Below, one piece after another: positions 1 to 64,000 of a stretch of 64,000 bases of DNA; positions within the stretch are counted from its first letter, which is position 1, and each line of letters starts with the position of its first letter. Both the position numbers and the translations under genes were made by a program. Location: contig NZ_FOLE01000002.1 of the NCBI RefSeq assembly GCF_900112255.1, positions 131,854 to 195,853 on the forward strand, given 5' to 3'. Source of the stretch: Flexibacter flexilis DSM 6793. GTDB lineage: Bacteria > Bacteroidota > Bacteroidia > Cytophagales > Flexibacteraceae. The notes beneath the pieces were generated by a model that did not search any database, was not told where the DNA came from, and saw nothing but the letters and a program-made list of their open reading frames with translations.

Positions 1-1
1 G

Positions 2-930
2 ACCACTTACTTCTGGCGTGTGCGCAGCAAAAACGGTAGCAATATTTCACCTTTCAGTGAGGTATTTAGTTTTACAACACTTACGCCATTGGCTGCCCCA
101 ACGCTTATTTCTCCTGCCAACAACGCTGTAAATCAATTGACTAATCTTACTTTTGATTGGTCGGACGTAACAGGTGCCGCAGAATACGAGTACCAATACA
201 GCAACAACAGCAACTTTACTGCCGCCATCACGGGAACGGTTACCGCCTCACAAGCAAGCATCACTGGGCTTGACAATGCAACCACTTACTTCTGGCGTGT
301 GCGCAGCAAAAACGGTAGCAATATTTCACCTTTCAGTGAGGTATTTAGTTTTACAACACTTACGCCATTGGCTGCCCCAACGCTTATTTCTCCTGCCAAC
401 AACGCTGTAAATCAAACGACTAACCTAACTTTCGATTGGGCAGATGTAACAGGGGCAGCAGAATACGAGTACCAATACAGCACCAATAGCAACTTTACTG
501 CCGCCATCACGGGAACGGTTACCGCCTCACAAGCAAGCATCACTGGGCTTGACAATGCAACCACTTACTTCTGGCGTGTGCGCAGCAAAAACGGTAGCAA
601 TATTTCACCTTTCAGTGAGGTATTTAGTTTTACAACACTTACGCCGCTTTCGGCTCCAACACTCATTTCGCCTGCTAATAACGCTGTAAATCAAACGACT
701 AACCTTATTTTTGATTGGTCGGATGTAACAGGTGCCGCAGAATACGAGTACCAATACAGCAACAACAGCAACTTTACTGCCGCCATCACAGGAACCGTAG
801 CTGCTTCACAAGCAAGCATCACTGGGCTTGACAATGCAACCACTTACTTCTGGCGTGTGCGCAGCAAAAACGGAAATACAATATCTGAGTACAGCAGTGT
901 TTTTAGTTTTACGACAGACTCCAACATTGG
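2..930 (+). repeat. 279-bp tandem repeats encoding FnIII-like modules
   Basis: The same sequence recurs with an exact 279-bp period at 2, 281, 560 and 839 (landmark accacttacttctggcg). Copies differ at few positions, several of them synonymous, which points to recent amplification or gene conversion. The last copy passes into the sorting domain near 900-930. Confidence 0.9.
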
Positions 931-1180
931 CGTAAACCCAGCCATCGCCGCGCAAATTAGCATTTGGCCAGTGCCTGCAACGGAAGTCATTAACATCAAA
1001 ACAGAAGAAAATCAAGCGTTTAACTATTTGATGTACGATGCAGCGGGCAAAGTGGTAGCAAAAGGAAACGCCCAAAACTCGGTAAGTATTAAAGTTGCAG
1101 ACCTTGCCGCAGGCGTTTACCAACTACGACTACAAACAGCCAATAACGTCGTGGTTCGCAAAATTTCGGTGATTCGATAA
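2..1180 (+). CDS. T9SS-sorted surface protein with fibronectin III-like repeats (5' truncated)
   Basis: The reading frame is open from base 2, so the gene begins left of the window. It consists of nearly identical 93-residue modules with the look of fibronectin type III domains (a TTYFWRVRSKNG strand and a TNLTFDWSDVTGA strand). A C-terminal segment of about 75 residues follows and looks like a type IX secretion sorting domain: IWPVPATEVINIK, then MYDAAGKVV, then LAAGVYQLRL, ending in a basic ISVIR. The protein is probably exported through the T9SS and displayed on the cell surface as an adhesin or glycan-binding protein. The module count is unknown because the start is missing. A bidirectional hairpin terminator follows the stop codon. 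Confidence 0.85.
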   Translation, partial: TTYFWRVRSKNGSNISPFSEVFSFTTLTPLAAPTLISPANNAVNQLTNLTFDWSDVTGAAEYEYQYSNNSNFTAAITGTVTASQASITGLDNATTYFWRVRSKNGSNISPFSEVFSFTTLTPLAAPTLISPANNAVNQTTNLTFDWADVTGAAEYEYQYSTNSNFTAAITGTVTASQASITGLDNATTYFWRVRSKNGSNISPFSEVFSFTTLTPLSAPTLISPANNAVNQTTNLIFDWSDVTGAAEYEYQYSNNSNFTAAITGTVAASQASITGLDNATTYFWRVRSKNGNTISEYSSVFSFTTDSNIGVNPAIAAQISIWPVPATEVINIKTEENQAFNYLMYDAAGKVVAKGNAQNSVSIKVADLAAGVYQLRLQTANNVVVRKISVIR

Positions 1181-1197
1181 GCCTATTTTTTGCCCAT

Positions 1198-1235
1198 AAA
1201 AAAGCCGTTGCTCTACACAAGCAGCGGCTTTTTTT
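1198..1235. terminator. Bidirectional intrinsic terminator
   Basis: A hairpin with arms AAAAAAGCCGTTGCT and AGCAGCGGCTTTTTT (one G-T pair) lies between the convergent ends of the surface-protein gene and the small hypothetical gene. It has A and T tracts on either side, so it can serve both. Confidence 0.8.
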
Positions 1236-1255
1236 ATTTTGCAGCAAACACACTT

Positions 1256-1621
1256 TTATAACTCATCGTCGCGCTCTGGCACATCGTAACCCCAAAGCTG
1301 CATTTGCGGCGGCTCTATCCTGAAAGTCAGGCACATGGTTTCGGGTTGCGTGTATTCGGAGGCTTGGCACGCCAAAAAATAATGAATGCCATAGCGCACC
1401 ACCAACGAACCGCTTTCTGCATTCTGCCACTGCAAACTGCCTTGCTCCAACGTGAAAGTATCCGTTTGTCCTTTTTCGGTGTAATAATACGCGTTGAGCA
1501 AATCTTTTATTTTCTGAAAAAAAACAGGCTGGCGGAGCAAATCAAAAAACTGATTTTCAGGTAATTTGTGTGCGGCCTGAGGCCAATCAGCAGGCAATGC
1601 AATACGGGTTGTTTCTTGCAT
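1256..1621 (-). CDS. Conserved-looking hypothetical protein, about 121 aa
   Basis: I do not recognise this family. The protein begins MQETTRIALPADW and is small, soluble and rich in aromatic residues, with no signal peptide or membrane segment. An upstream in-frame ATG at 1657 would add 12 residues, but that stretch lies inside the hairpin that terminates alaS, so the start at 1621 is preferred. It sits 97 nt downstream of alaS on the same strand, separated by the terminator. Its C-terminus is acidic (VPERDDEL). Function unknown. Confidence 0.55.
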   Translation of the reverse strand: MQETTRIALPADWPQAAHKLPENQFFDLLRQPVFFQKIKDLLNAYYYTEKGQTDTFTLEQGSLQWQNAESGSLVVRYGIHYFLACQASEYTQPETMCLTFRIEPPQMQLWGYDVPERDDEL

Positions 1622-1632
1622 AAAACAATACC

Positions 1633-1679
1633 AAAACGCCTTCCTCCGATGCTGCAAGCCAGCCGAAGAAAGGCGTTTT
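1633..1679 (-). terminator. Terminator downstream of alaS
   Basis: Arms AAAACGCCTT (1633-1642) and AAGGCGTTTT (1670-1679) flank a 27-nt loop. On the minus strand the hairpin ends in a T-run, as expected for termination of alaS, whose stop codon is 39 nt upstream. Confidence 0.65.
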
Positions 1680-1717
1680 ATTTTGGGTTAAAATTTTATT
1701 CTAAATGAAAACGAAAA

Positions 1718-4357
1718 CTAAACCAACGTAGCCGCTTGCGTAACTACCGCCGCCAAACCAGCCGTATTTTTACCGCCAGCCGTCGCGAAAAACGCTTGTC
1801 CGCCGCCGCCGCCTTGAATGTTTTTGGCCAATTCGCGCACGATTTTAGAAGCATCCAAACCTTTGTCAGCCACCAAGTTATCCGACAAAATCACGGCAAT
1901 TTGTGGTTTGCCGTCCACTTCTGCCGCCAACACAAGGAACAAGTTTTCTACTTTTTGGCGAACCTCAAAAGCCAATTGGCGCATGGCATCTGCCGTCGGC
2001 AAAGCTACTTTTTCGGCTGCGAAATTCACGCCGTTTTTATTTTCGATTTTAGCCAAAATCTCTTGTTTGATTTGCTGTGTTTTCTCGTTTTGCAACGCTT
2101 CCAACTGCTTGGTAAGTTTTGTTTTTTCTTCCAACAAATCGCTTACGCTCTTGCGCAAGTCTGTGGCTTTGAGCGTGTCTTTTAGTTCTTGCAACAAATT
2201 GAATTGTGCCGAAACCAAAGCCTCCGCCGCAACACCCGTCACGGCCTCAATACGACGAACACCAGCCGCCACTGAGCTTTCCGCCGTGATTTTGCACAAA
2301 CCGATTTGGCCAGTAGCCGCCACGTGCGTACCGCCACACAATTCCACCGAAAACGCTGGATTGAAGGTAATTACACGTACAAAATCGCCATATTTTTCAC
2401 CAAAAAGAGCCATTGCGCCCATATTTTTAGCCTCTTCGATTGGCACATTACGGCGTTCGTTGAGGGCAATATTTTCGCGAATACGCGTATTGACAATCGC
2501 TTCAATTTTGGCCAATTCCTCGTCCGTAACTTTGGCAAAATGTGAAAAGTCGAAACGCAAAACTTCAGGATTCACCAACGAACCTTTTTGGTTTACGTGG
2601 CTGCCCAACACTTCTTTCATGGCTGCGTGTAACAAGTGCGTTGCCGAGTGATTGCAAGCTGTTTGCAAACGTGCTGCCTGGTTGATAGTGGCTGTTATTG
2701 ATTGATAATCAGCAGAAAATACCGATTCTACGGCGGCATCTTCCGACAAATGTACAATCAAATCGTTTTCTTTTTTGGTGTCCGAAATGCGGATATTTTT
2801 CACCGAACCATCGGCCAACACTACGGCCAACGTGCCCGAATCGCCAACCTGTCCGCCACTTTCGCCATAAAACGGCGTGCGGTCCAATACGATTTGGAAT
2901 TGCTTTTTATTTTTAGTCGTAACGGCGCGGTATTTGATTACGCGGGCGTTGGTTTGCATATAATCGTAGCCTACAAATTCGCTTTCTTCGTCTTCGAGCA
3001 AAATAACCCAGTCGCCAGCTTCGGTAGTGGCTGCATTGCGAGAACGCGCCTTTTGTGCGGCCATTTCTGCCTGAAAACCAACCTCATCTATCACCAAACC
3101 ATTTTCGCGAGCAATCAGCGCAGTAAGGTCGAGCGGGAAACCGAACGTATCGTACAATTCAAAAACTACTTTGCCTTCGATGGTTTGTACGCCACTTTTC
3201 ACGATTTCGTCGAGCTTGCGCAAGCCCACTTCCAAGGTGCGCAAAAACGCCGCTTCTTCTTCCTGAATTACTTTTGCTACAAAATCTTGTTGCGCTTTTA
3301 GCTCAGGGAAAACACCGCTAAACTGGTCGGCCAACAAGGGCACAAGCGTATGCAAAAACGGTTCTTTGAAGCCCAAAAACGTGTAACCGTAACGCACGGC
3401 GCGGCGCAAAATGCGACGAATCACATAACCCGCTTTGTTGTTGGAAGGCAATTGTCCGTCGGCTACCGTGAAGGCTATGGCGCGAATGTGGTCGGCCAAA
3501 ACGCGCATAGCAACGTCCGTTTGGCGATTTTCGCCATATTTTTTACCTGATTTGGCGGCAATAAACTGAATAGTTGGCTGAAAAACATCCGTGTCGTAGT
3601 TGGATTGTTTGCCCTGAATGGCCATACACAAACGTTCAAAACCCATGCCCGTGTCCACGTGGCGGTCTGGAAGCGGTTGGAGGCTGCCGTCGGCCATGCG
3701 TTGGAATTGCATGAATACGTTGTTCCAAATCTCGACTACTTGCGGGTGGTCGTTGTTCACTAAGTCGCGGCCTGGCATTTTGGCAATTTCTGACGCGTCG
3801 CGCAAGTCGATATGAATTTCTGAGCAAGGACCGCAAGGACCTGTTTCTCCCATTTCCCAGAAGTTATCTTTTTTGTTGCCGAACAAAATATGATCGTCGG
3901 GTAAATATTGTTTCCAAAGTGCCAACGCCTCCGAATCTTGAGGCATGTTATCTTTTGCATCGCCCTCAAACACAGTGGCATACAGGCGGTCTTTAGGCAA
4001 TTTATAAACTTCGGTGAGCAATTCCCACGACCATTCGATGGCTTCTTTCTTGAAATAATCACCAAAAGACCAGTTGCCCAACATCTCGAACATGGTATGG
4101 TGGTAAGTATCGTGGCCAACTTCCTCCAAATCGTTGTGTTTACCAGACACGCGCAAACATTTTTGTGTGTCGGCAACGCGCTTGAAAGGAGCTACTTTAT
4201 TGCCCAAAAAATAGTCTTTGAATTGCGCCATGCCCGAATTGGTAAACATAAGCGTAGGGTCATTTTTTAGCACAAGCGGCGCAGATGGCACGATTTGGTG
4301 TCCTTTTTCTTGAAAGAAATCAAGGAACTGTTGTCTGATGGTCTTGGAGTCAAGCAT
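1718..4357 (-). CDS. alaS: Alanine--tRNA ligase
   Basis: At 879 residues this is the normal length for bacterial AlaRS. It charges tRNA-Ala with alanine in the cytosol. The N-terminal class II catalytic core starts MLDSKTIRQQFLDFF and contains FTNSGMAQFKDYFLG. The editing domain, which removes mischarged Ser and Gly, carries the zinc motif HSATHLLH and a later CGGTHVAATG. The C-terminal DHHA1 region ends with the glycine-rich GGGGGGQAFFATAGG typical of the family. The gene is transcribed alone on the minus strand. A possible -7 element CAAATGTA (TACATTTG on the minus strand) lies at 4400-4407, 43 nt upstream of the ATG. Confidence 0.98.
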   Translation of the reverse strand: MLDSKTIRQQFLDFFQEKGHQIVPSAPLVLKNDPTLMFTNSGMAQFKDYFLGNKVAPFKRVADTQKCLRVSGKHNDLEEVGHDTYHHTMFEMLGNWSFGDYFKKEAIEWSWELLTEVYKLPKDRLYATVFEGDAKDNMPQDSEALALWKQYLPDDHILFGNKKDNFWEMGETGPCGPCSEIHIDLRDASEIAKMPGRDLVNNDHPQVVEIWNNVFMQFQRMADGSLQPLPDRHVDTGMGFERLCMAIQGKQSNYDTDVFQPTIQFIAAKSGKKYGENRQTDVAMRVLADHIRAIAFTVADGQLPSNNKAGYVIRRILRRAVRYGYTFLGFKEPFLHTLVPLLADQFSGVFPELKAQQDFVAKVIQEEEAAFLRTLEVGLRKLDEIVKSGVQTIEGKVVFELYDTFGFPLDLTALIARENGLVIDEVGFQAEMAAQKARSRNAATTEAGDWVILLEDEESEFVGYDYMQTNARVIKYRAVTTKNKKQFQIVLDRTPFYGESGGQVGDSGTLAVVLADGSVKNIRISDTKKENDLIVHLSEDAAVESVFSADYQSITATINQAARLQTACNHSATHLLHAAMKEVLGSHVNQKGSLVNPEVLRFDFSHFAKVTDEELAKIEAIVNTRIRENIALNERRNVPIEEAKNMGAMALFGEKYGDFVRVITFNPAFSVELCGGTHVAATGQIGLCKITAESSVAAGVRRIEAVTGVAAEALVSAQFNLLQELKDTLKATDLRKSVSDLLEEKTKLTKQLEALQNEKTQQIKQEILAKIENKNGVNFAAEKVALPTADAMRQLAFEVRQKVENLFLVLAAEVDGKPQIAVILSDNLVADKGLDASKIVRELAKNIQGGGGGQAFFATAGGKNTAGLAAVVTQAATLV

Positions 4358-4660
4358 ATTGTTATGTAATAATAAAAACGCAAATTCTAATTTGAATCAC
4401 AAATGTAAAATAATTATGGCTATTTGGATTAGCCGATAAAAGAAAAGTAGTATTAAACACCCTACTTATTTAAAAAAATAATTGAAAAATACTACTTAAA
4501 TATCTTTTGTAATTAAAAAAATAAAACTACCTTGCATACGTTTACTTCTATGTATAACACCTATTAAATTATCAATTGCCAATACATTATTCTGCTTTCA
4601 ACCTCATACACCAAATCTTATTAAAATGGATATTTTTTATCACCTAAAATTTAAAAGATT
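4358..4660. other. Divergent intergenic region alaS / STAS-like gene
   Basis: A 303-nt AT-rich region between divergent genes. It contains the alaS -7 candidate at 4400-4407 and long A/T runs around 4470-4530. No hairpin terminator or RNA gene is evident, and no clear TAnnTTTG element was found for the rightward gene. Confidence 0.5.
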
Positions 4661-5071
4661 ATGGAATTTGCAGAAATTGACCAAACACGGTTGCCTATTC
4701 TAATTTTCAGAAACAACCCTATTATTCCACCTATTCAGGAATACGAAACGTATTTAGTTACTCAAAAAAGGCTTATGCAAGAAGCCATTGAGGAAAAGCG
4801 CAAAGTCATTGTCATTATGGATCTGACCAATCTCAAATTTATGAACTCGGAAATGCGCATTAAACGAGGAAACTTTATTAAAGAGCACGAGAAACTGATG
4901 CAAGAAAGTTTGTCGGAAGTGATTTTAGTAGCTCCCAATATTGTTTCACGTACCATGTTGCAAGGAATTTTCTTAATTCGAAAACCTAGTGTTCCGACCT
5001 TTGTGGTGGCAAACATCAAAGAAGCACTCAGTAAAGCTGAAAATTTTGCTGAAAAATTACTTGCCAGTTGA
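4661..5071 (+). CDS. STAS-like / SpoIIAA-like domain protein
   Basis: A 136-residue cytosolic protein with no signal peptide. The layout resembles single-domain STAS-like proteins: a central strand VIVIMDLTNLKFMNSEMR, a helix, a second strand EVILVAPNIVS and a final strand TFVVANIKEALSKAENF. The loop after VIMDLTNL corresponds to the place where anti-sigma antagonists carry a phosphorylatable serine; here it reads KFMNSEMR. It may be a switch or partner-binding protein, but the partner is unknown. The call is by fold pattern, not clear family identity. It is monocistronic and converges on yceI. Confidence 0.5.
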   Translation: MEFAEIDQTRLPILIFRNNPIIPPIQEYETYLVTQKRLMQEAIEEKRKVIVIMDLTNLKFMNSEMRIKRGNFIKEHEKLMQESLSEVILVAPNIVSRTMLQGIFLIRKPSVPTFVVANIKEALSKAENFAEKLLAS

Positions 5072-5193
5072 TGATTAATTATTGTGTAGGTAAAGCCTAA
5101 CCAGCTTCCCAAGGCTCAAAGAATATTTATAAACGCAAGTAAATCTGGCAGTCATCTAGTTGCATACACCACCAAACCAAACGTGATGAAAAC

Positions 5194-5232
5194 AAAAAGA
5201 GCTGGACAACGTTGGTTGTCCAGCTCTTTTTT
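5194..5232. terminator. Bidirectional intrinsic terminator
   Basis: A strong hairpin, AAAAAGAGCTGGACAAC paired with GTTGTCCAGCTCTTTTT around a 4-nt loop, sits between the convergent STAS-like and yceI genes. A and T tracts on both sides allow termination in both directions. Confidence 0.9.
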
Positions 5233-5253
5233 ATGACTTAAGCTTTGTACTAA

Positions 5254-5850
5254 TTACTTAGTAGCTACCAAGTTAAGGTCGATAGTGAAGTCATCGCTGA
5301 TAGTTTTGTCGCCCAAATCAGAGAAGAAGCTACCAGAACCATATTTGATGTCAAATTTAGTACGGTTTACAGTGATTTTACCTTTAGCAGTCGCAGTATT
5401 GCCATTTACAGTGATAGTAGCAGGGAATTTTACTTCTTGCGTAATGCCTTTGATAGTCAATTTACCAGTTACTTCGTACTCGTTACCTTTTACAGCTTTA
5501 ACGCTTGTTGTAGCGAAAGATGCTTTAGCAAATTTAGCAACACCAAAGAAATCATCAGCTTTCAAGTGGCCAACCAATTTAGCGTTGTAGTCAGCGTCTG
5601 TAAGGTCAGTACAAGTGATTGAGTTCATGTCGATTTCGAAAGAACCACCAGTTACTGCTTTGCCATCTACTTGCAAAGAACCAGAAGCCAAAGATACGTT
5701 ACCAGTGTGCTCACCAGTTACTTTTTTACCAAGCCATACCAACGTAGTTTTTTTAACGTCAGCTTTGTAAGTTGTTGGTTTACCAGCGAAGGCGAATGTT
5801 AGCGAGGCAACTACGGCCACTAAGCTAAGCACGATGTTTTTTGTTGTCAT
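5254..5850 (-). CDS. YceI family periplasmic lipid-binding-like protein
   Basis: 198 residues. An N-terminal signal peptide (MTTKNIVLSLVAVVASLTFAFA) predicts export. The mature part begins with the family's KADVKKTTLVWLGKKVTGEHTG strand and includes GGSFEIDMNSITCTDL, LTIKGITQEVKFPATI and the C-terminal DKTISDDFTIDLNL. YceI proteins form a lipocalin-like barrel that binds isoprenoid or polyisoprenoid lipids. Expression is probably separate, since a full TTG-N20-TATATTTG promoter lies upstream. The physiological ligand cannot be told from sequence. Confidence 0.92.
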   Translation of the reverse strand: MTTKNIVLSLVAVVASLTFAFAGKPTTYKADVKKTTLVWLGKKVTGEHTGNVSLASGSLQVDGKAVTGGSFEIDMNSITCTDLTDADYNAKLVGHLKADDFFGVAKFAKASFATTSVKAVKGNEYEVTGKLTIKGITQEVKFPATITVNGNTATAKGKITVNRTKFDIKYGSGSFFSDLGDKTISDDFTIDLNLVATK

Positions 5851-5912
5851 TTTTTTTAACTGTTAAATTTTTAAAACCTTGAATAAATTAAGTTTCGATG
5901 TTTTTGATGATG

Positions 5913-5943
5913 CAAATATATGTAAAGACAATATATGTAGCAA
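5913..5943 (-). promoter_or_regulatory. Bacteroidota-type promoter of the yceI gene
   Basis: Read on the minus strand, TTG at 5943-5941 is followed after 20 nt by TATATTTG at 5920-5913. This matches the Bacteroidota -33/-7 pattern (TTG, 17-20 nt, TAnnTTTG). The -7 box lies 62 nt upstream of the ATG. Confidence 0.65.
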
Positions 5944-6069
5944 CATTTATTTCAAAAATATTTTTAACAAAAACACCAAAACACTGATTTTCAGTATTTT
6001 ATTTTTATGTAAACCAAAAAAATATTTGATTAGTTGCAGAATAGGCTAAAATTTAGTTGAAAATAGGAC

Positions 6070-6108
6070 AAAAAAAAACAGTCTGGTCGAAACTCAACCT
6101 GACTGTTC
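6070..6108 (-). terminator. Terminator of the tRNA-like RNA
   Basis: On the minus strand AACAGTC-A-GGTTG, loop, CGACC-A-GACTGTT forms a long hairpin followed directly by a run of T residues. It lies 42 nt beyond the 3' end of the tRNA-like RNA and would stop its transcript before yceI. Confidence 0.8.
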
Positions 6109-6149
6109 AAACTACCTATTAATACACCAAATTAACCAAAAAAATTTTG

Positions 6150-6269
6150 CTGTAAGAGAAGGACTCGAACCTCCACGAGGCGGTTAGCCCATAGTTTATG
6201 CTACGGGTTTTTTCCGAGCTCCTCACCCCCGAGACAGGAGGGCATGGCTGCCAATTTCATCACCTTACA
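6150..6269 (-). tRNA. Class II tRNA-like RNA with extra-long variable arm, anticodon loop reading GUC
   Basis: The 120-nt minus-strand sequence folds as a tRNA. Acceptor stem: TGTAAGG/TCTTACA (7 bp, extendable to 8 by C-1:G73). D arm: ATG-AAATTGGCAGC-CAT, similar to tRNA-Leu. Anticodon stem: CCCTC/GGGGG with the 7-nt loop CTGTCTC (U33, anticodon G-U-C at 6235-6233, unusual U37). T arm: GGAGG-TTCGAGT-CCTTC. The roughly 51-nt variable region pairs as GAGG/CCTC and CGG/CCG around an inner hairpin CCCGTAG-CATAAA-CTATGGG. G73 is followed by CAA, so CCA is not encoded. The long variable arm is a Leu/Ser/Tyr trait, while GUC is the Asp anticodon, so its amino-acid identity is unclear. A TACTTTTG box lies upstream and a strong terminator follows, so it looks expressed. 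Confidence 0.6.
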
Positions 6270-6318
6270 GTATCTTTAGCTGTAAAAGAAGCAAAGCGTT
6301 TCCTTGTTCTTTCTGTTA

Positions 6319-6326
6319 CAAAAGTA
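6319..6326 (-). promoter_or_regulatory. -7 promoter element for the tRNA-like RNA
   Basis: CAAAAGTA on the plus strand reads TACTTTTG on the minus strand and matches TAnnTTTG. It is 49 nt upstream of the predicted tRNA-like 5' end. A matching TTG -33 box is not obvious. Confidence 0.45.
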
Positions 6327-6389
6327 GCGGGTGTTTCCGAAAATTAAAAATTTTTTATTCATTTTTCTTAAAATTTAGATTATTTATAA

Positions 6390-6397
6390 TATATTTG
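6390..6397 (+). promoter_or_regulatory. -7 promoter element for the Lrp/AsnC regulator
   Basis: TATATTTG matches TAnnTTTG and lies 38 nt upstream of the ATG at 6436. No convincing TTG was found at -33. Confidence 0.45.
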
Positions 6398-6435
6398 TAC
6401 CTGTGTTAATAAAATAAAAATTTAGCCTTATTTTT

Positions 6436-6903
6436 ATGAACCCAAATTTAGAAATTGATAATATAGACCTCAAAATTCTGTCATTGTTGATGGAAGATGC
6501 GAATATGCCATACACGGAAATCGCAAAACGTGTGTACGTATCGGGTGGGACAGTCCATGTTCGCATGAAAAAAATGGAAGAAATGGGTATTGTTACGGGC
6601 GCACAGCTCAAAATAGACCATTCCAAACTTGGCTACGATATTATCGCGTTTTTGGGCATTTACTTGGAAAAGAGCTCCATGTATCATGAGGTGGCCAGCC
6701 AGCTATCGAATATTCCCGAAATCGTGAGTATTCACTACACTACTGGTATGTACGGTATCTTTGCGAAGGTAATTTGCAAGGACACTAAACACCTACGCGC
6801 TGTTTTGCACGATAAGATACAAAAGGTGCAAGGCATTCAGCGCACGGAAACTTCTATTGTTCTGGAAGAAAGCGTAGAACGTTCCGTAAAACTTGAAATC
6901 TAA
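6436..6903 (+). CDS. Lrp/AsnC family transcriptional regulator
   Basis: 155 residues, the usual length. The N-terminal winged helix-turn-helix (about residues 5-60) begins IDNIDLKILSLLMEDANMPYTEIAKRV and continues with VSGGTVHVRMKKMEEMGIV. The C-terminal RAM/ACT-like effector domain (about 65-150) has the IVSIHYTTGMYGIFAKVICKD strand pair. Such proteins form octameric rings that sense amino acids. It is followed by a hairpin terminator and then by aspartate kinase on the same strand; whether it controls that gene is speculation based only on adjacency. Confidence 0.93.
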   Translation: MNPNLEIDNIDLKILSLLMEDANMPYTEIAKRVYVSGGTVHVRMKKMEEMGIVTGAQLKIDHSKLGYDIIAFLGIYLEKSSMYHEVASQLSNIPEIVSIHYTTGMYGIFAKVICKDTKHLRAVLHDKIQKVQGIQRTETSIVLEESVERSVKLEI

Positions 6904-6936
6904 CCTATTCAAGAAAACGCCTAAACAGCCAATCAC

Positions 6937-6978
6937 AAAAACCGATAGTTCTTCCACCCGAAGAGTTATCGGTTTTTT
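6937..6978 (+). terminator. Intrinsic terminator after the Lrp/AsnC gene
   Basis: AAAAACCGATA pairs with TATCGGTTTTT across a 19-nt loop, ending in a T-run, 34 nt after the stop codon. Confidence 0.8.
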
Positions 6979-7047
6979 GCTTTTATCGCTTTACATATTT
7001 TATTTAATAGATTTTCTCAACAACACAATTCCTTTTCAAAATCCGCA

Positions 7048-8376
7048 ATGAAAGTTTTAAAATTTGGTGGTACGTCTGTCGGCAAACCCGAACGTATGCA
7101 CAGCATCGCCCAACTCATTGACCAACCCGAACCGCTTGTAGTTGTTCTATCGGCACTTTCTGGCACGACCAACGCCTTAGTTGCCATCGGCCACGCCCTC
7201 GAACACCAAGACAAACAAGCCGCCACCCACAAAACCGATGAGTTGTATAAGCACTATCAGCACTTTATCGCGATGCTTTACACCACTGCCGACGGCAAAC
7301 AACACGGCGAAACCATCATCAACGAACATTTCAACACGATTCGCCGCGTAATCCAACAAGGCCACTACTCGGCCACCGAAGAGCGTATTTTGCTCGCGCA
7401 AGGCGAATTGCTTTCTACGCGTATGTTCCATGCCTATTTGCAAGAGCAAGGCCGCGACGCTGTGCTATTGCCTGCCCTTTCGTTTATGAAAATCGACAGC
7501 GACAACGAACCGATTCTTTCTTTTATCGAAGAAAATTTGGCCAACGAAATCCAGAAAGCAGGCCAGCACCGCCTTTATATTACGCAAGGCTACATTTGCC
7601 GCAATGCTTTCGGGGAAATAGACAACCTCAAACGTGGTGGTAGTGATTATTCGGCTTCGTTGATTGGGGCGGCGTTGCGTAGTTCGGAAGTGCAAATCTG
7701 GACGGACATCGACGGAATGCACAACAACGACCCGCGCATCGTGCGCCGCACCTTCCCCATCGCCGAACTTACCTTTGACGAGGCGGCGGAACTGGCTTAT
7801 TTCGGGGCAAAAATTCTGCACCCGTCCAGCGTTTGGCCTGCGCAAAAATTTAGTATTCCTGTGCGCCTGCTCAACACCATGCAGCCCGAGGCCAAAGGCA
7901 CTACGATTCTGAACACCAGCAACTACGACAAACCCGTAAAAGCCATTGCGGCCAAAGACGGCTTGACGGCCATCAAAATCAAATCGAGCCGCATGTTATT
8001 GGCCTACGGATTTTTGAATAAAGTATTTGCCGTGTTCGAACGCTACAAAACGCCTGTGGACGTAATTACCACGTCGGAAGTAGCCGTATCGGTTACCATC
8101 GACAACGCGTCCAAACTTTCGGCCATTGTGCAAGAACTTCAGGCTTTCGGGACGGTGGAAACCGACCAAGATTTGAGCATTATTTGTATTGTGGGAAATA
8201 TTGGAAGCTCTAACCAAGTGGTCATCAGTCAAGTATTTAAAGCCCTTGACGGCGTGCCCGTGCGTATGGTTTCGTTTGGTGGCAGCGAACATAATATTTC
8301 TATCGTGATTCCGTCGGCCTTCCGCAACCAAGCCCTTGAGCAACTCAACGAAGCATTATTTGATTGGGAATCATAA
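7048..8376 (+). CDS. Aspartate kinase
   Basis: 442 residues. Phosphorylates aspartate, the first step toward lysine, threonine, methionine and, in many bacteria, diaminopimelate. It starts with the kinase signature MKVLKFGGTSVGK. The nucleotide/aspartate site continues with KRGGSDYSASLIGAAL and IWTDIDGMHNNDPR. The C-terminal third carries two ACT-like regulatory segments (VDVITTSEVAVSVTID; then ISIVIPSAFRNQALEQL), so feedback inhibition by an end product is likely. It is monofunctional, without the homoserine dehydrogenase domain of ThrA. Transcribed alone, with a terminator on each side. Confidence 0.96.
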   Translation: MKVLKFGGTSVGKPERMHSIAQLIDQPEPLVVVLSALSGTTNALVAIGHALEHQDKQAATHKTDELYKHYQHFIAMLYTTADGKQHGETIINEHFNTIRRVIQQGHYSATEERILLAQGELLSTRMFHAYLQEQGRDAVLLPALSFMKIDSDNEPILSFIEENLANEIQKAGQHRLYITQGYICRNAFGEIDNLKRGGSDYSASLIGAALRSSEVQIWTDIDGMHNNDPRIVRRTFPIAELTFDEAAELAYFGAKILHPSSVWPAQKFSIPVRLLNTMQPEAKGTTILNTSNYDKPVKAIAAKDGLTAIKIKSSRMLLAYGFLNKVFAVFERYKTPVDVITTSEVAVSVTIDNASKLSAIVQELQAFGTVETDQDLSIICIVGNIGSSNQVVISQVFKALDGVPVRMVSFGGSEHNISIVIPSAFRNQALEQLNEALFDWES

Positions 8377-8388
8377 TTGATAAAAACC

Positions 8389-8427
8389 AAAACGGCTGCT
8401 AATGTGAAGTTAGCAGCCGTTTTTTTA
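8389..8427. terminator. Bidirectional intrinsic terminator
   Basis: AAAACGGCTGCTA / TAGCAGCCGTTTT hairpin with A and T tracts, between the convergent aspartate kinase gene and the large surface-protein gene. Confidence 0.88.
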
Positions 8428-8442
8428 TAGAAACTAAAGCAA

Positions 8443-11400
8443 CTAATCTGCTTGAGTTACGGTATAAGTAATAGTAACCTTGTAAAAACGCAAATTCGTA
8501 GCACCTCCTTGGTCTCCTACATACCTTAAGGCGTAACTAAAACCATTGTTATCAATTATAGGATTATTAATAGCAGCATCGGTAAGATATTGTATGCTTG
8601 TGGAATTAGCAGCCGTAGCACAAGTAGCCATTTCGGTTGCACTACCATCAGTAACTTTATATAAAGCAACAGATGCAGTTACGGCGGTATTATCATACAC
8701 TGTTACATCTAAAGCTGTAACAGTCGCGCCATCGGGTAAATGTACTCCTGCCGTTCCATAAGCCTCCGTACCAGACGTTCCTCCAGAAAAATAAGCATAA
8801 TTAGGAGCAGTCGTTGTAAAGTTTTTGATAAGGGTATAAGTTGAACTTTCATTATGCCTTACTATTTCTGCCACAGGCACACTGTAATAATGTGTTTTAG
8901 CCGTCGCGTACTTATATTCGTTGGCCGCAGGAATTTCTATATTCCCCCCTACTTCTAACAATTCGGAAGGTGCCCCCACTCCAATACCTACATTTCCTGT
9001 ACTGGTAATAACCATTCTGTTTGCGCCATTTGTCCCAAAGTTCAGGGGCAAGGCTTCGTAAGATAAAATATTGGCTGCGGCATTATTGATAGAAATAGCC
9101 AAACCATCTGTGCTTGTTGTACCTGTACTGGTAGAGGTCAAACGTATATCCGATTGAGTAGAAATCACATCATTTAGGTGCAAAGTTGCATTTGTGGTAG
9201 AAATATTAACTCCCACTTTTACGCCAGCACCCAACACCATCGTATTCGATGCCCCAACAATCGCCCCTGCACCAATAGCTATTGCATTGGCCAACCCGCT
9301 AGTTGCGGCATCTGCGCCATAACCTACAAACACATTGCCTGTACCTGTAATGTTGGCTTGGCCTGCATTATAACCTACACCAACGTTGTTGCCAGCCGTT
9401 GTGTAAAAAAGTGCTTGACCACCAACGGCCGTGTTGTTACCGCTTGATAAATTTCTATTGAGAGAATTAAAACCAACCGCCGTATTGCTTCCACCAGAGA
9501 TATTCATACCCATAGCCGATATACCAACCGCTACGTTATTACTGCCAGTTGTTGTACTGGCCAACGAACTTACCCCAAGTGCCGTATTTTGAAAACCTGC
9601 TCCTATATTCATCATGGCCGACGAACCAATGGCTGTATTATTACCACCTGTAGCAGCCAAACCCGACGCATTTCCTAAAAAAGTATTATTTAATAATTGA
9701 TCAAGGCGACCTGCAAGCGAACCATTTACTTTAAAAACTAAAGGCACGTTGTCCGTTGTACCAATAAAATGCGTAGCCGCATTGGTTCCCACATTACCCG
9801 TCAATTGCCAAGCTCCAGGCGGTGGCGTAGGAACTTGCCACGAGGCCAAACCTGTCGCATCAGACGTAAGCACCGCGCCAGCCGCAGGCGAACCACCCGT
9901 AATTTTCACTTGGCCAGCCACTTCTAATTTGGCCGTTGGAGCGGTTGTACCGATACCCACATTTCCATTGGCCCGTAAAGACATCACATCAGTGAGTACA
10001 CCGTCATTGAGGCCATTAGCCAAAGAAATGTCCATTTGTGTAAATGAAGCATTGGATACATTACTATAGCGTTTGAGGCGAAAGGCAGCAAACTGCGAAA
10101 AAGAAGCAGATGACACGCCCGCTCTATGCAACATCAAAGCCGTTTCCGCCGCCGCAAGTGTGTTTCCGCCGTTATGCGATTGGGAAGTAATCAGGGCACG
10201 CGAAGCTGTTACCAACGGAAACTCATTCGTACCCGCCAGTTCACCACCCGTCGGAATTGCCCCTAAATGTACATCAGTAAAAGGGGTTGTCGTCCCGATG
10301 CCCACCGTACCTGCTTCCGTAATCACCATTTTTTCCATAAAATTAGCACCTAACACCAAGGGGGTAGCTTCTTTGTTCATTAGCCCCGCTTTAGAGCCAT
10401 TAGAATACAAATCCAAGCCATCTCCCACGGTAGTGCCTGAGGTTGACCCCGTAATTAGTTTTATGCGAGCCTCATTGTTCATTACACCGTCATTTACAAC
10501 TAGTTGAGAGCCTATTGACGGGGCAATTCCAATACCCACATTACCTTCCACATACATTCCTGTACGGCCTGTGGCATGGTCATTATAAATCTGTAAATTA
10601 TTGCTAGTAGCCGAACTTGGATGTAGGCGCAAATCTGCTCCATACACATCTACCACCCAGTTAGGATTAGTGCCCGCGCCGTTCAAATTCACAGAAGCTC
10701 CTTGTGAGGTGGCATCTATTGCTTGCAAAGTCATGTTGGCACTACCTGCACCCGCAACCGTTAGATTTGCACCCGTAATGGCCGTACCGCCAATGGCAGC
10801 TTTTGAACCATCAGTAACAATGCCAGAGTTGGCAATCCAAGTCGTTCCATTATGGCGTAAAGTCTGATTCAGGATACCAGAAGGCAACGAACTACCAGCC
10901 GACCACGACAAATTGCCACTACCATCATTTTTCAAAAATGTACCAGCAGTACCTTGCGCATTAGGGAAACTAGTCGATACTCCATTGATAGACAATATAT
11001 TACCTGCACCATTCACCTGAAAACCATTGGCAGATCCGACCGCCAACATCGCCGCAGGAGCTGCCGTACCGATCCCGATGCGTCCATCGCCTTGTATGCG
11101 CATCAGTTCGTTGCTTGAAGAGCTACTCTGTGCTGCATAAAATACGTGACTGTTGTTGGTGGCGGGTACTTGATAACGAAAAACACCAGAATTAATACCC
11201 AAACCCGAAAACTCATGTTCGTTATTAACATGGTTATACAATACTATTTTTCGATTAATAATAGAATTGTCTAACTCCAAACTACCCGTACCTTTGAGCG
11301 TAAGCAGCGGGTTTGTGCCTGCATAAAAACGGTATTGAGCCGTTGAGTTTGGAACAGAAAACCAATATTCCGCTGAGGCAATCCCCGTCGCAAAATCATA

Positions 11401-11838
11401 AGCTCCTGCATCATACAACAACATTTTTGTACCTGTACTCGTCGTATTTACATTCACCACACCATCTACGGTCAGGTTTGCTCCTATACGGGCATTACCC
11501 GAAATCCAGTAGTCAGCTGCTTGTGCCGCCGCAAATTGGTTTTGAATACCTGCTCCACCAGCCCCAATATCAGACCAAGCCGCCCCATTCCAAAACTGCA
11601 TTTTGCCCAAAGTAGTGTTGTAAATCACCATGCCTTCGTCTGAGGTGGCAAGTCCCATCGCATCGCGTTGGGTAGTATTCAGGCGCGGCATGAGCAGGCC
11701 TTTATTATTAGTAGATAATTCTAATATTGCATTATTATTGGGAAATGCAGTTCCTATACCTACCTGAGCATGAGACGCTTGCATCATTCCCAGAACAGCC
11801 ACCAACACGCCAAAATATATTTTTCTTGTATTTAACAT
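8443..11838 (-). CDS. Large exported surface protein with GIGT-type and YadA-head-like repeats
   Basis: 1131 residues. A signal peptide (MLNTRKIYFGVLVAVLGMMQASHA) precedes the common Bacteroidota start VGIGTAFPNNNAILELSTNNKGLLMPRL. Many 'NVGIGTTAP' turns are spread along the chain, as in tail-fibre-like surface proteins. Around residues 720-880 a run of short units of the type NNTAIGSSAM/NNVAVGISAM/SNTAVGFNSL repeats roughly every 20 residues, resembling the beta-roll head of trimeric autotransporters. There is no YadA membrane anchor, no S74 chaperone domain and no obvious T9SS sorting domain; the C-terminus (TLIKNFTTTAPNYAYF through YKVTITYTV) looks like a beta-sandwich. A -7 box CAAACTTA (plus strand) lies at 11868-11875. 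Probably an adhesin or fibre. Confidence 0.75.
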   Translation of the reverse strand: MLNTRKIYFGVLVAVLGMMQASHAQVGIGTAFPNNNAILELSTNNKGLLMPRLNTTQRDAMGLATSDEGMVIYNTTLGKMQFWNGAAWSDIGAGGAGIQNQFAAAQAADYWISGNARIGANLTVDGVVNVNTTSTGTKMLLYDAGAYDFATGIASAEYWFSVPNSTAQYRFYAGTNPLLTLKGTGSLELDNSIINRKIVLYNHVNNEHEFSGLGINSGVFRYQVPATNNSHVFYAAQSSSSSNELMRIQGDGRIGIGTAAPAAMLAVGSANGFQVNGAGNILSINGVSTSFPNAQGTAGTFLKNDGSGNLSWSAGSSLPSGILNQTLRHNGTTWIANSGIVTDGSKAAIGGTAITGANLTVAGAGSANMTLQAIDATSQGASVNLNGAGTNPNWVVDVYGADLRLHPSSATSNNLQIYNDHATGRTGMYVEGNVGIGIAPSIGSQLVVNDGVMNNEARIKLITGSTSGTTVGDGLDLYSNGSKAGLMNKEATPLVLGANFMEKMVITEAGTVGIGTTTPFTDVHLGAIPTGGELAGTNEFPLVTASRALITSQSHNGGNTLAAAETALMLHRAGVSSASFSQFAAFRLKRYSNVSNASFTQMDISLANGLNDGVLTDVMSLRANGNVGIGTTAPTAKLEVAGQVKITGGSPAAGAVLTSDATGLASWQVPTPPPGAWQLTGNVGTNAATHFIGTTDNVPLVFKVNGSLAGRLDQLLNNTFLGNASGLAATGGNNTAIGSSAMMNIGAGFQNTALGVSSLASTTTGSNNVAVGISAMGMNISGGSNTAVGFNSLNRNLSSGNNTAVGGQALFYTTAGNNVGVGYNAGQANITGTGNVFVGYGADAATSGLANAIAIGAGAIVGASNTMVLGAGVKVGVNISTTNATLHLNDVISTQSDIRLTSTSTGTTSTDGLAISINNAAANILSYEALPLNFGTNGANRMVITSTGNVGIGVGAPSELLEVGGNIEIPAANEYKYATAKTHYYSVPVAEIVRHNESSTYTLIKNFTTTAPNYAYFSGGTSGTEAYGTAGVHLPDGATVTALDVTVYDNTAVTASVALYKVTDGSATEMATCATAANSTSIQYLTDAAINNPIIDNNGFSYALRYVGDQGGATNLRFYKVTITYTVTQAD

Positions 11839-11867
11839 AACTCCGCAAAAGCCATTTTTTTTATAAT

Positions 11868-11875
11868 CAAACTTA
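11868..11875 (-). promoter_or_regulatory. -7 promoter element of the large surface-protein gene
   Basis: TAAGTTTG on the minus strand matches TAnnTTTG, 29 nt upstream of the ATG. No clear -33 TTG. Confidence 0.4.
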
Positions 11876-11943
11876 CTGCAAGATACATCATAAAAAATAT
11901 ATTTTTATTCTTTACTAAGAAAATTTATAGACAAACCAACTTC

Positions 11944-13236
11944 TTATATTTCATCTAAGTCGGCCACCACAAAGGTACTTCCTCCCACAAAAATAAAATC
12001 GCTCTCTCCTGCCCTTTGGCGTGCTTGCGCCAATGCCTCATTTGGATTCACGATTACTTCGCCTCGGAGTCCAAAAACTGCTGCTTTTTCAAAAAGTTCT
12101 TGTGCGGGCAAACCACGCGGCACGGACGGCTGGCAGAAAAAGTAATAGGCATTTTGGGGAAATAATGGCAATATTTTAGCCAAATCTTTTTCACGCACTA
12201 CGCCCACGACCATATACAAATTATCAAATTTTTGGGTCGAAACCTGCGCCAAAACCTGCGCCAAACCACTTTCGTTGTGGCCAGTATCGCAAATCGTGGT
12301 GGGTTTGGTCGTGAGTTTTTGCCAACGGCCTTTCAGTCCAGTAAGCGTGGAAACATTAGCCAAACCTTCGCGCAAATCGTGTTCCGTAAACGAAAATCCA
12401 CGCAACTGCAATTGGTCTAGGGCCGCTATGATGGTTGGTAAATTTTTGCGCTGATAACTGCCTTTTAGCTGAAAAGCCAAATTTTCGAAGTACAAAAGCC
12501 CTTCTTTATAAACATCAAAGAGCTGATAATCTTCATCTTGCCCCTTGTATTCTGCCCGTAAAATTGCATTAGCCGACACCAACGGCGCATTTTCTTGTGC
12601 CGCTTTTTCTCTAAAAACTTGCTCCGTTTCTGGCAAAATTTCACCCAATACCACAGGTACAAACGGCTTGATGATGCCTGCTTTTTCGGCAGCAATCAGC
12701 GCAAGCGTATCGCCCAGCATTTCGGTATGGTCAAAACTAATGTTGGTGATTACTGAAAGTTCTGGACGAATAATATTGGTAGAATCCAAACGGCCACCCA
12801 AACCTACTTCGATAATGGCAATATCGACGTTGTTTTTTGCAAAATACCAAAAAGCCAAGGCCACTGTCATTTCAAAAAATGAAGGCTTAATTTCGTCAAA
12901 CAATGCTTTATTATTTTCGACAAAATCCACCACCTCTTGTTGCGGAATTTCTTGGCCGTCAATGCGGACGCGTTCCGTAAAACTTTTGAGATGAGGCGAA
13001 GTATAAAGTCCTGTTTTGTAGCCAGCCGCCTGCAACACCGCCGCAATACTGTGGCTGGTGCTTCCTTTGCCGTTAGTACCCGCTACGTGCAATGTTTTGA
13101 ATTGAGCATGCGGCTGCCCCATCGCGTCGCAAAGTCTCAAAATATTTTCCAATCCTTTCTTAAATGCCTCATTACCAATCTTCTGATACATCGGTAATGC
13201 GCCAAATAAATAATCAATCGTTTCTTGGTATGTCAT
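11944..13236 (-). CDS. folC: Bifunctional folylpolyglutamate synthase / dihydrofolate synthase
   Basis: 430 residues. Adds glutamate to dihydropteroate and extends folate polyglutamate tails in the cytosol. Mur-ligase-type ATP site HVAGTNGKGSTSH near residues 50-62. Then TGLYTSPHLKSFTERVRIDG, VGLGGRLDSTN and FDHTEMLGDTLALIAAEKAGI, all typical of FolC. The C-terminal domain holds CDTGHNESGLAQVL and ends FVGGSTFVVADLDEI. The divergent neighbour is metF, so two one-carbon genes lie back to back across a 265-nt gap. Confidence 0.96.
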   Translation of the reverse strand: MTYQETIDYLFGALPMYQKIGNEAFKKGLENILRLCDAMGQPHAQFKTLHVAGTNGKGSTSHSIAAVLQAAGYKTGLYTSPHLKSFTERVRIDGQEIPQQEVVDFVENNKALFDEIKPSFFEMTVALAFWYFAKNNVDIAIIEVGLGGRLDSTNIIRPELSVITNISFDHTEMLGDTLALIAAEKAGIIKPFVPVVLGEILPETEQVFREKAAQENAPLVSANAILRAEYKGQDEDYQLFDVYKEGLLYFENLAFQLKGSYQRKNLPTIIAALDQLQLRGFSFTEHDLREGLANVSTLTGLKGRWQKLTTKPTTICDTGHNESGLAQVLAQVSTQKFDNLYMVVGVVREKDLAKILPLFPQNAYYFFCQPSVPRGLPAQELFEKAAVFGLRGEVIVNPNEALAQARQRAGESDFIFVGGSTFVVADLDEI

Positions 13237-13412
13237 TTTATATAAAAAAATAAATACAATTTTTCTGTTAAAAAAATGGGGTAATTTCCCCTTACATTAG
13301 ATCTAAAAAATGGCAAGCTGCAAAGAATTTCGGGAAAAGACCACAACACGCGCCATTTTATAACATAAGCGTAACAATTATCCGACAAGCAAAAACATAT
13401 TTTTTAAATTTA

Positions 13413-13442
13413 TTGAAAAAAAACACGATTAGCGTACATTTG
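13413..13442 (+). promoter_or_regulatory. Bacteroidota-type promoter of metF
   Basis: TTG at 13413-13415, 19 nt, then TACATTTG at 13435-13442. An almost ideal -33/-7 pair, 59 nt upstream of the metF ATG. Confidence 0.7.
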
Positions 13443-13501
13443 TTGTCAATAAAAAGGCCATTTGGCTGCATTTCTTATTTCTTGCTATTACCTGCCCTAT
13501 C

Positions 13502-14461
13502 ATGACAAAAGTTACCCAGCATATTGCTAACGCAAACAACAAAACACTTTTTTCTTTTGAAATTTTACCGCCACTCAAAGGCGAAAGTATTACGGGGCTG
13601 TTCAAGGGTATCGAACCTTTGATGGAATTTAAACCACCGTTCATAGACGTAACCTACCACCGCGAAGAATACGTTTATAAGCAACGACCCAATGGTTTTT
13701 TGGAGAAAATCACCACACGCAAACGCCCTGGCACAGTGGGCATTTGTGCCGCCATTATGAACCGCTTCCATGTGGACGCGGTGCCGCACATTATTTGCGG
13801 TGGCTTTAGCAAAGAAGAAACAGAAAATGCGCTGATTGACCTTAACTTCTTGGGGATAGATAACGTGTTGGCACTCAGAGGCGATGCCATCAAATCGGAA
13901 GGCGTTTTTGTACCAGAACCAGACGGCCACCATTACGCCACAGAGCTATTAGGGCAGATTACGAGCATGAACAAAGGCCAATATCTGGACGAAGAAATGA
14001 ACGCCATGTATGCCACCGATTTTTGCATTGGCGTAGCCGCCTATCCCGAAAAGCATTTTGAAGCCCCCAATTTGGCGACTGATATTAAGTACCTAAAACG
14101 CAAAATAGAACTGGGTGCCAATTACATTGTTACGCAAATGTTTTTTGACAATCAAAAATATTTTGACTTCGTGAAACGCTGCCGCGAAGAAGGCATTACG
14201 GTTCCGATTATTCCAGGACTCAAACCCCTGACTACACGCAAGCAACTCAACATTTTACCGCGCATTTTTCATATAGATTTGCCAGAAGTGTTGGCCGAAA
14301 GCATCGAGGCTTGCAGAACAGATGCAGACGTACGCAAAGTGGGTGTAGAATGGTGCATTAGTCAGTCCAAAGAACTAATGGCTGGCGGCGTTCCGTGTTT
14401 GCATTACTATTCGATGGGAAAATCTGAATCGGTGCGTCAGATAGCCAGTGCATTGTTCTAA
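13502..14461 (+). CDS. metF: Methylenetetrahydrofolate reductase
   Basis: 319 residues, the usual bacterial length. Reduces 5,10-methylene-THF to 5-methyl-THF with FAD, supplying methyl groups for methionine. Recognisable blocks: SFEILPPLKGESI near the N-terminus, PPFIDVTYHRE, the FAD-binding NVLALRGDA segment, FCIGVAAYPEKHFEAPN, ANYIVTQMFFDNQKYFDFV and VPIIPGLKPLTT. The yidD gene follows after 12 nt and is probably co-transcribed. Confidence 0.96.
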   Translation: MTKVTQHIANANNKTLFSFEILPPLKGESITGLFKGIEPLMEFKPPFIDVTYHREEYVYKQRPNGFLEKITTRKRPGTVGICAAIMNRFHVDAVPHIICGGFSKEETENALIDLNFLGIDNVLALRGDAIKSEGVFVPEPDGHHYATELLGQITSMNKGQYLDEEMNAMYATDFCIGVAAYPEKHFEAPNLATDIKYLKRKIELGANYIVTQMFFDNQKYFDFVKRCREEGITVPIIPGLKPLTTRKQLNILPRIFHIDLPEVLAESIEACRTDADVRKVGVEWCISQSKELMAGGVPCLHYYSMGKSESVRQIASALF

Positions 14462-14473
14462 CAGTCTGTTTTT

Positions 14474-14704
14474 ATGGATTTTATCAAAAATATATTTGTA
14501 GGCCTGTTGGTACTATTGGTGCGTATTTATCAATACGTCCTCTCTCCTATTTTGCCAAATGCCTGCCGCTATACGCCTACTTGCTCACAATATACAGTGG
14601 AGGCACTACAAAAACATGGCGTATTCAAAGGGCTTTGGCTGGCCGCCAAACGGATCGCGAGTTGCCACCCTTGGGGCGGTCATGGACACGACCCCGTGCC
14701 CTAA
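14474..14704 (+). CDS. yidD: Membrane protein insertion efficiency factor YidD
   Basis: 76 residues. Small membrane-associated protein with an N-terminal amphipathic/hydrophobic helix ([20 protein letters not shown]) followed by the diagnostic [17 protein letters not shown] and a C-terminal [12 protein letters not shown]. It is thought to help YidC-dependent insertion of inner-membrane proteins. Here it is linked to metF rather than to the usual rnpA-yidC cluster. A short hairpin (TAAAGCCGCT/AGCGGCTTTA, 14715-14744) follows the stop codon. Confidence 0.94.
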
Positions 14705-14714
14705 TCTAAAAAGA

Positions 14715-14744
14715 TAAAGCCGCTCCAAAAACGAAGCGGCTTTA
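14715..14744 (+). terminator. Terminator after metF-yidD
   Basis: TAAAGCCGCT pairs with AGCGGCTTTA around a 10-nt loop. The T-tract is weak, so efficiency is uncertain. It also lies between convergent genes. Confidence 0.55.
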
Positions 14745-14805
14745 TAACACCTAATCAATAAAACTCAAAACTAAATGTAATGGGTAAGGCATTGAGCAAC
14801 AAGCC

Positions 14806-15507
14806 TTATATTTTGAGGTTTCGGGAATCCAAAACCGATGTAATCACGCCATTCTCTATTATTACCCAACCTTTGTTAGCAAAGCCATTGGTTAGCTGGG
14901 TGGCCGTTTTGGCCGATACGTTGCACCACTGCACCAACTGCAAAATACTCACAGGAACATTCAACTTACCTTCATCATTAACGCCAAACGACTGATATAC
15001 CATCGTGAGCACGTCGGCAATTCGCTGTTCGGCATTCAGGTAAGTAGAAAGCGAAGCTTTGCTTTCCAACCAATTCAGGTCTGCAACTAAGCTATTCATT
15101 ACCTGTTTGTTAAAAGCTGGCTCATTTTCAAACAAATGCCATGCCGCAGCCGTATCAATAAAGCAAACTTCCACAGGCGAAATAGCCGTAACCGTGTGAT
15201 GGTGGCTAGGCGTTCCGAACATGGCAGCCAAACCTAGTAAATCACCCGATTTGCAAAACTTAATTGGGTATTTGGTACCTGCAATGCTTTTTTCCAACAA
15301 CAAATGCCCCGAATGAACACAATAAATACCTTGCGAAATAGCACTTTGTTCATATAAAACCTGCCCTTCGGCCAGCGACATATTGGATTTGGAAGAAGAA
15401 ACCATCGTCAAGTTCTTCTTGCTGCACATACCCAACGGATTCAGGTGCACCAGCGAACACGCCATGCAGCCCGAATGAGATATAGTATGTTCTGTTGTGG
15501 TTATCAT
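14806..15507 (-). CDS. Crp/Fnr family regulator with FNR-like cysteines
   Basis: 233 residues. A cyclic-nucleotide-binding-type beta roll spans about residues 45-130 (GQVLYEQSAISQGIYCVHSGHLLLE, CKSGDLLGLAAMFG), then a long dimerisation helix and a degenerate C-terminal winged helix (VSILQLVQWCNVSAKTATQLTNGF). The N-terminus has Cys14-x2-Cys17-x10-Cys28, and Cys115 in PVEVCFID corresponds in position to the fourth cluster ligand of E. coli FNR (SMVCEIP). This suggests an oxygen- or NO-sensing iron-sulfur regulator; the cluster itself is inference. Monocistronic; target genes unknown. Confidence 0.82.
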   Translation of the reverse strand: MITTTEHTISHSGCMACSLVHLNPLGMCSKKNLTMVSSSKSNMSLAEGQVLYEQSAISQGIYCVHSGHLLLEKSIAGTKYPIKFCKSGDLLGLAAMFGTPSHHHTVTAISPVEVCFIDTAAAWHLFENEPAFNKQVMNSLVADLNWLESKASLSTYLNAEQRIADVLTMVYQSFGVNDEGKLNVPVSILQLVQWCNVSAKTATQLTNGFANKGWVIIENGVITSVLDSRNLKI

Positions 15508-15744
15508 AATGCAAAACTATCAATAGCCCTTTGCCTTAGAAATGATTTTTATCAGAACTACATTTGATAGAATATGCCACCATAACGAAATAAAACAAAT
15601 ACCAAAACGATTAAATACAAAACACTTCAAAAGCGCATTACATCAAAATATTAGTATTTATTTTAGTAAAAAACACGGCAAACACTTCCCTTTGCATTTC
15701 ACATTCCATGTCGCATTTCTGCTCAAAAAACGTAACATCTTTTA

Positions 15745-15752
15745 TAACTTTG
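15745..15752 (+). promoter_or_regulatory. -7 promoter element of the pnkp-like gene
   Basis: TAACTTTG matches TAnnTTTG. It ends only 10 nt before the ATG at 15763, so the transcript would be nearly leaderless there. This favours initiation at the second ATG (15775, MNKKIILMRG), whose product aligns with the start of T4 Pnkp. Confidence 0.4.
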
Positions 15753-15762
15753 CCTGCGTACA

Positions 15763-16653
15763 ATGAGCAAAAAAATGAACAAAAAAATAATCCTGATGCG
15801 CGGGCTACCTGGTAGCGGCAAGTCCACATGGGCTAAAAATTTATTGAAAGAACAACCCAACATATATAAACGCATCAACCGCGACGAGTTGCGCCTCATG
15901 TTCGACGACGGCCAGACGAGCAAAGAATCTGAAAAATTTATCCGACAAGTACGCGACACACTCATTTGGGAAGCACTACGCGCGGGCAAAAACGTAATCG
16001 TGGACGATACCAACCTCACCGACCATCATTACGAGCATTTCAGGCAATTGATAGAAAAATACAACACTGCACACACAGACAACGTACAAATTGAAATACA
16101 AGAGATGACCACGCCGCTGGAACTGTGTATTCATCGTGACGCACAACGCCCCAAACCCGTTGGCGCGAAAGTAATCCGAGAAATGAACGACAAGTTACTA
16201 AAGCAAAAAGCAGGTATTTACGCGGCACAAGATGCCAATTTACCCAAAGCTCTGATTTGCGATTTAGACGGAACACTCGCATTATTACACCACAGAAACC
16301 CCTATGATACAGGCCGTTGCGAAACTGACGAATTAAACCAACCCGTCGCCGACTTGCTCAACAATTACGCGGCACAAGGCCATAAAATTTTGTTGGTTTC
16401 GGGACGAACAGACCAATTTCGCGCCCAAACATTGCGTTGGTTGCAGAAACACTTAGTGCCGTATCACGCGCTTATCATGCGGGCTACTACCGACAACCGC
16501 CGCGATTCGGTGGTAAAACGTGAGCTTTTCGAACAGCACATCGCAGGCCGATATTTCATAGATTTTGTACTCGACGACCGCAACCAAGTAGTTGATATGT
16601 GGCGCGGCGAACTACAACTGCCATGCTTTCAAGTTAATTACGGTGATTTTTAG
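15763..16653 (+). CDS. T4-type polynucleotide 5'-kinase / 3'-phosphatase
   Basis: 296 residues, close to the 301 of phage T4 Pnkp, with the same domain order. N-terminal kinase: P-loop RGLPGSGKSTW (residues 13-23) and RINRDELR, whose Asp matches the general base of T4 Pnkp. C-terminal HAD phosphatase: CDLDGTLA (nucleophile DxD), LLVSGR, DSVVKRELFEQHI, DDRNQVVDMWR, ending CFQVNYGDF. T4 has nearly identical DDRTQVVEMWR and ends CWQVASGDF. The enzyme heals broken RNA or DNA ends to 5'-phosphate/3'-OH for ligation. No ligase gene is nearby. The start may be the second ATG at 15775. An ArsN2-like gene follows after 18 nt. Confidence 0.88.
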   Translation: MSKKMNKKIILMRGLPGSGKSTWAKNLLKEQPNIYKRINRDELRLMFDDGQTSKESEKFIRQVRDTLIWEALRAGKNVIVDDTNLTDHHYEHFRQLIEKYNTAHTDNVQIEIQEMTTPLELCIHRDAQRPKPVGAKVIREMNDKLLKQKAGIYAAQDANLPKALICDLDGTLALLHHRNPYDTGRCETDELNQPVADLLNNYAAQGHKILLVSGRTDQFRAQTLRWLQKHLVPYHALIMRATTDNRRDSVVKRELFEQHIAGRYFIDFVLDDRNQVVDMWRGELQLPCFQVNYGDF

Positions 16654-16671
16654 ATTCTAAGATTTAATCAA

Positions 16672-17094
16672 ATGATTGATTACAAACATTTTTCGGATGA
16701 ACAATTGCCTGAAATTGCCGTTTTGCTTGACCAAAACCATCTGGAATACAGCGATTTGCACAACTCCAAAGTGGTGTTTGAAGTGGCCAGCGTCGGCAAA
16801 TGCGTAGTGGGTTGTATTGGGGCTGAGCTTTACGGCAATGATGTGTTTTTGCGTTCGTTTGCCGTGCATCACGCCCACCAAAAACAAGGAATTGGCGAGG
16901 CCTTACTTAGCATTTTTCTGAAAAAATATAAAACGCCTCAAACAACCGTGCATCTGCTTACCACAACGGCGCAAGGTTATTTTGAGAAAAAGAATTTTAG
17001 GGTAGCCAACCGAAACACTGCACCTGCGGCTATTCGTAACACTGCACAGTTCGCGGGAATGTGCCCCGCTTCGTCGGTGTATATGATTTTATAA
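16672..17094 (+). CDS. GNAT acetyltransferase, ArsN2-like
   Basis: 140 residues. GNAT fold with the acetyl-CoA loop VHHAHQKQGIGEALL and the strand TVHLLTTTAQGYFEKKNF. The C-terminal segment NTAPAAIRNTAQFAGMCPASSVYM matches what I know of the ArsN2 group of arsenic-resistance-associated acetyltransferases (AP..I..T.QF..LCP.S). No other ars genes are in the window, so the substrate is open. It probably forms a two-gene unit with the upstream pnkp-like gene. Confidence 0.75.
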   Translation: MIDYKHFSDEQLPEIAVLLDQNHLEYSDLHNSKVVFEVASVGKCVVGCIGAELYGNDVFLRSFAVHHAHQKQGIGEALLSIFLKKYKTPQTTVHLLTTTAQGYFEKKNFRVANRNTAPAAIRNTAQFAGMCPASSVYMIL

Positions 17095-17131
17095 AACAAA
17101 AAGGCCGCACTTGCATCAAGTACGGCCTTTT
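17095..17131. terminator. Intrinsic terminator, copy 1 of a 37-nt repeat
   Basis: AAAAGGCCG-C-ACTTG loop CAAGT-A-CGGCCTTTT hairpin between the convergent acetyltransferase and AraC-type genes. The whole 37-nt segment is identical to 25869-25905. Confidence 0.88.
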
Positions 17132-17193
17132 AACACTAAAAACGTTATTTCATTTAATTGGTAAACAAAAATCAGAAAAGGGTTTAGTTTTAA

Positions 17194-18108
17194 TTAATTA
17201 AATGTCTGCTTATACGTCACAGGTGTCAGGCCAGTTTTTTTCTTAAATAACTTATTGAACGACTGTGGAAATTCAAAACCCAACTGATAGGCAATTTCGC
17301 TTACAGAAAGATTAGTAGTAGTCAACAATTCTTTAGATTTTTCTATAAGTTTTTCATGAATATGCTGCTGGGCGGTAAGTCCTGTCAGATTTTTTAATAA
17401 ATCACTTAAATACGTGGGCGTTAGGTTTAGTTGGTCAGCGAAGTATTGCACGGTTGGTAGCTCATTATTCCCAGCCTCAAAATAATCGTTTAGCAATTGT
17501 TCCATTTTGGCCAAAACATCGCTACTGATATTTTTTCGGGTAAGAAATTGCCGATTATAATACCTGTCAATGTGCACAAGCAACAATTCTATATTAGCAA
17601 TTATGACTTCTTGGCTGAATTTATCCAGATTATTTTGGCATTCCTGCTCTATGGATTTGAACAGGTTCAAAATAATTTGTTCTTCTTTATCCGAAAGAAA
17701 TAAAGCTTTATTGTTTGAATAAGAAAAGAAGCCGTAGTTGTGGATATTTTTGGCCAAAGGAAAGCTCTTAATAAAGTCGGGGTGAAAAATAAATTTATAG
17801 CCCGTGAGTTTGATATTATCCTCAAATTTTTCGGTACTAAAGACCTGTTTAGGAGCAGTGACAGCCAAAATACCATCATCAAAATCAAAATCCGTTTGTC
17901 CGTATTTTAATTTGGAGGTCATTCCCCGTTTGACAGAAAACGAATACAAGCCATGTACATAATTCTTCCAAAAATCATGATTAATAGTAAAATCAATATC
18001 TTCTAAATTAATAACGCTTAACATCGGATGCAATGGCTTTGGCAAACCACACAACTGATGATATTGCGATACTGTCTTGATTTCGTTTTTGCTTGTTGGC
18101 TTACTCAT
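17194..18108 (-). CDS. AraC family transcriptional regulator
   Basis: 304 residues. The N-terminal sensory part (about 1-170) is a cupin-like domain without recognisable ligand residues (FSVKRGMTSKLKYGQTDFDFDDG). The C-terminal AraC DNA-binding domain has two helix-turn-helices: TVQYFADQLNLTPTYLSDLLKNLTG and LSVSEIAYQLGFEFPQSFNKLFKK, ending with KKTGLTPVTYKQ. It lies 34 nt downstream of the Tat-type aldo/keto reductase and is the last gene of the operon, so it probably regulates the two reductases. Confidence 0.92.
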   Translation of the reverse strand: MSKPTSKNEIKTVSQYHQLCGLPKPLHPMLSVINLEDIDFTINHDFWKNYVHGLYSFSVKRGMTSKLKYGQTDFDFDDGILAVTAPKQVFSTEKFEDNIKLTGYKFIFHPDFIKSFPLAKNIHNYGFFSYSNNKALFLSDKEEQIILNLFKSIEQECQNNLDKFSQEVIIANIELLLVHIDRYYNRQFLTRKNISSDVLAKMEQLLNDYFEAGNNELPTVQYFADQLNLTPTYLSDLLKNLTGLTAQQHIHEKLIEKSKELLTTTNLSVSEIAYQLGFEFPQSFNKLFKKKTGLTPVTYKQTFN

Positions 18109-18142
18109 TGGGGTTTTGTTACATTTTGGCTTATAAATTTAG

Positions 18143-19273
<1,131 letters not shown>

Positions 19274-19277
19274 ATTG

Positions 19278-20126
19278 TTAATCGCTTAGTTTCATGCCGC
19301 TAATCCATTTGACTATATCAGGGTTTCTGTGGTCAAAAAATAAACTGGCATTGGTGTCCAACGTCTGTATTGTTTGCATCTGGTCTGCCGAAAGTTCAAA
19401 ATCGAAAATATCAAAATTTTCAACCATTCTCTCTTTACGCACCGATTTGGGAATAACTACCACTCCTCTTTGTGTGAGCCAACGAAGTATGACTTGTGCT
19501 ACCGTTTTTTGGTGAATTTTGCCGATGGCCGCTAATATTTCATTTTCGAAAATATTGTTTTTGCCTTCTGCAAATGGCCCCCACGATTGGATTTGAACTG
19601 AATTTGCTTCTAAAAACCGCTGACTATCAATCTGTTGATGAAACGGGTGTGTCTCAATTTGGTTAATAGCTGGCGTAAAACCACTATTACTAATCAAATC
19701 CATCATTCTGTCTGGCTGAAAATTAGCTACTCCAATCGCTCTAATTTTTCCTTCCTGATACAACTCCTGCATTGCTCGCCAAGCACCAAACACATCACCA
19801 AAAGGTTGATGAATCAGGTACAAATCCAAATACTCTAATTGTAGTTTGTCCAAAGATTTCTGGAATGCTGCTTTAGCCTTTTCGTAGCCCATATCTTGCA
19901 CCCAAAGTTTTGTAGTTATAAAAAGCTCTTCTCTGGGCACGATACTTTTTCTAATCGCATTGCCTACTGCCCTTTCATTGGCATAAGCCGAAGCGGTATC
20001 TATAAGTCTATAACCCGTCTGAATTGCATCAAGTACGGCCTTTTCGCTCTGGTCTTCAGGAATTTGGAATACACCGAAACCTAATATTGGCATTTCTACG
20101 CCATTACTCAATTTTACTGTTTGCAT
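19278..20126 (-). CDS. Aldo/keto reductase (cytosolic)
   Basis: 282 residues from the ATG at 20126 ([21 protein letters not shown]), the classic start of the AKR family. An open frame runs 60 codons further upstream but looks noncoding. Catalytic residues: Asp and Tyr in [19 protein letters not shown], Lys in [10 protein letters not shown], His in [13 protein letters not shown]. The C-terminus has [25 protein letters not shown], the NADPH-binding region. It resembles 2,5-diketogluconate-reductase-type enzymes. Leads the operon with the Tat-type reductase and the AraC regulator. Confidence 0.9.
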
Positions 20127-20335
20127 TGGTATTTTTATTTTATAAATTTCTAATGCAAATGTCCAAAGAATCCTATTGTTCAATGTATCCAAAAGAGAGA
20201 TTATTGTATCCAAAATTTGTGGCGTGCATTGTTTGGCCTTCATTGTAGAAATATCCAGCAATTCCCCCAAAAAAAACTCTTGCTTCCGATTCAATATCAG
20301 AAACAAGAGGGCAAAAACTAACCTAAATTTCCAAA

Positions 20336-22015
20336 CTATCTTGTAATCATAAACTTCTGTGTTTGGGTGCCTTCGGCAGAAATTACGCGCAGCAAATACA
20401 AACCATCAGCCAAAGCCGACGTGTTGAGGTTGGTGGCAAAACTGCTTTGCAATACTTTGCCCGTCATGTCCAAAATTTGCAACGTTGCGCCTTTGGCCAC
20501 ATTTTTCACGTTCAGCACGTTTTGGGCTGGATTCGGATAAACTTCAAGGCGCGGGGCAGTGTGTGCGGCGGCTGTGGCCGTTGGAGTACAAGAGGCACCA
20601 CTATAAATTCCGCAAATTTCATTCGCCGAAAGCGCACGGCTGTAGTATAGAAACTCATCTATCATTCCTACCAAACCATGATTATTGACATTAGGGATAT
20701 TGCCCATTACAAAAGGCTTATCGTTATAAAGAATAGCACCAGGGCTTCCAGTGGTGGAAGTGGCTTCCAAATTACCATTCACATATAACTTAGCTATACC
20801 TGTCGTCTCATCATAAGTAGCAGCCACGTGGTACCAAGTGCCAGTCTGCAACACAGTTGTACCTTGAATGTTTTTTTCGCTTGTGCTACCTGCCGTATAA
20901 TAAGTAAAACTTACTTTTTTGCTAACATTCGTACCTGTAGATAAATTAATGGAATTATACGGAGCTCCCGAAGCATTATAACGAATGGCAGCAATCGTGT
21001 TATTGGGATTAAAGTTCATAGGTTTAATCCAAGTTGCCATACTCACCGATGTAGTACGAAATGCATAACTCTCAGACGAAAGTATTGAATTTCCGTCGCC
21101 AGCAAATGTAGCTGATGAGTTCGCCAAATTTTGATAACCATTGCCTGATGACACCGTACCTCCATTGGTAAGGACATTATTCAGATTACCTGAGTTATCT
21201 ATTTTAATCCCATTAAGACCGATAAAAGAATATTTAGCCACTAAACCAGTGGTCGGCATACCAGGGGAAGAATAAGAATGCCAAAGGTTAAGTACCTCTA
21301 AATCTGAAAGTCCGCGGTTATAGAACAATACTTCGTCTATTTTTCCCATAAATCCGTTACCATTAGCAGCAGGATTTACATTACCTATTACAAAAGGTCT
21401 GTCTTGGTCAGTTATGTAAGCAATTCCATTCCCAAAAGCATAAGTATAACTTGCTTCTAAAGAGCCATTCAAAAAGATTTGTGCCCTACCATAAAGTGAG
21501 TCATAAACGGCCACAGCATGATACCAAACCCCTTCTTCTAAGACAGTAGTACCAGTTATTGTCTTTTCGTTAGTACCTATCGGTCTGTAAGTTAATCTCA
21601 ATTTTTTCCCTGCTGCAGTACTATTCCCTGTATGTAAATTGAAAGAATTGTAGTAAGGTCCTGTTGGATTATACCGAGTGGAAACAATAGTATTATAAGA
21701 CTGAAAAGCAGATACTTTAAACCACGCAGAAATCGTGAAACATGGTGTACGAAAAGCCGCATTATTAACACTGAGTGCAGATGTCGTAGCTCCTGTAAAT
21801 TCTGCACTTTTATTGGACGGTGAATTTGTAAAACCATCGGCAGACGAAGTTACGGTAGTGCTACCTGTTAGCGGATACGTGCCTGTGTGGTTGTCGGTAA
21901 CAAGGTTGGTGCTATCGTTGAATGAATATTTAGCGACAAGTCCGTTCGTGGGGATTTGAGCAAATGCCCCGAATCCTGTCAGTAAAGCTGTAATAAGGGT
22001 GTAGATTTTTTTCAT
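20336..22015 (-). CDS. LamG-domain surface protein with T9SS sorting domain
   Basis: 559 residues. Signal peptide [19 protein letters not shown]. Two tandem LamG/concanavalin-like domains: about 25-230, starting [17 protein letters not shown], and about 250-470, starting [17 protein letters not shown]. Each has the [22 protein letters not shown] signature and ends [15 protein letters not shown] or [13 protein letters not shown]. The C-terminal T9SS sorting domain reads [18 protein letters not shown] through [11 protein letters not shown] to KFMITR. Probably a surface carbohydrate-binding or adhesive protein. Its promoter region carries repeated motifs, and the LytTR regulator gene lies immediately upstream on the same strand. 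Confidence 0.88.
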
Positions 22016-22043
22016 AAAATTTATATTTTTTAGTAATTACACC

Positions 22044-22051
22044 CAAAATTA
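22044..22051 (-). promoter_or_regulatory. -7 promoter element of the LamG gene
   Basis: TAATTTTG on the minus strand matches TAnnTTTG, 28 nt upstream of the LamG-gene ATG. Confidence 0.4.
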
Positions 22052-22075
22052 TAGCTTGCTGTCCAGCCGCAACGC

Positions 22076-22110
22076 ATTTGTTTCAGCAACGGACAATTTG
22101 TTTCAGCAAC
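22076..22110 (-). repeat. Two direct repeats upstream of the LamG promoter
   Basis: GTTGCTGAAACAAAT occurs twice on the minus strand (22110-22096 and 22090-22076) with a 20-nt period; a third partial copy (GTTGCGGCTG) follows from 22073. It starts 24 nt upstream of the -7 box, so it may be an operator for an activator. A related sequence lies at about 22933-22955, just upstream of the LytTR regulator gene. Confidence 0.5.
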
Positions 22111-22116
22111 AGCCCA

Positions 22117-22860
22117 TTACTTCAAAATCGCCTCCTCAAATTCCGCTTTTTTGTACTTGGAAAGTTTGACCACAAGGCCATTTCGCAACGTAATCAGCAT
22201 CTCAGATTTGGAATAAGACTGTAACTGTTTCTTATTCACCAACCAAGATTTGTGCGTGCGGATAAACTGCGGCAAACTGGCCAACATCGTTTCAAAATGC
22301 TTGAGATTGCGGCTTACCACATAGTTTTTGGCTTGGGTGTGAATGGTGCAATACGACTCTTGCGCCTCAATGGCAATCACTTCGTCCACGCCAATAATAT
22401 ATTGCTGCGAACGGTCGCTTATCACAATATTTTTTATCTGTTGGCTTTCGAGAGTTTGCCCCAGCAGCGGCAGCCGTTGCGCCTGTTGTTCTATGTCCAG
22501 TTCTTTGCGGGCACGTTCTACGGACAATTTAAGTCGCTCAATATCAATTGGCTTTAGCAAATAATCCATCGCCGCCACTTCAAATGCTCTGATGGCGTAT
22601 TTGTCGTAAGCGGTTACGAAAATGATTTTAAAATTGATTTCGGGGAAAAAATTAACGATTTCAAAGCCCGCATAATTGGGCATTTCTATATCCAAAAATA
22701 CTAACTGCGGTTGCAATTCTTCGATGCGAGCGACGGCTTCGGGCAAGTTTTCGCACTTGGCCAGTAGCTCCACTTGCGGACAAAAACGCAATAGCAAATT
22801 GCCCAGCACATCGCGCGCACTTTCTTCATCATCCACCAACAAAGCCCTGATTTTCTGCAT
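22117..22860 (-). CDS. LytTR-family response regulator
   Basis: 247 residues from MQKIRALLVDDEESARD; an in-frame ATG 12 codons upstream is less likely. Receiver domain (3-120): acidic pair D10-D11, phosphoacceptor Asp57 in QLVFLDIEMP, Thr in IIFVTAYDKYAI and Lys in DYLLKPI. The LytTR DNA-binding domain (about 145-245) has VIAIEAQESYCTIHTQAKNYVV and FIRTHKSWLVNKKQLQSY. It lies 101 nt downstream of the sensor kinase with which it clearly pairs. LytTR proteins bind direct repeats about two helical turns apart; candidates are noted upstream of the LamG and tail-fibre genes. Confidence 0.95.
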   Translation of the reverse strand: MQKIRALLVDDEESARDVLGNLLLRFCPQVELLAKCENLPEAVARIEELQPQLVFLDIEMPNYAGFEIVNFFPEINFKIIFVTAYDKYAIRAFEVAAMDYLLKPIDIERLKLSVERARKELDIEQQAQRLPLLGQTLESQQIKNIVISDRSQQYIIGVDEVIAIEAQESYCTIHTQAKNYVVSRNLKHFETMLASLPQFIRTHKSWLVNKKQLQSYSKSEMLITLRNGLVVKLSKYKKAEFEEAILK

Positions 22861-22961
22861 ATTTCTCTTAAAAATAAATTCTGATTCAGACCACAAACAT
22901 ATTTTTTTTGTGGCATTGGCCTAAGCGTTTTTCACTAACAGCCCAAATTGTTTGGCAACAA

Positions 22962-25838
22962 CTAAAATTTGTGTCTGAACGGAATCCGTAGCACAACGCG
23001 CGTGCCGACAGGCTGGCCGTTTTCCATCAAATCCTCGTATTCGTAGCCCAAATCTTCGGCAAACAACTCGCTCAATATCTCGAACCGTTTGCCGATGGCT
23101 TTCCCCGAAAAAGATTCGTGTTCGGCGCGTTGGCGTGCCCGAATCGCTTTGGCATTTTCGCGCCCGATGCCGTTGTCTTCTATTACACAAACCAAATTTT
23201 CGGCCAAACTAAAGCGTATTTTCAATGTTTTTGCGCCTGTTTTGTGCAAAAGTCCGTGTATCAGCGCGTTTTCGATAAAGGGTTGAACCAATAGCGGCGG
23301 AATGAGAATATCTTCTATTTCATGCGTGTCGATGCTATAATTAAAATCTTTTTTGAATCGCAATTTTTCCAGTGATAAATAAATTTCCAAGAGTTTTATT
23401 TCTTGCTCAAAATCAATAAAATCTTTATCCGAAAATTGCAAAGTTTTTCGTACCAAATTAGAAAAAGTAGTCAGATAAGAATATGAGTTTTCTACATCGC
23501 CTTTCAGCACCAAATCTTGAATAGAATTAAGTGAATTAAAAATAAAATGCGGATTCATTTGCGACTGTATGGCCGTGAGTTTCGAGATATTCAACTCGTT
23601 TTGTTGTTTTAATTCTTTTTGGCGTTTGGCTAGTTGCCTTCTGAAAATCCAATACACCAAAAGTAAAAAACACAACAGCACAAAAACCATAAATTGCCAC
23701 GTTTTCCAAAATGGTGGATGAACATACCCCGAAATTGTGATTATATTTTCCGAATCCTTCCCCCAATAATCAATGGCTTTTAATTCTATTTCAAAATTTC
23801 CTATCGGAATATTTTGTATATTAATTTCGCTCACAGACGCAGGCAATTTATTCCATTCTGCATTTGCATTTCGAATACGATACGCATATTCAAATTTACC
23901 ATTGCTATAATAATGACTTGCTTCGGGTTGCAAAACAAGTCCTTGTCCGTATTGCAATTGAATACCAGAATAATTAAAATCTTTATTTTTCAAATAAATC
24001 TTGGCTTTGGCAATGGTTTGGTGTTCGGTTAGCAGAATTTTTTGCAAACCTTTTCCCGTAGCTAACCACGCATTTTTGCCCAAAATGACGAGGTCTTGCA
24101 CGTTGTCGGAAGCCAAACCTTCATGCAAATCAATGGCTTTGAGCTGCCTTTGTGCCATATCCAACGTCCACAGGCCTTTGTTGGTGGTGATGTATAATTT
24201 TTGTTTATGTGCCTGAATACGATATGGTTGTGCGTTGCTCGGAAGGCTGCCAACAAGTTCTAATTGCCGCAAATCCGTAAGCTGATATATTTTTCCATCG
24301 AAAGCCAAGACAAACAATTGACCAGTTTCTTGCGAAAAACTCACCGAAACAATTTGCTTTTGTACCAGCAACGAATCGCACATTTGCCAAGTATCATTTT
24401 GCCACCGAAGCCCAAACAAACCCTGGTTAGTTGCCAGCCAAACGGTTTTATTGACGGAGTCATAAGCCATTTCTCGCGACCAATGCGGCGTAATCATACT
24501 TAGTTTTTTCTTTGCCAGAAAATCATAAAAAAACGCCCCAAACGACGTACAAACAAGGTATATATTATTTATTTTCTGGACGTATTTTATCGGTGGCGTT
24601 TTTTCCAAAACAACCGTTATTTTGTTGTTTTTTAAGCCGTACAAGGTATTATTTGTAAAAAAGTACAGACATTTATCTTCTGTGATATAATTCAGAGATT
24701 GAATATCTTCATTTCGGCCTGTATAAAAAGTATTTAATTGATTAGTTTGGGTATTTATTTGCCCGATATTTCCGTTTATCGTCGTAAAATAGACATGATT
24801 TGTATCGGTTTCTATTTTAATTATTTTATTATTTTCTAACTTATTCCAAACTAAATACTTAAAATTAGGTACTCGAATAAGGCCAGATTGTAGCGTAGTA
24901 AACCAGTAATTTCCTTCTCGGTCTATGAGGCAATCTGAAAAAGCAAAATTAGGATAATACAACGATACATTATCGGTACGTTGGTTATAACAAATAATGC
25001 CGTTATAAGTACATATCCATAAGTTTCCGTCGGGAAGAGCCTTAATATTCGTTACTTTTTTTAGACCTACAGCATTTCTAAATTTCTCGTTCTTAAATTC
25101 TTTAAAACCTTCACCATCATACACGTACATTTTATTATTTTTGATTGACAAAAGGTATATTTTCTTATCAATTACTTCTACCAAAAAACTCCCAATTCCT
25201 TCTTTTTCAAGCACTTCACTTTTAATAAAACGCAGTTTATTTTCTCTGATAACCCCAACGCCAGCCGTTCCCAAAAAATACTTCTCATTGGCGGCGGTTA
25301 TTTTGATGGATTTGGTGAACTCTTTGTCCGTAAAAACACTATTGACCCCGATATTTTCATAATTTTTCCATTGTTTTTGTGCTTCGTTATACACAGCCAG
25401 CCCGATTTGGTCATTTACCCACAAGTTGCCTGTTTTGTCGCAAGCAATGTTTGGAATTTTGGCATAGCCGTGCATCAACTCGCGCAACGTGTCGTTGTCC
25501 AGCACAAAAATTTGTGATTGGAAATTGTGGCAATACAGCTTCCCCGACGTGGAAAACGTGAGTCCCGTTACAGATTTAGACTTTTGCGTCACGCATTTGT
25601 AGCCGATGTAACGCACGCCGTCAAATTTGTACAGGCCAGCGTCGCAACCAATCCAGATGAATCCGCGCGGATCTTGGGCTATGCTGTACACTTCATTGGA
25701 CGGCAAGTCGGTTTCGTCATCATAAGTAAAATGTACGGGGTCTTGCGCCAAACTCACCAGCGGCCACAGCCAACACAACAGCCACAAATACAAGTGTTTG
25801 TGTCGTTTTATTTCCCCCAAATATTTCCTTAACATCAT
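22962..25838 (-). CDS. Sensor histidine kinase with beta-propeller and Y_Y_Y sensor (LytS-type kinase)
   Basis: 958 residues. Signal/anchor KHLYLWLLCWLWPLVSLA. A long periplasmic part has two-component-regulator propeller repeats (NEVYSIAQDPRGFIWIGCDAGLYKFDG, and GLASDNVQDLVILGKNAWLATGKGL later), then a Y_Y_Y domain (FEYAYRIRNANAEWNKLP). One membrane helix (FMVFVLLCFLLLVYWIF) follows. The cytosolic kinase is of the LytS/His_kinase type: phosphoacceptor His in QMNPHFIFNSLNSI, N-box FIENALIHGL, G-box DNGIGRENA. This is the layout of one-sensor systems that detect surface glycans or envelope ligands. A terminator separates it from the upstream barrel-protein gene. Confidence 0.93.
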   Translation of the reverse strand: MMLRKYLGEIKRHKHLYLWLLCWLWPLVSLAQDPVHFTYDDETDLPSNEVYSIAQDPRGFIWIGCDAGLYKFDGVRYIGYKCVTQKSKSVTGLTFSTSGKLYCHNFQSQIFVLDNDTLRELMHGYAKIPNIACDKTGNLWVNDQIGLAVYNEAQKQWKNYENIGVNSVFTDKEFTKSIKITAANEKYFLGTAGVGVIRENKLRFIKSEVLEKEGIGSFLVEVIDKKIYLLSIKNNKMYVYDGEGFKEFKNEKFRNAVGLKKVTNIKALPDGNLWICTYNGIICYNQRTDNVSLYYPNFAFSDCLIDREGNYWFTTLQSGLIRVPNFKYLVWNKLENNKIIKIETDTNHVYFTTINGNIGQINTQTNQLNTFYTGRNEDIQSLNYITEDKCLYFFTNNTLYGLKNNKITVVLEKTPPIKYVQKINNIYLVCTSFGAFFYDFLAKKKLSMITPHWSREMAYDSVNKTVWLATNQGLFGLRWQNDTWQMCDSLLVQKQIVSVSFSQETGQLFVLAFDGKIYQLTDLRQLELVGSLPSNAQPYRIQAHKQKLYITTNKGLWTLDMAQRQLKAIDLHEGLASDNVQDLVILGKNAWLATGKGLQKILLTEHQTIAKAKIYLKNKDFNYSGIQLQYGQGLVLQPEASHYYSNGKFEYAYRIRNANAEWNKLPASVSEINIQNIPIGNFEIELKAIDYWGKDSENIITISGYVHPPFWKTWQFMVFVLLCFLLLVYWIFRRQLAKRQKELKQQNELNISKLTAIQSQMNPHFIFNSLNSIQDLVLKGDVENSYSYLTTFSNLVRKTLQFSDKDFIDFEQEIKLLEIYLSLEKLRFKKDFNYSIDTHEIEDILIPPLLVQPFIENALIHGLLHKTGAKTLKIRFSLAENLVCVIEDNGIGRENAKAIRARQRAEHESFSGKAIGKRFEILSELFAEDLGYEYEDLMENGQPVGTRVVLRIPFRHKF

Positions 25839-25868
25839 GTTTATTGGCTTCTGTTTTTCCGAAAATAT

Positions 25869-25905
25869 AACAAAAAGGCCGCACTTGCATCAAGTACGGC
25901 CTTTT
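25869..25905 (-). terminator. Intrinsic terminator, copy 2 of a 37-nt repeat
   Basis: Identical over 37 nt to 17095-17131. Here it lies after the outer-membrane barrel gene (stop codon at 25928) and 30 nt before the sensor-kinase ATG. Confidence 0.85.
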
Positions 25906-25927
25906 CTTTACTCTCAAAACATAAGTC

Positions 25928-28789
25928 TTAACCTTGTTTGCTGGCACCTGCTGGAACAGGTTTGCGAATCACACCTTTAATTTTGTAAGTAAACGTAAGC
26001 ATAAAATAACGCTGTAACACAGTGGTTTGCACGTCTTCATAATACGTCTCTGTAATGTTACGCTGTACGCTGTTGTTCTGCTTGAGCAAATCGAAAGCCG
26101 AAAGTTTTAGCTCGCCAGCCTGATTGCGGAGGAATTTTTTAGCTATATACGCATTCCAAAGCAAATAATTTTGGTTGTAACCCGAACTCAAACCCGAATA
26201 ATATTGGTGTTGCAAATCCGTCTGTAACACTAACCCGAACGGGAACGTAATCGTGGCGCGGCCTCTGCTACTCTGATTCCAATATTTCGAGTTCGATTGC
26301 TTTTGCAACGTATTGGTTACTTCCACGCGGTTGGTTTGCGAGGAAAGCGAGAAATCTACTTTTTCGCTCACGTTGCTGCTTATCATCACGCCCAAGCCAA
26401 AACTCGGCGATTTGGCATAATTCGTACGGCCATTGATGCTACCAGGCGTATGCGTATAGCTAAACGAAGCTGTAAGATTTACGTTAGATTTGATAGCCGA
26501 CACAGGCACGCCGTACATGAAAAAGCTACGCATATCGTAGTAACCTTTCAAATTGACAGGGCGCGTGAGCTGCGAACCGTTTTTCAAAGAAATAGAATTA
26601 TCTATCAACGTATCTTTGCTGGCAATAATCGTGCTGTTACCGATATAGTCTTTCACAAACGAACTACCAAACATCAAGAACATCGTGTTGCTGTGTTCCA
26701 CACTCGACGACATGAAACGCCCAAAAAGATTTTGTTGGTACGTCTGGCGCAACTGCGCGTTACCCGTGCTCAACTGCAAAGCGTTGCTATTGTTCACTAC
26801 TTCTTGTAACTGACTGATACTTGGCGAGTTAGTCGAAGTACGGTAGTTAATACGAATATTTTTGCGTTTCGAGAAATTGTATTTCAGCATCGCCGTTGGC
26901 AAAATATTTTCAAACTCACGATTGATTTTATATTCCGATGGGAAAGTTTGGTCGCTGTGCAGCGTGGCACGTTGGTACTGTGCACCTGCATTAAATTCCA
27001 CTTTTTGCGTTTGGAAACGATAATCCAAACCGCCTCCACGTGTCAAATAATAGCTTTCAAATTTGCTGGAAAGCGTTGTATCAAAAGTGCTGTACGCCGA
27101 CTGCGCGTTGTCGTATTGCCAAGTTTTTTTGTCCGAATTGTTGGGTTTGTACGACACCGTGCCCGTTGCCTGCAAGAAACTTTTGGTAGAAAGTGGCTCG
27201 GTATAAGAAACCGTACCCGTGTTCGTCCAGCCCGTTTGTTGTATGTCGCTAAACTGATTCACTTCCGAACTAATAGTATCTGTTTCGTAATAATTACTTC
27301 CCGTGTACAAATAACTTTTGCCTGTGTTGTCGGTGTAGCCTGTGTTCCAACCAACAGAGTAAGTACGGCCAACTTTGGCAAATTTATGTCTGAAAAGTAA
27401 TTCATTTGAGAAACTCAAACCTTCCATGTTGGTTTTTACGTCGTTGCGCGTATTGTTGAGCAAATTATTTTCCAAACTCGTTTGTCCGTACAAATTACTG
27501 TTGCCGTCGCTGGTTTGTAGCGTAAGTTTCGGGCGAATCATAATTGAGTTAGACGAATCTATTTTGTGGTCGATGCGCATATTGAACTTGTGGTTCAAAT
27601 TTTTGCTGTACGACGAGCTATTTTGCGAATAAAATTGCCCTATAGTTGAGTTGCTCACATACTGGCGCGAAGTTGTGCTTAGGGCATTGTTTTGGCTTGA
27701 GTTAATAAAATAACTGGCCGTAACATCGGTGTTTTTGCTCCATTTGTCGGCATAATTTATCCCCACAGCAAAAGATTTGGTAATACCGCTACTTTGATTT
27801 ACCAAAAAGTCGCTGATGTCAGAGCCACCACCTCCGCCACCAGGACGGCCACCGCCACGCATTCCACCAGGAGGCGGCATCATGCGCCCCATACCACCGC
27901 CACCGCTTGAGCCGCTGCTCGTAGCTCCCACGATGTCTTCTATTGCAAAATTTTGTTCATTGATATTATTAGCCAAACCCAAAATACTAATGCGGCGATC
28001 GCCATTAAAAATATTTACGTTGCCTCCCGCACTGAATCGGTCTTGGTCGCCATAGCCCGCAAACGCTTTCCCAAAAACAGCATTGCGCATATCGGGACGC
28101 GTTACGATATTGATCGTTTTGGACGTGTTGCCATCATTAAAACCCGAAAATTGTGATTGTTCGCTTTGCTTGTCAAACACTTGTACTTTGTCTATCATCT
28201 CGGCAGGCAAATTGCGCAAAACCGTCGTCGGGTCGCTGCTAAAAAACGGCTTGCCATCCACTAACACTTCTTTTACGTTTTCGCCTTGTGCTTGCAATGT
28301 GCCATTTTGCATCATCACACCGGGCATTTTAGTTACCAAATCTTCCGCATTAGCGTCTTTGTGGGTCTTCACACTCGACGCGCTCATTTCTGTGGTATCG
28401 CCTTTTTGGGTTGCTGGTGGCAGCTTCTTCGAAACGACTACGGTTTGTAGCTCGCGGCCTTCTTTCAGCTCCAATTTTCCTAAGCGTAACATTTCGCCTG
28501 TATAAGAAATTCGTTTGCTAAAATTCTGATAACCAATGTAAGAGATTTTGAGTAAATACTCTCCGTTGGCCACATTCATAAACCTAAAACGTCCGTTTTC
28601 GTCGGCGGCTTGGCCTTGTTTGCTCGAATCGGCTACATTTTGGAGAATAATCGTTGCACCAATCAGTGGCGAAGTATCAGAGGCCGAAATTACGCGCCCC
28701 ACAATGCTCGGACGCTGCTGTTGTGCTCGTGCTAACGTACTGGCAAACAGCAAGAATGCAGTACACGCAATTGCAAAAATTTGTTTCAT
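25928..28789 (-). CDS. Outer-membrane beta-barrel protein with carboxypeptidase-regulatory domain (TonB-receptor-like)
   Basis: 953 residues from MKQIFAIACTAFLLFASTLARA, a signal peptide; an ATG 16 codons upstream is not favoured. The N-terminal carboxypeptidase-like Ig domain (about 25-110) has IVGRVISASDTSPLIGATIILQ. A plug-like region follows (VVVSKKLPPATQKGDTTEMSASS, VLRNLPAEMIDKVQVFD), then a glycine/methionine-rich linker (around 315-345) and a C-terminal beta-barrel. This matches the outer-membrane beta-barrel family (OMP_b-brl_3 type) rather than a full SusC. The role could be uptake or secretion of an unknown substrate. It lies upstream of the two-component pair but behind its own terminator. 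Confidence 0.85.
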   Translation of the reverse strand: MKQIFAIACTAFLLFASTLARAQQQRPSIVGRVISASDTSPLIGATIILQNVADSSKQGQAADENGRFRFMNVANGEYLLKISYIGYQNFSKRISYTGEMLRLGKLELKEGRELQTVVVSKKLPPATQKGDTTEMSASSVKTHKDANAEDLVTKMPGVMMQNGTLQAQGENVKEVLVDGKPFFSSDPTTVLRNLPAEMIDKVQVFDKQSEQSQFSGFNDGNTSKTINIVTRPDMRNAVFGKAFAGYGDQDRFSAGGNVNIFNGDRRISILGLANNINEQNFAIEDIVGATSSGSSGGGGMGRMMPPPGGMRGGGRPGGGGGGSDISDFLVNQSSGITKSFAVGINYADKWSKNTDVTASYFINSSQNNALSTTSRQYVSNSTIGQFYSQNSSSYSKNLNHKFNMRIDHKIDSSNSIMIRPKLTLQTSDGNSNLYGQTSLENNLLNNTRNDVKTNMEGLSFSNELLFRHKFAKVGRTYSVGWNTGYTDNTGKSYLYTGSNYYETDTISSEVNQFSDIQQTGWTNTGTVSYTEPLSTKSFLQATGTVSYKPNNSDKKTWQYDNAQSAYSTFDTTLSSKFESYYLTRGGGLDYRFQTQKVEFNAGAQYQRATLHSDQTFPSEYKINREFENILPTAMLKYNFSKRKNIRINYRTSTNSPSISQLQEVVNNSNALQLSTGNAQLRQTYQQNLFGRFMSSSVEHSNTMFLMFGSSFVKDYIGNSTIIASKDTLIDNSISLKNGSQLTRPVNLKGYYDMRSFFMYGVPVSAIKSNVNLTASFSYTHTPGSINGRTNYAKSPSFGLGVMISSNVSEKVDFSLSSQTNRVEVTNTLQKQSNSKYWNQSSRGRATITFPFGLVLQTDLQHQYYSGLSSGYNQNYLLWNAYIAKKFLRNQAGELKLSAFDLLKQNNSVQRNITETYYEDVQTTVLQRYFMLTFTYKIKGVIRKPVPAGASKQG

Positions 28790-28975
28790 GGGATTAACCA
28801 ACGGTTGAAAGACGTTTTTAGTAAAATACTGTTGCAATAACTATATTAGAATTTGTTTAGAAAAAGAAATGTGCAAAGCACCAGCCTATCTTAAGCTAAT
28901 ACTTTGCACAAAGTTCAGTATATCCAACTAAAATTTAGAATATAAAAGTTCTATCTTAATGTTTTTTAACAAATA

Positions 28976-30040
28976 TTAACACTCTTTAACATAGCTACCA
29001 ATCCACTTGAGCGCGTTTTGGCTATTTTCAACAATACTTTTTAGCGGTTCGTTGCTTACGTGACCGTCGCATTCTATCAAAAATTTGTAATTGAAAGCAT
29101 TGCCTTCGCGCGCGGGACGACTTTCCACACGATTTAGGTTAATGTGTGCCGAATTAAACTCGTTGAGCAAGTTGGCAAGGCTACCCGGTTCGTTGGAAAG
29201 CTGCGCCACAAAACTACTTTTGTCTTGGCCGCTTGGTTGGTTACTAAATGTTTTGCTCAAAATCAAGAAGCGCGTGCGGTTATTGCTGCTGTCTTGTACG
29301 TTCGAGAAAAGCACAGGCAAATTATAAAGTTTGGCGGCTACTTCTGCGCAAAGTGCTGCGCCTTCAGGGTCTTCGGAAGCGAGTTTTGCGGCAAGCGATG
29401 TAGAAGCAACTTCCTTACGTTCAATGTCTTTGGCATAATCATTCAAGAATTTGCGACACTGGCCGAAGGCTATATCTTTGGAATAAATACGCTTGATTTT
29501 GCGCATATCTTCTTGTTGGCTGGCAAACGAAAAATGAATTGGCAAGGCCAGTTCCGCCACAATTTGCACGCCACCTTCCAGCAGTCTGTCAATGGATTCT
29601 TGCACCGTTCCTTCTTGGTTGTTTTCGATAGGCACAACCCCAAACCGCACGCGTTCGGTGGTTACCGCCTCAAACACCGAACTAATATTTGGCAACGGGA
29701 AATACGTGCTTATCGCCCCAAAACGGCTTTCGGCGGCTTGATGACAAAAACTACCTTCAGGCCCCAGATACGCGATTTTTTCGCTGAGTTCCAAGTGCCT
29801 ACTTACCGCAAAAATTTCTAAGTAAATGGCTTCTATGGCGGCTCTGTTCAGCAAGCCCGTAGAGCTAAGTTTGTCGAGGCGTTCTATGATAAACTTCTCA
29901 CGTTCAGGACGATATACGACAGTTTTTTGGTCGCGTTTGAACTGCCCAATTTGTTTGACCACCTCCATACGGCGGTTAAGCAAACCAATGATTTGCTCGT
30001 CTAATTCGTCTATTTGTTGGCGCAAAAGTTCTAAAGACAT
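28976..30040 (-). CDS. pheA: Bifunctional chorismate mutase / prephenate dehydratase
   Basis: 354 residues. Makes phenylpyruvate from chorismate for phenylalanine synthesis. N-terminal chorismate mutase (1-90) has LRQQIDELDEQIIGLLNRRMEVVKQIG. Prephenate dehydratase (about 92-270) starts AYLGPEGSFCHQAA and carries FGVVPIENNQEGTVQESID and the catalytic TRF in NNRTRFLILS. The C-terminal ACT domain (about 280-354) has the phenylalanine-binding GSLANLLNEF and ESRP motifs, so feedback inhibition by Phe is expected. Monocistronic. Confidence 0.97.
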   Translation of the reverse strand: MSLELLRQQIDELDEQIIGLLNRRMEVVKQIGQFKRDQKTVVYRPEREKFIIERLDKLSSTGLLNRAAIEAIYLEIFAVSRHLELSEKIAYLGPEGSFCHQAAESRFGAISTYFPLPNISSVFEAVTTERVRFGVVPIENNQEGTVQESIDRLLEGGVQIVAELALPIHFSFASQQEDMRKIKRIYSKDIAFGQCRKFLNDYAKDIERKEVASTSLAAKLASEDPEGAALCAEVAAKLYNLPVLFSNVQDSSNNRTRFLILSKTFSNQPSGQDKSSFVAQLSNEPGSLANLLNEFNSAHINLNRVESRPAREGNAFNYKFLIECDGHVSNEPLKSIVENSQNALKWIGSYVKEC

Positions 30041-30151
30041 AATGCGGGGATTTAAGAAAACAATTTAACAATGCTTACAAAGTAAAAATTGTTGAGCAAA
30101 CAAACAAAGAGCTTTCTGCTTTTTTATAACGCTCTATCTCATTCACCCACG

Positions 30152-30207
30152 AAAATAGAGAAGCCCCAACTTATTTCTCTTGAAATTTGCTGGAGCTTCT
30201 CTATTTT
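30152..30207 (-). terminator. Terminator of the tail-fibre/T9SS operon
   Basis: AAAATAGAGAAGC pairs with GCTTCTCTATTTT. On the minus strand the hairpin ends in TTTT. It lies 14 nt beyond the stop codon of the T9SS protein gene. Confidence 0.75.
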
Positions 30208-30221
30208 TACGAGCAAGACAT

Positions 30222-31625
30222 TTACTTCGTTATTTCCATTTTTTGTAATGTTATTGTCTCACCTACGGCTATTTTTACAAAATACATTCCCGCAGGCAGA
30301 TTGTTCAATATCAGATTTTCGGAACTTGCCCGAACTACACCGCTGGCCACCATTTGCCCTAAAGCATTGCTAATTTCATAGCTTCCCGTACTTTGGTCTA
30401 AACCATTACACAACAGCGTAAAGTTTCCTTTGTTGGGGTTAGGATAAATAGAAGCGGCGAGCGTTTGGCGTTCTGTGCCTACAAATACGCTATGCGAATA
30501 GCTAAATTTTCCGTCCGCATCTATTTGTTTTAGGCGAAAATAAGCGGCATCAGCTTGCGGTACGTTGGTTTGGTAATCAATGGATTTGTTGCTGTTTCCT
30601 GCTCCTTTCACAAAAGTTACTTTCTCAAATCGTTGATTATCTGCCGACATTTCTACTTCAAAACCATTGTTATTAATTTCGGAAGCAGTTTTCCAGTTCA
30701 GTGTTACGATTTCAGGATTTTTTCTATTTCCTTCAAAACGAAGTAGTTGAATCGGTAGTGGAGGTTCTTCGCCCACCGTCCAAGGCGAAAACGAGTTGAT
30801 ACCCGTGCCGTCCACGAAAGAAGGCAACGCGTTGTTCCAAGTGCTAGTATGTTTGTCCCAAGTAGAGCCGTTGAAATGGTATAGTTGCAAGGCATTTGTA
30901 TTAGCCATTGTACCCAATTCATTGGCACTGAACTCAATACGCATTTGTGCATTGGTAGGCGTACCCGATACCTCATATACTTTTTTGATACCGCCACTAC
31001 CGACACTTGTACCCTGATAATGGTAACGGTCTATGCTCACCGTACCCGCATCGGCCAAGTGAATACCCATGCCTGCTACTTCCGTCAGTGTGCTGTTTGT
31101 ACTGCGGCTGCTGGCACGAATGTAACCACCTTTGTTGCTTTGGCTCAGGCCAGAAGTATTATCCACTACGGTTCTGTTGGCGGCGCGACCTTCCAAAAGT
31201 ACGCCAGTTGCTCCCAAATCAACGTTATGGCTGTTCAGGTCAAGCGTACCTTGGGTGAGCATCAGCACATCAGAGATGTTGAGGTCTTGTGTAAGCGTAA
31301 CGCCAGCGGCATTATCTACTTTCAGACGCGCGATGGTCGGCGCGGAAGTAGCAATAATACTTTGATTAGAAGTTCCTTCAAACCACAACCAACTGGCCGC
31401 ACCACCCGTATAAGTTGCGCCGCTTTGCTGATATGTACTGTCTAAGTAAATCGTACCGTCGTTGTTGATGCTGCCGCCTGCTTTGTTGGCAAGAAATGAA
31501 TTAACAACACGCAAATTTGTACCACTGGTAACGTTGATGGTTGCGCCACTGTTGAGTACAATGCCTTGCGCCCAAACGCATTGCGATGTTATGGTTGTGA
31601 TTAGTAGTAAAAAAGCTTTTTTCAT
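30222..31625 (-). CDS. T9SS-sorted surface protein of unknown function
   Basis: 467 residues. Signal peptide MKKAFLLLITTITSQCVWA. The N-terminal half is beta-rich and low in complexity (IVLNSGATINVTSGTNLRVVNS, LDLNSHNVDLGATGVLLEG), of the kind found in beta-helix proteins. Around residue 295 comes the linker PLPIQLLRFEGNRKNPEIVTLNWKTASEINNNGFEVE, a common fibronectin-like module before sorting domains. The C-terminus is a T9SS sorting domain (IYPNPNKGNFTLLCNG, LPAGMYFVKIAVGE, KMEITK). The start codon lies 4 nt after the stop of the tail-fibre gene, so the two are co-transcribed and probably act together at the surface. Confidence 0.85.
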   Translation of the reverse strand: MKKAFLLLITTITSQCVWAQGIVLNSGATINVTSGTNLRVVNSFLANKAGGSINNDGTIYLDSTYQQSGATYTGGAASWLWFEGTSNQSIIATSAPTIARLKVDNAAGVTLTQDLNISDVLMLTQGTLDLNSHNVDLGATGVLLEGRAANRTVVDNTSGLSQSNKGGYIRASSRSTNSTLTEVAGMGIHLADAGTVSIDRYHYQGTSVGSGGIKKVYEVSGTPTNAQMRIEFSANELGTMANTNALQLYHFNGSTWDKHTSTWNNALPSFVDGTGINSFSPWTVGEEPPLPIQLLRFEGNRKNPEIVTLNWKTASEINNNGFEVEMSADNQRFEKVTFVKGAGNSNKSIDYQTNVPQADAAYFRLKQIDADGKFSYSHSVFVGTERQTLAASIYPNPNKGNFTLLCNGLDQSTGSYEISNALGQMVASGVVRASSENLILNNLPAGMYFVKIAVGETITLQKMEITK

Positions 31626-31629
31626 GTTG

Positions 31630-33330
31630 TTACTTTTTGTTAGATGCTTCGATATTGAGCAAATCTTTTATTTGCTTCATTTCTGCTTTCAGCGTGTCTA
31701 TTTCAGAAAGTTTAGTTTTAAAACCTGCATTTTCTGATTTTAGTCCAGCGTTAGCAGCTTCTAAAGCCTCGATTTGGGCTTGTTGTTCTTTAATGGCATT
31801 AATCAAAAGGAAAGTGTAGGCTTGTGGGTTTACCTCGCGCAAATCCTTGATTTTGTCATTTTTTTGTTTGCAGACCATGTAAGGCGCAATTTTTTCTAAT
31901 TCTTGGGCAATGATACCAATTTGCTCGTCTTTCACAGGGAACGGCGCATTTTCATTGTATTGGAAGGTAATAGGATTAATTTGTTTTACCACATCCAAAC
32001 CATCCGTGAACTGGCCTGTTACTGTTTTTACGCGTGCATCCGAGAACACGGTCCAGTTTCCTGTAGCATTGTTGGCTGTGCCATTCACCGAAAGTTTGGC
32101 AGTTGGGGCATTAGTACCAATGCCTACATTCCCATTTCCTTTAATGCGCATTAATTCATTAGAAGTAGTACTGGTTGTTCCCGCATAGTAAACAAAATCG
32201 GAGCTTGTGGCATCCACTTGAAAACGGTAAGTAGATGCGTTTACGCCCATTCCATAAAATTGGTGGTCGTTGTTGGAAGTTCCGTACAAAACTATCTTGC
32301 GGTTTGCAACGGTAGTTCCAAATTCTAATGGCGCATTAGGGGTTGCCCCAATACCTACATAACCTGTACTTGCAATGGTGGTAGTAAGACTTGAACCTGC
32401 TACATTAAGTGTAAAACTATTCGTTGAAATAGTGGTTGCTTTGGTTAAAGTCCCTCCCAATTGCATGACCCCACTGGTTAGCGTAAGGCCGTTATTAATA
32501 CTTGTCCAAGTCGGAGCAATTCCTGCTCCTGCCGAAGTAAGCACTTGTCCTGCTGTACCTGCAACATTGCTGGGCATCAAAGCCCCTGCAAAACATAAAT
32601 TTCCCCATACATCTAATTTTTGGGCGGGGGAAGAAGTGCCAATGCCTACATTACCTGAGCTGGTGATAATCATTCTTCTGGTTTTGGTTGTGCCGTCCCA
32701 AGTTGTAAAAAATAAGGAAGGTGATACCCCTAAGCCTGTACCCCAAACAAGGTCAGATTCGCCAGAACCACCAGAGGCATTCCAGCCATACATTAGCCCA
32801 GATTTTACGCCTGCCGATGGGTTCGGAGCAGAACCATTAAGGTTACCACCCAAATACGTCCATGAGTTTGCACCCAATCCGCCATATACATGCAAGCCTC
32901 CTAAGGGGAGTGTGCCAATACCCACATTGCCGTCAGCGGTTACACGCATTCTTTCTGTGTTATTAGTACGTGTTACAAAATCATTGTTATCTGTCGTTCC
33001 GATAAAATTAGAACCAACAAAAGTTCCCGCATTGCCTAACGTACTCCAACCTGTATTGGCATTGAGCAAATAGGTCCAAGCCGAGCCGTTGTAATGATAA
33101 AAGCCTGTTGTTCCATCTGTTTGGTACACCAACAAGCCCGTGGCGGGGCTGCTGATGGCAACACGTTGGGCGACGGTCATGCGCGGAGTAAGTAGGCCTT
33201 TGGTAGTGGATTTTACGTCCAACATGGCAGAATTGTCTGGAGTGGAGTTGTCTGTATTGACGGCTACGCCTTGCGCTAAAGCTACGTTGCTGATACCAAT
33301 GAAAGCGAAGAATAAGTATTTTTTAAACAT
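31630..33330 (-). CDS. Tail-fibre-like surface protein with S74 chaperone domain (566 aa)
   Basis: Signal peptide [19 protein letters not shown], then the N-terminal module [19 protein letters not shown] shared with its neighbour. Repeated 'GNVGIGT' turns follow. The C-terminal S74 peptidase/intramolecular chaperone domain begins at SDARVK, with the catalytic Ser and Lys in place, and continues INPITFQYN and [13 protein letters not shown]. It ends in a coiled coil ([19 protein letters not shown]). In endosialidases this domain trimerises the fibre and cleaves itself off. Exported here, so probably a cell-surface fibre rather than a phage part. First gene of an operon with the T9SS protein. 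Confidence 0.85.
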
Positions 33331-33443
33331 AAAAATTGAGATGCAAATAATTGCATTATTAGGTTTGTGAAGTATTGAAGTTATCTAATGAAAAGAATAA
33401 TGTTTTATTGACTTAAAAAGCACCATTTCATTATTCATTAGTA

Positions 33444-33451
33444 CAAACCTA
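33444..33451 (-). promoter_or_regulatory. -7 promoter element of the 566-aa tail-fibre gene
   Basis: TAGGTTTG on the minus strand matches TAnnTTTG. It lies 113 nt upstream of the ATG and exactly 29 nt from the direct-repeat operator at 33481. Confidence 0.55.
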
Positions 33452-33480
33452 TGTAGAAGATTTTTCTATTTAAAAACAAA

Positions 33481-33509
33481 GGGACGAAACGCCCGAATTC
33501 TGGGACGAA
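33481..33509 (-). promoter_or_regulatory. Direct-repeat operator (LytTR-type geometry), copy 1
   Basis: On the minus strand TTCGTCCC occurs twice, separated by 13 nt (21-nt period, two helical turns). The sequence and its flanks closely match 35876-35904. TTCGTC resembles the core of known LytTR sites such as the AlgR site CCGTTCGTC. The regulator is inferred, not shown. Confidence 0.6.
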
Positions 33510-33590
33510 TAGCAAAATCAAACAAAAATCATCCAAAATTGAACTAAAACAACACTTAAAAGATGCGTTATTTCAGAAGTATTATATCAC

Positions 33591-33650
33591 CGAAACACTT
33601 CCTATCATAATTTCTTAAAAATGAAGAATAGTCTGTAAGGAAGTGTTTCG
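33591..33650 (-). terminator. Inverted repeat after the 629-aa tail-fibre gene
   Basis: A 12-bp perfect inverted repeat (CGAAACACTTCC/GGAAGTGTTTCG) with a 36-nt spacer starts 15 nt beyond the stop codon. It lacks a T-tract, so it may be a weak terminator or an mRNA-stabilising stem. Confidence 0.4.
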
Positions 33651-33665
33651 ATAATGGAGCATTTG

Positions 33666-35555
33666 TTACTTCTGTTTCGCTTCTAACAGAAGTAAACTTT
33701 TCAGTTCTTGAATGCTCGCTTCCATGTTATTTAGCTTTGCTTCTACCGAACTGTTTTGGATTTTTAGAGACGCATTTTCTGTTTTCAACGCCTCGATTTG
33801 GGCTTGTTGCTCTTTGATGGCATTTACCAATACAGGCACAAGATTTTGATAAGCCATCGAAAGTGTTTCGCCTTTTTCGATGTCACCTTCTTTGCCTTCT
33901 ACCACCTCCGGTACGATTTTACGAACGTCTTGCGCCAAGAAACCAATTTGACGGTTGGCATTAGGTGTTTGCTTCCAGTTGTAATATACGCCGTTAAGTT
34001 GTGATACAAGCGCAAGGGCTTGTGTTACAGGCATTACGTTAGTTTTTAGGCGTGCGTCAGAGCTGTGCGTCCAACCTGTAGTCGTATATTTGCCTGTTGT
34101 AGAGCCGTTGTAAACCTGAAGTTTTACAGTTGGCGCGTTTGTACCGATACCAAGGAAACCGCCGTTATTGTAGTTAATAATAGTGTTGTTACTGGCGGTT
34201 AAATTGTTGATATACAAATCGCCGCTGGAATTGTTTTGAGCAATATTAGAAGTTTTAGTTGCTCCCGTAACATCGTAAAAATCAATAAAACCAGCTCCAA
34301 TTTTAGTTTGATAACCTGTTAATTGGCCTACATTGATTTTGCCAGAAGGCACATCTATTTTTTCGCTGGGCGAAGTCGTGCCGACACCCATGTTCCCCGA
34401 CGCGTCGATGGCCATACGCATGGAATTGGCATTTACATCAAACACAAAAAAAGTATTGGCTACGCCATATCCTGACTCGCTTGCGCCGCCAGTTCCCACT
34501 CTATATTCTCTGCCACTGCCTTTATAACTTACCATGGCATAGCTTGTCGCTGTCGTGTTTTCGGTCGTAATCATACCGTTTAGGACATGTAGGCGGCTTG
34601 TCGGAGAAGTTGTCCCGATGCCCATATTTCCAGATGCGTCAATGGCCATACGCATGGCATTGGCACTATAATCAAATACAAAAAATTTATCATTTACCCC
34701 ATAAGTACTTTCACTTGCGTTACCCGTACCTACTCTGTATTCGCGGCCAGTGCCTTTGTAGCCAATCATGGCATAGCTTGTGGCAAGCGTATTTTCGACC
34801 AAAATGGTAGGTGATGTACTACTTGTCAGGGCGTGTACTAAACTACTGGGCGAGGTAGTGCCAATACCTACATTGCCTGCGCTTGTGATGGTCACTCTTC
34901 TGGTTTTAGTTGTGCCGTTCCAAGTAGTAAAATTTAATGAAGGTGCCGCACCTAAGCCTGTACCCCAAACAAGATCAGACTCACCAAGTCCTCCTGAAGC
35001 GTTCCAACCATACATTAACCCGTAGTTCATGCTTGTTGATGGATTGGCTGTACCATTCAGGTTACCACCGATGTATGTCCATGAATTTGCACCCACTGGC
35101 CCAGACACGTGCAAAGCCCCCAGAGGGCTTGGTACACCACCAATTCCCACATTGCCAGCACTGGCAATGCGAAAACGTTCTGTATTGTTAGTGCGTGCCA
35201 CAAAGTCTGTGGCATCTGTTGTGCCAATAAAATTACTACTGGCCGAAGTGCTGCCGTTGCCTGTAACGCCCCAACCTGTATTGCCATTGAGCAAATAAAT
35301 CCATGCCGAGCCATTATAATGATAAAAACCTGTTGTTCCGTCAGTTTGGTAAACCAATAGACCTGTAGCAGGGCTGCTAATGGCCGCACGTTGCGCTGCT
35401 GTCATGCGCGGAGTAAGTAAGCCTTTGGTGGTAGATTTTACGTCCAACATGGCCGAATTGTCGGGGGCTGTATTGTCTGTGTTTACAGCTACACCTTGCG
35501 CCAAAGCCATATTGCTTGCGCCTACCAAAGCAATGAATAAGTATTTTTTTAGCAT
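33666..35555 (-). CDS. Tail-fibre-like surface protein with S74 chaperone domain (629 aa)
   Basis: Paralogue of the downstream 566-aa protein. Signal peptide MLKKYLFIALVGASNMALA; the first 110 residues are nearly the same, and both share [21 protein letters not shown]. The middle carries two tandem 70-residue copies of a unit with SYAMIGYKGTGREYRVGTG and RMAIDASGNMGIGTTSP. The C-terminal S74 chaperone domain starts SDARLK (Ser and Lys conserved), continues YYNWKQTPNANRQIGFLAQDVRKIVPE and ends in a coiled coil. The two C-terminal domains are much less alike than the N-terminal modules, so the pair has diverged or been shuffled by domain. Confidence 0.85.
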   Translation of the reverse strand: MLKKYLFIALVGASNMALAQGVAVNTDNTAPDNSAMLDVKSTTKGLLTPRMTAAQRAAISSPATGLLVYQTDGTTGFYHYNGSAWIYLLNGNTGWGVTGNGSTSASSNFIGTTDATDFVARTNNTERFRIASAGNVGIGGVPSPLGALHVSGPVGANSWTYIGGNLNGTANPSTSMNYGLMYGWNASGGLGESDLVWGTGLGAAPSLNFTTWNGTTKTRRVTITSAGNVGIGTTSPSSLVHALTSSTSPTILVENTLATSYAMIGYKGTGREYRVGTGNASESTYGVNDKFFVFDYSANAMRMAIDASGNMGIGTTSPTSRLHVLNGMITTENTTATSYAMVSYKGSGREYRVGTGGASESGYGVANTFFVFDVNANSMRMAIDASGNMGVGTTSPSEKIDVPSGKINVGQLTGYQTKIGAGFIDFYDVTGATKTSNIAQNNSSGDLYINNLTASNNTIINYNNGGFLGIGTNAPTVKLQVYNGSTTGKYTTTGWTHSSDARLKTNVMPVTQALALVSQLNGVYYNWKQTPNANRQIGFLAQDVRKIVPEVVEGKEGDIEKGETLSMAYQNLVPVLVNAIKEQQAQIEALKTENASLKIQNSSVEAKLNNMEASIQELKSLLLLEAKQK

Positions 35556-35838
35556 AGTAATGATGCAATAAATTGCAAAATAAGGGTTTGAATAGTTGTA
35601 TGATTAGGAAATAATAAAAGCAGAAATGATACTTTTTCACACTAATTGCATGTTGATAATTAGTATAAAAAACAACGTTTTAATGTTGAATAATTGGAGT
35701 ATTTGGGCTGTTGTTGAGTAAAAGAGAGAAACACCCCTAAAAGCAAATATATCAATATGCTTAAACTGGAAACTATATGATAATAATACGCTCTAAACAA
35801 TAAAAAATTTAGGCAAAAAATACCTTACAAGGCAAATG

Positions 35839-35846
35839 CAAATTTA
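35839..35846 (-). promoter_or_regulatory. -7 promoter element of the 629-aa tail-fibre gene
   Basis: TAAATTTG on the minus strand matches TAnnTTTG, exactly 29 nt from the operator at 35876, the same spacing as in the paralogue. Confidence 0.55.
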
Positions 35847-35875
35847 TTTAAAATAGCTATTTAATAAAAATAAAA

Positions 35876-35904
35876 GGGACGAAATGCCCGAATTTTGGGA
35901 CGAA
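35876..35904 (-). promoter_or_regulatory. Direct-repeat operator (LytTR-type geometry), copy 2
   Basis: TTCGTCCC twice on the minus strand with a 21-nt period, flanked as in copy 1 (33481-33509); the two 29-nt sites differ at only two positions (both in the spacer). Confidence 0.6.
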
Positions 35905-36156
35905 TAACAAAAAATTGAATTAATTTAAGTGTGATATATAATAGTAATAAGCGTTTTATTTACGAAAATCCCTTTCTGATGAAAAGAAATAAGTAGTTGA
36001 TTTTGGGAAGTGTAACTCGTAGTAAAGTGGCTATGTGGCCACGGCGTTAATAAAAATAGTGCGGATAAGGCTTAGTGTATGTAATAATAATTAAATTTGA
36101 GGCTTTAATTTAGACTGAAAAAAAACACATTGCTACCAAAAGTTACGAATATAGTC

Positions 36157-36186
36157 TTGATTTTCAGGCTTTAAAAACTACTTTTG
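36157..36186 (+). promoter_or_regulatory. Bacteroidota-type promoter of ruvA
   Basis: TTG at 36157-36159, 19 nt, then TACTTTTG at 36179-36186, ending 20 nt before the ruvA ATG. Confidence 0.68.
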
Positions 36187-36206
36187 TAGCCCACATCTCC
36201 ACAACC

Positions 36207-36809
36207 ATGATTGCTTATATAGACGGAAAACTTGTACATAAAGACCCTGCTTTTGTCATTATAGACGTGCACGGCGTAGGCTACCAACTCAAAATTTCGC
36301 TTAATACTTACGCTGCCCTCAAAGATTCGTCGGAGCGTTGTCGGTTGCACACCTATTTACACATCAAAGAAGATGCACACACATTGTACGGCTTTTTTGA
36401 TACGGACGAGAAAAAACTTTTTCTACACTTGATTTCCGTTTCGGGTATTGGGCCGGGTACGGCTTTGTTGGCACTTTCTTCTATGCCTGCCGTCGAGTTG
36501 CAACAGGCCATTGCCACCGAAAATTTGCGCGTGGTGCAGTCCATCAAAGGCATTGGCGCGAAAACCGCCCAACGCATGATATTGGAGTTGCGCGACAAAG
36601 TACGCAAAGAAGCCATTAGCCAATTTCCTGATATGCCTGATTTGGTTAGCGTTAGTGCGCACAATACGAGCCGCTCGGAGGCGTTATCTGCACTAGTTGC
36701 TTTGGGCATTGCCAAGCCTGCGGCCGAAAAAACATTGGATACTATCATCAAACGCGATGGTGCGGACTTGTCGGTAGAAGACCTTATCAAAAAGGCATTA
36801 AAGCAATAA
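36207..36809 (+). CDS. ruvA: Holliday junction branch migration protein RuvA
   Basis: 200 residues, the family length. RuvA tetramers bind Holliday junctions and load the RuvB motor. Domain I begins MIAYIDGKLVHKDPAFVIIDVHGVGYQ. Domain II has the helix-hairpin-helix segments FLHLISVSGIGPGTALLAL and IKGIGAKTAQRMILELRDK. The C-terminal RuvB-binding domain ends SEALSALVALGIAKPAAEKTLD. ruvB is not adjacent. sprA follows after 100 nt. Confidence 0.97.
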   Translation: MIAYIDGKLVHKDPAFVIIDVHGVGYQLKISLNTYAALKDSSERCRLHTYLHIKEDAHTLYGFFDTDEKKLFLHLISVSGIGPGTALLALSSMPAVELQQAIATENLRVVQSIKGIGAKTAQRMILELRDKVRKEAISQFPDMPDLVSVSAHNTSRSEALSALVALGIAKPAAEKTLDTIIKRDGADLSVEDLIKKALKQ

Positions 36810-36834
36810 TCAATACGCTGATTTTCAAGGATTT

Positions 36835-36842
36835 TATTTTTG
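36835..36842 (+). promoter_or_regulatory. -7 promoter element of sprA
   Basis: TATTTTTG matches TAnnTTTG, 67 nt upstream of the TTG start. No clear -33 TTG. Confidence 0.4.
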
Positions 36843-36909
36843 AAAAATCACGAAAAGCACACTTTATTATTTTGTTGGTTTTGAGTACAAACTTAAATCG
36901 CATTTTCGG

Positions 36910-39900
36910 TTGAAATCATTTCGTTATTTGCTGTTATTCTTAACATTTATTGGCCTTTCTTTGGGTTCGTGGGCAGAAACGCCCTCTTTTCAGATATTTC
37001 CTGAAGAAGAGGATTCTACTCGCAAAGACACAACTCAAAAATATGCGCCCAGTACGCGTCCTACTTATAAGCCTTCCGACCGTTTCGGCGACCCCTTTGC
37101 CAACCCGCAAAGCCATTCGCCGTTCCAATTGTCCGACCCTAATGTCCAGACCAAAGTAGAACTGGACTCGGCCACAGGCAAATATGTTATTTATGAAAAA
37201 GTCGGCAACTCGGATTATCGCCCCGTCTCGTCGATGACGCGCCGCGAGTACGACCGCTACCGCCTCCGCGAAGGCAACCGCGATTATATGCAAGCCAAAT
37301 CTGCGGGTTTGGATGCCAACGATGCCGTTGGGAGCAAAGGCCTTATCCCAAAAATTTATATCAACCCCATGTTTGACCGTATTTTTGGCGGTAACTACGT
37401 GGACATCAGGCCAAACGGCTCGGTAATGCTTGATTTTGGGGGGCAATGGCAACGCGTACAAAATCCATCGTTTCCGATTCGCCAACAGCGCAACGGCTCG
37501 TTTTTGTTCGACCAACAAATAAGTATGAACATCGTCGGCAAAATCGGGGAAAAGCTCAAAATCACGATTAACCAAGACACAAAAGCCAGCTTTGAATTTG
37601 AGAATAATATTCGCCTCGAATACACGGGCTACGACAACGAAATTATCCAAAAAATAGAATTGGGTAATGTGAGTTTGCCGATTAGTAGCAGTTTGATTAC
37701 GGGGGCACAAAATTTGTTTGGGGTAAAAACGCAATTGCAATTTGGCCGCCTCAAAATTACGTCGGTGGCTTCCACACAGCGCGGCAAAACTGACAAAATC
37801 ACGATCAAAGGCGGTGCACAAACCCGCGATATTTCTATTCGTGCCGACCAATATGAAAACAACCGCCACTTTTTCTTGTCGCAATTTTTCCGCAATCGCT
37901 ACGATGCTTCGCTCAAATCCTTGCCTGTCATTACTTCTGGCGTTACGGTTACGCGCGTGGAAGCTTACATTACCAACCGCGCCAGCAATACCCAAACGCT
38001 TCGTAACATTGTAGGTTTCTTGGATATGGGGGAAGGTTCGCCGCACCGTAGCACGTGGCAAGCCGCAGGGCAAGACAGCTTAAGGCCTGCCCAAAATGGC
38101 GCAAACTCGCTGTATAGCACTATTTTGGCAGATGCTAACCTACGCGACAATCCAAGCACGGCGTTAATTTCTGCGCCATATACACTTACGCAAGGTTCTG
38201 ATTTTGATGTAATTAGAGGTGCAAGAAGGCTCACCGAAAAAGACTTTAAATTTCATGCCCAACTCGGCTACATTAGCTTGAACACGCCTTTGCAATCGGA
38301 TGAAGTGTTGGCTGTTTCGTTTGAATATACTTACAATGGCGTGGTGTACAAAGTCGGTGAAATGACCGAAGATTATTCTACACTCGACGACAGCAAGCAC
38401 ATTTACTTGAAACTATTGCGTCCTGCACGTCTGCAAACCGATTTGCCTACATGGAAATTGTTGATGAAAAACATTTACTCGCTGGGCGCATCGCAAGTTT
38501 CTAAAGACAATTTTCAGTTGCGCGTCGTGTATCGCGACGACTCGTCGGGCGTGGACAATCCAAGTTTGCCGCGTGGCGTGAATCTTAAAGATATACCGTT
38601 GGTGAAAGTGTTTGGAGTAGATAAAATCAATCCTGTCAATGAGTTACAACCTGACGGTAACTACGATTTTATTGATGGCGTAACGATTGATGCTCAAAAT
38701 GGCCGCGTTATTTTCCCTGTCATTGAGCCTTTCGGCAGTTATTTGCAAAGCAAATTTGTAACAGGAGAAGAGGCCTTAATTAATCGCTATGTTTATTCCG
38801 AACTCTACAACCGCACACAATCCGACGCGCAGCAAATTGCCAGCAAATCCAAGTTTTATTTGATAGGCAAAACGCAGTCCAGCTCGTCGAGCGAAATCAC
38901 GCTGCCTGGTATCAACATTGCGCAAGGCTCTGTGGTGGTGATGGCGGGCATTACGCCTCTGGTCGAAAACCAACATTATACCGTAGATTATGATTTGGGG
39001 CGCGTGCGTATCATTGACCAAGGGATTTTAAGTTCAGGCCAAACCATTGAAATTCGTTACGAAAAAGCCGACTTGTTTGGTTTCCAACAACGTTCGTTCT
39101 TTGGTTCGCGCTGGGATTATACCGTAAATAAAAACTTTAACGTGGGCGGTACGCTTTTGTATTTGAACGAAAGGCCGCTTATTCGCCGCGTGAGTGTGGG
39201 CGACGAACCTACCAAAAATACAATGCTTGGTTTTGATGTCAATTACAAAACAGACTCAAGATTTTTGACTAAAATGGTGGACAAACTGCCTTTTATTCAA
39301 ACCAAAGAAACCTCAAACATTACACTTGCAGCAGAATATGCCCGCATCATTCCAGGTACGTCGCGCTTCGTAGATAAAACGGGTAGCGGCCTTTCGTACA
39401 TAGACGACTTTGAAGGAACGCGTACCACTTACGACCTGACACGCCAGCCTGTTTTGCACTGGAAATATTCGTCTGTGCCCGTTAGTATTCAGGGAAGTAA
39501 TACAAGTAATGGCTTAGATGTAAACTATCACCGTGCGCGTTTGGCGTGGTATAACATTGATAATGTTTTTTATAGACAAACAGGCACACTCAAGCCTAAA
39601 AACATTACAGCTAAAGACTTAGAAAATAACTATAGCCGTGCCGTTGGGCCTTTCGAGGTGTTTCCCAACAGGTCGGCCAGTGCTGTAAACCTCAACGAAG
39701 TAACTTTCGACATGGCTTTTTATCCTTCGGAAAGAGGCCAATACAACTACAATCCGAATCTTAATACAGATGGCACATTGCCCAACCCCGAACAAAGTTG
39801 GGGAGGTATTACGCGCCGCGTGAGTTCGGATACAGACTTTGACAATGCCAATATCGAGTACATCGAATTTTGGATGATGGATCCATTTTTGGAAGGTGAA

Positions 39901-42900
39901 AATGGCAACATCGAAGGCAATACGACAGCCGTAGGCCGTCAGGGTTCGTTAGTTTTTGACTTGGGTACTATTTCGGAAGATGCCTTGCCCGATGGCCGCC
40001 AATCGTTCGAGAACGGCTTGCCAACCGAAGGCCAACGCGCTGCCACTCAAACTACTACTTGGGCAAAAGTACCAGAGCAACAATGGCTTACGGGAGCTTT
40101 TGATAATGCAGCAGGAGCACGCCAAGCCCAAGACGTAGGCTTGGATGGTATGAGTAACACGGAAGAGGCCGAAACATTCCAATCGTTCCTAACGGGTGCG
40201 CAAAGTAAAGTAACGCCTGAGGTTTATGCACAAATCGCCGCCGACCCTTCAAACGATGATTTCCACTACCATTTAGGCGACGATTACGACCAAGCCGATG
40301 CCAAAATTTTACAACGTTACAAGCGTTTCAACAGCTTGCACGGCAACTCTCCCGAAAATTCAGGTTCATTTTATACGCCTGCTTCTACCAACTTGCCCGA
40401 CAACGAAGACATTAACGACGACCGCACCGTAAACAGCGAAAACGCTTATTATTCCTACAAAATCAATGTTAATCAAAACGATTTTACGGTAGGGAATAAC
40501 TACATCGTGGATATGTTGCAGCCAGCAGGTAAAGACAGCAAATGGTATTTGTTCCGTATCCCAGTGAAAGACCTCACGCACCCGAACGTATTGCCTAAAA
40601 CAGGTAATATTTCTGATTTTAAATCAATTCGCTATATGCGTATGTATATGACGGGCTTTAGCAAACCTGTAGTATTGCGTTTTGTACAGTTTCAGTTGGT
40701 GGCCAGCCAATGGCGCAAATATGTCGGCACGCTCAACACAGACGGTTCGGGTTCTGTAAATGAAGATGAATCGGCCTTTACGGTTTCTGCCGTGAACATC
40801 GAAGAAAACGGCTCGGACGCGAACGCAACCAAAGTGCCTTATCCGAAATGTTTCTTCCGCGACCGCGACGTAACTTCAAACGTCAATCGTCAACTCAACG
40901 AACAATCGCTTTCGCTTTGTGCCGAGCGCGTCAATGATGGAGAATCAAAAGCTGTTTACAAAAACATCAAAATGGACTTTTTGAACTACAAGCGTTTGCA
41001 AATGGACATTTCGGCTCAAACTTCCGACATCAAAACCAAAGACAGACAAGTGTCGGCGTTCGTGCGTTTGGGTACAGATTTCACCGACAACTATTACGAA
41101 ATCGAAATTCCACTGACGCTTACAGCCGTAGGCGTGCGTGCCACCGACCCCGATGTTTGTAGCAAAGTATTCCCTGATGTGAACAAATTAGATATTCATT
41201 TCTCGGATTTGTATAGAGCAAAACTGCTGCGCAATTCGTCTAAAGGCAACAATTTGGCCACTTCAGACCCTATCATTGTAGGCAATCAGATTATCACGGT
41301 GCGCGGTAACCCCGATTTGAGTACAGCCACTGCCGTCATGATTGGTATTCGTAACCCTGGAGGGCGTTCGGGCGGCGACCCCAACGACGACCAGTTGCCA
41401 AAGTCAGTTTGTATTTGGGTGAACGAGTTGCGCGTAAGTGAATTTGACAAAAATCAAGGCTGGGCTACCACTGGCCGCATGAGCGTAAAACTCGCAGATT
41501 TTGCCACTATTACGGCTTCTGGCAAATACAGTACCATTGGGTTTGGTTCTATCGAACAAAAGATTTCGGAACGTTCGCGTAGCAACGACGCTTCGTTTAG
41601 TACGTCGGCCAATGTTACGTTGGATAAATTTTTCCCAAAAAGTTTAGGGATTCGTTTGCCAATGTATGTGAGCTACGACTTCCAGAACAGCACACCAAAA
41701 TTTGACCCACTAAACCCAGATATTTTGTTGGAAAATTCGGTGGACGCGTATGGAGAACGAGGGGCAGAATACCGACGGCTCGTGCAAGACCGAAGCCAGC
41801 GAAAGAGCATTAACTTTACCAACGTCCAGAAAACTAAAGTAGGTGGCTCAGGCAAACAACATATTTATGATTTAGAAAACTTATCGTTTTCGTATGCCTA
41901 TTCCGAAACCAAGCGTAGCAGCTCAACCATTGCCGATTATACGCAATGGACGCGCAAATATGCGGTAGGTTATAACTTCAATAACAATGCAGGAACTTGG
42001 GAGCCATTCAAAAAATGGAAGCGTCTCAAATCGCCGTATTTGAAACTGATAAAAGATTTTAACTTCTCGTTTTTGCCAAATAGTTTGGCGTTCCGCGCCG
42101 ACCTCGACCGCGCCTTTACGCGCACGGCGTTGCGCAGTGCTACCAACGTTTTTGACTCGGTGGCTACCGCCCAATTCGAGAAAGCCTACACGCTTAACCG
42201 CACTTACGCATTGGGCTGGGCATTTACCAAAAGCCTGACTTTCAATTATACTGCCGACGTAAAATCGGTAATAGACGAACCTACGGGCAATATCGACAAT
42301 ACACCATTGCGGGCTGGTTCTACCAAAACGCGCCGCGATTCTGTACGTCAAAATTTGGAGAAGTTGGGTCGTATGAAAAACTTTAACCACCAGCTTCGCG
42401 CCAATTATCGCGTGCCACTGGACAAGTTGCCGCTTACCGATTGGCTTGGTGCAGACCTTACTTACACGGCGGGTTATACTTGGACGGCTTCCGCCGTTGG
42501 CATCGCCGATACGTTGGGTAACACCATCCAAAACAACCGCGACCGCAGTATAAATGGCCGTATTGATTTGCTCAAACTTTATAACAAAGTGAAGTTTTTG
42601 TCAAAAATCAACAACGAACAGCCCAAGAAAAAAGCCCCAAAAGTGGACGAGTCCAAACTTACACCACAAGAAAAGCTGAAATTGAAACAGAAAAAAGCAG
42701 CCGAAGATACCATCAAAAAGCCGCGTGAATTTAGGTTGCTCAAAGGCATAGCCCGCACGATTATGAGTGTTAAAAACATTAACTTCTCCTATTCGATTGC
42801 AGAAAATACGGTGTTGCCAGGGTATCGCCCGAATGTTACGTATTTGGGGATGAAAGATTTTGAAGCACCAACAGCGGGTTTTGTGTTCTGGGGCGACCAA

Positions 42901-44145
42901 GACCCAACGGTTCGTTTTACGGCAGCCGAAAAGGGTTGGTTAGGTACAAGTAAGGCTTTAAACCAAAGTTTTGCCCAAGCCCGTACCGAAAACTTTTCGG
43001 CGCGTGCCACGTTAGAGCCGTTGCGCGATTTCCGCTTGCAACTCGAAATGCGCCGCACTTCGTCGGCATCGTATCAAGAGGTTTTCCGCGATACATCGCT
43101 TTCGGGTGCACCTCAATACGCGTCGTTGAGTCCAAGCAGAACAGGTACTTATAGCATTTCATTTATTGCCATTCGCACAGCTTTTGCCAAGAGTAAAAAT
43201 GACGTGGAAAATCGTTCGCAAGTGTTCAAGGATTTTGAGCAAAACCGCATGATTATCAAAGAACGCCTCGACCAACTCAACGGCACAGCAGGTACATCGG
43301 CTTACGATACCAACTCGCAACACGTGCTTATTCCTGCGTTTATTGCGGCGTATGGTGGCAAAGATGCCAATAGTGTAAGTCTTTCGGCTTTCCCTGATAA
43401 TAAATTGTGGGGCTTAATTCCGATTCCGTTGCCTAACTGGCGCGTGGATTATGCGGGGCTTACGCGTATAGATTGGCTGGCCGACAAATTTTCTGCCATT
43501 AACCTAACACATAGTTATACGTCTAATTACACGGTAGCTAACTACACCAGTTCTTTGCAATACGGCACGGAGTATTTGGGAACGTTGAGCCAACTGGAAA
43601 ACACGAATGTAAGGCTGGATAAAACCAACTCAAGCGGCAATATCATACCGCTTTACAACATAGGTGCAGTGGCTATTTCTGAGAAATTTGCGCCATTTAT
43701 CGGTATTAATTTGCGCACAAAAGGCAAAACAACCTTTAAAATAGATTATAACCGCGAACGTACACTTACGCTCAATGTGTCTAACGCCCAGATTACGGAC
43801 ATCAGCAGCCGCGATATTACTTTTGGCGTAGGTTATCAAAAAGCTGGTTTCAAATTGCCGTTCAAATCGCAAGGCCGCAGCATTGTTTTGAAAAACGAAA
43901 TAACGATGCGTTGCGATGTAACCGTAAGGGAAACGATTGGTATTCAGCGTAAAATAGACCAAATCAATACTATTACGCAAGGCTTTATTGATTACCAAAT
44001 CAAACCAACCATCAATTATGTGGTAAATCAACGTCTCAACGTACAGGCCTACTTTGAACGCCAAGTAAACACGCCGCGTATTTCTACGTCTTACAAGCGA
44101 ACCAACACGCGTTTTGGTATTCAGTTAAGGTTTAGTTTGTCGTAG
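36910..44145 (+). CDS. sprA: SprA (Sov) outer-membrane translocon of the type IX secretion system
   Basis: 2411 residues, matching the giant SprA/Sov family, whose single chain forms a 36-strand barrel in the outer membrane through which T9SS cargo leaves. Translation must begin at TTG (36910): no ATG precedes the signal peptide MKSFRYLLLFLTFIGLSLGSWA in frame. Internal landmarks: IKITINQDTKASFEFENNIRLEYTG, FVDKTGSGLSYIDDFEGTRTTYDL and repeated aromatic beta-strands to the C-terminal RISTSYKRTNTRFGIQLRFSLS. It would export the sorting-domain proteins found elsewhere in the window and supports gliding in relatives. A strong terminator follows. Confidence 0.95.
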   Translation: MKSFRYLLLFLTFIGLSLGSWAETPSFQIFPEEEDSTRKDTTQKYAPSTRPTYKPSDRFGDPFANPQSHSPFQLSDPNVQTKVELDSATGKYVIYEKVGNSDYRPVSSMTRREYDRYRLREGNRDYMQAKSAGLDANDAVGSKGLIPKIYINPMFDRIFGGNYVDIRPNGSVMLDFGGQWQRVQNPSFPIRQQRNGSFLFDQQISMNIVGKIGEKLKITINQDTKASFEFENNIRLEYTGYDNEIIQKIELGNVSLPISSSLITGAQNLFGVKTQLQFGRLKITSVASTQRGKTDKITIKGGAQTRDISIRADQYENNRHFFLSQFFRNRYDASLKSLPVITSGVTVTRVEAYITNRASNTQTLRNIVGFLDMGEGSPHRSTWQAAGQDSLRPAQNGANSLYSTILADANLRDNPSTALISAPYTLTQGSDFDVIRGARRLTEKDFKFHAQLGYISLNTPLQSDEVLAVSFEYTYNGVVYKVGEMTEDYSTLDDSKHIYLKLLRPARLQTDLPTWKLLMKNIYSLGASQVSKDNFQLRVVYRDDSSGVDNPSLPRGVNLKDIPLVKVFGVDKINPVNELQPDGNYDFIDGVTIDAQNGRVIFPVIEPFGSYLQSKFVTGEEALINRYVYSELYNRTQSDAQQIASKSKFYLIGKTQSSSSSEITLPGINIAQGSVVVMAGITPLVENQHYTVDYDLGRVRIIDQGILSSGQTIEIRYEKADLFGFQQRSFFGSRWDYTVNKNFNVGGTLLYLNERPLIRRVSVGDEPTKNTMLGFDVNYKTDSRFLTKMVDKLPFIQTKETSNITLAAEYARIIPGTSRFVDKTGSGLSYIDDFEGTRTTYDLTRQPVLHWKYSSVPVSIQGSNTSNGLDVNYHRARLAWYNIDNVFYRQTGTLKPKNITAKDLENNYSRAVGPFEVFPNRSASAVNLNEVTFDMAFYPSERGQYNYNPNLNTDGTLPNPEQSWGGITRRVSSDTDFDNANIEYIEFWMMDPFLEGENGNIEGNTTAVGRQGSLVFDLGTISEDALPDGRQSFENGLPTEGQRAATQTTTWAKVPEQQWLTGAFDNAAGARQAQDVGLDGMSNTEEAETFQSFLTGAQSKVTPEVYAQIAADPSNDDFHYHLGDDYDQADAKILQRYKRFNSLHGNSPENSGSFYTPASTNLPDNEDINDDRTVNSENAYYSYKINVNQNDFTVGNNYIVDMLQPAGKDSKWYLFRIPVKDLTHPNVLPKTGNISDFKSIRYMRMYMTGFSKPVVLRFVQFQLVASQWRKYVGTLNTDGSGSVNEDESAFTVSAVNIEENGSDANATKVPYPKCFFRDRDVTSNVNRQLNEQSLSLCAERVNDGESKAVYKNIKMDFLNYKRLQMDISAQTSDIKTKDRQVSAFVRLGTDFTDNYYEIEIPLTLTAVGVRATDPDVCSKVFPDVNKLDIHFSDLYRAKLLRNSSKGNNLATSDPIIVGNQIITVRGNPDLSTATAVMIGIRNPGGRSGGDPNDDQLPKSVCIWVNELRVSEFDKNQGWATTGRMSVKLADFATITASGKYSTIGFGSIEQKISERSRSNDASFSTSANVTLDKFFPKSLGIRLPMYVSYDFQNSTPKFDPLNPDILLENSVDAYGERGAEYRRLVQDRSQRKSINFTNVQKTKVGGSGKQHIYDLENLSFSYAYSETKRSSSTIADYTQWTRKYAVGYNFNNNAGTWEPFKKWKRLKSPYLKLIKDFNFSFLPNSLAFRADLDRAFTRTALRSATNVFDSVATAQFEKAYTLNRTYALGWAFTKSLTFNYTADVKSVIDEPTGNIDNTPLRAGSTKTRRDSVRQNLEKLGRMKNFNHQLRANYRVPLDKLPLTDWLGADLTYTAGYTWTASAVGIADTLGNTIQNNRDRSINGRIDLLKLYNKVKFLSKINNEQPKKKAPKVDESKLTPQEKLKLKQKKAAEDTIKKPREFRLLKGIARTIMSVKNINFSYSIAENTVLPGYRPNVTYLGMKDFEAPTAGFVFWGDQDPTVRFTAAEKGWLGTSKALNQSFAQARTENFSARATLEPLRDFRLQLEMRRTSSASYQEVFRDTSLSGAPQYASLSPSRTGTYSISFIAIRTAFAKSKNDVENRSQVFKDFEQNRMIIKERLDQLNGTAGTSAYDTNSQHVLIPAFIAAYGGKDANSVSLSAFPDNKLWGLIPIPLPNWRVDYAGLTRIDWLADKFSAINLTHSYTSNYTVANYTSSLQYGTEYLGTLSQLENTNVRLDKTNSSGNIIPLYNIGAVAISEKFAPFIGINLRTKGKTTFKIDYNRERTLTLNVSNAQITDISSRDITFGVGYQKAGFKLPFKSQGRSIVLKNEITMRCDVTVRETIGIQRKIDQINTITQGFIDYQIKPTINYVVNQRLNVQAYFERQVNTPRISTSYKRTNTRFGIQLRFSLS

Positions 44146-44166
44146 GGCATTCCATAAATCATCTTC

Positions 44167-44204
44167 AAAACCTATAAGGCGTTTATCGTCTTATAGGTTT
44201 TTTT
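44167..44204 (+). terminator. Intrinsic terminator of sprA
   Basis: AAAACCTATAAG/CTTATAGGTTTT hairpin with a 7-T tail, 21 nt after the stop codon. Confidence 0.88.
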
Positions 44205-44231
44205 GTTTTCTAAAACATCTAACTTGCGGCC

Positions 44232-46754
44232 ATGTCTTCTATTGTTTTTTCGAATGAGATTGCGCCAGTTTCGCGCCAAACTTTTTTTGTAGATGTCATT
44301 ATGCCCGTGCCCTTGGCGCGGCTCTTTACCTATCGCGTGCCGCACGAGTTGGGCGATAGCGTGCGCGAGGGCTGCCGCGTGATTGTGCCTTTCGGCCAAA
44401 GAAAAATCTATACTGCCGTAGTGGCGCGAGTACACCAAACGCCCCCGACGGCCTACCAAGCCAAATATTTGTTTGAGTGCCTCGACGATGCGCCCAGCGT
44501 GCTGCCTTCTCAAATCGCGTTGTGGGAATGGATGGCCAGTTATTACGCCTGTACAATTGGCGAGGTGATGCAAGCGGCTTTGCCTGCGGGACTGAAAATC
44601 AGTAGCGAGTCGCGCCTGCAACTCAACCCCGATTTTGACATAGAAGAACACATCGAAACGCTTTCCGACAAAGAACTTAATCTGCTAAGGGCTTTGCAGC
44701 AAAACGAGTCGCTCAACTACGAAGAAGCCGCCAAAATATTGGCCGTCAAGCACATTTATCACATTCTCAAAACCCTAATTGCCAAAAAAGCAATTATTCT
44801 TTTTGAGCAACTCAAAGACAAATACAAACCCAAAATACAGCGTTTTTTGCGCCTCAATCCGCAATTTCTGGCCGATAAAGAAGCGTTGCAAAGCCTTTTT
44901 GAGCAATTAGAAAAAACACCCAAACAGCTCAACGTACTGTTGCAATTCCTGCAACTCGTGCCCGCGCATTACAAGCCCGAAACCAACGAGCAGGGCATCG
45001 CCAAAAAGATTTTTACAGAAAAAAATATTTCTCAATCTTCCCTCCAAACGCTTTGCAAAAATGGTGTTTTTGAGGAGTTCGAAAAGCAAATTCCGCGCTT
45101 TGATTTCTCTGAAAATGAGGAATTTGAACCTATTACGCTCACGCCTTTGCAGCTACAAACCGAGCAACAAATCATTTCGCATTTCGAAGAAAAAAAGATT
45201 GTGTTGTTGCGCGGCATTACGGGCAGCGGCAAAACCGAAATTTACATTAACCTGATTCAAAAAATCCTTCAAAACGGCCAACAAGTCTTGTTCATGTTGC
45301 CCGAAATCGCCCTGACCGCCCAAATGGTGTTGCGTTTGCGCAAGGTTTTCGGCGAGGCAATGGGCATTTATCATTCGCGTTTTTCCGACAACGAAAGAGT
45401 GGAGGTGTGGCGCGAAATCCTTTCAGGACGCTGCCGTTTGGTGATTGGCGTGCGTTCGTCGGTGTTTCTGCCTTTTCAGGATTTGGGTTTAATTATCGTG
45501 GACGAAGAACACGAAAGTTCGTACAAACAACAAGACCCCGCGCCGCGCTATCACGCCCGCGATGTGGCCATGATTTTAGCCCAAAAACAACAAGCCAAGA
45601 CGCTACTCGGTTCGGCTACGCCCTCCGTAGAAGCCTATTTTCAGGCACAAACTGGCCGTTGGGGGCTGGTGGAATTGCTGGAACGTTATGGCGATGCCCA
45701 ATTGCCCAAAATTCGTTTTGCCAATATGCGCGAAGAAAAACGCCTCAAAACGCTGCGCGAAAACTTTTCGGGAACGCTACTTTCGGCACTGGCACACATG
45801 AAAGAAAATGAGCAACAAGCCATTTTGTTCCAAAACCGACGCGGCTACGCGCCTGCACTTTCTTGCGCGGATTGCGCCCAATCGCCCAAATGTCCGTATT
45901 GCGACGTAAGCCTGACGTATCATTTGTCCGAAAGATTGCTACGCTGTCATTATTGCGGCCACAGCGAAACCCCGCCACGCGAATGCCCTGCCTGCGGCTC
46001 GCCCAAATTGCAAACGGTCGGGTTCGGAACGGAAAAATTAGAAGAACAATTGTTGTTGCTCATGCCCAATTTACGCGTGCAACGCATCGACCAAGACACT
46101 ACGCGCCAGAAAAACAGCTTGCAACAAATCATTGAGGATTTCGAGCAATACCGCGCCGACGTGTTGGTCGGTACGCAAATGGTAAGCAAAGGACTTGATT
46201 TTGAGCGGGTGAGTTTGGTCGGCATTTTCGACATAGACCGAATGTTAAATTTTCCTGATTTCAGGGCGCACGAACGTACTTTTCAGATGGGCGTGCAAGT
46301 AAGTGGCCGTGCGGGACGGCGCGAAAAGCAAGGCGAAGTAATTATCCAGACCAACAACCCCGACCAAAACACTTTGCAGCAAATCGTACGCGCCGATTAT
46401 TTGGCCATGTACGCCAACGAAATTGCCGAACGCCAACAGTTTGGATATCCGCCATTTACGCGCCTGATTAAATGCACGGTGCGCCACCAAGACAACGATT
46501 ATGCCGCCGCCGCCGCGCAATTTATGGCCGAGCAACTCACCGCCCAACTCGGTAAAACGCGGGTGTTGGGGGCTGAGCCGCCACTCATCGAACGCCTACG
46601 CAACCAGTATTTGTGGGTGATTATGCTCAAGCTCGAACGCGAAGGAATTAATCATTCGGCAGTGAAAAAGTATTTGTCCGAACTGATTTTTGCCCTCAAA
46701 AACGATAAGCGTTACCGCGAAGCCGATGTGGTCATAGACATTGACCCGCTGTAA
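44232..46754 (+). CDS. priA: Primosomal protein N' (replication restart helicase)
   Basis: 840 residues. Restarts collapsed replication forks by recognising them, unwinding and loading the replicative helicase. The N-terminal 3'-DNA-binding domain begins FVDVIMPVPLARLFTYRVP. Helicase motif I RGITGSGKTEIYI, motif II IVDEEHESSYKQ and motif III LLGSATPSVEAYF. Eight zinc cysteines lie in the block from CADCAQSPKCPYC to RCHYCGHSETPPRECPACG. The C-terminal helicase lobe has VLVGTQMVSKGLDFERVSLVG and QVSGRAGRREKQGEV. The start chosen gives MSSIVFSNEIAPVSRQ; a later start (MPVPLARLF) would cut the binding domain. Confidence 0.97.
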   Translation: MSSIVFSNEIAPVSRQTFFVDVIMPVPLARLFTYRVPHELGDSVREGCRVIVPFGQRKIYTAVVARVHQTPPTAYQAKYLFECLDDAPSVLPSQIALWEWMASYYACTIGEVMQAALPAGLKISSESRLQLNPDFDIEEHIETLSDKELNLLRALQQNESLNYEEAAKILAVKHIYHILKTLIAKKAIILFEQLKDKYKPKIQRFLRLNPQFLADKEALQSLFEQLEKTPKQLNVLLQFLQLVPAHYKPETNEQGIAKKIFTEKNISQSSLQTLCKNGVFEEFEKQIPRFDFSENEEFEPITLTPLQLQTEQQIISHFEEKKIVLLRGITGSGKTEIYINLIQKILQNGQQVLFMLPEIALTAQMVLRLRKVFGEAMGIYHSRFSDNERVEVWREILSGRCRLVIGVRSSVFLPFQDLGLIIVDEEHESSYKQQDPAPRYHARDVAMILAQKQQAKTLLGSATPSVEAYFQAQTGRWGLVELLERYGDAQLPKIRFANMREEKRLKTLRENFSGTLLSALAHMKENEQQAILFQNRRGYAPALSCADCAQSPKCPYCDVSLTYHLSERLLRCHYCGHSETPPRECPACGSPKLQTVGFGTEKLEEQLLLLMPNLRVQRIDQDTTRQKNSLQQIIEDFEQYRADVLVGTQMVSKGLDFERVSLVGIFDIDRMLNFPDFRAHERTFQMGVQVSGRAGRREKQGEVIIQTNNPDQNTLQQIVRADYLAMYANEIAERQQFGYPPFTRLIKCTVRHQDNDYAAAAAQFMAEQLTAQLGKTRVLGAEPPLIERLRNQYLWVIMLKLEREGINHSAVKKYLSELIFALKNDKRYREADVVIDIDPL

Positions 46755-46788
46755 GAATAGGGAAATTGTAATTAGATAATTTTGGTGT

Positions 46789-47079
46789 TTCCCCATGGCC
46801 TGTGTCTCACAGGCCATTTTTAGTAATAGTTCGTGTTATCCAATTGATTAAAACAACGCTTAAACCTGCAAAACAAAATCCGTTAGGATTGCCATATTGA
46901 TAGCAAAGTCCAACATCATAAATGCCTAACACCTTCCCCATGGCCTGTGTCTCACAGGTCATTTTTTAGTAATAGTTCGTGTTATCAAATTGATTAAAAC
47001 AACGCTTGATCCTGCAAAACAAAATCCGTTAGGATTGCCATATTGATAGCAAAGTCCAACATCATAAATGCCTAACACC
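46789..47079. repeat. Tandem duplication of a 145-nt noncoding unit with palindromes
   Basis: Unit 1 (46789-46933) and unit 2 (46934-47079) are about 96% identical, differing by a few substitutions and one inserted T. Each begins with a palindrome GGCCTGTG-TCT-CACAGGCC (one change in unit 2) and ends AACACC. After unit 2, ACACC-GTA-GGTGT forms a second small hairpin. No ORF spans the units. Confidence 0.88.
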
Positions 47080-47103
47080 GTAGGTGTGAAATCTTAATTA
47101 AAA

Positions 47104-47199
47104 AGGAATATGCCACCCCGATTTAAGAATATTGCATTCTGATTGAGGAATATGCCAACCCGATTTAAAAATATTGCATTCTGATTAAGGAATATACCT
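47104..47199. repeat. 42-nt tandem repeats
   Basis: AGGAATATGCC...CCCGATTTAA...ATATTGCATTCTGATT recurs at 47104 and 47146 with an exact 42-nt period, and a third copy begins at 47188 before diverging. It lies between the 145-nt duplication and the threonine-aldolase-like gene. Confidence 0.85.
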
Positions 47200-47254
47200 C
47201 CTGTAAAAACGTAAATACACACGAGTTTGCATATTTATTCAGGGTAATAACGGT

Positions 47255-47262
47255 TATTTTTG
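47255..47262 (+). promoter_or_regulatory. -7 promoter element of the threonine-aldolase-like gene
   Basis: TATTTTTG matches TAnnTTTG, 63 nt upstream of the ATG at 47326. It overlaps an upstream in-frame ATG (47260), arguing against that start. Confidence 0.4.
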
Positions 47263-47325
47263 CCCTCAAATATTCTTTACTTCAGCAGATACGTTTTTAT
47301 AGAAACCCCAATTCAAGCAACCGCG

Positions 47326-48348
47326 ATGTATAATTTCAAAAATGACTATTCGGAAGGGGCACACCCTGCCATTTTGGCCAAACTGCTCGCCACCAACCTC
47401 GAACAACACATAGGCTACGGCGAAGACGACTACTCCGCGCAAGCCAAAGCTTTATTAAAGCAAAAAATCCAAAATCCTGAGGCGGCTATTTACTTTGTAT
47501 CGGGCGGTACGCAGGCCAATTTGTTGGTTATTTCCTCGCTGTTACGCCTACACGAGGCCGTGATTAGTGCCAATACAGGGCATATTTTCGCCCACGAAAC
47601 AGGCGCGATAGAAGCCGTCGGCCACCGCGTCATTACGGCCTCATCACCCAACGGAAAACTGCAACCCACAGACATTGAGCAAGTGCAAAAGGCGTATTTG
47701 CTCCGTCCGCACGTCGTAAAGCCGCGCATGGTGTACATTTCCAACCCTACCGAAGTGGGCACTATTTACACCAAACAAGAACTCTCGGAACTTTCGGCCT
47801 ATTGTCGGGCGCAAAACCTGTTACTTTTCATGGATGGTGCACGATTGGGGCACGCGCTCACGGCTGTCGGCAATGATTTGACGCTACCCGACCTTGCCAA
47901 ACTCACAGACGTTTTTTATATCGGCGGCACGAAAAACGGCGCATTGTTAGGCGAAGCCATCGTATTCAATTCGCCCGACTTAGCCCCCGATTTCGACTAT
48001 GTACTCAAACAAAAAGGGGCATTGCTGGCCAAAGGCCGCGTATTGGGTATTCAATTTTTGACTTTGTTCGAATCAGATTTGTATTTCGAGCTGGCAGCGC
48101 ACGCCAACCAAATGGCGGCTAAGATAGCCCAAGCTGTTACGGCGCAAGGGTATTCTTTCCTGACGCATTCTACCACCAACCAAATATTCCCAATTCTACC
48201 CAAAACGCTCATCACGAAGTTGAGCCAAAAATATTTATTCTTTGAATGGAAAGAAATCGACGAACACCGCTCGGCAGTTCGGCTCATTACATCGTGGGCG
48301 ACGAGTGAGGCCAAAGTCGCGGAGTTTATCGCCGACTTGAAACTGTAA
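47326..48348 (+). CDS. PLP-dependent threonine aldolase-like enzyme (beta-eliminating lyase fold)
   Basis: 340 residues from MYNFKNDYSEGAHPAIL. Fold type I PLP enzyme of the low-specificity L-threonine aldolase group, which cleaves threonine or allo-threonine to glycine and acetaldehyde. Signatures: GYGEDDYSAQAKALL, the PLP phosphate segment FVSGGTQANLLVISSLL, HIFAHETGAIEAVGH, the cofactor Asp in LLLFMDGARLGHAL and the Schiff-base Lys in FYIGGTKNGALLGEA. The start at 47326 is preferred because the upstream ATG lies in the promoter. Related lyases share this fold, so the substrate is not certain. Confidence 0.87.
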   Translation: MYNFKNDYSEGAHPAILAKLLATNLEQHIGYGEDDYSAQAKALLKQKIQNPEAAIYFVSGGTQANLLVISSLLRLHEAVISANTGHIFAHETGAIEAVGHRVITASSPNGKLQPTDIEQVQKAYLLRPHVVKPRMVYISNPTEVGTIYTKQELSELSAYCRAQNLLLFMDGARLGHALTAVGNDLTLPDLAKLTDVFYIGGTKNGALLGEAIVFNSPDLAPDFDYVLKQKGALLAKGRVLGIQFLTLFESDLYFELAAHANQMAAKIAQAVTAQGYSFLTHSTTNQIFPILPKTLITKLSQKYLFFEWKEIDEHRSAVRLITSWATSEAKVAEFIADLKL

Positions 48349-48533
48349 GCATGATAAAAACAAAATATTTTACCTTCAAACTTTTATATGACCGCCCCTA
48401 CTCCAAAATATTTTTCTTTCCAAAATAAATAGTACCTTGTCGGCTACAAAACATTGTTTTTCTACTTTTTGGGCAACCAATACCCTTAAACTTATTGGTA
48501 TTCTTTCAACTTAAATTTTGTACCTAACGCGCC

Positions 48534-49961
48534 ATGAAAACCTTTTATTTAGAGCTTTCCGAAGAAGAAGCCAACGGCACATCACACAAGTTTTATGAAG
48601 TAATCATAGACGAAACGAAAGTAACCATTCGTTACGGACGCATCGGCACAGACGGCACGGCCAGCAGCCAGACTTTTGGCACAGTCGCCGAAGCCGAAAA
48701 ATTTGCACAAAAAAAAGTAAACGAGAAAAAACGTAAAGGCTACGAAGAAGCCGTGCGCGGCGTGCGCAAAAAACGCGAAATTACACGCCGTACCATTACC
48801 AGTAGTGCTTCTACGGTCAAAAATCGCGTACCGATTTTATGGCGTTTCAAGACCAAATCCGCAGCTTTCGGCATTTTTGTAGATAAAAATGCGTGTTGGG
48901 TCGGCGACGAGTCGGGCGCGGTGTACAAACTCAACCACCAAGCCGAGTTGCAAGTACAACACCAATTCCCCGACGGCGTGAAATGTTTGGTTGCCGACGG
49001 CAATTGGATTTACTTGGGTTGCGACGATGGCAACGTGTACGACCTTTCGGGCAAAACGCCGCGTTTGGCCTACGAGATAAACGAACAAGTAGATATTTTT
49101 TGGATTGACATTAAAAACGGCTTGTTGGCCGTGTCGGACAGGGGCGGAAACCTGAGCATCATCAACTACGAAGACGAACAACAATGGGCCAGCAAAATGG
49201 AAGGCGAAAGCGCGTGGATGGTGCGTTGCGATGAAGTTGGTCGTGTGTTTTATGGTGATAGTAAAGGTGTTTCGGCGTTTTATGGCTGGGAAGACCACCA
49301 CGCCATTTGGAATCACCGCACCAATCCAGTTTTGTTTGGCTACTTAGGCAATGAGAATGTTTATGCGGCCACCACCGCATCTACCGTACACAGTTTTAGC
49401 CGCGAGGGTGAACCTTTGCAGGTTTTCAAAGCCGATAATACTGTATTTTCGTGCGCCACATCGCCCGACGAACAATATGTTTTTGCTGGAGATAACTATT
49501 CGTCTGTGTATTGTTTCAATCGCAGCGGCGAAAGACTTTGGAAACTGGCCACGGGCTGCGGTTCGGCCTATTCGATGCAGTATTTTGAAGAAAAACTATA
49601 CATCGTAACAACCGACGGTTCGCTGGCTTGTATAGACGTGAGCGAAGCGGCCATCGAGCAGGCAAAAGCAGGGCAAGTTACTGAATTTAAGGAAATTAAA
49701 GCACCTAATTCTAAAGCCGCTCTCGTTCAGACCGACGTGCTAGAGCAAGCCGCCGCAGGTACGCAAGGCGTGTTGTTGGAGTGCGTGAAAGAAGGTGGCA
49801 AGTTGCGCGTAAAAGTGCTTACGGCTGGTTTCCGTTCGGATTGGTACGTTCAATTTCCCAAAAACTTGCGCCAAGAAGGCAAAATTTACTTGGTTGATAA
49901 TATCCAAGAATCGGCACAAGGCGGTTTCTATCGCGTGTTAGGCAATATTTATTCTGCTTAA
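48534..49961 (+). CDS. WGR domain protein fused to a PQQ-like beta-propeller
   Basis: 475 residues, no signal peptide, so cytosolic. The N-terminal WGR domain (1-75) has KFYEVIIDETKVTIRYGRIGTDGT; WGR domains are known from PARPs and other DNA-linked proteins, where they contact nucleic acid. A lysine/arginine-rich linker (KRKGYEEAVRGVRKKREITRRT) leads to a propeller of WD/PQQ-like blades (NACWVGDESGAVYKLNHQ, NWIYLGCDDGNVYDLSGK, YVFAGDNYSSVYCFNRSGERLWKL). The C-terminal 80 residues (LRVKVLTAGFRSDWYVQFP to GGFYRVLGNI) look like a separate small domain. Function unknown; possibly stress or DNA-linked sensing. Confidence 0.75.
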   Translation: MKTFYLELSEEEANGTSHKFYEVIIDETKVTIRYGRIGTDGTASSQTFGTVAEAEKFAQKKVNEKKRKGYEEAVRGVRKKREITRRTITSSASTVKNRVPILWRFKTKSAAFGIFVDKNACWVGDESGAVYKLNHQAELQVQHQFPDGVKCLVADGNWIYLGCDDGNVYDLSGKTPRLAYEINEQVDIFWIDIKNGLLAVSDRGGNLSIINYEDEQQWASKMEGESAWMVRCDEVGRVFYGDSKGVSAFYGWEDHHAIWNHRTNPVLFGYLGNENVYAATTASTVHSFSREGEPLQVFKADNTVFSCATSPDEQYVFAGDNYSSVYCFNRSGERLWKLATGCGSAYSMQYFEEKLYIVTTDGSLACIDVSEAAIEQAKAGQVTEFKEIKAPNSKAALVQTDVLEQAAAGTQGVLLECVKEGGKLRVKVLTAGFRSDWYVQFPKNLRQEGKIYLVDNIQESAQGGFYRVLGNIYSA

Positions 49962-49981
49962 TTTTTTAGTAAAAATAATTG

Positions 49982-50020
49982 GGAGTGTGAAATTCGTTTT
50001 GCACTCCTTCTTTTTTCTCA
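49982..50020 (+). terminator. Terminator after the WGR gene
   Basis: GGAGTG/CACTCC hairpin followed by TTCTTTTTT. Moderate stem, good T-tract, 20 nt after the stop codon. Confidence 0.55.
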
Positions 50021-50044
50021 AAAACCATTAACTTTCTCTTTATC

Positions 50045-51154
50045 ATGGAATTAAATGCAAAAAAACTAGAGCGAATTTCTAAATTTATCTATTACAGCAT
50101 CTCAATTAGTTTGTGTATTTTTCTGGTTTTATTATCAGGAAATATCATTGACGATTTGGACTCGGCAGTCTTGGCACCCATGCCCACACAGTTTGAAAAC
50201 AAACAATTATTGGGAAAAATAGACAAACAAATTTCGGCCCAAAACATTGAGATAGACAATTTGAATAGCCAACGCGAATCCATCGAAAAAACCATTGCGA
50301 TAGCTCGCCAAAACTACGCCAATGAAAAAGAATCCTTTGAAAATTGGCTCAAAACCCGCAAAACATTAGGCTCTCCCGACAAAGACCGCGAGGTAACAGA
50401 CCGCGCCAAAAAACTGGACGAATATTATAAAGTAGAACAGGATTGGCGTGCACAACTCGCTGATTTAGAATCAAAAACACAGAAAATAGAACAGCTTCGT
50501 AACAAACAACAAACCTTACTCGACGAGGAAAAAGAACGTGCTCAAGACGTGTATGTAGTCGAATACAAGTATTATGAGCTTAAAGTTTTCTTGATTCGGT
50601 TGCTGTTTGTCGCGCCTGTGCTGGGTCTGGGGATTTTCTTTGTTGTGCGCTTCCGAAATCACAAATTTTGGCCGCTATTTTTCGGATTTACGCTTTTCTC
50701 GCTTTACGCATTTTTCTTCGGACTCGTGCCATATTTGCCGAGTTACGGCGGCTACGTGCGCAGCACGGTCGGAATTTTGATGTCGGTGTTTTTGGGTTAT
50801 TATGCCATCAAAAACATTCGTAAATACATCGAAACCAAGCAAGAAGAGCTCAAAACTTCTACCCAAGTACGCGCCAAAAACGTACAACAAGCCGTTGCGG
50901 AAAAGGCCTTGGACAACCATTATTGTCCGTCTTGTGGCAAAGATTTTATTATCAAAACATGGGACGCACCGCTCAAAAACGCCGATACCAACTACAAATT
51001 AGTAACGAATTTCTGCCGCTATTGTGGCTTAGAACTTTTCAAAAACTGCCATACTTGCGGCAATAAAAACTTTGTGCATTTGCCATATTGCGCCAGTTGC
51101 GGCACGGCTACGTTGGGCGTTTCAGACCAACGCGCCGATAACCTTACGGTATAA
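50045..51154 (+). CDS. Membrane protein with coiled coil and C-terminal zinc ribbons
   Basis: 369 residues, family not recognised. An N-terminal membrane helix (YYSISISLCIFLVLLSG) is followed by about 130 residues of charged coiled coil (ISAQNIEIDNLNSQRESIEK onward). Three further membrane helices follow (VFLIRLLFVAPVLGLGIFFVV; FWPLFFGFTLFSLYAFFFG; STVGILMSVFLGYYAI). The C-terminus has four CxxC pairs (CPSC, CRYC, CHTC, CASC), enough for two zinc ribbons, presumably cytosolic. Its last 33 nt overlap the end of the convergent hybrid kinase gene. Confidence 0.7.
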   Translation: MELNAKKLERISKFIYYSISISLCIFLVLLSGNIIDDLDSAVLAPMPTQFENKQLLGKIDKQISAQNIEIDNLNSQRESIEKTIAIARQNYANEKESFENWLKTRKTLGSPDKDREVTDRAKKLDEYYKVEQDWRAQLADLESKTQKIEQLRNKQQTLLDEEKERAQDVYVVEYKYYELKVFLIRLLFVAPVLGLGIFFVVRFRNHKFWPLFFGFTLFSLYAFFFGLVPYLPSYGGYVRSTVGILMSVFLGYYAIKNIRKYIETKQEELKTSTQVRAKNVQQAVAEKALDNHYCPSCGKDFIIKTWDAPLKNADTNYKLVTNFCRYCGLELFKNCHTCGNKNFVHLPYCASCGTATLGVSDQRADNLTV

Positions 51155-52687
51155 CGATTCTTGCTCAAATGGCTTGGGCAAATGGTCGTTCATACCTGCG
51201 TTCATGCACGCGACAAGCTCGTCGGGGTCGTCGGTGGCAGTCAGGGCAATGATGCGCGCGTCTCGGCTCGCGCCGTCTTGTCGGATTATCTTCACGGCCT
51301 CGATTCCGTCCATTTGCGGCATATGCAAATCCATCAGAATCAGGTTAAAAGGCTCTTCGCTGGCCATTTCTACGGCTTGTACGCCATCTTCGGCCAGCTT
51401 CACGTTAAGGCCTTTTTGCGACAAAAGCGTGTGCGCAATGGTGCGATTAACTAAATCATCATCGACCAACAACACTTTGGCTTCGGCTAACTGCTCCGTA
51501 TTGATTTCCTTATAGCTTTTCTGTGGTTTGAGGAAAGTCAGTTCCACATTAAAGCAAGTGCCTTTTTGCGGCTCGCTGGTTACGGTAATCGTACCGTTCT
51601 GAAGCTCAATCATTTGTTGTACAATCGAAAGCCCAAGTCCCGTACCGCCGTAGCGTTGGAACGTGTCTTTGCCCAGTTGCGTGTATGGCACAAAAATACG
51701 GCTCAGTTGCTCAGCATTCATCCCGATGCCCGTATCGCAGATTTTAAAACAAATCGTACAATCGTCGTCAGTTTCGCGCATTTTCTTGACAGTCAGCGAA
51801 ATACGCCCTTCGGGTGTAAATTTCACGGCATTGCCAATCAGGTTATACAGCACCTGCGACAAACGGCGTTCATCTCCAATCAAATATTTGGGCAAATCTG
51901 AGTCAAACTCCAAATTAAAAGCGGTTTTGCCTTCTTTATTCTGATAAGAAAAAAGCAAAAGTGCCGCCTTGCAGGTTTGTTGTAAGTCAAAATTAATTTC
52001 CTCAAAAACCATTTTTCCCGCTTCAATTTTGGCGTAATCGAGCAGTTCGTTTACGATGCCCACCAAATGGCGCGAAGAAGCCAGAATCGTGTCTAAATAC
52101 AAGGCCGCTTCCGCATCGTCCGTAATGCGATTTTTTAGCAATTGCGTAATGCCCGTAATGCCATGAATCGGCGTGCGAATCTCGTGGCTGATATGGGCGT
52201 AAAAATCCGTTTTGTATTTGTACGTACGTTCGAGTTCTGTATTTTTCAGGTGCAAAAGTTCTTTTTCAGCACGCATGGCGCGATTTTGCAGTTCGGCATA
52301 CTCTTGCGATATAACCGACTGATTGCGTTGCTGTTGCAACACGCGCAACTGCATATAGTGTTCTGTGTTATCGGTCATCAAAAGCAAATACACACGCTCA
52401 TTTATCGTGTCGGGTTGCACCGAAACCGAAATATCTAACAGCCATTCCCGTTGGTCGATTTCCATTTCCACGCAGCGAAAAACCATTGGGCTTTCGCCTG
52501 CCGCCATTGCCGCCATCGTGTCGCGCATACTGTCGAGCAGCGGAAAAGCATCGTAAATATTGGCGTCCAGCAACTGTTGGCAAGAAAATAGCGTATTACA
52601 GCTTTCCAAAATTTGCCCTTCGGCATTGAAGCGGATAATCTGGCAAACGTTATTCAGGTAAGCGGCTTTGTAATCATAGATATTCAT
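51122..52687 (-). CDS. Cytosolic hybrid sensor histidine kinase with receiver
   Basis: 521 residues, no membrane helix. The N-terminal PAS-like sensor (1-112) begins NNVCQIIRFNAEGQILESCN; then a coiled coil (115-160). HisKA phosphoacceptor His168 in FYAHISHEIRTPIHG. HATPase with NLIGNAVKFTPEG, CDTGIGM and GGTGLGLSIVQQMI. C-terminal receiver (about 400-521) with VLLVDDDLVNR and phosphoacceptor Asp453 in LILMDLHMPQMDG. It closes the six-gene operon, 35 nt after the small GTPase gene, so it may read or set the GTPase state. No separate output regulator is seen nearby. Confidence 0.93.
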   Translation of the reverse strand: MNIYDYKAAYLNNVCQIIRFNAEGQILESCNTLFSCQQLLDANIYDAFPLLDSMRDTMAAMAAGESPMVFRCVEMEIDQREWLLDISVSVQPDTINERVYLLLMTDNTEHYMQLRVLQQQRNQSVISQEYAELQNRAMRAEKELLHLKNTELERTYKYKTDFYAHISHEIRTPIHGITGITQLLKNRITDDAEAALYLDTILASSRHLVGIVNELLDYAKIEAGKMVFEEINFDLQQTCKAALLLFSYQNKEGKTAFNLEFDSDLPKYLIGDERRLSQVLYNLIGNAVKFTPEGRISLTVKKMRETDDDCTICFKICDTGIGMNAEQLSRIFVPYTQLGKDTFQRYGGTGLGLSIVQQMIELQNGTITVTSEPQKGTCFNVELTFLKPQKSYKEINTEQLAEAKVLLVDDDLVNRTIAHTLLSQKGLNVKLAEDGVQAVEMASEEPFNLILMDLHMPQMDGIEAVKIIRQDGASRDARIIALTATDDPDELVACMNAGMNDHLPKPFEQESLYRKVIGALV

Positions 52688-52722
52688 AACACAGCACAGA
52701 TAATGTAGATGTTGAAAGATTT

Positions 52723-53214
52723 TTAACCAATTAGCATAAAAGCCATTTTTTCAAACATTGCTTCTACGTTTTGGCCAGTGCGGGCACTGGTGAGAAAATC
52801 GCAATGCAAGTTTTCAAATGTGTTTAGTTGTTGTAGTTGTGTGTCGGAAAGCAAATCGGCTTTATTGCCCACCACCACAATTTTACTCATAGGCAATTGT
52901 TCGCGAATAATGGCCAAGTCTATCAAAATTTGCTCGTAGGTAGATGGCCTCGACAAATCCACGACATAAATCACGCCATGCGCACCCAAATAGTAGTTAT
53001 GATTTTTCTGTTGCATGGAAATTTCCCCCGCAATATCCCAGATAATCATAGACACTTCCGCCGAAGTCGTGCTTACTACTTTTTTATCAATTTTCACGCC
53101 CAACGTGGTAAGGTATTTCTCAGAAAAACGCTGATGCACAAACTGTTGTACCAACGAAGTTTTCCCAACACCAAAGTTGCCGAGCAATATTATTTTCTTA
53201 CTTATTGAAGTCAT
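52723..53214 (-). CDS. Rab-like small Ras-superfamily GTPase
   Basis: 163 residues with all five G motifs. G1 GNFGVGKTS (12-20); switch I YLTTLGVKI (Thr37, very like Rab YxxTxGVdF); G3 WDIAGE (59-64); G4 GNKAD (116-120); G5 TSAR (142-145). The position of the catalytic Gln of Ras/Rab (DTAGQ) holds Glu64. There is no C-terminal prenylation Cys, so membrane targeting must come from partners. Bacterial GTPases of this kind include MglA and the Rup families. The start overlaps the end of the upstream roadblock-like gene by 17 nt, which suggests translational coupling and a physical partnership. Confidence 0.9.
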   Translation of the reverse strand: MTSISKKIILLGNFGVGKTSLVQQFVHQRFSEKYLTTLGVKIDKKVVSTTSAEVSMIIWDIAGEISMQQKNHNYYLGAHGVIYVVDLSRPSTYEQILIDLAIIREQLPMSKIVVVGNKADLLSDTQLQQLNTFENLHCDFLTSARTGQNVEAMFEKMAFMLIG

Positions 53215-54043
53215 ATTCCGTAAAGATAGTGGCCAGAGCTGTGTTTACTTCTTGTGATTTTTCTTGCGTGAGGTTGTCGGTTTCTTCGGTTAGGTACTGA
53301 AACGCAATGCTGGCAAGGCGTTCCTGCAAATTGGTTCGGGCGGCGGTATTGAGCACTCCCGAAACGGCAGCCGCCAAATAAAATTTGTGCGAACTGTGAA
53401 TGACAATTTGAAACGTTCCGTAAGTGACACTTTCCAAATCGTGCTGCGTGCCTTCGTAAGCATCTTCCGCAAAGGATTTGAGAGCCGTCAGCATGGCGGC
53501 CACCATATCGCGGTCGGGTGCGCCAGTGCGCGAATACGATGCCAACAACATACCCGAAGTTTTATGAACGGCATACACTTCCTGCACGACGGGCGGCACA
53601 GCCGCCACAATCACATTAGACGAAGCATTGGCCTTTTTGCCTGTTATTTTACTGACAAGCAAATTCCAAAGGTTGTCGGGTGCAAGCACGCTATCGAGTT
53701 GTTGGTCTATGCGGTCAGAAAGCTGCTGGATTTCGGTCGCAACGTATTTCTTGACCATTTTCCCAATAATCGGATACAAAATCTCTACCACTTCCTCGCG
53801 CGAATCGCGTATTTTCTGCTCAATGGCCTGCATGATGACCGACGAGTTGAGCGAGCTAAGGTCGTGTTTGAGACTTTCCACTTTTTTGTCCACCACAGGC
53901 TCTACTTTGGCTTCTATCAAAACCTCTTGCTGGCGCAAACTCTGATGAATTTCGCGTAATTCTTGGCGCAATTGCTCTTGTTGGCGGCGGTCATCTTCGA
54001 GGATAATGTCGCGGAGCTGTTGTAATACATTGTCGTTGGCCAT
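53198..54043 (-). CDS. Coiled-coil protein with roadblock/longin-like C-terminal domain
   Basis: 281 residues, cytosolic. Residues 10-25 hold a motif shared with the two upstream proteins (LRDIILEDDRR). A long coiled coil and a conserved-looking helix EVVEILYPIIGKMVKKYVATEI (about 95-120) follow. The C-terminal 120 residues alternate strand-helix-strand: VVQEVYAVHKTSGMLLASYS, DRDMVAAMLTALKSFAEDAY, TYGTFQIVIHSSHKFYLAAAVSG. This pattern fits roadblock/longin domains, which bind Ras-like GTPases (as MglB binds MglA). From memory it resembles the N-terminal part of certain proteobacterial OmpA-family proteins (helix like LFPVIGPAIRKAI); here the OmpA domain is absent. Confidence 0.6.
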   Translation of the reverse strand: MANDNVLQQLRDIILEDDRRQQEQLRQELREIHQSLRQQEVLIEAKVEPVVDKKVESLKHDLSSLNSSVIMQAIEQKIRDSREEVVEILYPIIGKMVKKYVATEIQQLSDRIDQQLDSVLAPDNLWNLLVSKITGKKANASSNVIVAAVPPVVQEVYAVHKTSGMLLASYSRTGAPDRDMVAAMLTALKSFAEDAYEGTQHDLESVTYGTFQIVIHSSHKFYLAAAVSGVLNTAARTNLQERLASIAFQYLTEETDNLTQEKSQEVNTALATIFTEYDFNK

Positions 54044-54091
54044 TTCGCTAATTCACAGGTTTATAGGTATTTATCATTTATTTTACAAAAA

Positions 54092-54784
54092 TTATTCCGC
54101 GATTCGGTCGGCAACTTCTTGCACCATACGCGCAAAAAGGCGGCGTTGTACGTGGGCTTTGTCGTGTTGTTGCAAAGCCGTACCGATGCGCACGCACGAC
54201 TGCTCGATATACAAATCCGAACGCTGTTGCATGGCCTGAAGCTCGGTAGCGATGCGCTGAAACCAGTTTTGCACCATCTGAATTTGCTGCTGTTGGTACT
54301 GTTGCTGCAAATCTCTAAGCTGTGTTATTTTCTCTTCGATCGTGCGCACGTCTTGCCCACCAATAATTTCTTTGAGTGCGTCCACACGCGTCATTTTGTT
54401 TACTTCCTCGTGGCGGCGTTGCACGTCGGCGGTAGATTGCTGCGTGAGGTAAATAAATTTTTCGTCTTGCGTGGCGGCTACGTTTTCTTTTACAAGCGAA
54501 GGCAGCGTTTTGGTCAGTTCCTGAATTTGTAACTGGAACATCTGTCTGTTTTCTTGTAAAATATTCGTGAAAATGCCCTTCATTTCGTTGAGCTGATTGG
54601 CATAATCTTGTTTGTTTTGGGCAATAATGCTGGCAAACAAATCTTTCATTCCGTTGAGTTGCGCTTCCATTTCGCGGCGTTCGGGGCCTACGATGAGTTG
54701 GCGGATTAGCTCCTCTTTAGACACTTCCTCTGTGGGTGTCGTGCCTTGTTGCGGATTGTTTAGGCCTTGATTTTCAGGGTACAT
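54092..54784 (-). CDS. Coiled-coil protein of the GTPase operon (230 aa)
   Basis: No known family recognised. Soluble, glutamine-rich and predicted to be almost wholly helical/coiled-coil (QLNEMKGIFTNILQENRQM, RDLQQQYQQQQIQMVQNW). Residues 27-43 (IRQLIVGPERREMEAQL) match the motif in the neighbours on both sides. Short heptad-like repeats of the form QLNxMKxxFxxIxxxN occur twice (43-57 and 63-78). Lies 48 nt upstream of the roadblock-like gene. Likely a structural or scaffolding partner. Confidence 0.6.
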   Translation of the reverse strand: MYPENQGLNNPQQGTTPTEEVSKEELIRQLIVGPERREMEAQLNGMKDLFASIIAQNKQDYANQLNEMKGIFTNILQENRQMFQLQIQELTKTLPSLVKENVAATQDEKFIYLTQQSTADVQRRHEEVNKMTRVDALKEIIGGQDVRTIEEKITQLRDLQQQYQQQQIQMVQNWFQRIATELQAMQQRSDLYIEQSCVRIGTALQQHDKAHVQRRLFARMVQEVADRIAE

Positions 54785-54823
54785 AGAAGTTGTTTTTTGT
54801 GTATTGAGAAATAAAGAGAGGAA

Positions 54824-55204
54824 CTATTTGCCAAATTCTGTACCAAAAGCATTGAGCATGGCGACCAACTGCTGTTTGTTTACGTGCGTTTGGTCTTGGC
54901 GGTCAAGCTCTTGCAGCGTGGTTTGTTCCACTGCATCAATGCGCCCACGAAGGCCGCTTTCGGCTTGCTGCAAATTTTGGAGCAATTGCGTGGCCGCTTG
55001 GTCGATTTGCTGACGGATTTGGTCGTGGCCTTCCGTAATCAAATTTTCTAATTGCTTAAAAGTCTCATCATATTGTTTAATATTTTGCCCAAACAAAATA
55101 TCTCTGATGGCATCTAATTTTGCGTTTTGGGCGTTGGTTGCTCCGTTGGCTGGTGCGCTTGAGGCTGCATTATTGCTCAAAGCGTCGTTGAATGAATTTT
55201 CCAT
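54824..55204 (-). CDS. Small coiled-coil protein of the GTPase operon (126 aa)
   Basis: No known family recognised. A disordered Ala/Asn-rich start (about 1-28) is followed by the shared motif IRDILFGQNIKQYDETF (33-49) and then a continuous coiled coil (DQIRQQIDQAATQLLQNLQ). The end resembles a short helical hairpin (VNKQQLVAMLNAFG). 39 nt before the 230-aa gene. Possibly a shortened paralogue of it. Confidence 0.6.
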   Translation of the reverse strand: MENSFNDALSNNAASSAPANGATNAQNAKLDAIRDILFGQNIKQYDETFKQLENLITEGHDQIRQQIDQAATQLLQNLQQAESGLRGRIDAVEQTTLQELDRQDQTHVNKQQLVAMLNAFGTEFGK

Positions 55205-55292
55205 TTGAATTAATAAAACCTGATTTTGATAAAAGCAATAATTACAGATTGAGATGCGTTGTTAAGTATTTAGCAGTAAGATTATTATTTTT

Positions 55293-55931
55293 CTATTTTG
55301 TTGTTTGTAGCAAAAGAATCATGGTTGCTTCGTCGGCCACGCCAGACGGATACAATTTGTTTTTTTGTTGAAAAGCCTTCACCGCCGATTCCGTTTCTTG
55401 TACAAAATTGCCATCTACGGGCATCGTATAACCCAAGCCAACCAACAAATGTTGCAGTTCCCAAACGCTGCCGTTTTGGTCTCCACGTTGCAGCGGCAAT
55501 TTGAGGGCTTTTTTCAAAACAAATGCCTGAAACGCCGACAAACCTTTTAGTTCTATTTCGCGAATTTCGGCATTGCTAAAACCCAATTTTTTGAGTTGCG
55601 CCGAATACGCCAAGCGTGCACCTTGTGCGTCGGTGGTTGCCTGTAATTTACGAAATATCTCGCTGGCATCTACACTTTCTTGGTTTTCGTGGTCGGGTGT
55701 AAGTACGTCTATGTCTTGGTTATACCATTGTTCTCGTGCCATCATGGGCAGGCGGCGGGCATTTTCGTAATACGCCAACAAAACCGCTGGGTCGTGGTAC
55801 TGGGCATCTATATCAGTACGCAATGTGTAAGTGTAGAGGGTAGGCGGATTAAAACGTTTATAATTTTTATAATGCGTAAATGCGATTATTCCCAAAAATA
55901 CAATACACAAGGTTATGGCTATTCTTTTCAT
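55293..55931 (-). CDS. Membrane-anchored protein with peptidoglycan-binding-like domain
   Basis: 212 residues. An N-terminal signal anchor (MKRIAITLCIVFLGIIAFTHY) places the rest in the periplasm. The middle part has DPAVLLAYYENARRLPMMAREQWYNQDIDVL, unrecognised. The C-terminal 65 residues form a PG_binding_1-like three-helix module: LQRGDQNGSVWELQHLLVGLGYTMPVDGNFVQETESAVKAFQQKNKL. It is the first gene of the six-gene operon (88 nt before the next), and may be the envelope anchor of the complex. Confidence 0.75.
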   Translation of the reverse strand: MKRIAITLCIVFLGIIAFTHYKNYKRFNPPTLYTYTLRTDIDAQYHDPAVLLAYYENARRLPMMAREQWYNQDIDVLTPDHENQESVDASEIFRKLQATTDAQGARLAYSAQLKKLGFSNAEIREIELKGLSAFQAFVLKKALKLPLQRGDQNGSVWELQHLLVGLGYTMPVDGNFVQETESAVKAFQQKNKLYPSGVADEATMILLLQTTK

Positions 55932-56044
55932 TTAATTAATATTAATTCAAGTAAAATTCGCGATTTTATCCAAAAAACACTAAATATTCGATGAAGTATC
56001 GCAAAAACTCGGTGAAATTTATTTTATCAGTCATAATTGTAATA

Positions 56045-56080
56045 AAAAAGGAGTTACCTCCTACGAAGCAACTCCTTTTT
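56045..56080 (-). terminator. Intrinsic terminator of gltX
   Basis: AAAAAGGAGTT/AACTCCTTTTT hairpin. On the minus strand it ends in a T-run 26 nt after the gltX stop. Confidence 0.85.
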
Positions 56081-56105
56081 GTGTATAAAAATGGTCTTGA
56101 AAATA

Positions 56106-57659
56106 TTATGCAACTACAAATTTATTGAGTGTTTGTAGCGCGTGGCCGATACGCTCAGCGGTTTCTTGGTTGCCCAAAATTTCCATGATGTGCATCAAAT
56201 CTGGGCCTGCACCTCTACCCGTTACGGCCAAACGAACCGCTTGCATTACTTTCCCGATTTTAAGGCCATGTTTCTCCAAAATCTCGTTGAGCAATGCTTT
56301 TGCGCTGTCGTGTGTAAGTGGCGCGGCGGCAGCCACAGCCGCCTGATAATCGGTAAGCACTTTTACCGCGTCGGTATTCCATTTGGAAGCGGCTACGCTT
56401 TCGTCGTAAGCCGTTGGGCGCACAAATATAAATTCTGCTTCCGTCCAAAGGTCTTTGTAGAAAACGGCACGTTCTTTCACCAAACCCACGATTTTTTCGG
56501 CAGTTTCGGCACTGCACGAAAGCCCGTTTTTCTGTACGTCTTCCAACAAATGTTTGGCCAATTCCGCATCTGGTTTTTGGCGTAAATACTGTTGATTGAA
56601 CCACTTGGCTTTGTTAATATCGAATTTTGTACCCGATTTGCCGATACGCTCCACCGTGAAGGCTTCTACCAATTCATCAAAAGTAAATAACTCTTGTTGC
56701 GTGCCTGGGTTCCAGCCCAACAAAGCCAAGAAATTTACCACTGCTTCAGGCAAATAACCTTCTTCGCGGAAGCCAGCCACAGTTTTTATTTCGCCTGTTG
56801 CCTCGTCGGTTTGTTTCCAAGCCAACGGGAACACTGGAAAACCATGTGCTTCGCCGTCGCGTTTGCTCAACTTGCCGTTGCCGTCTGGCTTGAGCAAAAG
56901 CGGCAAATGCGCAAAACGTGGCATTGTTTCTTCCCAACCAAAAGCCTTATACAAAAGCACATGCGTTGGGGCAGACGGCAACCATTCTTCCCCACGAATT
57001 ACGTGTGTTATTTCCATGAGGTGGTCATCTACCACGTTGGCTAAATGGTAAGTTGGCATTCCGTCGGATTTCATCAAAACTTTGTCGTCGAGCGTAGCCG
57101 AATGTACCATTACCCAACCGCGAATCATGTCGTTGAGACGTACTTCTTCTTTGCGTGGCACTTTCAGACGGATAACATAAGGTTCGCCCGCCGCGATGCG
57201 TGCTTTCACTTCGTCTTCGGGAAGCGTAAGCGAGTTTTTCATCGAAAGACGAGTAATCGCATTGTATTTAGGATCAGGCACTTGCGCGGCTTTGAGGCGT
57301 TCGCGCATGGCTTCCAACTCGTCGGGGGTATCAAAAGCATAATACGCGTTGCCGCTTTCGATAAGCTGCATGGCGTATTGCATATACATTGCTTTGCGTT
57401 CGGATTGGCGATACGGCGCGTGTGGGCCGCCTTCTACTACGCCCTCGTCGGCAGTGATACCACACCAACGCAAGGCTTCCATGATATAGTCTTCTGCACC
57501 TTCCACAAAACGCGTCTGGTCGGTGTCTTCGATACGGATAATAAATTTACCGCCCGTCTTGCGAGCTAACAGATAATTGTAAAGGGCTGTGCGAACACCG
57601 CCAATGTGCAGCGAACCAGTCGGGCTGGGTGCAAAACGTACTCTTACGGGTCTTTCCAT
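56106..57659 (-). CDS. gltX: Glutamate--tRNA ligase
   Basis: 517 residues from MERPVRVRFAPSPTGSLHIGG; an ATG 14 codons upstream gives an extension unlike the family. Class I synthetase with HIGH (SLHIGG) and the KMSKS variant KLSKRDG. Also FIIRIEDTDQTR, DGMPTYHLANVVDDHLMEITHVIRGEEWLPS and a C-terminal anticodon-binding helical domain. Charges tRNA-Glu. A -7-like CAAAAGTA at 57739-57746 (plus strand) may drive it. Monocistronic. Confidence 0.97.
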   Translation of the reverse strand: MERPVRVRFAPSPTGSLHIGGVRTALYNYLLARKTGGKFIIRIEDTDQTRFVEGAEDYIMEALRWCGITADEGVVEGGPHAPYRQSERKAMYMQYAMQLIESGNAYYAFDTPDELEAMRERLKAAQVPDPKYNAITRLSMKNSLTLPEDEVKARIAAGEPYVIRLKVPRKEEVRLNDMIRGWVMVHSATLDDKVLMKSDGMPTYHLANVVDDHLMEITHVIRGEEWLPSAPTHVLLYKAFGWEETMPRFAHLPLLLKPDGNGKLSKRDGEAHGFPVFPLAWKQTDEATGEIKTVAGFREEGYLPEAVVNFLALLGWNPGTQQELFTFDELVEAFTVERIGKSGTKFDINKAKWFNQQYLRQKPDAELAKHLLEDVQKNGLSCSAETAEKIVGLVKERAVFYKDLWTEAEFIFVRPTAYDESVAASKWNTDAVKVLTDYQAAVAAAAPLTHDSAKALLNEILEKHGLKIGKVMQAVRLAVTGRGAGPDLMHIMEILGNQETAERIGHALQTLNKFVVA

Positions 57660-57830
57660 TGATACAAAAAATTGATTCTCTTGTTGCCCGACAAAAGACA
57701 AAGGGTCGGGCTTTGGGATATGTTTTTGCTTATGGGCGCAAAAGTAGTAAAAACGCGGTGGTTTTGGATAGTTTTTTATGGGTAAAATAAAACCGTGTTG
57801 GCAAGCGATGTAGGTTTATTCCCAAAAAGA

Positions 57831-57862
57831 AAACCCAGCCGCCATTACACGCAACTGGGTTT
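57831..57862 (-). terminator. Intrinsic terminator of the degP-like gene
   Basis: AAACCCAG/CTGGGTTT hairpin, 22 nt after the stop codon on the minus strand, with an A-rich flank (T-rich on the transcript). Confidence 0.7.
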
Positions 57863-57884
57863 ATCTCTTAGGATTTATTATTTT

Positions 57885-59345
57885 TTAGAAATAAAACGAG
57901 TAATAACCTTTTACGCCTTCTTTGCTCACGCCCTCGATGAGCACTTTACCCGAAGCGTTTTTCAGGGCGGCTTCTACTTGTTCGGGGGTGTGGATAGGCT
58001 GTCGATTGATGCCCGTAATGATAAAATCTTCGCCGATACCCAAGCGACGCAAAAGCCCATTGCCGACTTTATGCACTCGCACACCGCCTTCAATGCCATA
58101 GCGTTCGCGCTCCACTTTCGAGACGGGTTCTAAGGTTGCGTTCAGGGACGTAGCCTCATACAATTCGCGTTTGATGCGGCCTGTCGTGCCTTCGTTGTTG
58201 GTGAACACAAGGTCGGTTGTTGAGGTTTTGTTGTCGCGGCGATACGTGATTTTTACGCGGTCGCCAGGGTTGTAATAGCTGATTTCTTCATCAAAATTAG
58301 CGCGGCTGTTGATGGTCGCCTCATTGATTTTGAGAATAATATCACCTTTTTGGAGGCCTGCGCGGTCGGCTGCGCCATCGCGTTGGATATAGGACACGGC
58401 CACACCCGAAAGGTCAGTAACTTTCAGTTGGTCAGCCAATTGCGTATTCATGTCCGTTACGTTTGCCCCAAAAAATGCTTTCTGCACAATGCCGTGTTTG
58501 ATGAGGTCGTCCACCACTTTGCCCACAATGTCGCTTGGCACGGCAAAACCATAACCCGCATACGAACCCGTTTGGGAATAAATGGCCGTATTGATGCCTA
58601 CCAACTCGCCTTTGAGATTGACCAACGCCCCGCCGCTGTTGCCAGGGTTAATGGCCGCGTCGGTTTGAATAAACGATTCTATCGGGAACTGACTGTTTAC
58701 AATGTTCAGGTTTCGGCCTTTGGCACTTACGATACCCGCCGTAACCGTCGAGTTGAGGTTAAAAGGATTGCCAACAGCCAACACCCATTCGCCCACATTT
58801 ACTTTTTTGGAGTCGCTCAAGCGAATAGAAGGCAAATTTTTTCCTTCGATTTTGAGTACGGCAATGTCCGTAGAGGGATCAGTACCAACCACTTTGGCTT
58901 TGTAGCTGCGTTTTTGGTGTACTACTTCGATGTCTTGGGCGTTGTCTATCACGTGGTTGTTGGTAACAATGTAGCCGTCTGCCGTAAAAATAACGCCCGA
59001 CCCCGAACCGCGTGTTTTTTGCGACCCAAACCCAAAGTAAAAATCCCACATGTTGCCTGTCTGTTCCGACTCGGTTTTGATGTACACCACGCAGGGCGTA
59101 CTCACCGCCGAAGCCTTCACAAAATCGGCATTCATGGCAGCAGGAACACTGCCATTGGCTGGCGTGCCTGTGGCGGGGTTGCCGCTTGTATTGTTGTTGT
59201 TAAAATCTGAGTAAGAGGCCGTAACAGCGTAATTGTTGGCCTGCGGCAACACCCACATAGACGTATTGCCGAACAAAGAAAAAGCGTAAGCTCCTGCCAA
59301 ACCTGCGGCAAAGCCCACCAAAGTTGTTTTCAATGTCTGATTCAT
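57885..59345 (-). CDS. DegP/HtrA-family serine protease
   Basis: 486 residues. N-terminal membrane/signal segment TTLVGFAAGLAGAYAFSLFG places it in the periplasm, where it degrades or refolds damaged envelope proteins. Catalytic triad His131 (VTNNHVID), Asp160 (STDIAVLKIE) and Ser237 (NPGNSGGALVN). The first PDZ domain (about 300-370) has GVAVSYIQRDGAADRAGLQKGDIILKINEA; a second PDZ-like segment (about 420-480) ends before the C-terminus. A Ser/Gly/Asn-rich linker follows the anchor. Monocistronic. Confidence 0.95.
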   Translation of the reverse strand: MNQTLKTTLVGFAAGLAGAYAFSLFGNTSMWVLPQANNYAVTASYSDFNNNNTSGNPATGTPANGSVPAAMNADFVKASAVSTPCVVYIKTESEQTGNMWDFYFGFGSQKTRGSGSGVIFTADGYIVTNNHVIDNAQDIEVVHQKRSYKAKVVGTDPSTDIAVLKIEGKNLPSIRLSDSKKVNVGEWVLAVGNPFNLNSTVTAGIVSAKGRNLNIVNSQFPIESFIQTDAAINPGNSGGALVNLKGELVGINTAIYSQTGSYAGYGFAVPSDIVGKVVDDLIKHGIVQKAFFGANVTDMNTQLADQLKVTDLSGVAVSYIQRDGAADRAGLQKGDIILKINEATINSRANFDEEISYYNPGDRVKITYRRDNKTSTTDLVFTNNEGTTGRIKRELYEATSLNATLEPVSKVERERYGIEGGVRVHKVGNGLLRRLGIGEDFIITGINRQPIHTPEQVEAALKNASGKVLIEGVSKEGVKGYYSFYF

Positions 59346-59678
59346 ATTTGAGGATAAGCCATTTTTTTTGAGTAAAACAAAAGATGTTGCAAACTAATAA
59401 GCTAACATCAAAAAATGCAAAATATTGGCTAATGTATAAAAAATTTACCCTCAAACTTTATGCCACCCAACCTAAACCATTCCTTTTTGGCCGCTTTTTC
59501 TGATATAATTCAGCCAAAGCGCGAAGAAGAAAAATATAAAAACCAACACGATTAAGCGCATTATTAAACAACAAATAATATTGGCGCAATGCACTGATTT
59601 GTAATATTAAGCGAGAGCCATTACCTTTAAATTTCTTGTTAAAAACAACTGTTATCCATAACTCAAGCACTACAAGCT
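59346..59678. other. Divergent intergenic region degP-like / antiporter
   Basis: 333 nt between divergent genes. Nothing gene-like was seen. No full TTG/TAnnTTTG promoter could be placed with confidence on either strand. Confidence 0.45.
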
Positions 59679-61256
59679 ATGCTCGAACATTTTCCTTTTT
59701 ATTTGGCTCTTATCGTCCTGATAGTGCTGCTGATTATGCTTAGCAACAAAATCAAAGTAGCGTATCCTGTGCTGCTGGTGCTGGCGGGTTTGAGCATTAG
59801 TTTTATTCCCAGTACACCAGTGCTCAAAATCGAACCCGAATTAATTTTTGTGATTTTTCTGCCGCCTTTGCTCTACGAAGCGGCGTGGGCAAACTCTTGG
59901 AAAGAGCTTTGGCATTGGCGCAGAATCATTAGCAGTTTTGCGTTTATTGTGGTGTTTTTTACGGCTATTTCGGTGGCACTGGTGGCCAACTGGTTTATTC
60001 CTGGGTTTTCGTTGGCGTTGGGCTTTTTGTTGGGCGGCATCGTCTCGCCACCTGATGCGGTGAGTGCCAGTGCAATTCTAAAATTCGTAACCGTTCCCAA
60101 AAGAATGTCGTCTATATTGGAAGGCGAAAGTTTGCTCAATGACGCGTCCTCGCTGATTATTTTTCGTTTTGGCATGATAGCCGTCGCCACAGGCCAATTT
60201 GTTTGGTATCAGGCCGCTATGAGTTTTGGCTGGATGATTTTGGGCGGAATTGTCATTGGCTTGGCGGTCGGAATTATCTTTCTCAAATCGCACAAATGGC
60301 TTCCCACCGATGCGAACATGGATATTATCCTGACCTTGGTTACGCCTTACGTCATGTACATTGTGGCGGAAGAGTTTCATGCATCGGGCGTGTTGGCGGT
60401 GGTCAGTGGCGGACTTTTCTTGTCGTATCACAGGCACGCGTTTTTGAGTGTTTCTTCGCGTTTGCGCGGCGAAAATGTTTGGCAAAGCCTTGTTTTTGTC
60501 CTTAATGGCTTGGTGTTTTTGCTCATTGGTCTGGACTTGCCCGAAATCACGGAAGGACTCAAACACGAAGGTTTTAGTTTTTATCAAGCTACCGCTTACG
60601 GATTGCTCATTACGTTGGTGCTGATTTTGGGGCGTATCGTGGCCGCGTTTGGTGCGTTGGTCGTGACGATGGTAGCTGGTCGTTTTATTACGGTGGCCGA
60701 CCGCAACCCAGGTTTTAAAGCTCCGATTGTTTTTGGCTGGACGGGAATGCGCGGCGTAGTATCGTTGGCGGCGGCATTGTCCATTCCCGTAACATTGGAT
60801 AACGGTGCTTTTTTCCCACAACGCAACCTTATTTTATACATTACTTTTGTCGTGATTCTGGTTACGCTGGTGCTGCAAGGGCTTACGTTGCCTTGGCTTA
60901 TCAAAAAAGTAAATGTGCCGACTTTCAATGACCATTTCACGGAAGAAGAAACCGAAAAAATGCTTCGTGAGGAGTTGGCCAAAATCTCGCTGGAGCATCT
61001 GCAAGAGCATCATGCCAACGACTTGGCAACTAGTTTTCATTTACAAAAAATGGCTAAATATTGGGAAAATCAGGCGCAGAACGAAGAAAACAACTACTGT
61101 CCAGCGCATATCAAAGAAATTCATTTGAGGATGTTGGAGAAACAACGCCATTTGCTTGTGGACAAAAACAGAACAGAGTCACGCATCGACGAAGAAATTA
61201 TTCGCAAATACCTGCATCGGATAGATTTGGAAGAAGAAAAACTCAGGGTAGAGTAA
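59679..61256 (+). CDS. CPA1-type Na+/H+ antiporter
   Basis: 525 residues with about 12 membrane helices (LALIVLIVLLIMLSNKI, VFTAISVALVANWFI and on). Family landmarks: FVIFLPPLLYEAAW, GGIVSPPDAVSASAIL with the ion-binding Asp, EGESLLNDASSLIIFRFG, and the arginine-bearing GWTGMRGVVSLAAALSIP. The cytosolic C-terminal tail of about 115 residues is charged and probably coiled-coil regulatory (EEETEKMLREELAKISLEHLQ). Exchanges Na+ or K+ for protons, for pH and salt balance. Confidence 0.93.
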   Translation: MLEHFPFYLALIVLIVLLIMLSNKIKVAYPVLLVLAGLSISFIPSTPVLKIEPELIFVIFLPPLLYEAAWANSWKELWHWRRIISSFAFIVVFFTAISVALVANWFIPGFSLALGFLLGGIVSPPDAVSASAILKFVTVPKRMSSILEGESLLNDASSLIIFRFGMIAVATGQFVWYQAAMSFGWMILGGIVIGLAVGIIFLKSHKWLPTDANMDIILTLVTPYVMYIVAEEFHASGVLAVVSGGLFLSYHRHAFLSVSSRLRGENVWQSLVFVLNGLVFLLIGLDLPEITEGLKHEGFSFYQATAYGLLITLVLILGRIVAAFGALVVTMVAGRFITVADRNPGFKAPIVFGWTGMRGVVSLAAALSIPVTLDNGAFFPQRNLILYITFVVILVTLVLQGLTLPWLIKKVNVPTFNDHFTEEETEKMLREELAKISLEHLQEHHANDLATSFHLQKMAKYWENQAQNEENNYCPAHIKEIHLRMLEKQRHLLVDKNRTESRIDEEIIRKYLHRIDLEEEKLRVE

Positions 61257-61308
61257 GCATTCAATAAGCACAAAAACTAACACAACTATACTCACCTATA
61301 AAATTAAT

Positions 61309-61806
61309 TCATGCGTGCCGACCGATAAACCACACCAAAGGCGCAAAACTTAGCAGCAATACCACGGGCACGAGCCAAATCGTTAGATTTTCAATATAAT
61401 GATTGGCTACCAAGTAAGTGCTTACCGCAATGAGTGAAAAAATCAACACAATACATAATTTGGCTATGCGAATCATTTGTGTAGCGTTTTTGTATTGTTG
61501 CGGGGCATTTTCGGGGGTAATTTCGGTTAAATAATTGAAATTATGCGGGTATTGATTCAGAATACTCATGCCCACGAACAGCACTAAAGCCACCAGCGGC
61601 AGTGTAAAAATACTTGTTTTGGAACCGTTGGCATCGGTTTGACCGTGCAGGTCGTAATGTGTCGGGATAATTTCGGGCAAATGCAAGTACACAAACACAC
61701 TAAAGCCTATCAGAAACAGCAAAATGCCCGCGCCAATCCATTCCAAAAAGCGGTCGGCGGCGGTGAGTTCGACGCGAAGTCTGGGGCGTGGATTGCGTGT
61801 TTTCAT
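61309..61806 (-). CDS. DUF1648 membrane protein
   Basis: 165 residues, four predicted membrane helices (GAGILLFLIGFSVFVYLHL; FTLPLVALVLFVGMSIL; IAKLCIVLIFSLIAVSTYL; WLVPVVLLLSFAPLVWFI). DUF1648 motif IIPTHYDLHGQTDANGSK follows the first helix. Such domains occur in SdpI-like immunity and regulator proteins, but no toxin is near. Last gene of the purC operon, 12 nt after the DUF721 gene. Confidence 0.78.
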   Translation of the reverse strand: MKTRNPRPRLRVELTAADRFLEWIGAGILLFLIGFSVFVYLHLPEIIPTHYDLHGQTDANGSKTSIFTLPLVALVLFVGMSILNQYPHNFNYLTEITPENAPQQYKNATQMIRIAKLCIVLIFSLIAVSTYLVANHYIENLTIWLVPVVLLLSFAPLVWFIGRHA

Positions 61807-61818
61807 GGCAAAAATTAT

Positions 61819-62142
61819 TTACTGAAAAATAACGTCGCGTATTACTTCTGCTCCAACAGACTCGTTCAACATGCTGATAATGTTGGATTTGTGCATAGAA
61901 AGCTGTTGGCGCAATGGCGCAGACGTGAGTTTTACATACAAAATCTGATTGCGAATAAAAGGCGTTGAAGCCGTGCGATTGGCGATGGCCGCGCCCATTA
62001 CTTTAGGCCAAGCATCCACGATTTGGGTTTCGTTGAGTTTGCCCCGCAACTTGTACACGTTGAGTAGCTCGTCTATCACGTCGCCCAAAGGCCGCGCCCC
62101 ATTTTTACGAGGCGCGTGTTTGTTCCATTTGAAATATTCCAT
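61819..62142 (-). CDS. DUF721 / DciA-like protein
   Basis: 107 residues. Signatures: PLGDVIDELLNVYKLRGKLNETQIVDAWPKVMG, IANRTASTPFIRNQILYVKLTSAPLRQQL. The DUF721 family includes DciA, the loader/operator of the replicative helicase DnaB in bacteria without DnaC-type loaders. That function is inferred for this short Bacteroidota member. 5 nt after the STAS gene. Confidence 0.85.
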   Translation of the reverse strand: MEYFKWNKHAPRKNGARPLGDVIDELLNVYKLRGKLNETQIVDAWPKVMGAAIANRTASTPFIRNQILYVKLTSAPLRQQLSMHKSNIISMLNESVGAEVIRDVIFQ

Positions 62143-62147
62143 AGCTA

Positions 62148-62534
62148 TTAGAATTCCTCGCCGCCTTCGCTGCGCAATTGCTTTTCTATTTCGTGCATAA
62201 ACACTAAGTCCACGCCTTCGGCAATGGTGGGCAGCATTTCCAAATTCTCGATTTGGGCGGTTTCAATGATTTGTTTCAAGCTTGGGCGTGCACCCGTAAC
62301 CACCAGAATATCACCACGTTCTGCAAAGCGTTTGTGCGCAAAAGTGATTGCACCAAGCACCGACTCGTCGGCGTGCACAATGGCGTTTGTGTCCAAAATC
62401 ACATTCGTAACGTCTTCCGAGTCCAGCAATTCCAACAGTTTGGTTTGCAGGATTTGGGAATCTTCGTGGTCTATGCTCTCGTTGGCAACACGAACCAGCG
62501 CGTATTGCTCCGATTTTTCTATTTCCAAATTCAT
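62148..62534 (-). CDS. STAS-domain anti-sigma factor antagonist
   Basis: 128 residues. Single STAS domain: YALVRVANESIDHEDSQILQTKLLELL, the core strand VTNVILDTNAIVHADESVLGAI, then DILVVTGARPSLKQIIETAQIE. Serine in ADESVLG aligns with the phosphorylatable Ser58 of SpoIIAA (MDSSGLG), so partner switching by a kinase is possible. No anti-sigma kinase is adjacent. 30 nt after purC, 5 nt before the DUF721 gene. Confidence 0.9.
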   Translation of the reverse strand: MNLEIEKSEQYALVRVANESIDHEDSQILQTKLLELLDSEDVTNVILDTNAIVHADESVLGAITFAHKRFAERGDILVVTGARPSLKQIIETAQIENLEMLPTIAEGVDLVFMHEIEKQLRSEGGEEF

Positions 62535-62564
62535 AATTCAATCAATTTTATTTGAGCGAATAAT

Positions 62565-63503
62565 TTAGGCCAAAGCAGCCAAAATATTTTGTTCTATACG
62601 AGCCAAAATATCGGTGTTTTCGTTGTCTTTTACAAATGCCTGACCCGTAACCAACTCATAAAGCTCTATGTATCTTTCAGATACGCTTAGCACAAACTCA
62701 TCAGACATAGTAGGTACAACTTGGCCATCTTTTCCCTGAAAACCATTACTAATGAGCCATTGGCGCACAAATTCTTTAGAAAGTTGCTTTTGCGCCTCGC
62801 CTTTAGCCTGTCTTTCGTCGAAGCTATCGGCGTAAAAATAGCGCGAAGAATCAGGCGTATGTATTTCGTCGATGACATAAATCGTGTCGTCCACTTTGCC
62901 AAATTCGTATTTGGTATCGGCCAAAATAAGCCCGCGTTTGGCGGCCATTTCGTTGCCACGTTGGTAAAGCGCGTGGGTGTAGCGTTCCAAAACGGCGTAA
63001 TCTTCTGCCGAAACAATGCCTTGCGCCAAAATTTCTTCTTTAGAAATATCTTGGTCGTGGCCTTCGGCGGCTTTGGTAGTTGGGGTAATAATTGGGGCTG
63101 GCAATTTGTCGTTTTCGCGCAAACCTTCGGGCAGTGGCACACCGCAAAGCGTGCGTTTGCCTGCGTTGTATTCGCGCCATGCGTGACCAACCAAATACCC
63201 ACGAATCACCATTTCTACGGCAAAGGCTTGGCAACGAATCCCGACAGTAACATTTGGGTCGGGCACGGCTTGCACCCAGTTGGGCACGATGTCGGCGGTG
63301 GCCTTCAAGAAATACGCTGCAATTTGATTGAGTACCTGCCCTTTGTAGGGAATCGGGCGCGGCAACACTACATCAAAAGCCGAGATGCGGTCGGTGGCAA
63401 CCATCGCCAAACGGTCGGGGAAGGCGTACACGTCACGTACTTTGCCTTTGTAAAATCCCACTTGTTGTGGAAAAGAAAAATGGGTTTCGCGGATAGCTTC
63501 CAT
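62565..63503 (-). CDS. purC: Phosphoribosylaminoimidazole-succinocarboxamide synthase
   Basis: 312 residues, the longer form of SAICAR synthase. Joins CAIR and aspartate with ATP in purine synthesis. Key segments: [31 protein letters not shown] (ATP-binding start), [46 protein letters not shown] and the aspartate-binding [12 protein letters not shown]. First gene of a likely four-gene operon with STAS, DUF721 and DUF1648 genes. Confidence 0.96.
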
Positions 63504-63595
63504 TACTTAAATTTGGGTATATTTATCTTTGATAATGAAGGAATTACACAAATAACAGAGGCTTTTCACGGCTGCTGGCAACTAATGGCCAATTT

Positions 63596-64000
63596 TTAAA
63601 TATTAATATTCCAATCCGAGTCAAAAAGTTTGTCATAACCTCTTTGACTCATAAATTTCTGAAATTCTTTATTGTCTGTGGCAGGAAATTCTACCTGTAT
63701 TTCTTCTCTAAGTTTCGTCAAAATATTATCCCCAACAGCGTATGCAAATTTACCTCTAAGAGCTTTTTCGTACCAATTCAAAAGGTCAGTTTCTGTAATA
63801 ATGCTCTGCACTCTGGACTTCCAACCGATTTGATTTAAAACAGACAGAATAATTTTCTGTTCTGAATCTTTGCAAACTATTACAATTCTGTCTGCCGAAA
63901 CAGACGAAACTATATTTTCAGCTAATTCTTCAGTAAGGGATAAATGTTTTATTTGAATTGCCAATCCAAAATTTGCCCACATATCTAACCCTCTGTCTGC
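63596..64000 (-). CDS. Restriction-endonuclease-like protein, C-terminal part (start outside window)
   Basis: The frame stays open to the right edge (…ADRGLDMWANFGLAIQIKHL), so only the last 135 codons are present. GLDMWANFGLAIQIKHL fits a PD-(D/E)xK-type nuclease core in which Gln replaces the acidic residue (QIK). The pattern from WANFG through IVIVCKDSEQKIILSVL and NWYEKALRGKFA recalls HaeII-family type II restriction enzymes; this is from memory. An in-frame ATG at 63982 exists but would cut off the core, so it is not the start. A cognate methyltransferase would lie right of the window. 92 nt upstream of purC on the same strand. Confidence 0.55.
   Translation of the reverse strand, partial: ADRGLDMWANFGLAIQIKHLSLTEELAENIVSSVSADRIVIVCKDSEQKIILSVLNQIGWKSRVQSIITETDLLNWYEKALRGKFAYAVGDNILTKLREEIQVEFPATDNKEFQKFMSQRGYDKLFDSDWNINI

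Follow-up and report, generated by a model that had tools for sequence, protein, structure and literature searches.

The window analyzed here is a stretch of 64,000 nucleotides from the genome of Flexibacter flexilis DSM 6793. A tRNA-like RNA is encoded on its minus strand, and a gene for an AsnC-like regulator lies divergently on the plus strand (Table 1). A preliminary description, made from the letters alone, had reported a tRNA-like RNA with all arms, an own promoter box and a terminator hairpin followed by a T-run, and each of these features was found on the minus strand. The class II shape, the variable arm of about 51 nt with an inner 7-bp hairpin, the Leu-like D arm and the discriminator G73 reported there are likewise present in the sequence.

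Table 1. Features of the tRNA-like RNA and of the divergent AsnC-like gene (positions in the window)
Feature	Position	Strand	Remarks
tRNA-like RNA domain, 121 nt	6150..6270	minus	C-1 (6270) to G73 (6150)
Acceptor stem, 5′ strand	6263..6269	minus	UGUAAGG (U1 G2 U3 A A G G)
Acceptor stem, 3′ strand	6151..6157	minus	UCUUACA; pairs with 6269-6263
G73 and encoded C74	6149..6150	minus	G73 6150, C74 6149; both invariant
Anticodon loop	6231..6237	minus	CUGUCUC; GUC 6235-6233, U37 6232, C38 6231
Variable arm, 51 nt	6175..6225	minus	split stem of 4+3 bp, A-rich/CUAA internal loop, inner hairpin
T arm	6158..6174	minus	GGAGG-UUCGAGU-CCUUC, covarying
Promoter −7 box	6319..6326 (6326 = 5′ end)	minus	TACTTTTG; Bacteroidota TAnnTTTG type
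3′ tail	6108..6148	minus	GGTTAATTTGGTGTATTAATAGGTAGTTT; between tRNA-like domain and terminator
Intrinsic terminator	6071..6107	minus	hairpin and T-run
AsnC-like regulator (Lrp/AsnC family), 155 aa	6436..6903	plus	divergent from the RNA
Box upstream of the AsnC-like gene	6390..6397	plus	TATATTTG; TAnnTTTG type

The cloverleaf features present include U8-A14, G18 and G19, UUC in the T loop, a 7-bp acceptor stem and a tRNA-like 3′ end. The D arm is GAUGAAAUUGGCAGAC with a D stem of 3 bp, the anticodon arm reads CCCUC-CUGUCUC-GGGGG and the inner hairpin of the variable arm CCCGUAG/CUAUGGG. U33 is present, position 37 is a U, and the copy has an A at 20a, i.e., it lacks U20a. The acceptor branch is of the 7/5 type (12 bp), or 8/5 if Y-1 pairs with G73. 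A TAnnTTTG box is found at most 160 nt upstream of 94 of 165 RNA copies, compared with 15 of 160 control stretches, and we infer that the boxes TACTTTTG and TATATTTG form a divergent promoter pair.

ARAGORN calls no tRNA anywhere in the window, and Rfam gives no match at the RNA locus, including RF00005 and the YrlA model RF02553. The fold energy of the window RNA is only mildly better than that of shuffled sequences (z −1.56); the case for the RNA must therefore rest on comparative evidence.

A conserved and covarying RNA family

Homologues were identified by DNA search in nine of the 11 genomes of the same bacterial family. A covariance model detected the RNA throughout the order Cytophagales; its matches in 291 genomes formed two groups, a strong one with E values of about 1e-24 to 1e-47 and a weak one (about 1e-4 to 1e-18), the latter being read as ordinary tRNAs. 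At E <= 1e-18 the RNA was found in 31 of 296 genomes of the phylum, among them members of further families of the class and of one more phylum lineage; outside the order, absence means that this one model gave no match at E <= 1e-18. The named matches comprise Dyadobacter, Emticicia, Aquirufa, Cyclobacterium, Marivirga, Flammeovirga, Sporocytophaga and many Saprospiraceae, and metagenome-assembled genomes labelled Cryomorphaceae and Chitinophagaceae contain the RNA as well.

A MAFFT alignment of 10 sequences has 98.9% of its cells paired and double changes in five pairs, compared with 2.0 expected. Every arm finds support in it, and the anticodon stem and both parts of the variable stem show compensatory changes. 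An alignment of 111 distinct sequences, which was fitted to the model, gives the same picture as the MAFFT alignment: 98.6% of the cells are paired, a value that falls to 50-60% when the partners are slid, changes on both sides occur in 17 of 28 pairs, compared with 10.2 in shuffles, and doubly changed cells number 321, compared with 85 in shuffles. The RNA family is real and is more than a chance cloverleaf. The preliminary description had named covariation in related Cytophagales as a check and a decayed gene as one possible outcome; covariation is strong across the order and beyond. A decayed tRNA gene or a chance cloverleaf would agree with the ARAGORN miss and the modest fold z-score, but conservation and covariation over the order and in other Bacteroidota lineages refute decay and leave this reading a negligible probability. 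No description of the RNA was found in the openly accessible literature, a scope that excludes most subscription journals; it is a widespread bacterial RNA that belongs to no described family and is apparently undescribed.

In many genomes near-identical copies of the RNA are arranged in tandem, about 20-60 nt apart in the arrays read, and processing from a longer transcript is therefore likely. The 3′ tail GGTTAATTTGGTGTATTAATAGGTAGTTT is almost invariant within the bacterial family and was not seen in the other families read. One genome (G010) also encodes a 53-nt mini version (L054:476-528, minus strand) that consists of acceptor, short D arm and T arm, without anticodon or variable arm; downstream of it come the conserved 3′ tail and the terminator that also follow the full-length RNA close by.

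The RNA is also found on 16 IMG/VR contigs, 15 of which carry a full copy. On the contigs examined, genes for helicase, exonuclease, primase, DNA polymerase or terminase are located near the RNA (e.g., L222, L223, L224, L228, and L234). These phage copies keep the invariant positions, and their stem changes are compensated. INPHARED phages and PLSDB plasmids gave no match to the RNA at blastn sensitivity. Retention of the RNA by phages argues for a usable product or service that it provides.

Invariant and relaxed positions

Kept positions were counted in 84 unique copies, which were found independently and whose retrieval does not fix these bases. U1-A72, G2-C71, U3-A70, G73, C74 and U35 are present in all 84 copies, C36 and C38 in 83 each and G34 in 72; A34, C34 or U34 occurs in approximately 14%. 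U33 is kept in 70 copies and a purine at position 37 in just five. An Asp-type anticodon loop with an odd U37, on an RNA transcribed on its own, had rightly been noted in the preliminary description. In the 111 sequences, acceptor pairs 1-3 never vary and pairs 4-7 covary freely; the top of the acceptor is therefore conserved for its sequence itself.

The top three acceptor pairs are those of the tRNA-Gln of the same genome (UGU/ACA). Among the tRNAs of this genome that were read, U1 occurs elsewhere only in tRNA-Asn, tRNA-Gln and one tRNA-Met; tRNA-Asn and tRNA-Gln have U1-A72, and tRNA-Asp has G1-C72 and U20a. Most ordinary tRNAs of F. flexilis also encode C74 only, so that the invariant G73-C74 resembles a normal tRNA 3′ end. 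The RNA shares G73, G2-C71 of the bacterial Asp set and the anticodon loop with bacterial tRNA-Asp (the loop CUGUCAC of the own tRNA-Asp differs from CUGUCUC at position 37 only), whereas U1-A72 instead of G1-C72, the missing U20a, the class II arm of about 50 nt and the lack of a purine 37 distinguish it. Its D arm GAUGAAAUUGGCAGAC resembles that of the own tRNA-Leu(UAA), GGUGAAAUUGGUAGAC; it differs from bacterial tRNA-Leu in having G73 instead of A73, an Asp-type loop and a much larger variable arm.

The determinants for aspartate are G73, G34, U35, C36 and C38, with G2-C71 as a minor one, and amidation of Asp-tRNA is conferred by U1-A72, with G1-C72 and U20a as antideterminants (PMC9976931). 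All of these AspRS determinants are present in the window copy; for GatCAB, U1-A72 is present in 84 of 84 copies and U20a is missing from the window copy. As judged from its bases, the RNA combines signals for AspRS and GatCAB with a loop that is relaxed in its decoding features. Recognition by AspRS should weaken in the copies without G34. AspRS, as a class II enzyme, comes to the tRNA from the variable-loop side, and the 50-nt arm may therefore clash with it.

The same features bear on the proposal, made in the preliminary description, of a serine-type allo-tRNA. A decoding tRNA of unusual shape, for example an allo-tRNA that reinterprets Asp codons, would have the class II shape in common with the RNA, G73 and the long variable arm are SerRS features, and GUC is among the frequent anticodons of 8/4 allo-tRNAs (PMC7609411) and fits that set. 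However, the 12-bp acceptor branch is 7/5 and not 8/4 or 9/3, and conservation in the loop is centred on the AspRS determinants, whereas U33 and purine 37 are not conserved. The genome has two normal tRNA-Asp genes, and recoding of Asp codons throughout the genome would do harm. We consider a decoding role very unlikely and the allo-tRNA a poor fit. tRNA-Sec, which likewise has the class II shape and G73 and from which the RNA differs in the same acceptor branch and in its lost decoding features, was ruled out, since the RNA has the anticodon GUC and a D stem of 3 bp, whereas tRNA-Sec has UCA, a D stem of 6 bp and an 8/5 branch.

The variable arm

In the variable arm, a 4-bp stem and a 3-bp stem are separated by a short bulge and followed by an internal loop (approximately AUAAA opposite CUAA) and an inner stem, and the length of the inner stem and of the whole arm differs widely among copies. 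The apical GGGUNGACCAC and the internal loop AUAAA/CUAA are conserved in many copies and may represent a structural or binding module. Our guess is that the arm blocks entry into the ribosome or binds a partner.

YrlA RNAs mimic tRNA, and the RNA shares with these bacterial Y RNAs (RF02553) the character of a stable non-coding tRNA mimic. If it were a YrlA-type Y RNA and as such a tRNA-mimicking partner of Ro60, the GGGUNGACCAC of many copies, which is loosely similar to a Y RNA motif, and the TROVE/Ro60 gene in the own genome would fit. The RNA is, however, neither linked to Ro60 nor does it co-occur with it: Ro60 is present in 31 of 118 genomes of the order and the RNA in most, and many genomes with the RNA lack Ro60. 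In addition, the Ro60 gene of F. flexilis lies on a different contig, next to a YrlA/tRNA-like RNA of its own; at the RNA locus the Rfam YrlA model gives no match, and the acceptor of the RNA is intact with G73-C74. A Y RNA is thus extremely unlikely.

The AsnC-like neighbour

Clustering of the neighbours at 113 loci revealed one dominant partner, a divergent Lrp/AsnC-family gene that is arranged as in the window at 46 loci; many of the other loci are additional copies within arrays or are flanked by little sequence. The gap between this gene and the RNA is usually 82-207 bp, with 327 bp in one locus. At the same 113 loci no downstream neighbour of the RNA is conserved across families. The signature shared by the intergenic regions consists of the promoter box and AT-rich words only, and no clear operator was found in them.

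The solved structure closest to the AsnC-like protein is that of E. coli AsnC (2cg4; 5e-35, compared with 1e-23 for the next one), with 64 of 149 residues identical. The protein reaches 164 bits with the NCBIfam AsnC model, which is under the model cut-off of 227. The AsnC protein of E. coli is responsive to asparagine. Among 99 sampled genomes of the phylum, close orthologues (at least 54% identity) are found in those with the RNA and, besides, in G021 and G292, and asnA or asnB was not seen beside the AsnC orthologue in two genomes lacking the RNA. In the window lysC adjoins the AsnC-like gene, which is a local arrangement. In many genomes SUF genes (sufB and others) follow the AsnC-like gene, namely at L108, L110, L112, L114, L118, and L119 and also at L143, L148, L151, L159, and L269, where they replace the lysC of the window.

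The regulator next door, the tandem near-identical copies and the long variable arm with its conserved modules would suit a regulatory mimic: uncharged, it would act as a decoy or sponge, binding AspRS, GatCAB or the AsnC-like protein and modulating their activity. The invariant G73-C74 3′ end and the invariant top pairs of the acceptor point instead to an aminoacyl acceptor, and the length of the variable arm varies greatly; we regard such a mimic as quite improbable. The preliminary description had also considered a tRNA-derived regulatory RNA. Derivation from a tRNA with another job is supported, but this job is likely that of an aminoacylated substrate and not primarily regulatory.

Co-occurrence with GatCAB and scarcity of E. 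coli-type asparagine synthetases

The invariant U1-A72 suggested a link to GatCAB, and this idea was then put to the test on genomes chosen by their RNA status. The sample comprised 44-55 genomes of shared ancestry, in which species are not independent, and gatB was used as a stand-in for GatCAB in all counts. All 30 genomes with the RNA contain gatB and 19 of them GlnRS, and AsnRS is present in 44 of 44 genomes tested. Among the genomes with GlnRS, in which AsnRS is also present, gatB was found in 19 of 19 with the RNA and in none of 10 without it (p 5e-8, phylogeny ignored). Within-family contrasts of gatB by RNA are seen in f23 (G367 and G386 versus G292) and f24 (G297, G323, and G378 versus G307). 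Since AsnRS is present throughout, GatCAB is not needed for translation in the genomes with GlnRS. Four members of the class have gatB without the RNA (G331, G031, G046, and G021); all of them lack GlnRS and thus need GatCAB for Gln-tRNA. The genome of the window lacks GlnRS as well, so that its GatCAB is also needed for Gln-tRNA.

Asparagine synthetases show the opposite distribution. E. coli-type AsnA or AsnB is present in one of 30 genomes with the RNA, compared with nine of 14 without it (p 2.5e-5), a count that treats one partial AsnB as present: in the genomes lacking the RNA, seven E. coli-type AsnB proteins score 833-958 bits (cut-off 499) and an eighth, the partial sequence, 464. G038 has AsnA and the RNA together, and in G018, which has the RNA, an AsnA match lies just under the cut-off. 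Long TIGR01536 paralogues persist in most of the genomes that have the RNA; they score 209-325 bits on the E. coli-type AsnB model. Relatives of these paralogues make asparagine in some bacteria, and the asparagine supply therefore need not depend on the RNA. G010 contains the RNA, gatB, GlnRS and AsnRS, and no known asparagine synthetase was found in it.

It has been reported that some bacteria, including some Bacteroidetes, keep GatCAB beside AsnRS and GlnRS where asparagine synthetases are missing, and tRNA-dependent asparagine synthesis on tRNA-Asn was proposed for them (Alperstein et al., PMC4206432). The RNA is a candidate carrier for tRNA-dependent asparagine synthesis in Bacteroidota. 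The same identity elements and the GatCAB evidence would also fit an Asp-charged, perhaps amidated RNA that feeds another pathway (envelope, lipid or peptide modification) or signals its charging state, with asparagine supply not being its purpose. There are known cases of non-decoding tRNAs serving as amino-acid donors, such as the S. aureus tRNA-Gly for peptidoglycan, and the long TIGR01536 proteins remain in most hosts. Yet no transferase or pathway gene is consistently linked to the RNA, the linked gene is AsnC-like, and E. coli-type asparagine synthetases are nearly absent from the genomes with the RNA, which makes this reading unlikely.

A proposed role in asparagine formation

We consider it fairly probable that the RNA is a non-decoding RNA, charged by AspRS and amidated by GatCAB, that is dedicated to the formation of asparagine. 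The observed basis consists of the RNA family, its structure and invariant positions, the linkage to the AsnC-like gene, the co-occurrence with GatB and the near exclusion of E. coli-type asparagine synthetases; the homologous family, the AsnC-like partner and the GatCAB link are additions to the preliminary description. All biochemical steps are inferred: sequence and gene co-occurrence suggest charging with aspartate and its conversion into asparagine, and release is a putative further step. The RNA would be transcribed as a single unit or as part of an array and would undergo tRNA-like processing, with CCA completed after G73-C74. AspRS would read G73, G34-U35-C36, C38 and G2-C71 and load aspartate, and GatCAB would recognize U1-A72 and convert Asp to Asn on the RNA. 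The loss of conservation at U33 and purine 37, together with the huge variable arm, would keep the charged RNA off the ribosome, so that Asp codons are not misread as Asn. Release of the asparagine, by hydrolysis or some factor, would yield free asparagine for use by AsnRS, and the divergent AsnC-like regulator would tune transcription of the RNA to asparagine.

We rate this proposed function as resembling tRNA-dependent amino-acid synthesis, on an RNA of no described family. Common to both would be the steps of tRNA-dependent asparagine synthesis on tRNA-Asn in Deinococcus, Thermus and Bdellovibrio, where a non-discriminating AspRS loads aspartate and GatCAB amidates it via U1-A72. The carrier there is an ordinary decoding tRNA whose product enters protein, whereas the RNA would be a separate carrier with an Asp anticodon that must not decode. 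The staphylococcal non-decoding tRNA-Gly is a tRNA outside translation and a metabolic aminoacyl carrier; amino acid, enzyme partners, structure and lineage are different, but the carrier role would be alike if the explanation is right.

The broader claim is that this RNA class serves solely as a cofactor of amino-acid synthesis, with Bacteroidota and some phages making asparagine on a ribosome-incompetent tRNA that replaces a protein synthetase and is under AsnC-like control; we see this as evenly poised between right and wrong. If true, it would be RNA-dependent amino-acid synthesis uncoupled from translation, on a relative of tRNA that is retained solely for its role as a cofactor in metabolism, a cofactor RNA of the kind long proposed for the RNA world. 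It would explain why GatCAB is retained in many Bacteroidota that have both AsnRS and GlnRS, and a possible asparagine supply in Bacteroidota without E. coli-type AsnA or AsnB. Regardless of the mechanism, the RNA family is conserved in a major environmental phylum and is overlooked by standard annotation.

Other RNA elements of the genome

The tRNA-like RNA located by the TROVE/Ro60 gene (L265:4036-4230, minus strand, own contig C1) has an RF00005 match of 35 bits and a weak YrlA match and is probably the real Y RNA of this genome. Two more odd tRNA-like matches were found on the own contigs C8 and C14 (L098:101-177 and L100); one is a 76-nt “tRNA-Leu(gag)” with G73 and a displaced anticodon, the other a 43-bit RF00005 match without an ARAGORN call. 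In the window itself, positions 8380-8544 between convergent genes contain a strong hairpin with T-runs and give sub-threshold Rfam matches (Thr_leader and others), and this element reads as an ordinary bidirectional terminator.
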